DNA of 32,021 bases, from assembly GCA_030595925.1 (NCBI GenBank), contig JAUVLC010000019.1, positions 1 through 32,021 of the forward strand. Reading direction: 5' to 3'. A program made the translations under genes and the position numbers. This stretch comes from Clostridia bacterium (GTDB lineage Bacteria; CBDUZB01; JAGLHV01). Position 1 is the first letter of the stretch. Each line of letters opens with the position of its first letter. The notes beneath the pieces are model-generated. The model saw nothing but the letters and a program-made list of their open reading frames with translations. It ran no database searches and had not been told where the DNA came from. Shown piece by piece: positions 1-32,021 of the stretch.

Positions 1-52
1 TTACCTTTTGCTTCTCACCCCTCGCTACACAGCTAACAGACATTTACTGTCT

Positions 53-100
53 CCTGAACTTTCCTGCCTGTGCGTGTCCGCACGCAGACAGGTCATCAGG
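53..100. repeat. Palindromic intergenic hairpin
   Basis: An inverted repeat is visible: outer arms CCTGA (53-57) and TCAGG (96-100), middle arms CCTG (63-66) and CAGG (89-92), and a core TGCGTG (71-76)/CACGCA (81-86) around a TCCG loop. It is far richer in G+C than its surroundings. No coding sense was found. It looks like a dispersed palindromic element (REP/MITE type) or a cruciform-forming spacer; only one copy lies in this window, so dispersal is inference. Confidence 0.45.
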
Positions 101-179
101 ATAGTTTACAAAGAACTTATCTTGGCACACACCAATTCAACAAATTTAAACTAATATAACCAATGCACCGTCTTTATAT

Positions 180-410
180 TTTTTATCTTTTGTCTATGGA
201 CTATGGACTTTTGTTTATCTTTTAACTTTGTGCCTATCTTTATCTTTGTTTTGAATTTTTAATTTATTTTTGTTTTTATTTTTTATCTTTTATCTGTCAA
301 CTGTGAACTGTTTTTTAGATGCCTTTGTGCCTGTTTTTTCTTTGTCTTTTTCTTTTGTCTGTTATCTATGGACTATTGACTGTGGACTATGGACTATTTC
401 TTATCTTTTA
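180..410 (-). repeat. Degenerate 7-bp periodic repeat tract
   Basis: Read on the - strand, this AT-rich stretch breaks into heptamers: ATAGTCC, ATAGTCC, ACAGTCA, ATAGTCC, ATAGATA, ACAGACA (about 364-399), then ACAGTTC, ACAGTTG, ACAGATA, AAAGATA, AAAAATA (about 277-311), and again ATAGTCC, ATAGACA, AAAGATA, AAAAATA (about 178-207). The words recur in the same order in separate blocks. The phrase AGGCACAAAG occurs twice between the blocks. I see no gene in 1-455 apart from the 3' flank of the CDS that ends at 456. The period resembles the short tandem heptanucleotide repeats known from cyanobacteria, although the words differ. Confidence 0.6.
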
Positions 411-455
411 ATTGTCTTTATATCTTCCCTTAATCTCCTTTGAAAAAGGGGAAAG

Positions 456-2279
456 TCATTTGTTTTTTTGTATTTCATATTGACGGTATTTTTCTTTTTT
501 CTGCATTGCTTTTTCTTCATTTACCGAAAGGGCAGGAGCAATTAATGCATCCTGATAGTCAAAAACATTTAATAATTGTTTTTTTAATTCTCTTGTGTTA
601 TATTTTTCCACTTTCTTTTTAAGCGGAACAACATTTTCCTTCAACCATGTTTCTGCCTCTTTTTTCTTCCCTTCATCCACCATTTTTATTGCTTTTTCCA
701 TAACTAAAGTCGATTCCATAAGACTCACCGTTTGACCTACATAATTATTTTCTTTTTGCTTAACAAGTTTTTTATTCTTTGTATAAGACACCAAAACATC
801 CGATATTTCTTTTTCTTTTTTCCCCACATTTATTACATCATCGTAAGTAAGAGTTACTCTTGCCACCCGGAGATTATTCCTTCGGGAAGCAGGTACTTTC
901 AATCTTAAAAGGATTGTCTTTTCCTCTCTGGCAAATATATCATTTAAATTTATTCTTATTTTATTTCCTTTTTTTGTAAACAAATAACCATAAAGCTCTT
1001 CCATTTTAACCTGTGCGGGAATTTCTATTTGAAGAGAAACATCCTGAGCTACTACCGCAAGCAAACCTTTTAACTCTTTATCAAACATCCTGGCAATATT
1101 TTCTGCCTGATCAATATAATAGTAATTTCCTGCACCATATTCAGCAAGCAGTAACATTAGATCCTCATTGAATTGTACACCAACCCCATATGAAGAAATA
1201 GAAATACCCTTCCGGCTCTTTTGCTGACAAATAGCTTGAAGCGACTCATCATCAGTAATTCCTCTATTTGCTAATCCGTCTGATAATAAAAGTACGCGGT
1301 TTACCTGTCCTGTCCGATAATTCATAGCTACTTGCCTATAACCTTCTACCATTCCACCGCTAAGATTAGTGCTTCCTCCCGGTATTATTTTGTCAATTAT
1401 ATTTAAAATATATTTCTTGTTTTTTACCTTTCCTGCTTCAAAAAGAACTTCCACTCCATTTTCGTAAGTTACGATAGCAAGGATATCGTCTTTATTTAAA
1501 TTTTTAATTACAAATTTAGCGGCTTCTTTTACATATTCCAGTTTGTTTTCGCTAGCCATAGATCCGCTTCTATCAATAACAAGTGCAAGATTTAAAGGGA
1601 GTCTTTTCCCTTTTTTAAATTCCCGGGAAAAAAGATCTACCTGCAAATAAGTTTCTTCTTCACTCCCTTCTAATCGATATTGATTGTTTAATGCTGTTTC
1701 CATAAAAAGAGCTTTTCCCTGAAAAACCTTAATATCTTTTGGCGGTAATTTTTCACCATCACCGATTTTTATTTCTTCTCCGGTAAGGCTTTTTACAATT
1801 TTTTCCGCTAAAGTGTCAGTAGCTTCAATAACTTCTTCCTCAGTATTAAACTTTACCTTTTCCGCTAAAATTACTTCACTGGTTTTAATGTCAATGAGTC
1901 GTGCATCTATTCTCATTTGGTACCCTATTTTAATTATACTGCCCATAAGCAGGGTATCCGCCCCGGTCATTTTTCCTATTTCGATTGATTTTTCCGGAGC
2001 GATTGTTCCGGAAAGAGAAAATTTTAGTTCTTCCAATATCTTTTTTAATTTTTCTCTTTCTACCACCTTGATTTTTTTACTGATCAAGAGCCCGGTAATT
2101 AACATTTCAGGAATGGCATTTTGCAGGTAATTAAGTTCTGAAGAATTTGATACATTCTGAAAATCCAGGACAGCAACTGTTTTTTTTTCTTCTTTTTGTG
2201 TTTCTTCTGTTCCGGCATTATTTATATTGAAAAGAATCAGAGCTAATATTATCCAAATCCCTTTTTTAAACCTTTTCAT
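456..2279 (-). CDS. Exported CsgG-like / von Willebrand factor A domain protein
   Basis: The 607-residue protein starts with a signal peptide (basic MKRFKKG, hydrophobic to about residue 22). Residues ~33-165 resemble the CsgG/FlgO-type periplasmic domain (TVAVLDFQN start, later GADTLLMGSI). Residues ~228-410 form a VWA domain with a complete MIDAS: DRSGS at 236-240, Thr304 in GGSTNLSGG, and Asp334 in LLSDG. The rest (~415-600) is a beta-rich segment followed by a charged helical tail, as in many exported VWA proteins. It should bind a divalent metal and mediate protein-protein contacts in the periplasm or at the outer membrane. It starts 22 nt after the M23 gene and is probably co-transcribed with it. 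The domain pairing is clear; the ligand is unknown. Confidence 0.8.
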   Translation of the reverse strand: MKRFKKGIWIILALILFNINNAGTEETQKEEKKTVAVLDFQNVSNSSELNYLQNAIPEMLITGLLISKKIKVVEREKLKKILEELKFSLSGTIAPEKSIEIGKMTGADTLLMGSIIKIGYQMRIDARLIDIKTSEVILAEKVKFNTEEEVIEATDTLAEKIVKSLTGEEIKIGDGEKLPPKDIKVFQGKALFMETALNNQYRLEGSEEETYLQVDLFSREFKKGKRLPLNLALVIDRSGSMASENKLEYVKEAAKFVIKNLNKDDILAIVTYENGVEVLFEAGKVKNKKYILNIIDKIIPGGSTNLSGGMVEGYRQVAMNYRTGQVNRVLLLSDGLANRGITDDESLQAICQQKSRKGISISSYGVGVQFNEDLMLLLAEYGAGNYYYIDQAENIARMFDKELKGLLAVVAQDVSLQIEIPAQVKMEELYGYLFTKKGNKIRINLNDIFAREEKTILLRLKVPASRRNNLRVARVTLTYDDVINVGKKEKEISDVLVSYTKNKKLVKQKENNYVGQTVSLMESTLVMEKAIKMVDEGKKKEAETWLKENVVPLKKKVEKYNTRELKKQLLNVFDYQDALIAPALSVNEEKAMQKKEKYRQYEIQKNK

Positions 2280-2301
2280 TAATTTTTCCTCTTATCTTTT
2301 T

Positions 2302-3516
2302 TTATTTTTTTGAAAATAATTCTAACTTTTTAGGAGAAACAGTATGACCCAAAACCGAAGCAACCTGCCTCAATCTTGCTTTTTTCAGCCTGTTAAATTC
2401 TGCACGATGACTTGAAGAGATTTTCTTTTTAGAAGGAAATTTAAGCCGCAAAAAATTAACACACTTTCCGTTTTTTACCATACGAAAATCCAAATGAGGT
2501 CCGGTAGAAAGCCCTGAAGAACCAACATAACCAATTACCTGTCCCTGCTTCACTTTTCTTCCTTTTCTAACTTTTTTAGCATAACGCCAAAGATGCCCAT
2601 ACGTTGTGGTATACACCGAATTATGGCGAACTTTAATAAACCTTCCATAACCACCCTTCCACCCTTTAAAAATTACTGTCCCATCGGCTACGCTCGCTAT
2701 CAGAGTCCCAATCGGGGCAGCATAGTCAATACCCAGATGAGGACGCCAATACCGTAAAATAGGATGGAATCTGCGGCGGGAAAAATGGGAAGAAATACGC
2801 CGATAATTTAAAGGAGCCCGTAAAAACTGTTTTTGTAAAGACCTTCCTTTCAAATCATAGTATCCGCTTTTGAAAGATACTGCAACATGTTTTTTAGTTT
2901 CTTCCCCGGAATATTGAGCAATTAATATTTTGCTTTTCCCTTTATTTTTCTCCCCATTTGTACATTTTTCCCAAACTAAACTATAAGCATCTCCCTGTCT
3001 TGTTTCTGTTAAAAAATCAATCTGCCAGGCAAAGATGTCTACAAACTCCAAAATGGTTTCCGCATTTACCCCTTTTTCATACATCGCATTCCAGAGAGTA
3101 GTTTTTATTTTACCGCTAATTCCTAAAACGCTTTTTTTTAGAGCAATTTTCTTTTCTAAGGCAACTAATTTACCCGCAGAACTTTTGTTAACTTCATAAA
3201 TATTCAATCCGGAATAATATTTAAACTTTTCAAAAATTCCTTCGCTTGTTTTAACTACTTCATATTTATCATTTGCCGCACATTTACGAACATTAAAAAC
3301 TTTCTTCAAAGCTTTTGATATTTGCCACACCTCTTTATTAGACAGCCCCTCTTTTATTAAACAGGAATATAACGTTCCCCCCTTAGGTATGCTCCCCTGG
3401 GAAACAATAGTTAAAGGAGAAGAAAAAACTTTTTCCTCTCCTTTTTTATAAACAGTAAAAAACAAAACAATCCCTACCGTTAACACGGCAAGCAACAATA
3501 TCTTCTTTCTTTTCAT
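2302..3516 (-). CDS. M23-family murein endopeptidase with HxD instead of HxH
   Basis: The 404-residue MepM/NlpD-like protein has an N-terminal membrane or signal helix (residues 4-22), an OapA/LysM-like region (~40-110) and a LytM (peptidase M23) domain at ~240-350. M23 enzymes cleave peptide crosslinks of peptidoglycan with one zinc. The first zinc motif HxxxD is present (H260, D264), as are a conserved His in TYGHL (H308) and the catalytic-type H341. The second ligand of the usual HxH motif is Asp343 (GPHLDF where GPHLHF is typical). Aspartate can ligate zinc, so activity is possible but not assured. A basic ~55-residue tail follows. It has its own promoter upstream and leads the two-gene operon with the VWA protein. 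Confidence 0.88.
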   Translation of the reverse strand: MKRKKILLLAVLTVGIVLFFTVYKKGEEKVFSSPLTIVSQGSIPKGGTLYSCLIKEGLSNKEVWQISKALKKVFNVRKCAANDKYEVVKTSEGIFEKFKYYSGLNIYEVNKSSAGKLVALEKKIALKKSVLGISGKIKTTLWNAMYEKGVNAETILEFVDIFAWQIDFLTETRQGDAYSLVWEKCTNGEKNKGKSKILIAQYSGEETKKHVAVSFKSGYYDLKGRSLQKQFLRAPLNYRRISSHFSRRRFHPILRYWRPHLGIDYAAPIGTLIASVADGTVIFKGWKGGYGRFIKVRHNSVYTTTYGHLWRYAKKVRKGRKVKQGQVIGYVGSSGLSTGPHLDFRMVKNGKCVNFLRLKFPSKKKISSSHRAEFNRLKKARLRQVASVLGHTVSPKKLELFSKK

Positions 3517-3554
3517 CTCCCTAACCTTTTCTATAAATAAACAACCACAATTAT

Positions 3555-3583
3555 ATATTAACCGAAAAGATACGGAAAGTCAA
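3555..3583 (-). promoter_or_regulatory. Sigma70-type promoter of the M23-VWA operon
   Basis: On the - strand, -35 TTGACT (3578-3583) is followed by a 17-nt spacer and -10 TAATAT (3555-3560), ending about 40 nt before the M23 start codon. The remaining 3584-3721 stretch shows no gene. Confidence 0.55.
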
Positions 3584-3737
3584 GGGGGAAACAAAGCTTT
3601 TTATGAAAAGCTAAAACAGACCATAACCTGCCAACCTTAACCTTGATTAAAAACTTCGCACTGTTTCTTTTTACAAGAAACAACTTGATTATTCCGAATC
3701 AAATAAAACAAATATAAATTCGGAAAATATTATCATT

Positions 3738-3776
3738 CCACTAATCTCACAATTTCGATACAAACGGCATTAGTGG
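3738..3776 (-). repeat. 39-bp near-palindrome, copy 1
   Basis: Two 13-nt arms flank a 13-nt loop. The - strand begins CCACTAATGCCGT and ends GTGAGATTAGTGG. The outer 8 bp pair perfectly; the inner arm is more decayed than in the other two copies. It lies 27 nt past the stop of the orphan tonB fragment, exactly as the intact copy lies past tonB. Confidence 0.85.
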
Positions 3777-3802
3777 AAAAGAAGGGTAGTTATAAAAAAT
3801 AT

Positions 3803-4123
3803 TTATTTTGTTTTTAATTCAAAGCAGATTTTTTGGATGCACCATACGGCAACGGGCATACCCATAATTTCAGCCGGCTTAAAACGCCATTTTCGAATTA
3901 CCCTCATTGCTTCCTGCCCAAACTCATATAAACCACCGTTATCCACTAATTTTACCATTGAAACTTTCCCTTCCCGGTCGATAAGAATTTTTAACGTTAC
4001 GATTCCTTCTATATTTTTTGCGATGGCTTCAAAAGAATAATCCGGCTCTCTATATTTTATAAGCTGTGGTAATTGTTCCACTTCGCTTAAATCATAAGTA
4101 AGCATCGGGGCAATTAAATCCAC
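3803..4123 (-). pseudogene. Orphan TonB C-terminal domain fragment
   Basis: The 106 codons encode only the TonB C-terminal domain, including VTLKILIDREGKV, VIRKWRFKPA and the VWCIQKICFELK end. They match residues ~92-197 of the intact TonB (10827-11420) with about six substitutions. There is no transmembrane anchor or periplasmic linker, and the apparent start is a GTG that is a Val codon in the intact gene, so it cannot work as TonB on its own. One change turns the conserved YP of EPDYP into YS, consistent with relaxed constraint. It is best explained as the remnant left when the island entered or duplicated the tonB 3' end. Confidence 0.85.
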
Positions 4124-4214
4124 TTCCAGTTGGTTTCTTTCTTGATTATAGCAATTGAGTTTATCTATATTGATAATGATAATTTTTATATACTTTCCGG
4201 ACTAAAAATAAATA

Positions 4215-5286
4215 TTACAATTTACATCCTGAAATTATTGCCCAATAGTAAAAACTCTCCGGGGATATGGATTTCAATTTATTTAGAATTCTAAATCTGT
4301 CGGTTAAGCTGATAGCTTCAATTTTCTTTATTTTATCATCTGTATATTTTAAATTCCCTAAACCTACATTTAATTTTTTATGCCTTAACAGATAAGCTAT
4401 AAAGGCTATTTTTGCAGAATCAAGTTTTGCATCTAAAATTGTATATTTTCCTCCTATTATATGACTTTTAATTCTTCGAATACCATCTTTAAGTTCCAGG
4501 GTTTTTTCATTACTTACCCCCTTTCTTAAAATCTAATTGAGAGATTAAAAATGATGTCTCTATTGTATCTTCCAAAAATTTATCAATACTGTTACCTAAA
4601 TTTCTATAACCTGCCTCTATTAAAGCAATTTTTTTATAAACTTCGGTTATCTTTCGAATATCTTTGGCAAATGTAAATAACCTGCCTAAATCAAATAATT
4701 GTTTTATAATCTCCATAGACTTATCTTTTTTGTAAGGAATTCCTATAGTATTAGGAGCAAAAGCAGTAAGTTTATCAGATAAAATTGCATCTATCGTTGG
4801 AACTTTCACCAAAATCTCTTTTTCGCATTCAATAAATTCATGTTTTATAGATCTTTTTACTATGTTTTTAAAAGGCACAGTGATATTGAAAATATCTAAC
4901 AGAATATAAGACTCACTTTTTCTCCCTATAGAGGAATAATAATAAAATTTGAAATGCCTTTTAGGAATATTGTGAACTACTTTTCTTTCATTTTCTTCCC
5001 ATTTTTTAAATATTTTGCTTTTTTGAATAAGAGTATCAAAAATCCCTGGTAATTCACTCTCTTTTCTTGCAGTAACAATGTCAACATCGATAGATACTCT
5101 TTTTACCTCGGGTAATAGAATAAAAAGACAGGTTCCTCCTTTAAAAACTAAATCTAACCCATTCAAAACCAACCCGCCCAGTAATGCAGAAGAACAAATT
5201 ACCTTTTCTGCCAATGTAGGATCTACTTTTTTCTTCCTGCTTATTTTAGTTATCCATTCAAGGCTAAAACATTTTTCTTTTATCAT
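4215..5286 (-). pseudogene. AbiEii-family nucleotidyltransferase toxin, frameshifted
   Basis: The first frame (ATG at 5286, SD AAAAAGGA) encodes a polymerase-beta-fold nucleotidyltransferase: GGT with preceding Lys, then RVSIDVD with two acidic metal ligands, and a later SDKLTAFAPNTIGIPY segment followed by KQLFDLGRLF, all typical of PF08843 toxins. It stops at 4510-4512 just after LDFKKGGK. A second open frame continues directly to a TAA at 4215-4217, with residues such as ELKDGIRRIKSHI and DSAKIAFIAYLL that look like the family's C-terminal helical domain. Removing one G from the run of five near 4515-4520 joins the frames into ~355 residues. Family members transfer nucleotides to tRNA or other targets as type IV toxins. 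It is either inactivated, a sequencing error, or a short-run phase variant. A longer GTG start at 5313 lacks a ribosome site. Confidence 0.75.
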
Positions 5287-5300
5287 GATTTCCTTTTTAC

Positions 5301-5339
5301 CCACTAATGCCACTTTTTTTAAAATTGTGGGATTAGTGG
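5301..5339 (+). repeat. 39-bp near-palindrome, copy 3 (inverted)
   Basis: The + strand begins CCACTAATGCCAC and ends GTGGGATTAGTGG around a 13-nt loop, giving 12 pairs of 13 with one G-G mismatch. It has the orientation opposite to the tonB-linked copies. It encodes the last six codons and stop of the AbiEi-like gene (PLIPQF) and fills the gap before abiEii, so it was either inserted there or carries a junction function. Confidence 0.85.
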
Positions 5340-6047
5340 AATTACAACCTTTCTCAAATCTTTATCTATTTTCTTCCTTTCTGCATAATCAAGCATCACT
5401 GAAAGATTTATTCTATAACTATCCATAATAGAGCTAATTATTTTTTTATATTCTTCCGGATCTATAAAATTAAGTTTTTTTTGTTCAACATACAAATCGA
5501 CTAAAATTTTCTCTATACGAGCAAAACATTCTTCTGCCGGACCCCGGGAAACTACGGGCCGAAGGATAATCGAATCCTTTTTAATTTCTACATATTTATC
5601 TATCTCTTTACCCAAAGGATTAAGATAAACATGATAACCTTCATCTGTAAGAAATTCCGCTATATTCGAAAAAAAATCTCTTTCACTATAAATAAAACCC
5701 AAAAAACTCCCTGGAAGGTGATGAAAAAAAATTTTTAATTGTTCTGTACTCCAAACTGAAAATTCAAGCAGGGGAAATTTATTTTTTACTAAATTTGTCA
5801 ACTTTCTTACACATTTAGTATCCAAGACAAATTCTCTATCTATATTGCTATACCATCCTCTTCCAGCTGTAAATATTTTTTCCTCCTTTTTCAAAAGATA
5901 GAGTAACTTTTTTAAACTTTCATTCTTAAATTTTATCTTTCTACTTATTAAGAAATTATTGAGAGAATGTATGCTAAAATATGCATTTTTTTCGGCATAT
6001 GTTGCTATTGTTTGTTTTAATGTATTCTTCTTTATTTTATTATTCAT
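5319..6047 (-). CDS. DUF6577/AbiEi-like antitoxin
   Basis: The 242-residue protein has an N-terminal winged-helix-like part (residues ~8-65, ending in GRGWYSN) and a second domain that begins with FSVWSTEQLKIFFHHLPGS and includes VYLNPLGKEIDKYVE and ILRPVVSRGPAEE. That pattern belongs to the DUF6577 family, which sits next to AbiEii nucleotidyltransferases and acts like the AbiEi antitoxin/repressor of type IV systems. SD GGGAGAG lies 9 nt before the ATG. The gene ends 33 nt before the abiEii start, the order expected for an antitoxin-toxin pair. The last six residues come from the 39-bp palindrome. Antitoxin function is inferred from family and neighbour. Confidence 0.75.
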   Translation of the reverse strand: MNNKIKKNTLKQTIATYAEKNAYFSIHSLNNFLISRKIKFKNESLKKLLYLLKKEEKIFTAGRGWYSNIDREFVLDTKCVRKLTNLVKNKFPLLEFSVWSTEQLKIFFHHLPGSFLGFIYSERDFFSNIAEFLTDEGYHVYLNPLGKEIDKYVEIKKDSIILRPVVSRGPAEECFARIEKILVDLYVEQKKLNFIDPEEYKKIISSIMDSYRINLSVMLDYAERKKIDKDLRKVVIPLIPQF

Positions 6048-6107
6048 TTATTTTCTCTCCCGGCTTAATTATAATACTATTTATCCTTACCAATACTTCA
6101 ACAATAA

Positions 6108-9100
6108 TCATATCTGCGTTCTATACTTTTTAGTCTTATTTATAGCCTCATCTATAGTAATTTCACTTTTGTAGTTAATAAAAAAAGCCTTTTCTATATT
6201 ATCACATTCAACATTAAGGAAATTTACATTATCAAATCGAGAAGATTCTTTTTTAATAAATTTTTGTAATTCCTTTATTACCTTATTAAACTTTGAATAA
6301 TCTTGTAATGCAATATTCTTTAACACATTAATAACTTCTCTATCCAGCGTATCAAATCTATCTTGCTGAATTTCCCGTCCATACTCATAGGAAAATTTTA
6401 ATAATTTAAAAAGTGAAGGAAGGACTTTAATTGTGTTTATTTTTTGAAGAATACCTTTTCTGTATTCAAACTTCTTTTTTCTCGTAATAAAATCAGCATA
6501 ACATCGTATTGCTTCCAAATTTTGTTGTTCAATAAGCAATTTGGCTGATTCTAAGAAAAAGTTCTCATCTTTTGATGACAGTTTATGAATTAATTTTTCT
6601 TTACATTTTTTATTGTTTTGCGTCACAAGAATTTTAGCAGCTTTAGTAAATAATTTCAATTCCTTTATATCCAGTATTTCTTCTAAAAAAGCCCTACAAT
6701 CAGGAAAATTTACCACTGTTTCCAAAGCTAATAATCTATTTCCCATTTCTATTTTTGGATCCTTAACTATACCATATAAACAGTCCCTTGCTTCTTGTAT
6801 TTTATACTTTTTGCAATAATTAATATGATTTTTAAGTACTTGATTAGCCTTAATCTCTTTATTCATATTTTCTAAAATTCTTTCTCTCATTTTTTCAGTA
6901 GGGAGTTTATTTTCGAGGTAATCTATTCCTACAAATTGGGTTCCTTCAATCCAATCAAAAGAGAGCATATCCAATAAGACATCTTCCGGATATTTTAGAT
7001 TAAATTTTATTAAGAAATACCACAAGTCTACAGCCAACTGGTTTTTTGCCGATGTTGTTTTATCTTTTGATACCAAAGCTTCTTTAAAATTAACTTTTTT
7101 AAGATTTTCTAAGCAAAAATTATCAATTATAGATTTTTGTCCTATAGATAACTTTATTTCATTTCCACCATAATAAAGTAAATTAAATATCTGCCGAAAT
7201 GTAAACCTCTTATAATTCCACTGGTCAATTTTTTCTTTTAATTTATTAAATGTCCATTTTTCTTTCCTTTCTTTTGCAAAAAGGAACCGAAGTTCTCGAA
7301 CAACAAATTCGTTATATTTTTTTGTGGAACTATACCTCAATATATCGTCATAATCTAATTCTTTCTTCTTTTCCCCATTAAAAATATTCTCAATTTCTTT
7401 TAATAATTCTTCTCTGTCAAAAATTATTTGAATCTCCTTTTTAATTTTGTCTCTGCGTTCTTTTTCGTAATCCCTCGGGGAAACAGGGGAAGGGATTCCT
7501 ATTTCTTCCCTAATTTTTTTTACTGAGAAGTCAAAATCATTTCCCCTCCAGCTATGCAGACAATTGATGAACAGCAGGAGATTATTCTTTGAAAATTTAT
7601 TATTGCGGTATTCTTGAAGCAAAAAATCAATACATTCTTCATCTGCTATCAATGCTACAAAAGCTAAAAGAGAATAATTATTGTCTATTCCTTCTGCATA
7701 AAGTTCTTTAACAAATTTAAAAGCTGTCCCGGTATTTTGAAAAAATATCTGGAATATAGAAATATCCTTTTTTCTATAACCATATTCCTCATCTACGCTT
7801 CTAATTAATTTTTTTACTTCATTATAAATAGTATTATCCTCTTTATAGGCTTCAATTATATTGTTAACTATTTTTTTCATTGCCCTTTCTATCCAAAAGA
7901 TTTCAAAATCCTGCGGATTTTCAATAAAATAGTTAATAATTTTTCTAATACCCTCAATAGAACTAACTTTTTCTATTCCCTGCACAAGATACCAGCTTTC
8001 GTCTACCAAACGGGTTTTTGTAGAATTAGTCCGTAATCTTGTTTTAGGTATTCCCTCCAGCAAAATATCTACATATCGGTCAGTGTATTTACTTTCTTTA
8101 ATTAGATAATAAAAACCGGATAATATCCAATCATTATTTGAATTTTTGAGTTCTTTAAGAGCATCCATTGTATCCGGTGTAGCCATTTTTAATCGACCCA
8201 AAGCATAAAAACATTGGTGGCGAACATTTAAATTTTCCTTTTCGTCCAATACATATCGAATCAATAATCTTCGCAATGATTCATCTGCCAAATTTTCCAT
8301 TCTTCCCAATATCTGAATTGCATTATATCGATGTGTAAAATGTTTTTTGGAATGAGCAAAGTTCATTAAATAGTCATATATCTCCTTTGTTTTAGTAAAA
8401 TCAGCTAATTTTTCATGGTCAATATTTCTATCAATCCAGATTTTTCTGTCTGTATATTTTTCAAATATTTTTTTAAACAGTTTTACCCTTTTATTTTCAT
8501 CAATCCTGTTTGTTTCAAATTTTAGAGCAAGTTCGGGGTCGTTATTCATTAGATATTTGAGAAAATCGTCTTTTGCTCTCAATTGACATAAAAAAGCCGT
8601 CACATTGACCCATGAAGGAATGATTTTATTTTTTTTATTATATTTAAATAAACCAAGAATTTTTACGATAATTTTACTTATTTTAATTCCAAAACGGTTA
8701 TAATCAATATATTCTTCAACCAACTTTTTTATTGTAATCACCCAATTTAAAGAAATAGGGAAAGAAATAAATTTTAAAATATCGTTCAGACTATTCTTTA
8801 CTAATATCTCTGCCGCCAGATATTCCTGGAAATTATTATGTTGGAATTGGTAAACATCCCCATTTTTAAAAAATGATTTTTTAATTAATGAAAGCTCTGC
8901 TATGATTCTTCGTTTCTTTTTATCGGAAATAATTTTATTGAATTCACTAATGGTAACGAAATTTTTCTGAAGAGTTTCCATAACCAAAGATATATACATT
9001 AGATCCTTTTTTATCTCTGAAAGAGGATACTCTTGCCTTGAATCATCTTTATCCGCAAATTTTTTTTCATCGTTTTGAAGAGCCAAAGATATAATTTTGG

Positions 9101-10331
9101 AAAAGATATCACTTCTCTTTACCGGTATTTTTTTATCCCTTTGATATATCTTAATCAGATGAGTTAAGAAGAAAGGATTTTTTGCTAAATCGAATAACAA
9201 CTGCTTATTCAGTTGAGTTAAGAAAACATCTCTATCCTGATTAAGTAATTTTTGAGTGTATTCTTGAATATCCTCTGAACTAAAAGGTAAAAGATTAAAA
9301 ATGTCCCAATTTTCAAATTGTCCGGAATAGAAATTTGTCCTGCACGCAATGATAAAAGTAGACTTAGCATATTTTTCTGTGAAGTTCTTGATTTTTCTTA
9401 CCGCTATCTCTTTGTTTATCACCTGATCAAACTCATCAAAGAGAAAAACAAGTTTTGATTTATCATAATCTAACAGACTTTTTGATTCCTCGCCGATTTT
9501 ACCTTTCACATAATCTGTCATCTCTTCGTCAACATAGGTGTCCAGCTCAATAAAAATGGGTATGAAATCCTGATTTTCTTCCTCTTTAAATTTGCAAGTA
9601 ACCGCTTTTAATTCCGTACTCTTTCCATATCCGGCATCACTGAGCAAAACTATTCTTTTTGTTCCCTCGGCAATTAAAGTATCGAGGTCAAAAAAACTTT
9701 CTTCCGAAGAAGGAAAATATTCTCCACCTTGGTAATATTCTTCCCTCTTTAACAATTTTCTATCAATATAATTATTATTTATTTTAGTCTTAAGCCCTTC
9801 AAAATATGGAAGTTTGTATATCTCACTTATTTTAGCCTTGCGTTCAGCATTATTTTTTCCTCCATATTCTCTTACGAGTTTATCATTAATCGCTTCTAAC
9901 ACTAATTGAACAAGTTCCTCAGTAGTAGTATATTCCTTTCGCCAATGTCCTTGATTAAAATCGGTTATCTCGCTTAAAAATTCATTTAATCTTTTTTCCC
10001 TATTACTACTGTCTTCAGCTATAAAAATCAAGATAGGAAGTTGATTCCTCTTTGCTTCAATGTATTCTATTTTTACAACAGAACACCCTTGAGGATTATT
10101 CTCTGCCGGGATATAGCCATATTGATTTTTAAAAATTCCAATATAAATATGGCTTTTTCTTATTTCTTCTAAACAAACCTGTCTGGGAGATTCTGACTTA
10201 GCAACAAACGATTCTGCATATACCGACTCCCATGACCGATTTTGGCTAACCGCAGCAGCAACAGCTTTTCTTTCTTCTTTTAAATCATTCATTGTAGAAC
10301 TTATAAAAACCCGTAATTTTGCCATAATCAC
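6108..10331 (-). CDS. DUF4062-NACHT-HEAT STAND ATPase, candidate anti-phage sensor
   Basis: The 1407-residue protein opens with a DUF4062 domain (residues ~4-150; VFISSTMNDLKEER, later SHIYIGIFKNQYGYIP). A NACHT NTPase follows (~225-420): Walker A DAGYGKST at 232-239, Walker B LVFLFDEFD at 294-302 with D299/E300, an ACRTNF sensor at ~329-334, and a winged-helix NPFFLTHLI at 385-393. The P-loop's first Gly is Ser231. The remaining ~950 residues are alpha-helical with HEAT-like units (for example YNAIQILGRM then RHQCFYALGRL), the usual ligand-sensing part of STAND proteins. DUF4062 also precedes NACHT in animal NWD1 and TEP1. STAND ATPases of this shape (Avs, bNACHT) oligomerise on phage proteins and trigger an N-terminal effector. 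Defence is inferred from architecture and the toxin-antitoxin neighbour. The start is GTG 10331 or ATG 10325; neither has a strong SD. Confidence 0.85.
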   Translation of the reverse strand: MIMAKLRVFISSTMNDLKEERKAVAAAVSQNRSWESVYAESFVAKSESPRQVCLEEIRKSHIYIGIFKNQYGYIPAENNPQGCSVVKIEYIEAKRNQLPILIFIAEDSSNREKRLNEFLSEITDFNQGHWRKEYTTTEELVQLVLEAINDKLVREYGGKNNAERKAKISEIYKLPYFEGLKTKINNNYIDRKLLKREEYYQGGEYFPSSEESFFDLDTLIAEGTKRIVLLSDAGYGKSTELKAVTCKFKEEENQDFIPIFIELDTYVDEEMTDYVKGKIGEESKSLLDYDKSKLVFLFDEFDQVINKEIAVRKIKNFTEKYAKSTFIIACRTNFYSGQFENWDIFNLLPFSSEDIQEYTQKLLNQDRDVFLTQLNKQLLFDLAKNPFFLTHLIKIYQRDKKIPVKRSDIFSKIISLALQNDEKKFADKDDSRQEYPLSEIKKDLMYISLVMETLQKNFVTISEFNKIISDKKKRRIIAELSLIKKSFFKNGDVYQFQHNNFQEYLAAEILVKNSLNDILKFISFPISLNWVITIKKLVEEYIDYNRFGIKISKIIVKILGLFKYNKKNKIIPSWVNVTAFLCQLRAKDDFLKYLMNNDPELALKFETNRIDENKRVKLFKKIFEKYTDRKIWIDRNIDHEKLADFTKTKEIYDYLMNFAHSKKHFTHRYNAIQILGRMENLADESLRRLLIRYVLDEKENLNVRHQCFYALGRLKMATPDTMDALKELKNSNNDWILSGFYYLIKESKYTDRYVDILLEGIPKTRLRTNSTKTRLVDESWYLVQGIEKVSSIEGIRKIINYFIENPQDFEIFWIERAMKKIVNNIIEAYKEDNTIYNEVKKLIRSVDEEYGYRKKDISIFQIFFQNTGTAFKFVKELYAEGIDNNYSLLAFVALIADEECIDFLLQEYRNNKFSKNNLLLFINCLHSWRGNDFDFSVKKIREEIGIPSPVSPRDYEKERRDKIKKEIQIIFDREELLKEIENIFNGEKKKELDYDDILRYSSTKKYNEFVVRELRFLFAKERKEKWTFNKLKEKIDQWNYKRFTFRQIFNLLYYGGNEIKLSIGQKSIIDNFCLENLKKVNFKEALVSKDKTTSAKNQLAVDLWYFLIKFNLKYPEDVLLDMLSFDWIEGTQFVGIDYLENKLPTEKMRERILENMNKEIKANQVLKNHINYCKKYKIQEARDCLYGIVKDPKIEMGNRLLALETVVNFPDCRAFLEEILDIKELKLFTKAAKILVTQNNKKCKEKLIHKLSSKDENFFLESAKLLIEQQNLEAIRCYADFITRKKKFEYRKGILQKINTIKVLPSLFKLLKFSYEYGREIQQDRFDTLDREVINVLKNIALQDYSKFNKVIKELQKFIKKESSRFDNVNFLNVECDNIEKAFFINYKSEITIDEAINKTKKYRTQI

Positions 10332-10353
10332 ATATAGACTTTATATGCCTTCC

Positions 10354-10545
10354 TTATTTTTTTCTTCTGACTTTTTTTCTATTGTCATCCAGCCATTTTT
10401 CTAAATCTTTTCTGCGAAACCTCCAATTCCACCCAACTTTAATTGCAGGTATTTTTCCCTGTTGAGCATAAGAATAAACTGTTGTGGTATCCAACTGAAG
10501 ATATTCAGCAACTTGTTTAATAGTAAGCAGTTTTTCTCGTACCAT
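10354..10545 (-). CDS. Excisionase/MerR-type helix-turn-helix protein
   Basis: The 63-residue protein is a single HTH_17 (excisionase family) domain: LLTIKQVAEYLQLDTTTVYSYAQQGKIPAIKVG followed by WRFRRKDLEKWL and a basic tail. SD GAGAGGGG precedes the ATG and a strong promoter lies upstream. It is the first gene of the island operon, with only 22 nt before the STAND ATPase. Such proteins act either as recombination directionality factors or as small repressors. No integrase is present, so an operon regulator is the simpler reading, but an excisionase relic is possible given the bracketing repeats. Confidence 0.8.
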   Translation of the reverse strand: MVREKLLTIKQVAEYLQLDTTTVYSYAQQGKIPAIKVGWNWRFRRKDLEKWLDDNRKKVRRKK

Positions 10546-10581
10546 AATCCCCTCTCAAATTTCACAATTTTGATATGATTT

Positions 10582-10610
10582 ATTTTACTAAAAAAAATCT
10601 TTAGAGTCAA
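10582..10610 (-). promoter_or_regulatory. Sigma70-type promoter of the island operon
   Basis: On the - strand, -35 TTGACT (10605-10610), a 17-nt spacer and -10 TAAAAT (10582-10587) lie ~35 nt upstream of the HTH start codon. Spacing and hexamers are near consensus. No other gene is seen between the HTH gene and tonB. A second hairpin, AATTTTTC/GAAAAATT, lies near 10726-10745. Confidence 0.65.
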
Positions 10611-10746
10611 ATAGTTTCATAAAAAACCATAAAATTATATAATTTCTCATAAATAGTACTGCTATAGAAAAGAGTTACTGTTAATAGGAACAAGTGCAGA
10701 AAAACGAAGTGTTTTTGGTAATCCGAATTTTTCTATTGAAAAATTT

Positions 10747-11150
10747 GGGAAATATTATCATTCCACTAATCCCACAATTTCGATAAAAGCGGCATTAGTG
10801 GAAAAAAGGAGAGTTATAAAAAAGATTTATTTTGTTTTTAATTCAAAGCAGATTTTTTGGATGCACCATACGGCAACAGGCATACCCATAATTTTAGCCG
10901 GCTTAAAACGCCATTTTCGAATTACCCTCATTGCTTCCTGCCCAAACTCGTATAAACCGCCGTTATCCAGTAATTTTACCATTGTAACTTTTCCTTCCCG
11001 GTCGATAAGAATTTTCAACGTTACGATTCCTTCTATATTTTTTGCGATGGCTTCAAAAGGATAATCCGGCTCTTTATATTTTATAAGCTGTGGTAATTGT
11101 TCCACTTCGCTTAAGTCATAGGTAATCATAGGGGCAATCAAATCCACTTC
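10747..11150. repeat. Right direct repeat: 3' end of intact tonB
   Basis: This is the ~404-bp counterpart of 3722-4126, running from the 3' flank (with its 39-bp palindrome) to the codon where the TonB C-terminal domain begins. This copy remains joined to the anchor and linker of tonB, so it is the functional one. Confidence 0.9.
10763..10801 (-). repeat. 39-bp near-palindrome, copy 2
   Basis: The - strand begins CCACTAATGCCGC and ends GTGGGATTAGTGG, with a 13-nt loop. It has 11 Watson-Crick pairs, one G-T and one G-G. The G-T position is a proper A-T in the inverted copy at 5301-5339, hinting that pairing is maintained. It lies 25 nt past the tonB stop. Confidence 0.85.
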
Positions 11151-11420
11151 GTTAGCTAAAGCATTAGGATCTAACTCAAAAGTAATTTTTCGTCTTAATT
11201 CCGGTTTAATTATGTTTTTTTTAATTTTTCTTTGTTTTATTTCTTTGGGTTCTTTCTTTTTTTTAAGTTTTATCTTTTCTTTCTTTAGCCTAACTACTTC
11301 CACTTCGATAGGTTTAATTTTGTTTACCGGCTGATGAAAACAATAATGCAGTAAGGGTAGAAAAGAAAAAATAGCAATATTAATTAAAAAAGATATACCA
11401 AAATCTTTGCATTTCTCCAT
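10827..11420 (-). CDS. tonB: TonB energy transducer
   Basis: The 197-residue protein has an N-terminal membrane anchor (residues ~8-28), a short periplasmic linker rich in Lys/Glu rather than the usual Pro (~35-75, KKEKIKLKKKKEPKEIKQ), and a TonB C-terminal domain from ~105 (EPDYPFEAIAKNIEG, REGKVTMVKL, RKWRFKPA). It couples the ExbB/ExbD proton channel to TonB-box receptors in the outer membrane. It is the last gene of the DUF3450-ttpC-exbB-exbD-tonB operon, 12 nt after exbD, with SD AAAGGA. Its 3' end is duplicated at 3722-4126. Confidence 0.93.
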   Translation of the reverse strand: MEKCKDFGISFLINIAIFSFLPLLHYCFHQPVNKIKPIEVEVVRLKKEKIKLKKKKEPKEIKQRKIKKNIIKPELRRKITFELDPNALANEVDLIAPMITYDLSEVEQLPQLIKYKEPDYPFEAIAKNIEGIVTLKILIDREGKVTMVKLLDNGGLYEFGQEAMRVIRKWRFKPAKIMGMPVAVWCIQKICFELKTK

Positions 11421-11432
11421 TCTTTTAATCCT

Positions 11433-11849
11433 TTATTCTTCTTTCATTGCGGCTAAAGAGATTCTTTCCGCACCGGCTTGTTTACATTCATCCATCACCG
11501 TAATTATTCTGCCTGTTGATGATAATTTATCCGCAATAATAATTATAGAACTATCTGTTTTATCCCTTAATATCTCTTTTATTATCCTGTTTAATTCTGC
11601 CAAATCAACTTTGCGGTTATTAATATGAATAGTTCCTTCCTTAGTCACGGAGATTAATACACTTTCCCGGGATAAACTCCGGGCTGTCTTTGCTTTTGGT
11701 TTGTGAACCTCAACCCCTGTTTCTCTGGAAAACGTAGTAGTGACCAGAAAAAAAATCAAAAGCAAAAAAACCATATCCACTAAAGGAGAGATGTTCAGTT
11801 CCGGGGTTTTCCTTTCTCTCCGATATGAAAATCCTCTTAACTCACTCAT
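11433..11849 (-). CDS. exbD: ExbD biopolymer transport protein
   Basis: The 138-residue protein has the ExbD/TolR pattern: cytoplasmic N-terminus, then LNISPLVDMVFLLLIFFLVTTTF, a single membrane helix whose Asp (LVDM) is the proton-carrying residue, then a periplasmic domain ending in KQAGAERISLAAMKEE. It inserts in the ExbB pentamer pore and links proton flow to TonB. The start overlaps the exbB stop by 4 nt, so translation is coupled. Confidence 0.93.
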   Translation of the reverse strand: MSELRGFSYRRERKTPELNISPLVDMVFLLLIFFLVTTTFSRETGVEVHKPKAKTARSLSRESVLISVTKEGTIHINNRKVDLAELNRIIKEILRDKTDSSIIIIADKLSSTGRIITVMDECKQAGAERISLAAMKEE

Positions 11850-12469
11850 TGTTTATCTCCTTTCGTCAAAATATTAATTATTTTGTTTATGTTTTTTTCA
11901 AATTCGAAAATTTGTTGATTAACTTTCTTCATTAAATGATTATGGGAAAAAAGAGCCGGTATAGCAACAATCAATCCCGACTGGGTAGTAATTAATGCCT
12001 GGGATATTCCTTTAGCCAACGATTGTGGGTCTCCCGTTCCAAAAAGAGTAATACTATCAAACGTTGCTACCATCCCGCTAACCGTCCCTAATAATCCCAG
12101 CAGAGGCGCAATAGAAGCTAAAGAAGCAATCGTGGAAAGACTTTCTTCCAGACGGGGATATTCTTCATGCATTATTTCCTGCACGATATTTAACAAAGAT
12201 TTCCTCGTTTTAGATTCATCATCGGCCAAAGCTTTTACCGTTTTGGATAATATACCCGGGGTAACAAAGGATAACTCTACTATTTTCTCTTTTTCCCCTT
12301 TTTGTAAAAAACTAATAATTTTATCAGTAAATATCCCCTGGTTTATATCCTCTTTTTTAAGCCGGCAATACTTTCCAATAATTAAAGTCCAAATTACAAG
12401 CGAAACAATAAATATGGGAATCATTACCGGACCACCACAAATTAACATTTCCAAAATTGATTTAACCAT
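11846..12469 (-). CDS. exbB: ExbB / MotA-TolQ-ExbB proton channel protein
   Basis: The 207-residue protein has a first membrane helix at ~12-32 (GGPVMIPIFIVSLVIWTLII), a cytoplasmic segment, and the conserved helix pair ASIAPLLGLLGTVSGMV ... GISQALITTQSGLIVAIPAL typical of the MotA/TolQ/ExbB family. It forms the channel around ExbD. It overlaps the upstream TtpC-like gene by 8 nt. It is a second, shorter paralogue beside that protein, matching Vibrio-type TonB2 systems. Confidence 0.92.
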   Translation of the reverse strand: MVKSILEMLICGGPVMIPIFIVSLVIWTLIIGKYCRLKKEDINQGIFTDKIISFLQKGEKEKIVELSFVTPGILSKTVKALADDESKTRKSLLNIVQEIMHEEYPRLEESLSTIASLASIAPLLGLLGTVSGMVATFDSITLFGTGDPQSLAKGISQALITTQSGLIVAIPALFSHNHLMKKVNQQIFEFEKNINKIINILTKGDKQ

Positions 12470-13844
12470 TTATTTTTTCCTTACATAGGGAATTAATAAA
12501 TTTAACTGCGTTTTTTTCCATATCAGCAGCTATTTTTTCTGCCCGGTCGGAAAGATAATTATGTATTAGCAAAGCCGGTATTGCAATAATCAGTCCTGCC
12601 TCTGTAGTAATTAAAGCCTCGGAAATACCCCCCGCTAATAACCTGGGGTCTCCTCCCCCGTGGTAGGTAATTATTTTAAAAGTAGAAATCATTCCGCTTA
12701 CCGTTCCCAACAACCCCAATAAGGGAGCAACCCCGGCTAAAACACCTATGGTAGAGAGATTTTTTTGCAGGCGGGGAATTTCTTCTAAATGTTGTTCGTG
12801 AAACATTTCTTCTACTACCTGCCTTCCGGCTTGTTGCTGTTCTAATCCTATTTTTAACATTCTGGCTACCGGGCCGGGGGTATTCAGGCATAACTCTATC
12901 GCTCCGTTTTTATCATTGCTTTTCCACAAATCCATTATTTTGTTCATTAGTAAATCCGCATCAGTATGTTCCCGTCTAAACGCCAATAATCTTTCCACCG
13001 ACATTATAATAATTCCCAGAAGTAAAAATGCGATGGGAATCATCACCGGTCCGCCTTTTATTATCCATGCAATAATACCCTTCCCCCCCTCTTCGCTTAT
13101 TTTAGATTTAGCTCCCTGGATTATATCCATAGGAACAAGAATGTTTCCTTTATCTTTTTTACGCAAAGGAATAAACATTTGCTTTAATTCTTTGCGTAAG
13201 GAAGAAGATAGGTTTTTGTTCCACCGGTTAACAATTTTCCCTTTTTTATAATTTTTTTCCCACAATCCTAATTTACCATCATTTGCTCGATAAACAGCAA
13301 ATGCATTCCCTATTTTTAAGAGCTCTACTTCCTGTCCGTCTACTTTATCCCGATAATATTTTAAGGTTTCCGCTTCCGAAATTTCCTTTTCTAAAAAATT
13401 GAGGAGGTCGGAAAAACTTATTATTGAATCTATTTTTTCAAATTTATCCTGCTGAACAAAAAACAAATTGTTTTTATTTTTTCTCTTTAAACTTTCTTTT
13501 TTTTCATTTATAAAATTTCGGATTTCTTTTGCTATATTTTCCAACGTCCCACATTCATTCTGAATTTCACCTTTATTTTCTTCTAAAATATTCAGCTCTT
13601 CTTCTAAGTTAAATTTTTTCGTTTTCAAATCAGCCAACCCGTCTTCCAAGGAATAAACTTTCATTTCCAGTGATTTTAACCGGTTATAGCTATTCACTTT
13701 ATCATTGACCCTTGCTATTTTTTCCTGCCTTAATTGTTCTCTCAATTCATTCAATTTATTAAGGTCCTCTTTGTTATACGCCATTAGACTTTGCGTGAAA
13801 AAAACAATGGCTATTAAACATAGAAACCCAATATATTTTTTCAT
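12462..13844 (-). CDS. TtpC-like extended ExbB family protein
   Basis: The 460-residue protein has a signal peptide (to about residue 22), a periplasmic coiled coil and extension (~25-245), then an ExbB-type membrane domain: GGPVMIPIAFLLLGIIIMSVERLL and VLAGVAPLLGLLGTVSGM with SEALITTEAGLIIAIPAL. In Vibrio TonB2 systems TtpC has the same layout and is required along with ExbB2/ExbD2. Here it is followed by exbB with an overlap and preceded by DUF3450 with a 1-nt overlap (TAATG). Its periplasmic part probably bridges the inner-membrane motor to DUF3450 or the cell wall. Confidence 0.88.
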   Translation of the reverse strand: MKKYIGFLCLIAIVFFTQSLMAYNKEDLNKLNELREQLRQEKIARVNDKVNSYNRLKSLEMKVYSLEDGLADLKTKKFNLEEELNILEENKGEIQNECGTLENIAKEIRNFINEKKESLKRKNKNNLFFVQQDKFEKIDSIISFSDLLNFLEKEISEAETLKYYRDKVDGQEVELLKIGNAFAVYRANDGKLGLWEKNYKKGKIVNRWNKNLSSSLRKELKQMFIPLRKKDKGNILVPMDIIQGAKSKISEEGGKGIIAWIIKGGPVMIPIAFLLLGIIIMSVERLLAFRREHTDADLLMNKIMDLWKSNDKNGAIELCLNTPGPVARMLKIGLEQQQAGRQVVEEMFHEQHLEEIPRLQKNLSTIGVLAGVAPLLGLLGTVSGMISTFKIITYHGGGDPRLLAGGISEALITTEAGLIIAIPALLIHNYLSDRAEKIAADMEKNAVKFINSLCKEKING

Positions 13845-14647
13845 TATTTTATACCCTCCGTCCGGATAATGGAATCAACTATAACCGGAAATTCTATAAG
13901 CTCGGGAATTCTTTTGCCTTTCATTGTCTCAATTGCTTTTTTTATATTTGTTCGACACTTTCGACGTAAATCATTTTTCCACACATATCCCTCTTTGTTT
14001 TTTAGCAAATATCCTGTTTCTTTCCCGTCATTAGTCTGATAAAAAAGCATAACCCTTCCTACCCTTACTATTTTTGCTTTTTTTATTTCACCTTCCATAG
14101 TTTCTCTCTCTTCAGCATAAATCTCGCTGTTTTCGCCTAATTCTACTTCCCTGACAAGCTGAATATAAATTTCCTGCATTACTTCTAACAAATCACTTTC
14201 TTTTTGTTGCAGACTTCTTTTAAGATTGTCCATCCGGTTTAACTGCAGATCAATTTCAAAAGGAAATCCGAATTTAATTCTTTCTTCAATTTTTTCGATA
14301 TCTTCAACTAACACTTTCTTTTCCTTAGCAAGAAAAATCTCAGATGCCTTTTTATCTTTACCTAATTTACTTTCCTCTTTTTTAACACTACTGATTTTAT
14401 TTTTTAATTCCCGGGTATCATTTTTTAAATTGCCAATTTTTTCTTCGAGCACTTTTATTCGTTCTTCCAGACTTTTGTGTGCTGAAGAAACCTGTTCTTT
14501 TTCCCTTTGATGTTCTGTTTTTTCTTCTTCCAGCAACCGGGCTATTCTTTTAATATCCTCATTAATTTTTTCCCCGGTTCCGGCTTCAATAAAAGAACTT
14601 AGAAAAATTGCCGATCCTGCAATTAAAATAAACTTTCCTATACTCAT
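13844..14647 (-). CDS. DUF3450-type periplasmic coiled-coil protein
   Basis: The 267-residue protein has a signal peptide (SIGKFILIAGSAIFLSSFIEAG) and a long coiled coil (~28-150), then a compact domain including VRVGRVMLFYQTNDGKETGYL, characteristic of DUF3450. These proteins sit at the head of ttpC-exbB-exbD-tonB operons in many Gram-negatives. The role is likely structural within the TonB2 complex in the periplasm. The same FYQTND/YRANDG-type motif recurs in the downstream TtpC-like protein (AVYRANDGKLGLW), suggesting the two share a domain. Confidence 0.82.
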   Translation of the reverse strand: MSIGKFILIAGSAIFLSSFIEAGTGEKINEDIKRIARLLEEEKTEHQREKEQVSSAHKSLEERIKVLEEKIGNLKNDTRELKNKISSVKKEESKLGKDKKASEIFLAKEKKVLVEDIEKIEERIKFGFPFEIDLQLNRMDNLKRSLQQKESDLLEVMQEIYIQLVREVELGENSEIYAEERETMEGEIKKAKIVRVGRVMLFYQTNDGKETGYLLKNKEGYVWKNDLRRKCRTNIKKAIETMKGKRIPELIEFPVIVDSIIRTEGIK

Positions 14648-14729
14648 ACAAAACTCCCCTTTTTATATTTTATAAATTTTACTTTTTGGAATTAAATTAT
14701 CCTGTATCCATTTATATTTATTTTTCCCT

Positions 14730-15575
14730 TTACCACCGGCATTTGCTGCATACAGAATGGCTCTTCATCGTTTTAATAAAGTTAGTATATTTTCTTGACC
14801 GTCTAATCTCTTTTATGTTTTCCTTAAGAGCATTTCCCATACAATCCCGGGGAAGAAAACAACAGGGAGTAACTTCTCCCGTTACCGTAACGAAAATACT
14901 GCGTTTAACAACGTTGCAGGGCAAAGAATGTCTCCGGGGTAAATATAACTTTAATTTCTTTTTTCCAGCCAGCTCTTTCGCTCCTGAAAACAATTCCTTT
15001 TCTTCTTCCCGGGAAATATATTCAACCGTAGAATCTATTTTATGAACATTAAATAACCTGTGTAAAATTACCGCATCAAACCCAAGTTCGCAAGCAACTT
15101 TTATTAAATCCGGAATTTGTTTAAGATTATCTTTATATATCGCAATATCCATATAAATTTGGGGAAATTCACCTCTCCGTTCATTTCTCTCTTTTATCAA
15201 ATCTTTAATTTGTGGTAAAATAACCGGAAAAAATTTCCGGTTATATATTCCAAAAGCAATCTCTCTTAACCCACTTTTAAAAACCTTCTCTATGTTTTCT
15301 CCGATTAAAACCCCATTACTGGTAAGATTAGTATACACTCCTTTTGATTCAGCATATTCTATCATTCGAAAAATCTCCGGATTTAATAATGGTTCTCCCC
15401 ATCCATGCAAACCGACAAACCGGAAATTTTTAAATTGCAGTATTTTCTTAAAATTTTCCAAGGAAAGGAAGGAATCTAAATTCTCCAGATTTTTTCTCAT
15501 ACATATTGCACAATTTAAATTACACCTGCGTGTAGGTTCCACCTGTAAAGTCAAATCCGGCTTTTGCCAAAACAT
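14730..15575 (-). CDS. Radical SAM / SPASM-like protein
   Basis: The 281-residue protein has the [4Fe-4S]-SAM motif CNLNCAIC (C18, C22, C25), the glycine-rich GWGEPLLNP, and a C-terminal Cys set (LPCN, TPCCF, DCMGN, CSKC) that would hold an auxiliary cluster as in SPASM/Twitch enzymes. It ends right after CSKCRW, so the SPASM part is short. ATG 15575 is chosen over an upstream TTG (15584) because GGGAG lies 5 nt before it. Its substrate is unknown. A 54-codon Cys-containing ORF lies directly upstream on the same strand. A role in peptide modification or in making a metallophore-type compound for this TonB operon is speculation. Confidence 0.85.
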   Translation of the reverse strand: MFWQKPDLTLQVEPTRRCNLNCAICMRKNLENLDSFLSLENFKKILQFKNFRFVGLHGWGEPLLNPEIFRMIEYAESKGVYTNLTSNGVLIGENIEKVFKSGLREIAFGIYNRKFFPVILPQIKDLIKERNERRGEFPQIYMDIAIYKDNLKQIPDLIKVACELGFDAVILHRLFNVHKIDSTVEYISREEEKELFSGAKELAGKKKLKLYLPRRHSLPCNVVKRSIFVTVTGEVTPCCFLPRDCMGNALKENIKEIRRSRKYTNFIKTMKSHSVCSKCRW

Positions 15576-15576
15576 T

Positions 15577-15622
15577 ACTCCCAACTCCCAATTTCAAAAT
15601 TCCAACCTCCAACTTCAAAACT
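15577..15622 (-). repeat. Short heptamer-like repeat before the radical SAM gene
   Basis: On the - strand the sequence reads in units near TTGGGAG (twice adjacent, then TTGGAGG, with interspersed TTTTGAA twice). It runs up to the start codon, and its last GGGAG acts as the ribosome binding site. It resembles in style the 7-bp tract at 180-410. Confidence 0.55.
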
Positions 15623-15693
15623 AAAAAAATGAAGGTGAAATGTGTTTCGAACGATATAGCAAATTTTAACAAAAACTATACCACTTCTTCACA

Positions 15694-15858
15694 TTATTTT
15701 TTACAAAAAACCCTTAATTTATCTAAACCAAAAAACCGGTAATTCCAAATTAAAGCAACCCCTAAAGCTACCAAAGCACCCAGGTGGGGCAATATTCGGC
15801 ATACCCCATGACAACCACTAACCTTCCCTTCCGTAACGACACTTATTGGAACACACAT
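15694..15858 (-). CDS. 54-residue Cys-containing single-helix mini-protein
   Basis: ATG at 15858 has a near-perfect SD (TAGGAGG, 9-nt spacing) and a 54-codon frame ending in TAA at 15694. The N-terminal part is polar with Cys2, Cys16 and Cys20 (SGCHGVCRILPHLG), then a hydrophobic segment LGALVALGVALIWNY likely forms one membrane helix, then a basic tail with Cys52. I do not recognise the family. It lies 35 nt after the TPR gene and 118 nt before the radical SAM start, all on one strand. It could be a small inner-membrane metal-binding protein, or a precursor peptide for the radical SAM enzyme; the membrane-like helix favours the first. Confidence 0.6.
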   Translation of the reverse strand: MCVPISVVTEGKVSGCHGVCRILPHLGALVALGVALIWNYRFFGLDKLRVFCKK

Positions 15859-15893
15859 AATTTTTTACCTCCTATAATTTTTTTAAGCAAAAA

Positions 15894-17366
15894 CTAAAGT
15901 TCTGTTAATAATTTCCGTGTTTTTTCCAGCACTCTATTATTTCCCCGTTCTTCAGCTAATTTTATTGTCTCTTGCCAATATTTTTCAGCTTTTTCTACAT
16001 CTCCCATTTTAGAGTAAACAATACCTATCTGTTTATATGCATCTAAATAGGCGTTCCAGAAATAAACCCTTCTATCTGTTTTCTCTTTCAAACTTATTAT
16101 TTTTTTAAAATCAGCAATTGCCTTCTGATACTGTTCTAGTTCCAAATAACATAATCCCCGTTTTTGATAATTTCTATACTTCGCTTCTTTTTCTTTTCCA
16201 ATTTTATTGTTTAATGATTTAATCACCTTATGCCATTCTTTTTTTGCTTTTTCTTTTTCTCCTTTTTCTCTATATGCTTTTCCCAATTCTATCCGCACAG
16301 ACTCCTTTCCTGCATATTCTTTTCCAAAACTACTCGGGGCATTTAAGCTTTTTTCCAGACTATCTACTGCCTGAACATATTTCCCCAAACCATAATAACT
16401 TTTACCAAGAGTAGAATAATAATAAGAATCTTTCTTTCCCCCCTCCAGTTCAATACTTTTATTTGCCCAGTCAATTACTTCTTTATTCCGGTCTAATTCC
16501 AGATTAATCATTGCCAAATAAATAAAAGCAGCATTATTATCCGGTTGTAATTGTATTACTTGCTTAAAATCATCGCTTGCTTTCTTTAAATCAATAAAAT
16601 TTAGATAATTTCTTCCCCGGCTATAATATACCCCGGCTAATCCTTCTTCACCTACTTTATCGACAATTACACTTTCATTTTGCAACGCCTCATTATATAT
16701 TTTCTCTGCTTCTTCCCAGTTTCCATACCTATATATGGCATTGGCTTTCCCGGCTAAAGCCAATTTATAAGTAGGATTTAACTCCTGCACTTTATTAAAA
16801 TCCGCTATAGCCCGGGTGTATTTATCTTTATCTTCCTCACTGAAAGGTTTATTGTAATAATGTACACTCTTATTATAAGCAAGACCACGATTGTAATAAA
16901 CATCTACATCGTACGGATCCAATTTGATTGCTTTACTAAAATCCTCAATTGCTTTTTGATATGGTTCATTATTTCGCCAGGAGCCCTTTTTAAAATAGGT
17001 AAGTCCCCGATTAAAATAAGCTGTTTTGTAATCCGGGTTTAATTCTATTGCCTTAGTATAATCAGAAATTGCCTGATCATATTTTTTACCCTTTGCCTCA
17101 CTTTTTTCTTCGTTCTCATCTTCTTTTTTAGCCTTTGCTTTAAGCTGGTAATAAGCCAATGCACGGTTATTGTACAAAAATGCATTATCCGGATTAGATT
17201 TTATCGCTGTAGTATAAATATCAAATGCCTGTTGATAATTACCTGCTTCATACTCTTTATACCCCAAATCATTGTATTTCGCTTTGGATTGAATAGTAAC
17301 CATAGACCAAACAACTAACCCTACAAAAACCATCAAAATTATTCCTCTTATATTCTTTTTTTTCAT
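15894..17366 (-). CDS. TPR-repeat protein, membrane-anchored
   Basis: The 490-residue protein has an N-terminal hydrophobic anchor (residues ~8-25) followed by about nine tetratricopeptide repeats (for example NDLGYKEYEAGNYQQAFDIY, FYNRGLTYFKKG-type units, and YSKMGDVEKAEKYWQETI near the end). A low-complexity Lys/Glu insert lies at ~76-95. TPR proteins are regular partners in TonB2-type loci, where they are thought to organise the complex. Here it leads rather than ends the operon. It is probably exposed to the periplasm. No catalytic domain is visible. Confidence 0.82.
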   Translation of the reverse strand: MKKKNIRGIILMVFVGLVVWSMVTIQSKAKYNDLGYKEYEAGNYQQAFDIYTTAIKSNPDNAFLYNNRALAYYQLKAKAKKEDENEEKSEAKGKKYDQAISDYTKAIELNPDYKTAYFNRGLTYFKKGSWRNNEPYQKAIEDFSKAIKLDPYDVDVYYNRGLAYNKSVHYYNKPFSEEDKDKYTRAIADFNKVQELNPTYKLALAGKANAIYRYGNWEEAEKIYNEALQNESVIVDKVGEEGLAGVYYSRGRNYLNFIDLKKASDDFKQVIQLQPDNNAAFIYLAMINLELDRNKEVIDWANKSIELEGGKKDSYYYSTLGKSYYGLGKYVQAVDSLEKSLNAPSSFGKEYAGKESVRIELGKAYREKGEKEKAKKEWHKVIKSLNNKIGKEKEAKYRNYQKRGLCYLELEQYQKAIADFKKIISLKEKTDRRVYFWNAYLDAYKQIGIVYSKMGDVEKAEKYWQETIKLAEERGNNRVLEKTRKLLTEL

Positions 17367-17416
17367 TGTTATTTCTCCTTCCTCTTTAAAGTAATTTAAG
17401 AATTCTCAAAACACAG

Positions 17417-17445
17417 ACTCTATCACAATTCAATTTTTTTGTCTG
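17417..17445 (-). promoter_or_regulatory. Candidate extended -10 promoter of the TPR-TonB operon
   Basis: On the - strand, CAGACA (17440-17445), a 17-nt spacer and TAGAGT (17417-17422) with upstream TGTGA. The same TTGTGnTA context occurs at the dtxR promoter and at the promoter at the window's right end, supporting a shared promoter style. Confidence 0.4.
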
Positions 17446-17524
17446 ATAGCCGCACCCTTTCTTGCCTACCCGCCAGTCCGTAAGCTGAGTCCACCATCCA
17501 TTCGGAGGAAAGTCTGCGGCTACC
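17445..17524. repeat. 80-nt G+C-rich hairpin between TonB receptor 1 and the TPR gene
   Basis: Arms GATAGCCGCA (17445-17454) and TGCGGCTACC (17515-17524) pair over at least 8 bp, with an inner CTTTC/GAAAG stem (17457-17461/17508-17512). It is much richer in G+C than the flanks and lacks a T run, so it is a poor intrinsic terminator. It has no B12-box, so it is not a cobalamin riboswitch. It looks like a dispersed intergenic palindrome. Confidence 0.5.
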
Positions 17525-17559
17525 TAATAAGGCAAAGGAACTAAAGCAATCTCCAAAAA

Positions 17560-19386
17560 TTAGAAATTTACCGTTACACCACCGGTAAATATTCTCCCTT
17601 CACCAATTTGCTCTGATTCTTCATCAAACAGATTTTCTACATTAAAGAACAGTTTAACCCCGTCGGCAACTACTTTCGAAATTTTGGCATGGGTTAAAAA
17701 ATAATCATCATTTTTTTCGGTATTTTCTTCATCCGCAAAGACTTCCCCTTCATATTCCTCCCGTAATTCAAACATAAACCCTATTTTTTCATTATAATAG
17801 CGCAGGCTTAAATTTGCTCTATGTTCCGGGACATCGGTTAATTCTTTTTGGGTTTCTTTATCTTCCGTATTCATCCAGGTATAAGCCAGCGTAGTCATAA
17901 TTTGCTCAATAAGATACCCTTTCAAATTGAATTCTACACCCTGGGTAAATACCTCACCAATATTATGATAGGTATATTCACCTTCTACCGGAAAGGGAGG
18001 AGGGAAAGAAAATCTTCTCACCCAATAACCTTTTATCATATCTTCAATATCATTTCTAAAGAAAGCTACACCGGAGAAGCATTTATCGCTAAAGCGATGC
18101 TCTACTCCTATCCTATAACCGGTTGAAGTTTCGGGTTTCAAATCCGGATTTCCCTTTATCCAGAAACCAGTCGGGCCTACGGGATGATACGTCAATCTGT
18201 ATAAATCCTTAAAATCCGGACTCTTAAATGCCTGCCCCCAGGAAGCACGCAAATTGGTCTTTTCACCGGCTTTATATAATAAATCTATTTTGGGATTAGT
18301 TTCTTCTCCCCATTCGCTATGAGAATCCAACCGAACAGCAGGAACTATTACTAAACGGTCCAGAATGCTTACTTCATCTTGGATGAAAAAGCTATTAGTT
18401 GTTTGCTCTTTTTTCTCGGCAAAGTCACTATTCTCCATCTCTTCATTTAGTGTTTCAGTTCCTATAGTTACTAAATTCTTTTCAACAAGCAAACAACTAT
18501 ACTGTGCTTCTCCCTGAATTAGTTGAATATCCGTCTCAGTAGCAACCGGTCCTCCTCCCACACGAGATTCATCATCACACTTCCATATATAAGAACCCAC
18601 CTTAAAAAAAGAATCGTCATTTATTTTCCAATCTAATCCAATATCAAGATTAGTTTTGCTACTTTCTGAATATTCGGTCGTGTCATTATAGAAATCCGAG
18701 CCAAACTTTAATCCACTATTTTCGTTGAACTCGTATTTAAACTTACTTACTAAATTATAATTATCATATTGACTTTCTTCCGTTTCGCCTCTAATTTTGT
18801 TCGCATTTGCGCTGATATCAAATTTTAATTTGCCCACTATTGAACCAAGTCCTATTTTCAATATTTCCGAATCATACCTTCCAAAGGCAAAAGTCGCATT
18901 AGCATTAGTCTTTTCAGAAGTTTTAGTAATAATATTTATTACGCCATTTAAAGCATCACTACCGTAAAGTACTGAATTCGGACCCTTTACTATTTCAATC
19001 CGCTTTATCGTATTTACGGGTAATTCAGTTAATATATGTCCGCCTTCAATCCTCTGTCCATCAATGAGAATCAGGGTATATTCGGATGAAAGCCCTTCAA
19101 TAGAATAAACATCCCTGCCCATTGGTTTATACCTGCCCACAGACTTAATTCCCGGAATCCATTTTAATACATCCATAACTGTTACTGCATTAGCTCGTTC
19201 TATTTCTTCTCCGGTAATAACCATTGTTTCTACCGGAGCATTTTTTAATAAATGTTCCGTTTTAGTCCCGGTTACTACTACATCTTCCAGCTCAGAAATC
19301 TCCTCCTGTGCTTTTACTCCCTGACCCAGTCCCAGCAAAATAAACCCGGGTAATACAAATATTAACAATCTTAATTTTTTTAACAT
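17560..19386 (-). CDS. TonB-dependent outer-membrane receptor 1
   Basis: The 608-residue protein has a signal peptide (to ~residue 26), a TonB-box-like ELEDVVVTGTKTE (~32-44), a plug domain (~45-155; RIEIVKGPNSVLYGSDALNGVINIITK) and a 22-strand-type beta barrel ending in an aromatic residue (VTVNF). The BtuB/CirA-like form and length suit a metal chelate, vitamin or siderophore rather than a large polysaccharide. Substrate is not determinable, but it sits between a TonB2 operon and feoAB. No riboswitch was recognised upstream. Confidence 0.9.
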   Translation of the reverse strand: MLKKLRLLIFVLPGFILLGLGQGVKAQEEISELEDVVVTGTKTEHLLKNAPVETMVITGEEIERANAVTVMDVLKWIPGIKSVGRYKPMGRDVYSIEGLSSEYTLILIDGQRIEGGHILTELPVNTIKRIEIVKGPNSVLYGSDALNGVINIITKTSEKTNANATFAFGRYDSEILKIGLGSIVGKLKFDISANANKIRGETEESQYDNYNLVSKFKYEFNENSGLKFGSDFYNDTTEYSESSKTNLDIGLDWKINDDSFFKVGSYIWKCDDESRVGGGPVATETDIQLIQGEAQYSCLLVEKNLVTIGTETLNEEMENSDFAEKKEQTTNSFFIQDEVSILDRLVIVPAVRLDSHSEWGEETNPKIDLLYKAGEKTNLRASWGQAFKSPDFKDLYRLTYHPVGPTGFWIKGNPDLKPETSTGYRIGVEHRFSDKCFSGVAFFRNDIEDMIKGYWVRRFSFPPPFPVEGEYTYHNIGEVFTQGVEFNLKGYLIEQIMTTLAYTWMNTEDKETQKELTDVPEHRANLSLRYYNEKIGFMFELREEYEGEVFADEENTEKNDDYFLTHAKISKVVADGVKLFFNVENLFDEESEQIGEGRIFTGGVTVNF

Positions 19387-19410
19387 CTCCTTTCATCCTC
19401 CTTTTTAAAA

Positions 19411-19434
19411 TCCACCGCTGGTTATCCAGTTGGA
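19411..19434 (-). promoter_or_regulatory. Small leader hairpin before TonB receptor 1
   Basis: On the - strand TCCA/CTGG arms pair with CCAG/TGGA around ATAA, ending about 25 nt before the start codon and just upstream of SD GGAGGATGAAAGGAG. It could tune translation. In the rest of 19387-19675 I see no gene, no B12 box and no clear promoter. Confidence 0.35.
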
Positions 19435-19675
19435 GGTATTACTGTTGCAAATTATAAGTTATAAGCATATTGCTTTTGTTTCTCTTTTGTCGGCTCTGTT
19501 CGTACGGTCACCTGTCTGTTCTTATCTACACCACCTCTTTTCTTATTAAATTAGTAAATAATTACTGTTAAATAGTTCGCTACAAAATTACACCGTCTTA
19601 TAAATTTATTTTAAAATCGATTATAAACAGAACACTTTTTCTCTTTTCTTTTAATAAACGCACCGCATCAATTTT

Positions 19676-20326
19676 TTACCCTTTTTCCGCCACAATATAT
19701 ATTAATGGCATTTTATCCTCCGGATCTTTTATAATTTCTTCCTTTGCCACGTTGAAACCGGATTTCTTTATCATATCGGAAGCACTATTTAAGTTTAAAT
19801 TATGGAAAACAGGAATTTTTACAAAGACATTATAAATCATCATTATTATTTTGTATATCCGGGATTCTCCAATGCCGACTATTGTTGCAATAAACCGGCC
19901 TTTTGGCTTTAACACCCTGCGTATTTCAGATAAAGCTTTTCGAGGATATTTCATATTATGCAATGCATTTGTACAAATAACCACATCAAAGATTTCACGC
20001 TCGAAAGGTAAAGAATAAGCATCCTTTGCGGAAAAGTCTATATTGTTAATTCTTTTTTCTTCCATTTTTTTCTTTGCTTCTTCAATCATTAATTCTGAAA
20101 TATCGACTGCATAAACCTTTTTAGCCTGTTTAGCTACCCGAAAAGTAATCAGTCCTGTACCGCAAGCAACTTCTAAAATAGTATCACAAATAGTTAGGTC
20201 TCCTAATATCTTATCCGGTAATGATGATTGGTAAATTTTCCACCTCTTTTGTATAAATCGGTCATACCTGGGGCTAATTTTATCCCAAAACTTCTTCTCT
20301 TGTTCAATTCTTTGGTTATCTTCCAC
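19676..20326 (-). CDS. Class I SAM-dependent methyltransferase
   Basis: The 216-residue protein has motif I LEVACGTGLITF (~51-62), an acidic post-I residue in YAVDIS, ICTNALHNM and a VLKPKGRFIAT motif, typical of the UbiE/Methyltransf_11 group. It is likely cytosolic and acts on a small molecule. It is downstream of the HPr-like and DUF2292 genes, in the run between the two receptors. The substrate is unknown; menaquinone methylation is possible by family but no pathway genes are near. Confidence 0.82.
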   Translation of the reverse strand: MEDNQRIEQEKKFWDKISPRYDRFIQKRWKIYQSSLPDKILGDLTICDTILEVACGTGLITFRVAKQAKKVYAVDISELMIEEAKKKMEEKRINNIDFSAKDAYSLPFEREIFDVVICTNALHNMKYPRKALSEIRRVLKPKGRFIATIVGIGESRIYKIIMMIYNVFVKIPVFHNLNLNSASDMIKKSGFNVAKEEIIKDPEDKMPLIYIVAEKG

Positions 20327-20369
20327 TTTCTTTTTCCTTCTCAGATATTTCTTATTATTTTTTTATTTT

Positions 20370-20582
20370 TTAAAATCGTTTCTTTTCTTTTTTTTCAATC
20401 CGGACTATTTTAGAATCGTGAATGACAATCACTACCTCTCCATATTTTATTTCTTTAATAGCCCCAAGTATTTCGTCAAAAATTTTAGAATTCCTATCTT
20501 TTATCTGTTTCATAATTATCAATCTTAACAATCCTTCAATTATTTTTCTTACCTTACTTCCTCTCGGCAATTTATAGCTCAA
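20370..20582 (-). CDS. DUF2292 (YezD-like) small protein
   Basis: The 70-codon frame starts at a TTG that overlaps the TGA stop of the HPr-like gene. The C-terminal ~45 residues (EILGAIKEIKYGEVVIVIHDSKIVRIEKKEKKRF) match the DUF2292 pattern: a short helix and two strands. An internal ATG at 20513 would give a 47-residue protein closer to family length and is the likelier start, though it lacks a strong SD. Function is unknown in the family. Confidence 0.7.
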   Translation of the reverse strand: MSYKLPRGSKVRKIIEGLLRLIIMKQIKDRNSKIFDEILGAIKEIKYGEVVIVIHDSKIVRIEKKEKKRF

Positions 20583-20833
20583 TCTTTCCCTAATAAATTT
20601 TCTATTCCCAAAAGCATTTCTTTCTCATCATCACCATGTGCTAATATTGTTATTTTATCGCCCCTAACTATTTCTAAAGATAATAAATCTATAATGCTTC
20701 GGGCATTTATTGATCCTCCCCTTTTTTTTAAAAGGAAATTCGCTTTAAATTGGGAAATAATGCCTGTCAATTTCATACAATTAAGTATATTTAATCCTTC
20801 TTTTAACCTTATCTGAAAATTTCTTTTGCTCAT
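20579..20833 (-). CDS. HPr-like protein lacking the phospho-acceptor His15
   Basis: The 84-residue protein has the HPr fold pattern: GGSINARSIIDLLSLEIVRGDKITILAHGDDEKEML aligns with the HPr core including the Ser46 region (S46 here by position). The active-site GLHARPA is replaced by GLNILNC, so His15 is Asn15 and Arg17 is Leu17. It therefore cannot accept phosphate from enzyme I. Bacillus Crh is the known parallel (Gln15, Ser46 retained) and is purely regulatory. No other PTS gene is in the window. SD AAAGGA is good. It overlaps DUF2292 by 4 nt. Confidence 0.82.
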   Translation of the reverse strand: MSKRNFQIRLKEGLNILNCMKLTGIISQFKANFLLKKRGGSINARSIIDLLSLEIVRGDKITILAHGDDEKEMLLGIENLLGKD

Positions 20834-20854
20834 TTTATTCCTTTCCCATCCTAT

Positions 20855-20883
20855 CGGGGGAAACTAAATAGTAGTTTCCCCCG
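20855..20883. repeat. Perfect 12-bp hairpin between TonB receptor 2 and the HPr-like gene
   Basis: CGGGGGAAACTA (20855-20866) pairs with TAGTTTCCCCCG (20872-20883) around AATAG. The T run (20886-20891) lies on the + strand, so it looks like an intrinsic terminator for + transcription. On the - strand, in the direction of the genes, it has no T run and may instead protect the receptor mRNA 3' end. Confidence 0.65.
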
Positions 20884-20901
20884 GGTTTTTTGTATTATTC
20901 G

Positions 20902-23148
20902 TTAAAACTTAACTTCCATTCCTCCATAAATGATTCTGCCGGTATAAGGAGCCCACATAAAAGCTGCATCTGCAGGTCTTTTATCATCCTGGATATAATC
21001 AAACAAATTCTTTGCTCCCGCCACTAAAATAACCCCTTCCGATATCTCCTTTGAGACCTTTATATTATTGACGACGAATTCTTCTGTATGCTTTATTTCG
21101 TTCTCCGTTTCATCCTCTTCACAATAATCAATGTATAAACTACCGGTATAATTAGCATTCCAGATAAAATTCCAACCTTCAGGCCTGTAGGCTAATTTTA
21201 CTCCACCCGTTGTTTGAGGAACCCGGGAAATATATTTGCTGTCATCATAGTAATCAGTTCCTTCCCAATCATTCCGTTTATCTTCGTACTGGGCATCCGT
21301 ATAAGTAAAATTAAAATCAATATCAAAATCCTGAATCATTTTTACCCCTAATCCTAATTCTATTCCCTGAGTATAGGCATCACCAATATTTTCCCACTGA
21401 TAATCATAACCTAACTGCGATACTTCATCACTGGCATCAGCAAAGCTAATTTTTTTCTCCAAATTAGTCCTAAAAAAATTAAGACTTAGAGAATATTCTT
21501 CATATATCCGATCCCATCCTAAATTAAAACTTACTGATTCTTCCGGTTCCAGCTCACTGGATTTATAAACCCGGGGTGAACCACTACAAAGATGTAAATC
21601 TTCACTAAAACCGTAAGGAACTCTAAACCCTGTTCCCACACTCGTTCTTATAATATTACCGGGATTAATCTCATATTTTAAAGCACAACGAGGATTAATC
21701 GATGTTTCATCATATTCCACTTTTACATCTTCTAAACCCACCTTTGCACTTCCGGCAAACGTATCTTCGGAATTATGAGTATCATAGCGGGTACCAAAAA
21801 CCAATTCCAATTTATCTGTTGGTTTAAATTCATCTTGAATATAAAAACCAACCTCCGAAGCACTCTTCTCACTTTCTGATTTATAGGAAGTACTGGATTC
21901 CAAATTGACATACATCCCTTCTTCGATCAGATTGTTGTAATTGTATTGCACACCAACAAGAAGCTTGTTTTTTTCTCCCAACGGATGCGCATAACTTATA
22001 TCCATTACATAAAGATTTTCATCGGCCATATAAGGATGTAGTATATTACTGGGGGGATACTCATTACTATGAGTTCCCAAATAATCGCCCACAAAAGTAT
22101 CGTTGGTAGCATTACGATTGTGAGTGGCAAAGGCAAGATTTATTCCCAGTCTACTTCCTAATTCAAAATCTTTCTGCCAACCTATATTTATTTCCTCTCT
22201 TGTGGTAGCTATATGTTCAGAACCTTCGGCAAAAGGATTTTCAAACACCCCTTCTCCTTCACCGCCTTTTCTTGACTCATTAATCGTTCTTCCGGAAAAG
22301 GATAACTTATCATTACCAGTAAGTTCGTAAAAGTTTACCCTGGCTCCAACACCAATATTATCTGTCCTTACTCTATCGGTAAATCTAACTCCCCCATCCA
22401 TTTGCGCCTTATTTTCATCATCTACAAATATCTCATCTGCAGTACTTTTCTGGGCAGTAAGCATAATATCTTTATTTTCTCCTGCGATTGAAGCATTTAA
22501 AGAATAAACATTAGAATTATGCTGTCCCCATTGGGTTTTAAGCGTTAGTTCCGGCTTGGAAGTCGGCTTCTTGGTGATAATGTTTATAACTCCTGAAATT
22601 GCTGAACTACCATAAAGCGCAGAACCTGCTCCTTTTACAATTTCTATTCTTTCGATATTAGACGCAGGAATCTGATCTAAACCGTACACCCCTGCTAATC
22701 CCGAAAAAATCGGTTGTCCATCAATTAACACCTGAACATGTCCTGCTTCCAGTCCCTGCATTCTAACAACGGTAAAACTACAATAAGAGCATTGCTGTTC
22801 TACTCTTACCCCCGGAACCCCTTCCAAGATTTGATAAAGATTAATTGCCCCTTTATCTTCAATATCCTGTGCTGTCAGGACCTCAGTTCTCACCGGTGTA
22901 TCTTTTAACTTTCTTTCCGTTTTAGTCCCGGTAACCACTACCTCTTCTAATTTTAAAACTTCCTGCTCCACTTTCTCCACCCGCTTAACTTCTTCAGCCT
23001 GTTTTATTTCTTGACCTTGCTCAATTTCCTCATCCTTTTTAATTTCCTCTGGCTGTTCAATTTCCTGAGCCAAACAATAATAAGTATTTACTCCCAAACA
23101 TGTAACTAAAATACTTGCTACCAATACTAACTTCCACTTACTAAACAT
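20902..23148 (-). CDS. TonB-dependent outer-membrane receptor 2 with CSYC plug motif
   Basis: The 748-residue protein has a signal peptide (to ~28), then an unusual charged stretch (~29-66) of EI/EV-K-Q repeats, a TonB-box-like KLEEVVVTGTKTE (~66-78), a plug (~79-200; ERIEIVKGAGSALYGSSAISGVINIITKK) with CSYC at 120-123, and a long barrel ending in YGGMEVKF. The plug Cys pair suggests metal, heme or thiol-linked cargo. Its promoter spacer contains a metalloregulator-like palindrome and feoB ends just upstream, so iron is a plausible cargo; this is inference. Confidence 0.9.
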   Translation of the reverse strand: MFSKWKLVLVASILVTCLGVNTYYCLAQEIEQPEEIKKDEEIEQGQEIKQAEEVKRVEKVEQEVLKLEEVVVTGTKTERKLKDTPVRTEVLTAQDIEDKGAINLYQILEGVPGVRVEQQCSYCSFTVVRMQGLEAGHVQVLIDGQPIFSGLAGVYGLDQIPASNIERIEIVKGAGSALYGSSAISGVINIITKKPTSKPELTLKTQWGQHNSNVYSLNASIAGENKDIMLTAQKSTADEIFVDDENKAQMDGGVRFTDRVRTDNIGVGARVNFYELTGNDKLSFSGRTINESRKGGEGEGVFENPFAEGSEHIATTREEINIGWQKDFELGSRLGINLAFATHNRNATNDTFVGDYLGTHSNEYPPSNILHPYMADENLYVMDISYAHPLGEKNKLLVGVQYNYNNLIEEGMYVNLESSTSYKSESEKSASEVGFYIQDEFKPTDKLELVFGTRYDTHNSEDTFAGSAKVGLEDVKVEYDETSINPRCALKYEINPGNIIRTSVGTGFRVPYGFSEDLHLCSGSPRVYKSSELEPEESVSFNLGWDRIYEEYSLSLNFFRTNLEKKISFADASDEVSQLGYDYQWENIGDAYTQGIELGLGVKMIQDFDIDFNFTYTDAQYEDKRNDWEGTDYYDDSKYISRVPQTTGGVKLAYRPEGWNFIWNANYTGSLYIDYCEEDETENEIKHTEEFVVNNIKVSKEISEGVILVAGAKNLFDYIQDDKRPADAAFMWAPYTGRIIYGGMEVKF

Positions 23149-23245
23149 TTTCTTACTTCCTCCTTTATTAAAATTAAATTTTTTTTCAATGCGAATTTTG
23201 TATTACTCACCTCCTTCTTTATTTTTTCTTTGTTTTAGTCTTTGC

Positions 23246-23274
23246 TATATTTTTTAGGTTAACCTATATTTCAA
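23246..23274 (-). promoter_or_regulatory. Promoter of TonB receptor 2 with operator in the spacer
   Basis: On the - strand, -35 TTGAAA (23269-23274) and -10 AATATA (23246-23251) are 17 nt apart, and the palindrome AGGTTAACCT (23256-23265) sits between them. It shares the AGGTTA half of the DtxR/IdeR box. A repressor there would block RNA polymerase. A strong SD pair follows downstream. Confidence 0.5.
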
Positions 23275-23309
23275 TTTAAAAAAAATTCCCCTTTTTCTCT
23301 ATTCTACTT

Positions 23310-25328
23310 TTAACTAAATAAACTACCTATTTGATAAATCAAAACCGCCACTACCCAGCCAAGTATTAAACTATATCCTACAGCCAATGCAGTCCACTTC
23401 CAGTTAGTCTCTTTCTTTATAGTGGCAATTGCGGCTATACAGGGAATATATATTAGAGACATTGCCATAAAAGCATAGGCGGAAAGAGGAGTAAATTGTT
23501 GTAAAATTACATTTTTTAATCCCATTCCTTCTACTCCATACAAAGTTCCCAAAGTCCCCACTACTATTTCTTTAGCTACTATTCCAAAAAGCAGAGATAC
23601 TGCTGCCTGCCAGGTACCAAAACCGGCTAAGGAAAATAATGGGGCAAGCAAGGAACCCAATTTACCAATCAAACTCTCCTTTGAAGCATATTCCACTCCC
23701 GCAGGCAAAGAAGCCAACAACCAGATAAATATCACTCCCACAAAAATAATCGTCCCTGCTTTTTTCAAAAATAAGCTTCCTTTTTCCCACATATGAATCA
23801 AAACACTTTTTACTTGTGGCAATCTATAAGGAGGTAATTCCATGATTAAAGGAGCAACTTCCTGTTTAAAAAAGATACTCTTAAAAATTCTGGCTACAAC
23901 AATAGCTAAAACGATACCCATAAAATAAAGAGAAAAAACTACCAGCCCCTGATGTTTGGCAAAAAATGCTCCGGCAAAAAGGGTATAAATAGGCAATCTT
24001 GCAGAACAGGACATTAAAGGATTAACTAAAATAGTAAGAATTCTATCTTTTTCCGATTCCAATGTTCTTGCCGCCATAATCCCGGGAATATTACAACCAA
24101 AGCCTAACATCATAGGAATAAAGGATTTACCATGTAATCCCATTGTATGCATTACCCTATCCATAATAAATGCTGCCCGTGCCATATAACCGGAACCTTC
24201 TAAAATAGAAATTATTAAAAATAAAAGCAAAATGTTAGGCAAAAAAATCAAAACCGAACCCACTCCGCCAATAATTCCATCTACTAATAGAGAAGAAATC
24301 CAGGCAGGAGCCGCCAGAACATTCATTCCCAAAGAAACTATTCCTCCCAACCATCCGAAAAAGCTATCGATTAGGGCTGCCAACGGAGCCCCAAAAGTAA
24401 ACACCAACTGAAAAGTAAGCCACATTAATCCTAAAAAAATAGGTATCCCTAAAAATTTATTGGTTACTATTTGATCAATTCTATCGGTAATTTCTTTCCT
24501 TTCCCTTATTCCCATTATTTTGTGACAACATTCTTTTGCCAACCCTCTTAAAAAAGCGTACCTTCTTTCTACAATCGCTGTTTCGACATCATAGCCAAAA
24601 TGTTTTTCCAGTTTAGCTATTGATTCAAAAACCTTTTTTTCTACTTCCTTTTCCTCCGGTAACCCCTTAATTTTCGCCAGGATATTTTCATCCTGCTCCA
24701 GGAGTTTTAATACCAGCCAGCGTAGAGAGTACCGGGACAATATTTTTTTCTCTCCTAAAAACCGCGATAAATTTCTTATTTCGTTTTCTAAGTCATTCCC
24801 ATAATCTATTTCAAAAGTATTTTTTTCTCGTCGATCATAAATATCTTTAACCGCTGATTTTAAATTATCTATCCCCTTCCCTTTATTAGCTGCCGTTTTA
24901 ATCACAGGAATACTCATTACCCGGGAAAGTTCTTTGATATCAATTTTAATTCCTTTATTTTCTATTATGTCAATCATATTTAAATCCAAAATCAAATTTA
25001 CCCCTAATTCAAGCAATTGAACTGCTAAATAAAGATTCCTTTCCAAATTGGAAGAGTCAATAATTGCTACTACTACATCCGGTTTTTCTTCTATTAAAAA
25101 ATCCCGTGCAATTTTTTCATCCAGGGAATGGGAAGCTAAACTATATATCCCCGGCAAATCAACTACTTTCATCTCTATTCCTTCATAAGTAAACGTTCCA
25201 TCTTTTTTTTCTACCGTTACTCCCGGCCAGTTACCTACATGCTGACGGGAACCGGTTAAATTATTAAAAATTGTTGTTTTCCCGGAATTAGGATTTCCGG
25301 CTAAAGCAATTTTAATTTTTTTCTTCAT
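23310..25328 (-). CDS. feoB: FeoB ferrous iron transporter
   Basis: The protein of ~672 residues has an N-terminal GTPase domain (G1 GNPNSGKTT, G3 DLPGIYSL, G4 NMID), a helical spacer, and a polytopic membrane domain with the FeoB gate motifs (RAAFIMDRVMHTMGLHGKSF, LGFGCNIPGIMA, NPLMSCSARLPIY). It imports Fe(II) across the inner membrane. ATG 25328 (SD GGAG) is used; a GTG one codon earlier is possible. It is the last gene of the dtxR-feoA-feoB operon. Confidence 0.95.
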   Translation of the reverse strand: MKKKIKIALAGNPNSGKTTIFNNLTGSRQHVGNWPGVTVEKKDGTFTYEGIEMKVVDLPGIYSLASHSLDEKIARDFLIEEKPDVVVAIIDSSNLERNLYLAVQLLELGVNLILDLNMIDIIENKGIKIDIKELSRVMSIPVIKTAANKGKGIDNLKSAVKDIYDRREKNTFEIDYGNDLENEIRNLSRFLGEKKILSRYSLRWLVLKLLEQDENILAKIKGLPEEKEVEKKVFESIAKLEKHFGYDVETAIVERRYAFLRGLAKECCHKIMGIRERKEITDRIDQIVTNKFLGIPIFLGLMWLTFQLVFTFGAPLAALIDSFFGWLGGIVSLGMNVLAAPAWISSLLVDGIIGGVGSVLIFLPNILLLFLIISILEGSGYMARAAFIMDRVMHTMGLHGKSFIPMMLGFGCNIPGIMAARTLESEKDRILTILVNPLMSCSARLPIYTLFAGAFFAKHQGLVVFSLYFMGIVLAIVVARIFKSIFFKQEVAPLIMELPPYRLPQVKSVLIHMWEKGSLFLKKAGTIIFVGVIFIWLLASLPAGVEYASKESLIGKLGSLLAPLFSLAGFGTWQAAVSLLFGIVAKEIVVGTLGTLYGVEGMGLKNVILQQFTPLSAYAFMAMSLIYIPCIAAIATIKKETNWKWTALAVGYSLILGWVVAVLIYQIGSLFS

Positions 25329-25359
25329 CACTTTTCTCCTGCTAATTTTATTTGCTTTT

Positions 25360-25578
25360 TTACTTTACAAAAACTTTTTGCGCCATACCAAAACCCAAAC
25401 CAAGACGTATTCCGCCTTTGGCAACAATGAGAGGACCATAGCCACAATTAGAAACAACTTCTACTATTACTCCCGGATAAAAACCCATATTGAGTAATTT
25501 GGTAACCAATCCTCTTCCTCCCCTTATTTCTATAATTTCAACCTTTTCCCCTGTTAAAGTTTTGCTAAGCGGTTTCAT
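25360..25578 (-). CDS. feoA: FeoA
   Basis: A 72-residue SH3-like protein (EIIEIRGGRGLVTKLLNMGFYPGVIVEVV, RLGLGFGMAQKVFV). FeoA binds FeoB on the cytosolic side. The start at ATG 25578 is preferred over an upstream in-frame start at 25608, because GGAGGTG lies 11 nt before it and it begins just after the dtxR stop. Confidence 0.9.
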   Translation of the reverse strand: MKPLSKTLTGEKVEIIEIRGGRGLVTKLLNMGFYPGVIVEVVSNCGYGPLIVAKGGIRLGLGFGMAQKVFVK

Positions 25579-25580
25579 TA

Positions 25581-26300
25581 TTATTCTAACACCTCCACTT
25601 CGATGCAAACAGCTTCTTCTTTTCTTAAAGTTAAATGGTAACCCTTTAATATTATATCTATGGGATCCCCTAAAGGAGCTACTTTGCGAACTGTTACTTC
25701 TACCCCCGGTAAAACTCCCATACTCAATAATTGTTTTTTTATTTTCGATTCGGGATTTATTTTAATAATTTTGGCTTTTTGCCCGATTTTTAAGTTATTC
25801 AACGTTAAAATAGATGACACTTGATTCCTCCCGTCTTTATTTTGTGTATTTTTTTTCTTTAAAGCGGCTTCCCGAAGAAAATTGCCAAAATCAGAAAGCC
25901 ACAAATCTTTTTTCTTGTCCGAAAGTGTTTCAATATATTCTACTAATTCAGTAATTTTCTTTGTTGTTTCTTCACTAATATAATGTTCTATCTGACAGGC
26001 ATCCTTTACTGCCGTTTGAACATCAACCCCTAACACCTTATGAAAAAGTCTGAATAGTATCTGATGCTTCTCATAAATTTTTTTTGCGGTCATTTCCCCT
26101 TTAGTGGTAAGCTCAATATACCCGTATTTTTCGTGATTAACCAGTTTTTTTTCATTCAAAATTTTTATTGCCCCGATTACCGAAGCCGCTTTAACATTTA
26201 ACAATTTGACAATATCTTTAACCCGAACAACTTTTTCTTGTAAAGAAACCATTAAAATAGTTTCTAAATAATCTTCTAAACTTGGGCTTAAAAAATTCAT
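25581..26300 (-). CDS. DtxR/MntR-family metalloregulator fused to a FeoA domain
   Basis: The 239-residue protein has a winged helix (~1-70), dimerisation/metal domain (~71-140) and a C-terminal FeoA/SH3 domain (~162-239, KAKIIKINPESKIKKQLLSMGVLPGVEV). By position it has D10 and E13 (as in MntR), H79, and C102/E105/H106 in DACQIEH (as in DtxR/IdeR). A Cys rather than Glu at the key site favours Fe(II) over Mn(II). With metal it should repress its own dtxR-feoA-feoB operon through the 24-bp palindrome just downstream of its -10 box. Confidence 0.9.
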   Translation of the reverse strand: MNFLSPSLEDYLETILMVSLQEKVVRVKDIVKLLNVKAASVIGAIKILNEKKLVNHEKYGYIELTTKGEMTAKKIYEKHQILFRLFHKVLGVDVQTAVKDACQIEHYISEETTKKITELVEYIETLSDKKKDLWLSDFGNFLREAALKKKNTQNKDGRNQVSSILTLNNLKIGQKAKIIKINPESKIKKQLLSMGVLPGVEVTVRKVAPLGDPIDIILKGYHLTLRKEEAVCIEVEVLE

Positions 26301-26333
26301 TATTTTATCCTAATTAATCATAATAATGTTACC

Positions 26334-26391
26334 AATTGTTAGCCTTGCCTAACAATTACCGAATTGTAGCACAACCCTTTTATTCTGTCAA
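26334..26391 (-). promoter_or_regulatory. Promoter and operator of the dtxR-feoA-feoB operon
   Basis: On the - strand, -35 TTGACA (26386-26391), 17-nt spacer, -10 TACAAT (26363-26368). Immediately after lies a palindrome with perfect 9-bp arms AATTGTTAG/CTAACAATT (26334-26357) that covers the transcription start. It contains TTAGG half-sites seen in DtxR-family boxes. This is a textbook autorepressor layout. Confidence 0.75.
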
Positions 26392-26436
26392 GATAAATTT
26401 CATTTATTTAAATTTTTTCGGCAGAAAAACCCAGAC

Positions 26437-26664
26437 CTAATCTCTCATCGATTTATTACCACTTTTTTTGCTTTGATAAATTTCAATAAATTTCTCAATT
26501 GAACGGTCATAGGTTTTTTCTACTTCCGGAGGGAAAAAACAGGCAGGAAATTCATCAAGTCTTAAATGGTATTGTAAGCATTCGCAACATATACCTTTTC
26601 TGGCACAAGGTTCATAAGTACAATTGCAAATTTTTTTGTTTTTCTCGACGTTACATTCTCTCAT
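26437..26664 (-). CDS. DUF6485 Cys-rich small protein
   Basis: A 75-residue protein with C4 and the pattern CNCTYEPCARKGICCECLQYH followed by FPACFFP, characteristic of DUF6485. The nine Cys suggest a metal or Fe-S site. SD GGAGG and its own promoter precede it. It shares a divergent promoter region with the GH65 gene. The function of the family is unknown to me. Confidence 0.78.
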   Translation of the reverse strand: MRECNVEKNKKICNCTYEPCARKGICCECLQYHLRLDEFPACFFPPEVEKTYDRSIEKFIEIYQSKKSGNKSMRD

Positions 26665-26687
26665 TATTAATTTCCTCCTATTTTTTT

Positions 26688-26758
26688 ATTATATCCTTTT
26701 CCTTTATTAAAAGTCAATTGTATTTTGAATTGACTTTCTATAAAAAATCTTGTATTCT
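26688..26758. promoter_or_regulatory. Overlapping divergent promoters with an inverted repeat
   Basis: For the - strand DUF6485 gene: -35 TTGACT (26712-26717), 18-nt spacer, -10 TATAAT (26688-26693). For the + strand GH65 gene: -35 TTGACT (26730-26735), 17-nt spacer, -10 TATTCT (26753-26758). The two -35 boxes sit in an inverted repeat with perfect 10-bp arms AAAGTCAATT (26710-26719) and AATTGACTTT (26728-26737), so one regulator could control both directions. Confidence 0.65.
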
Positions 26759-26859
26759 AAAAAAGGTTTGTTTATGTTAATAGCAAATAAAAGTTAGTTA
26801 AAAACATTTGTCAAATAAAAAGCAGACATAGTCTTCACTTATTTATTTTAAAGGATACC

Positions 26860-29193
26860 ATGACTAATTTTTTCACCCGATATCTATCTAATCCTTCCTG
26901 GCTAATCTCTTCAGAAGGCTGGGACTCCAAACAACAGAATATACTTGAAACGCAATTTACTCTTGGTAATGGTTATATCGGCAGTAGAGGAATTTTAGAA
27001 GAAATTCCCCGCAATTGTTTTCCCGGCACTTTTTTCAGCAATATTTATGATAAAACAGGGGCACAAGTAACTGAAATAGTTAACGCCCCCAATCCCATAG
27101 ATTTCAGAGTAATCAGCAAAGGGGAAAAACTTGATGTCACTGCAATGGATGTTCTTAAACATAAACGAATTCTGGATATGCAAAAGGGTTTTTTAATTAG
27201 AAAAACAATTTATCAAAACAGTAAGAAAAAGAAATTTAATTATCAGTCAATGCGTTTTTTTAGTATGCACGACCCACATATTGCTGCAATGCAGGTTTAT
27301 ATCACCCCGTTAGATGATTCAGCTCATATTAGTATCGAAAGTGCTGTAAATTCTTCTATTACCAATAAAGGAGTAATTACCGAAGGGAACAAAAAACATG
27401 TTGATATCATAGAATTCATTAAATACGATAATGTTAATTATTTATGTTTTAAAACATTAGATCAGAATATTTTGCTTGCTTACGGAACACAATTAAAAAT
27501 AGAACAAAACAAAAAAGTTTCCGTCGTTTCTACCCGCTCATTTGATTTAAAACTAAAAAAAGATGAAACCGTGATTATCACTAAGTTCTTTACTTTTTAT
27601 ACTTCACAGGAAATCCCCTCTAACCGAATCAAAAACAAAACGATAAAAAGTATCCAAAAAATTACTAAGAGAGGGGTTAATCAACTCTTCAATGATCATT
27701 GCAAAGCCTGGAGAAAAAAATGGAAAAAAGCCAATATAGAAATAGAGGGTGATTCTAAAACGGAAAAGGCATTAAGATTTAATATTTATCATTTGCTTAT
27801 TTCTGCCAGCACGCAAGATATCAATGCCAGCATCAAAGCAAAAGCACTTAGCGGTGAAGGGTATCGAGGACATATCTTCTGGGACACGGAAATATTCATC
27901 CTGCCTTTTTTTATTTATACTCATCCCCTTATTGCCAAAAATTTATTGCTCTATCGTTACCGCAGATTGAATGAAGCCCGAAAAAACGCTCAACAAAAAG
28001 GCCTCAAGGGAGCTATGTTTCCCTGGGAATCAGCTGATACCGGAAAAGATGTCACCCCTCAGTGGTACAAAAATGTGGAAGGTAAAATCGAAAAAGTAGA
28101 TACAATGAAATATGAACACCATATAACCGCTGACGTTGCCTATGGAATTTTTCATTATTTTACCGCTACCAACGATGTTTCTTTTATGTTAAAATATGGA
28201 TTGGAAATTATTTTAGAAACGGCCCGATTCTGGGCAAGCAGAGTAGAACAAAATAAGCGAACTAAAAAATATGAAATAAACCATGTTATAGGGCCGGATG
28301 AATTTCACGTAGATGTCAATAACAATGCTTTTACCAATTTAATGGCAAAATGGAATTTAGAGGCCGCTCGAAAAATATATCTAACCCTAAAAAAAGAATC
28401 ACCCGGTTCTGTAAAAACAATTACTAAAAAAATCAACTTAAAAATAAAAGAAATGGAGGATTGGGTAACTATAGCCCAAAATATGTTTGTCCCTTTTTCC
28501 GAGAAAACCGGAATTATCGAAGAATTTGAAGGTTATTTTAAACTAAAAAAACTCCCTTTACCTGAATTGGATAGCAACTTCTTGCCTCTTCTACCTAAAA
28601 AAATTCATACTATAGATAAAACCCAATTTGTTAAACAAGCCGATGTTGTTATGTTATTATATTTATTACCCTCCGCCTTTGATTATAACTTGAAGAAAAA
28701 AAATTATCTCTTTTACGAAAAAAGAACCCTCCATCATTCATCCCTTAGTGTTTCTATGTATTCTTTAATGGGTGTAAAGGTAGGCGAAAAAATTAAAGCC
28801 TATCGTTATTTTCGTAATTCGGTATATGCCGACCTTGAAAATATTCATAGCAATACTATCGACGGAATCCATGCTGCATCTTTGGGCGGGACATGGCAGG
28901 CAGCTATCAATGGTTTTGCCGGAGTAACAATTGATAACGGGTGTCTTTCTTTCCAACCAAAATTGCCTTCTCAGTGGGAAAAAATTAAATTTTTACTCCA
29001 ATGGAAAGGATATGAAATATCCGTAAACATAAACAAAGAAAAAGTTGGTCTTTATTTCCCTTCCAAGAATAAAAATGTCAACTTGCCGATAAAAGTTTAT
29101 GGTATTATGCAAAAATTACCGGCAAATAAAAGCACCGTTTTTTTTAGAAAAATAAAACGAAAAATCTCTTTAGATACAAAAGGATTCTATTAA
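26860..29193 (+). CDS. Glycoside hydrolase family 65 (maltose/trehalose/kojibiose phosphorylase-type)
   Basis: The 777-residue protein has an N-terminal beta-sandwich (~1-270), an (alpha/alpha)6 barrel (~300-690) with GHIFWDTEIF and the catalytic acid in GPDEFHVD (E481, near the position of E487 in Lactobacillus maltose phosphorylase), and the phosphate-site HHSSLS at ~625-630, then a small C-terminal sheet. GH65 enzymes reversibly phosphorolyse alpha-glucosides to beta-glucose 1-phosphate. No beta-phosphoglucomutase is next to it, so exact specificity is open. It is followed 18 nt later by a GT4 gene. SD is weak (AAAGGA). Confidence 0.92.
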   Translation: MTNFFTRYLSNPSWLISSEGWDSKQQNILETQFTLGNGYIGSRGILEEIPRNCFPGTFFSNIYDKTGAQVTEIVNAPNPIDFRVISKGEKLDVTAMDVLKHKRILDMQKGFLIRKTIYQNSKKKKFNYQSMRFFSMHDPHIAAMQVYITPLDDSAHISIESAVNSSITNKGVITEGNKKHVDIIEFIKYDNVNYLCFKTLDQNILLAYGTQLKIEQNKKVSVVSTRSFDLKLKKDETVIITKFFTFYTSQEIPSNRIKNKTIKSIQKITKRGVNQLFNDHCKAWRKKWKKANIEIEGDSKTEKALRFNIYHLLISASTQDINASIKAKALSGEGYRGHIFWDTEIFILPFFIYTHPLIAKNLLLYRYRRLNEARKNAQQKGLKGAMFPWESADTGKDVTPQWYKNVEGKIEKVDTMKYEHHITADVAYGIFHYFTATNDVSFMLKYGLEIILETARFWASRVEQNKRTKKYEINHVIGPDEFHVDVNNNAFTNLMAKWNLEAARKIYLTLKKESPGSVKTITKKINLKIKEMEDWVTIAQNMFVPFSEKTGIIEEFEGYFKLKKLPLPELDSNFLPLLPKKIHTIDKTQFVKQADVVMLLYLLPSAFDYNLKKKNYLFYEKRTLHHSSLSVSMYSLMGVKVGEKIKAYRYFRNSVYADLENIHSNTIDGIHAASLGGTWQAAINGFAGVTIDNGCLSFQPKLPSQWEKIKFLLQWKGYEISVNINKEKVGLYFPSKNKNVNLPIKVYGIMQKLPANKSTVFFRKIKRKISLDTKGFY

Positions 29194-29211
29194 AAGAAAG
29201 GAAAAATAATT

Positions 29212-30408
29212 ATGTCCAACAAAAAATTAAACATTGCACAGATTCATTGGGGATTTATTCCTATTATCGGAGGAGTAGAAACCCACCTATCTATTTTAAT
29301 GCCCGAATTAATAAAAAGAGGTCATAAAGTAGGTTTATTAACCGGTTCTGTGGAACAGGAAAAAGTACGCTATCAATACCGGGGAGCAGAAATTTATCGT
29401 TCCCCTCTTTTTGACCTTAACTGGCTTTATCAAAGAGGACTGGATGGACTGGAAAAAGAAATTATTCAACTTTATAACACTTTTTTTGACGAACTTAAAC
29501 CGGATATTGTTCATACTCATAATATGCATTATTTTAGTAAAATTCACATTAAAACTTTAGAAAAAATCTGTAAAAAAAAGGGCATTCCCCTCATCCTTAC
29601 CGCACATAATGTCTGGGATGATATCCTCTTTTTAAAACTCACCCGGGAAACGAACTGGTCTCACATAATTGCAGTAAGTCACTATATTGAAAAAGAATTA
29701 TTTGGTGTTGGCTGTAATGATAAAAATACAACCGTAATTCATCACGGAATAGATATCGAAACATTCCAACCCAAAATCAATTCCTCTAATGTCTTGAAAA
29801 AACACCCTCAATTAAAAGGGAAAAAAATTGTTTTTCACCCGGCCAGAATGGGTATGGCTAAAGGGTGTGATGTAAGTATAAAAGCAATAAATTTAGTTAA
29901 ACACCAATTCCCTGATGTATTATTAGTTCTGGCAGGGACAAAAAACATTATTGATTGGGGAGAAAATCAACAAAAAGAAATCGCTTATTTTATTGATTTA
30001 GTAAAGACATTCGGTTTAGAAAAAAATGTTTATATTGATGCTTTCAGCCTCCAGGAAATGCCGGAACTATATAATCTCTCTCAGGTTTGCATCTATCCAT
30101 CTTCTGTTTCAGAACCGTTTGGCCTTACTATGTTGGAAACCCTTGCTTCAGCAAAACCCCTGATTGTAACTAATAGCGGAGGTATGCCTGAAATCGTGAA
30201 AGACGGAATTTGCGGATATGTTATCCCCATAAAAGATTTTGAAACGTTAGCCGGTAGAATTAGTATGTTATTAGCCAATGATCAATTACGGGAAAGACTG
30301 GGTAGAAGCGGCAGACAAACAGTAAAAAATCATTATACCAAAGAAATTATGATTAATCAGCATTTAGATATTTATTATCAATGTCTTTCTGAAATTAGTA
30401 AAAAATAA
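29212..30408 (+). CDS. GT4-family glycosyltransferase
   Basis: The 398-residue GT-B enzyme has the N-terminal GGVETHLSILMPELIKRGH glycine-rich motif and C-terminal EPFGLTMLE with the E-x7-E nucleotide-sugar pattern, then GGMPEIVKDG. It is probably cytosolic or membrane-associated. SD AAAGGAAAA precedes the ATG. Together with GH65 it suggests synthesis or turnover of an alpha-linked disaccharide (for example trehalose through a TreT-like enzyme), but this is inference. Confidence 0.88.
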   Translation: MSNKKLNIAQIHWGFIPIIGGVETHLSILMPELIKRGHKVGLLTGSVEQEKVRYQYRGAEIYRSPLFDLNWLYQRGLDGLEKEIIQLYNTFFDELKPDIVHTHNMHYFSKIHIKTLEKICKKKGIPLILTAHNVWDDILFLKLTRETNWSHIIAVSHYIEKELFGVGCNDKNTTVIHHGIDIETFQPKINSSNVLKKHPQLKGKKIVFHPARMGMAKGCDVSIKAINLVKHQFPDVLLVLAGTKNIIDWGENQQKEIAYFIDLVKTFGLEKNVYIDAFSLQEMPELYNLSQVCIYPSSVSEPFGLTMLETLASAKPLIVTNSGGMPEIVKDGICGYVIPIKDFETLAGRISMLLANDQLRERLGRSGRQTVKNHYTKEIMINQHLDIYYQCLSEISKK

Positions 30409-30526
30409 ATTGTTTTTATTTGTAATAATGCAAAATTAAAAGAAGAGTCTTAGTAAATAAGGTTATTTAGTAAAAAATCAAAATATATTTTTCATTAAAA
30501 GCGTAATTTTATTTTTATGTCCAGAT

Positions 30527-30565
30527 AAAAAAAAAGGATGCCGATTTTTTCGGCATCCCTTTTTA
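30527..30565. terminator. Bidirectional intrinsic terminator
   Basis: GGATGCCGA (30536-30544) pairs with TCGGCATCC (30550-30558) around TTTTT, flanked by nine A on the left and CTTTTT on the right. It separates the converging GT4 and homocitrate-synthase-type genes and should work in both directions. Confidence 0.92.
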
Positions 30566-30614
30566 ATTACCTTTTAAAAAACAAATATTTAAAATTAATG
30601 TTTTCTTATATGTT

Positions 30615-31856
30615 TTACATAGGTGTCACAGTCAAAATTTTCTTTGCCTGTTGAGGATAACGGGCAATAAATCTTAATTCATCAGTGGTTAATGGTTTTT
30701 GAGTATGCACATTAGCATACCGGACTAAATCTAAAATCTCCGTTGCTTCTTTATCATCTTTGAATTTAATTTCCATTTTACCGTAAACGTTTCTAAATCC
30801 CTTTATCCCACCGTATTCACCGGTAGTAATCTGTCGTCCCGTCTCAATTATTTCCGCTTCTCCCCGTCCCAATTCTTCGAAATCGTAAAGTTCATAATTA
30901 TCCCTATCTTTCAATGCTCCATCTGCATGAATTCCTGATTCATGGGAAAAAGCATTCGCTCCCACTCCCGGTTGATTAATCGGAAGGGGAACATCAAAAG
31001 CATAGGAGGCATATTTAGCAATTCTCCACGCTTTTTTAAGATTCACACGTTCATCCAGATAATATTCTTTTCTAAACCCACTCGACTTTTTTATAGCCAG
31101 AATTACCGAAACCAAATCGGCATTTCCGGCACGCTCTCCCAAACCATTGATAGTCGTATTAATATAAGCATCCATTCCCCCGTCAATAACCCCCTTTGCC
31201 CCTGCTACGGAAGTAGCTACCACCATTCCTAAATCATTATGACAATGCAGTTCTATGGGTAATTGAATTTTTTCGGCCAGTAATTTTGTTCTATCATAAA
31301 TGGTAAACGGGTCATTAAAACCTAATGTATCACAATAACGAATTCGATCTGCACCGGCTTTTTTTGCCGCCAGAGCAAACTCTATTAAATACGTCATCCT
31401 GCTCCGGGAAGCATCCTCAGCATTTACTCCGATACTTTCCGCTCCTAATTTACGCGCCAGATGAACGGCTTTAACCATCTCCTTAATTATCCCTTGATGA
31501 TCCAATTTCCCCTTAAACTTGTGCTTAATCATTTGTTCTGAAGTGGAAATAGATAAAGCTATATGTTTTAATTGAGGAACCCGTTTAAAAGCAATTTTAA
31601 CATCATTAGCCATTGCCCGAATCCATCCACTAAGTCTGATGTTATTCAGTTTTCCATCTTTGACTAATTCCAAATTAGCATTTAAATAATTTGCTTCGTG
31701 AAAAGTGACAGGAAAACCAAATTCCGATTGAAAAATTCCCATTTCATCAAGATAAATATTAATCATTGTTTTCTGTAGCTTTGCTAATCCCAGCTTTGCT
31801 GTCTGTACCCCATCACGATTAGTAACATCAATAAGATAAATCTTATTTTTCGCCAT
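30615..31856 (-). CDS. Homocitrate/2-isopropylmalate synthase family protein (NifV-like)
   Basis: The 413-residue HMGL-like TIM-barrel enzyme has DVTNRDGVQ (R14, D15), the metal pair HCHND (H204, H206) and NGLGERAGNADL (237-248). It condenses acetyl-CoA with a 2-oxo acid. The lack of a long C-terminal allosteric domain and the barrel features fit the homocitrate synthase/NifV side. No nif, leu or lys gene lies beside it, so the pathway (lysine, nitrogenase cofactor or 2-oxo acid elongation) is unresolved. ATG 31856 has SD GGAGA. Confidence 0.85.
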   Translation of the reverse strand: MAKNKIYLIDVTNRDGVQTAKLGLAKLQKTMINIYLDEMGIFQSEFGFPVTFHEANYLNANLELVKDGKLNNIRLSGWIRAMANDVKIAFKRVPQLKHIALSISTSEQMIKHKFKGKLDHQGIIKEMVKAVHLARKLGAESIGVNAEDASRSRMTYLIEFALAAKKAGADRIRYCDTLGFNDPFTIYDRTKLLAEKIQLPIELHCHNDLGMVVATSVAGAKGVIDGGMDAYINTTINGLGERAGNADLVSVILAIKKSSGFRKEYYLDERVNLKKAWRIAKYASYAFDVPLPINQPGVGANAFSHESGIHADGALKDRDNYELYDFEELGRGEAEIIETGRQITTGEYGGIKGFRNVYGKMEIKFKDDKEATEILDLVRYANVHTQKPLTTDELRFIARYPQQAKKILTVTPM

Positions 31857-31918
31857 TATTATTCTCCTTTTATTTCATTGAGTAATGTCAAAAATATCTG
31901 CACATTTCTGTTCTGATT

Positions 31919-32011
31919 TCTGTCCATGTAACTACAGGCTTTATAGAGTAAGCCTGCGTATAATTAGCTCCTGTTGCACAAAGCCCATGTCAGGTCGGAG
32001 GACAGATTGTA
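31919..32011 (-). promoter_or_regulatory. Extended -10 promoter and structured leader of the NifV-like gene
   Basis: On the - strand, TGATACAAT gives an extended -10 (TACAAT at 32006-32011); its -35 would lie outside the window. The ~150-nt leader contains a CAGGCTT/AAGCCTG hairpin (31935-31941/31950-31956) and terminal CTGTCC/GGACAG arms that could close it. No known riboswitch consensus was recognised. Confidence 0.4.
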
Positions 32012-32021
32012 TCACAATCCC

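What the first reader, a model, noticed from the sequence alone, without database searches (positions are those of the whole stretch)
4127..10746. DUF4062-NACHT-HEAT sensor in one operon with an AbiE-type toxin-antitoxin pair and an HTH protein
The sequence shows four consecutive - strand genes behind one strong promoter: excisionase-type HTH, 1407-aa DUF4062-NACHT-HEAT ATPase, DUF6577/AbiEi-like and AbiEii. STAND ATPases and AbiE are each known anti-phage modules (established). Their linkage in one transcript is, to my knowledge, not a named system. A plausible model is that the STAND protein senses phage and DUF4062 acts as effector, with AbiE as a second layer or a guard of the island (inference). 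DUF4062-NACHT also occurs in animal NWD1/TEP1, so it may be an ancestral immune architecture.
Basis: partly seen in the sequence, partly recalled or inferred. Interest (0 to 1): 0.8.

Follow-up and report, generated by a model that had tools for sequence, protein, structure and literature searches.

The report
Bacterial STAND immune gene beside AbiE toxin-antitoxin
A small insert beside tonB carries an NLR-like immune gene whose front end is a predicted NAD-destroying enzyme related to one in human TEP1; the AbiE toxin-antitoxin pair next to it looks like an unrelated, partly broken passenger rather than a partner.

Summary
The genes are as described: an HTH gene, a 1407-aa DUF4062-NACHT-HEAT gene, a DUF6577 AbiEi and an AbiEii, on the - strand with gaps of 22, 60 and 5 bp. 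Three points change the reading. (1) AbiEii is frameshifted at a G5 run (4517-4521); about 95 C-terminal residues, conserved in homologues, lie out of frame. (2) The AbiE linkage does not recur. None of 12 other loci with the same NACHT-HEAT chassis has AbiEii on its contig, and only one of 45 DUF4062 hits in 32 other genomes has an AbiEii within 10 kb (9.2 kb). Eight further AbiEii copies in this genome lie apart from any relative of the STAND gene. (3) DUF4062 is now a described TIR-like NADase (Swarozyc; TEP1), and the catalytic Glu is present here. Best reading: a stand-alone STAND gene that, when triggered, depletes NAD+ (inferred), sharing a mini-island with an independent AbiE cassette. 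Its chassis carries other front ends elsewhere (HNH, esterase, PNP, phosphoesterase, SMEK). The island sits at the 3' end of tonB between 411-bp direct repeats; a sister species has the empty site, whose flank is an AbiEi relic. It is a new variant of a known kind, not a new four-gene system.

The parts
10354..10545 (-). 63-aa excisionase/MerR-type HTH_17 protein, probable operon regulator
   Evidence: Pfam HTH_17 E 7e-18; NCBIfam MAD1 69.9 bits (cut-off 80)
10582..10610 (-). promoter-like site TTGACT-N17-TAAAAT upstream of the HTH gene (consensus match only)
   Evidence: 10 of 12, but site numbers not above shuffles
6108..10331 (-). DUF4062-NACHT-HEAT STAND protein, 1407 aa
   Evidence: the only such gene in this genome
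10053..10313 (-). DUF4062 (TIR-like NADase-type) domain, residues 7-93
   Evidence: Pfam E 7e-21; profile of A5 matches solved KpSwz E 3e-14 and TEP1 E 3e-6; AlphaFold alpha/beta fold with pLDDT 70, pTM 0.70
10065..10067 (-). predicted catalytic Glu (residue 89 of the ORF; 87 counted from MAKL)
   Evidence: invariant in DUF4062 alignments; same column as KpSwz E97, on the inference that the solved chain is the E97A mutant (with PMC13174449)
9615..9641 (-). Walker A SDAGYGKST, residues 231-239
   Evidence: sequence; GKST conserved in homologues
9426..9452 (-). Walker B LVFLFDEFD, residues 294-302
   Evidence: sequence
6132..8654 (-). long HEAT-type C-terminal sensor region, about residues 560-1400
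   Evidence: HEAT_2 E 3e-8 over 654-736; homology to other chassis members through the C-terminus
5319..6047 (-). AbiEi-like antitoxin (DUF6577), 242 aa
   Evidence: Pfam DUF6577 2e-44; PADLOC AbiEi 3e-46
4510..5313 (-). AbiEii nucleotidyltransferase toxin, truncated frame of 267 aa; motifs I/II (GG-x15-DVD) intact
   Evidence: Pfam AbiEii 4e-17; PADLOC 4e-88
4216..4524 (-). out-of-frame C-terminus of AbiEii; frameshift at the G5 run 4517-4521
   Evidence: homologue L025 matches the window in two frames on either side of the run, and a one-ORF homologue of about 360 aa exists in L026
5301..5339 (-). 39-bp palindrome at the abiEi/abiEii junction
   Evidence: three exact matches in the whole genome, all at this island
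10741..11150 (.). right copy of the 411-bp direct repeat: 3' end of intact tonB plus downstream palindrome
   Evidence: 387/411 identical to the left copy
3716..4126 (.). left copy of the 411-bp direct repeat, contiguous with the native downstream flank
   Evidence: empty-site comparison with L016
10827..11420 (-). intact tonB
   Evidence: TonB_C
3803..4123 (-). displaced 3' fragment of tonB
   Evidence: TonB_C; duplicate of the tonB 3' end
3684..3755 (+). relic of an AbiEi 3' end next to tonB (LDYSESNKTNINSENIIIPLISQF; window AbiEi ends LDYAERKKIDKDLRKVVIPLIPQF)
   Evidence: BLOSUM62 similarity outside the palindrome beats 20,000 residue shuffles; also seen in both sister species

Best explanation
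The 1407-aa protein is a one-gene STAND immune receptor. Its HEAT region is the probable sensor, its NACHT domain the ATP-driven oligomerisation switch and its DUF4062 domain the effector, a TIR-like NADase that on triggering depletes NAD+ and stops growth (abortive infection). Shown: the domain order, intact Walker motifs and conserved catalytic Glu, and the exchange of front ends on the same chassis in relatives. Inferred: NADase activity, phage sensing and the trigger. The HTH gene probably regulates the operon (inferred). AbiEi-AbiEii is an independent toxin-antitoxin cassette, one of nine AbiEii loci in this genome, that shares the mini-island by accretion; its toxin frame is shifted in this assembly. 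The island lies at the 3' end of tonB between 411-bp repeats, as left by integration of a circle through shared tonB sequence (inferred).
For: Domain hits. DUF4062 proteins are NADases that protect E. coli from phages, dependent on E97, and TEP1 is an active NADase (PMC13174449). The window Glu is invariant and lies in the KpSwz E97 column. Chassis members carry DUF4062 (L099, L102, L109), HNH (L115, and by sequence L086), serine esterase (L112), PNP (L114), metallophosphoesterase (L031) or SMEK (L117). 0 of 12 other chassis-bearing contigs hold AbiEii. Of 45 DUF4062 hits in 32 other genomes, only one has an AbiEii within 10 kb, 9.2 kb away in L081 and not in an operon. Eight other AbiEii loci in this genome lack a relative of the STAND gene. 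AbiEii frameshift. Direct repeat, empty site and relic.
Against: No activity data. Of four human DUF4062-NACHT proteins purified only TEP1 was active (PMC13174449), so the domain can be silent. No phage trigger is known. The four genes are co-oriented with short gaps, which fits shared regulation. The closest relative (L099, 61% identical) has DUF4062 and NACHT-HEAT in two overlapping frames, and its contig ends inside the gene, so the neighbourhood downstream cannot be read.
Confidence: 0.72

Rival explanations
1. All four genes are one layered system: the STAND NADase acts first and AbiE is a second-layer toxin released when the first layer fails.
For: Co-orientation with gaps of 22, 60 and 5 bp; both modules are known defence types.
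Against: No recurrence in 12 other chassis loci or 45 other DUF4062 hits; AbiEii frameshifted; the genome's other AbiEii loci stand without a STAND relative; the HTH gene is not seen beside L099, L102 or L109.
Confidence: 0.07
2. AbiE acts as an addiction module that keeps the repeat-flanked island from being lost by recombination between the 411-bp repeats.
For: AbiE can stabilise mobile elements (PMC3985639); the island is flanked by 94% identical repeats that could delete it; an AbiEi relic marks the same spot in sister species.
Against: The toxin frame is shifted, so addiction may be lost; relics show that AbiE at this spot has decayed before.
Confidence: 0.25
3. The STAND gene is decaying or silent, like the purified human NWD1, NWD2 and NPHP3 that showed no NADase activity.
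For: Some DUF4062-NACHT proteins showed no NADase activity in vitro (PMC13174449); the relative L099 is split into two frames.
Against: The window ORF is intact over 1407 codons with all motifs and the catalytic Glu.
Confidence: 0.15

Closest known systems
Swarozyc (KpSwz) DUF4062 NADase
   Same: DUF4062 domain with the conserved catalytic Glu; profile match to the solved chain E 3e-14
   Different: KpSwz has a short winged-HTH AUX domain that binds the phage portal; here a NACHT ATPase and a long HEAT region follow, so sensing and activation must differ
Human TEP1/NWD1 (DUF4062-NACHT)
   Same: DUF4062 directly before a NACHT ATPase
   Different: WD40 repeats (and TROVE/vWA in TEP1) in place of HEAT; no evidence of common descent of the pairing, and chassis data suggest domain shuffling
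Bacterial NACHT antiphage proteins (bNACHT; NCBIfam HyoA and EruA)
   Same: NACHT STAND logic; weak partial matches to HyoA and EruA, E 6e-14 and 8e-13
   Different: 47-51 bits against cut-offs of 1000-1200, so not a member of those equivalogs
AbiE type IV toxin-antitoxin
   Same: AbiEi (DUF6577 branch) and AbiEii with nucleotidyltransferase motifs I and II
   Different: AbiEii C-terminus out of frame; motif IV reads KQLFD rather than +DxxD (motif as described in PMC3985639)

Membership tests
STAND/bNACHT immune receptor | effector domain + P-loop STAND NTPase + repeat sensor | tested here: met
   DUF4062 + Walker A/B + HEAT_2; nSTAND_NTPase5 is below the Pfam cut-off (24.8 of 34), but homology to NACHT-positive chassis members is clear
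STAND/bNACHT immune receptor | phage protection dependent on the ATPase | not testable with these tools
   needs experiment
Swarozyc | DUF4062 domain with catalytic Glu | tested here: met
Swarozyc | KpSwz-type AUX winged-HTH portal-binding domain | tested here: not met
   NACHT-HEAT follows instead; the full-length protein has no match to the KpSwz chain beyond DUF4062
HyoA / EruA antiphage NACHT equivalogs | score above the curated cut-off | tested here: not met
   50.7 and 47.4 bits against 1200 and 1000
AbiE type IV TA | adjacent AbiEi and AbiEii genes | tested here: met
AbiE type IV TA | full-length AbiEii frame | tested here: not met
   frameshift at 4517-4521; an assembly error cannot be excluded
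AbiE type IV TA | inverted repeats for AbiEi at an own promoter | tested here: inconclusive
   only one weak 11-bp pair 5' of abiEi and no minus-strand consensus promoter in the 60-bp gap
MADS | MAD1 HTH above cut-off | tested here: not met
   69.9 bits against 80; other MADS genes not seen beside it

The most novel reading that the evidence does not exclude
The four genes work as one layered immune unit, in which a STAND-gated DUF4062 NADase is backed by an AbiE pair with a shortened toxin that is also the island's guard.
Probability: 0.06. Interest if true: 0.75.

Novelty: new variant of a known kind. Interest (0 to 1): 0.42.

Why it matters
If right, it is a microbial STAND protein with the same front half (TIR-like NADase, then NACHT switch) as human TEP1 and NWD1. 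A chassis on which nature swaps effectors gives a direct way to test whether the NACHT switch gates the DUF4062 NADase, a proposal still open for TEP1. It also shows how a tidy four-gene 'operon' can be an accretion of separate modules.

Tried and rejected
Four-gene system: rejected as the main reading for lack of recurrence. Ancestral DUF4062-NACHT architecture: weakened by the AU test (p 0.033, 15 rows, several long branches, so weak). Site-specific integrase at tonB: no integrase in the island; only an excisionase-like HTH. Searches that led nowhere: viral contigs with the STAND protein, with chassis alignment A3 and with AbiEi found no relatives; alignment A1 gave no usable pattern; genome contigs with A2 found none, while a DNA pattern for HNNF[QK]EYL succeeded. 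The Foldseek PDB search gave generic Rossmann-like hits including NDT-type N-glycosidases (BcmB, DNPH1) and TIR domains, none specific. Whether AbiEii is a true pseudogene or an assembly slip in the G5 run could not be decided.

Full report
Observation. The window holds, on the - strand, HTH (10354-10545), a 1407-aa DUF4062-NACHT-HEAT gene (6108-10331), DUF6577/AbiEi (5319-6047) and AbiEii (4510-5313), with gaps of 22, 60 and 5 bp. Families are confirmed by Pfam, NCBIfam and PADLOC. The promoter claim rests on a 10/12 match that is not more frequent than in shuffles, so co-transcription is inferred from spacing.

The effector. A 2026 preprint (PMC13174449) shows that DUF4062 is a TIR-like NADase: KpSwz (Swarozyc) protects E. 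coli by NAD+ depletion dependent on E97, is triggered by the phage portal, and human TEP1 is active through E1008; NWD1, NWD2 and NPHP3 were inactive in vitro. In the window the Glu at residue 89 (87 from MAKL) is invariant in DUF4062 alignments. A profile of eight DUF4062 domains finds KpSwz (E 3e-14) and TEP1 (E 3e-6) among solved chains. The KpSwz chain shows Ala in the column of this Glu; since the paper's structures use E97A, and the numbering fits, I infer that this column is E97. AlphaFold gives an alternating alpha/beta fold at moderate confidence (pLDDT 70); Foldseek matches are generic, with NDT-type N-glycosidases and TIR domains among them.

The chassis. Homologues were found by a plasmid and a phage-record search and by a DNA pattern in GTDB genomes; tblastn and blastp confirmed them. 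The closest, L099 (record titled Lokiarchaeota MAG; binning not checked), is 61% identical, with DUF4062 and NACHT-HEAT in two frames that overlap by four bases. The chassis carries DUF4062, HNH, esterase, PNP, metallophosphoesterase or SMEK front ends (HNH in L086, the Mrr-like label of L113 and the helical front of L005 are judged from sequence only). In a 15-row tree the DUF4062-bearing members fall in two places, and one clade is weakly rejected (p-AU 0.033). This fits effector swapping.

The AbiE linkage. In twelve other genomes in which a chassis gene was placed (G396-G406, G409), AbiEii is absent or on other contigs; several of these contigs are short, so distant linkage could be missed. 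In 32 other genomes with DUF4062 (45 hits), the nearest AbiEii is 9.2 kb away and opposite in orientation, in what looks like a defence island (G231/L081). The window genome has nine AbiEii loci; the STAND gene is the only one of its kind there, and the ORF lists around the other eight show AbiE genes between ordinary genes (those neighbours were judged from ORFs and not scanned for domains). AbiEii in the window is frameshifted in a G5 run: homologue L025 matches on both sides of it in different frames, and L026 holds a full-length one-ORF homologue. Catalytic motifs I and II precede the shift, so a shortened toxin may or may not act (motifs from PMC3985639).

The island. The insert lies between 411-bp direct repeats (94% identical) made of the 3' end of tonB plus about 85 bp with a 39-bp palindrome. 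In sister species G002 the same place is uninterrupted. G001 has a contig break there and cannot be read through. The palindrome occurs exactly three times in the genome, the third at the abiEi/abiEii junction. In frame, the tonB flank reads like an AbiEi C-terminus in the left copy and both sister species, beyond what shuffles give, so an AbiE cassette probably once stood here in the opposite orientation. Integration of a circle through shared tonB sequence would leave this structure; this is inference.

Verdict. The receptor is a good candidate for a STAND-gated NADase, a new variant that joins two known kinds. The four-gene system is not supported.

Noticed in passing
3716-4126 and 10741-11150: 411-bp direct repeats (94% identical) made of the tonB 3' end plus a palindrome flank the island; sister species G002 has the uninterrupted site.
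   Followed up: yes
3684-3755 (+) and the same place in L016 and L018: Relic of an AbiEi 3' end next to tonB in all three species of the genus, in opposite orientation to the present AbiE.
   Followed up: yes
5301-5339, 3738-3776, 10763-10801: 39-bp palindrome CCACTAAT...ATTAGTGG found only at these three places in the genome; role unknown (terminator, recombination site or coding relic).
   Followed up: partly
4517-4521: Frameshift in a G5 run of abiEii that leaves the conserved C-terminus out of frame.
   Followed up: yes
L099:2408-2411: In the closest relative DUF4062 and NACHT-HEAT are separate frames overlapping by four bases, beside an AlbA-like and a SIR2-like fragment; could be real splitting or a sequencing error.
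   Followed up: partly
genome G000, contigs C25, C26, C31, C50, C62, C120, C164, C179: Eight further AbiEii loci in a 2.6-Mb genome whose two sister species have one each.
   Followed up: partly
L025:1533-2240: An AbiEii relative in G083 that lacks the middle of the protein, another decayed copy.
   Followed up: no
3595-3678: About 84 bp between shyC and the left repeat that are missing in sister species G002.
   Followed up: no

Follow-up and report, generated by a model that had tools for sequence, protein, structure and literature searches.

In the TonB2 system of Vibrio, the genes are arranged in the order ttpB2-ttpC2-exbB2-exbD2-tonB2-ttpD2, and the TonB2 system of Vibrio vulnificus needs both TtpB2 and TtpD2, a TPR protein, in order to work (PMC6957404). 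The window studied here, a stretch of 32,021 nt, carries on its minus strand an operon with the same core: a DUF3450 gene in the position of TtpB, a gene for an N-terminally extended ExbB-like TtpC, and genes for ExbB, ExbD and TonB follow each other in the Vibrio order. This agrees with the initial annotation, which had described a TonB2 operon. Like the Vibrio cluster, the operon also includes a TPR protein, which we liken to TtpD by kind only, and it resembles the Vibrio TonB3 operon in having a receptor gene at its start. Unlike in Vibrio TonB2, the TPR gene lies before DUF3450 together with its own receptor gene, and not after tonB. The window further adds a 54-aa ORF, a radical SAM gene and, upstream, the genes of a FeoA-DtxR fusion and of FeoB (the latter named from its sequence alone). 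The complete order on the minus strand is FeoA-DtxR fusion, FeoB, TonB-dependent receptor 1 (TBDR1), HPr, 70-aa ORF, methyltransferase, TBDR2, TPR protein, 54-aa ORF, radical SAM/SPASM, DUF3450, TtpC-like, ExbB, ExbD and TonB (Table 1).

The observation of a 54-aa ORF beside a radical SAM/SPASM gene in a TonB operon stands, and it brings to mind a second type of described system, the sactipeptide-type radical SAM maturases of ribosomally synthesised, modified peptides (RiPPs), in which the radical SAM/SPASM gene likewise adjoins a small ORF containing cysteines.

Table 1. Coordinates of the features discussed, from the TonB gene to the first receptor gene.
Feature	Position in window	Strand	Remarks
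TonB	10827..11420	-	
ExbD	11433..11849	-	
ExbB	11846..12469	-	
TtpC-like	12462..13844	-	ExbB/TolQ channel domain with N-terminal coiled-coil extension
DUF3450 (TtpB-like)	13844..14647	-	Opens the TonB2-type core operon
Radical SAM/SPASM protein, 284 aa	14730..15584	-	Start TTG 15584 or ATG 15575
Spacer between ORF and radical SAM gene, 109 nt	15585..15693	-	Mostly dispersed repeat (15585-15676)
54-aa ORF	15694..15858	-	N-terminal Cys/His segment, one predicted membrane helix (~residues 22-43), basic C-terminal tail
Shine-Dalgarno AGGAGG of the 54-aa ORF	15868..15873	-	9 nt ahead of ATG; identical in G002
TPR-repeat protein, 490 aa	15894..17366	-	TtpD-like in kind; 35 nt ahead of the ORF, also in G002
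TBDR2, 608 aa	17560..19386	-	TonB-dependent receptor 2, heme/B12/siderophore-type
TBDR1	20902..23148	-	TonB-dependent receptor 1; in G001 runs directly to DUF3450

The 54-aa ORF and its conservation

The ORF encodes the sequence MCVPISVVTEGKVSGCHGVCRILPHLGALVALGVALIWNYRFFGLDKLRVFCKK and begins 35 nt behind the stop codon of the TPR gene. Its ribosome-binding site is indeed close to ideal, as the initial annotation had stated, with AGGAGG, a 9-nt spacer and ATG. Only two free-standing ORFs of 40-120 aa in the window combine ATG with AGGAGG, this one and the gene of a DUF6485 protein. The N-terminal Cys/His segment consists of C2, C16-H17-G-V-C20 and H25. Three cysteines had been noted in the N-terminal half; C2, C16 and C20 are present and conserved. 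A fourth, C52, is replaced by Arg in the congener G002, and the conserved cysteines are therefore three (2, 16 and 20) and not four. The candidate membrane helix is likely to be one: the mean Kyte-Doolittle hydropathy reaches its maximum of 2.02 in the 19-residue stretch that starts at residue 19, and AlphaFold2 predicts, with low confidence (pLDDT 63), a single helix spanning residues 17-52.

Our sample of the genus comprises three genomes (the window's own, G001 and G002), the next relatives being marked as "same domain" only. In G002 (contig C50, record JAGLYT010000143.1, isolate RS_13_36), the ORF has 93% amino acid identity, no indel, the same Shine-Dalgarno sequence, a stop codon in place (TAA/TAG) and the same TPR gene at the same 35-nt distance. 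The frame is hence kept in one of the two congeners and is absent from G001 along with the whole block of genes around it. The initial annotation would have been refuted by a frame without conservation in relatives, and this check did not refute it. Between the window and G002, we counted 5 synonymous and 4 non-synonymous changes (dN/dS 0.22), a ratio similar to that of the neighbouring genes (0.06-0.23). Taken alone, the binomial test for an excess of synonymous changes is borderline (P 0.03-0.07), suggestive and not decisive because only two sequences exist. At the DNA level, identity is 94% in the ORF, 94% in the 3' end of the TPR gene and 28% (chance level) directly after the stop codon of the ORF.

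Outside its genus, the ORF appears to be an orphan in everything that we searched. A motif scan of ~85,000 species gave no homologue elsewhere, and nothing convincing outside the genus came from a profile search of 386 genomes or from tblastn-confirmed scans of genome and viral contigs, nor did Pfam, NCBIfam, PHROGs and the PDB return anything convincing. A degenerate DNA scan (CHGxC, followed by a basic or polar residue, two hydrophobic residues and PH) produced 20 genome matches and 1 viral match, all of them chance frames except G002, which served as positive control. Short-ORF matches in three further genomes (G004, G014 and G035) were dropped because the frame or the context was wrong. 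The ORF adds to the small genes that are missing from the family libraries, and since no homologue turned up outside the genus, any function has to be proposed without family support.

The receptor block and its radical SAM enzyme

In G001, TBDR1 is followed by ~0.35 kb of unrelated DNA and then by DUF3450. No orthologue of the TPR protein or of the radical SAM enzyme and no match to the ORF were found in this genome, and DNA comparison reveals no trace of TBDR2 on the contig with TBDR1 and DUF3450. A TBDR1 homologue also stands directly ahead of DUF3450-TtpC genes in other families (loci L142 and L150). Because this junction recurs in G001, L142 and L150, it appears to be the older arrangement, into which the block TBDR2-TPR-ORF-radical SAM seems to have been inserted between TBDR1 and DUF3450; alternatively, G001 could have lost the block. 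In G002, one contig breaks off shortly after the ORF and carries TBDR1 at the opposite end; another, with DUF3450, is cut within the radical SAM gene and retains the codons of its 36 C-terminal residues, which are 92% identical. The gene order is therefore probably that of the window. The TBDR1 relative in L150 (G150:C43) is very close (phmmer 5e-222) and adjoins DUF3450-TtpC; as the genome concerned belongs to another phylum, a transfer of the receptor-motor cluster is suggested.

The enzyme matches the radical SAM (PF04055, 1e-10) and SPASM (PF13186, 8e-11) families, both above the gathering score. Its motifs are C21-x3-C25-x2-C28 and, in the SPASM part, C223, G236-x4-C241 and C279-x2-C282. 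Although PF13186 matched, the second half of the SPASM domain (C-x5-C-x3-C) is missing, and the protein ends two residues past C279-x2-C282; given this end right after the CxxC pair, the enzyme is likely to hold only one auxiliary cluster. The best NCBIfam match is to the cofactor-type radical SAM/SPASM maturases, with TIGR04317 (W_rSAM_matur) at 8.5e-34 over residues 13-282. The enzyme is shorter than members of this family, and its 117 bits stay far below the 380 required. A role in tungsten-oxidoreductase maturation was rejected, as none of the three genus genomes has an AFOR_N gene. Neither Pfam nor the 25 best NCBIfam families include an RRE-type (PqqD-like) match in the enzyme, and the neighbouring genes that were scanned for a separate RRE all matched other families. 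The barrel starts at residue 13-21 and the CxxxCxxC motif at residue 21, which leaves no room for an N-terminal RRE. An AlphaFold model made without an alignment is poor (pLDDT 45) and was disregarded, and the 386 genomes hold only generic proteins that are ~30% identical to the enzyme.

The spacer between the two genes consists mostly of a dispersed repeat of ~90 bp, found in at least 41 places of the 2.6-Mb genome (from 91 candidates initially) and also in G002. The stretch directly ahead of the radical SAM start derives from this repeat, which seems to provide the start region of the gene. The ORF and the enzyme gene are adjacent across the repeat in the window; G002 has both, on different contigs, and there other DNA of 419 nt or more, in which this repeat occurs again, lies between the ORF and the contig end.

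The initial annotation had also called a radical SAM gene in a TonB2 operon unusual. The remark is supported by the absence of such a gene from the operon in all 25 other DUF3450/TtpC loci sampled, which came from the DUF3450-bearing genomes among the 386 searched and several of which are cut by contig ends. No ORF in these loci matches the window's enzyme, and a single one of more than 200 aa has CxxxCxxC, ~5 kb outside the operon.

Explanations for the 54-aa ORF

The reading that we favour, with a probability of roughly one half, is that the ORF is a genuine, translated and lineage-restricted microprotein, which crosses the inner membrane once and is an accessory to the TBDR2-TPR module in a TonB2-type operon. 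It would be co-transcribed with the upstream TPR gene and would form, with TBDR2 and the TPR gene, a receptor module that precedes the radical SAM gene and is placed between receptor 1 and DUF3450/TtpB of an operon for iron uptake. Hydropathy, the weak one-helix model and the positive charges behind the helix would put the basic C-terminal end on the cytosolic side and leave the short C-x13-C-H-x2-C segment facing the periplasm. Given its position straight after the TPR gene, the microprotein would most simply be an accessory to the TonB2-type assembly, and it may assist the TPR protein or the ExbB/TtpC motor in serving receptor 2. The Cys/His residues perhaps bind a metal or a redox partner; a metal or redox activity of the C-H-G-V-C motif is a guess. 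The enzyme would more likely be an independent passenger of the block than the modifier of the ORF. If so, the locus offers a modest but genuine new small gene and not a new modified-peptide system, and the congeners with and without the receptor-TPR-microprotein-radical SAM block would make a natural comparison for what accessories of the TtpB/TtpC/TtpD type add.

Some of the evidence would also fit an ORF without a function of its own. It could be a fading gene remnant, such as the final membrane-spanning segment left over from a protein like GtrA, which we consider unlikely. Outside the genus, the ORF comes closest to a GtrA-type protein encoded in G073 (single-genome profile E 8e-4), where the match falls on the C-terminal helix and the similarity is weak (WN-aromatic ... 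VF-x-KK), and the ORF scores 6.5 bits against a profile built from 30 GtrA loci, a value reached by 9 of 1992 segment-preserving shuffles. The G073 match, however, emerged from a search of 386 genomes, where ~0.3 would be expected by chance, and it needs a 3-residue insertion; Pfam's GtrA/DPMS model (PF04138) does not match the ORF, the rest of the family's sequence is absent from it and no GtrA gene occurs in the genus. Since the match was picked once the search was done and Pfam's own model is silent, we regard the similarity, which is not significant, as suggestive but post hoc and do not accept it. The conserved frame, Shine-Dalgarno sequence and stop codon, with the dN/dS given above, also argue against a remnant. 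Somewhat less probable still is that the ORF exists by chance in the untranslated end of the TPR mRNA and owes its conservation to recent ancestry or a role of the RNA. The borderline coding bias in just two sequences would allow this, as would a DNA identity equal to that of the adjacent end of the TPR gene; yet the ORF has a perfect Shine-Dalgarno sequence, an ATG and no indels, and conservation stops exactly at its stop codon. It shows 4 changes in 125 non-synonymous sites, against ~30 expected at the synonymous rate of its neighbours (~0.29), and an Rfam scan of the window gave no match.

The interpretation in the initial annotation is supported in part, but its main suggestion, a precursor peptide with cysteines on which the neighbouring radical SAM/SPASM enzyme acts, is not, and we consider it improbable. 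The product would perhaps be a metal-binding peptide that enters the cell by way of TBDR2, much as methanobactin is imported. This reading would account for the cysteines beside a gene whose product has CxxxCxxC and a partial SPASM domain, for the presence of both genes in a block that G001 lacks and for the receptor gene within this block. Against it, the ORF is tied to the TPR gene by the constant 35 nt and the same Shine-Dalgarno sequence, whereas a high-copy repeat separates it from the enzyme gene and more than 400 nt of unrelated or repeat DNA follow it in G002. Sactipeptide-type systems differ further, as the window has neither an RRE-type match in the enzyme (nor space for one before the barrel) nor a recognised peptidase, exporter or transporter among the block genes, and RiPP maturase models score far below their cut-offs. 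The peptide itself has a membrane helix, with its cysteines in the N-terminal half ahead of this helix and not in a C-terminal core; C52 is not conserved. Were the link to the enzyme nonetheless true, the ORF would be a modified membrane peptide of a new kind; the evidence leans against this. More doubtful again is a combination of both ideas, in which the block would be a self-contained mobile uptake or maturation module and the enzyme would modify the periplasm-facing Cys/His segment, making a metal-handling accessory of the TonB motor.

Further observations along the operon

The two receptor genes are separated by a stand-alone HPr-like gene and the 70-aa ORF (20370-20833), an odd site for a PTS protein; the G002 copy of the HPr-like gene matches PTS-HPr. 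Between this region and TBDR2 lies a UbiE-like methyltransferase gene (19551-20366), which is missing in G002, where the HPr region and TBDR2 are adjacent. Upstream of the FeoA-DtxR fusion gene, the DUF6485 protein is a Cys-rich protein of 75 aa (26437-26664, minus strand) with a perfect Shine-Dalgarno sequence. At the other end of the operon, an island of 6.6 kb (4127-10740) lies inside the 3' end of tonB and encodes an AbiEi/AbiEii-type toxin-antitoxin pair and a 1407-aa DUF4062/STAND-NTPase/HEAT protein. On either side of it stand direct copies of the 3' end of tonB, 411 bp long and 94% identical (3716-4126 and 10741-11150), and because these copies repeat the 3' end, tonB is intact despite the island. 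G002 is without the island, and its tonB adjoins an M23 peptidase gene.
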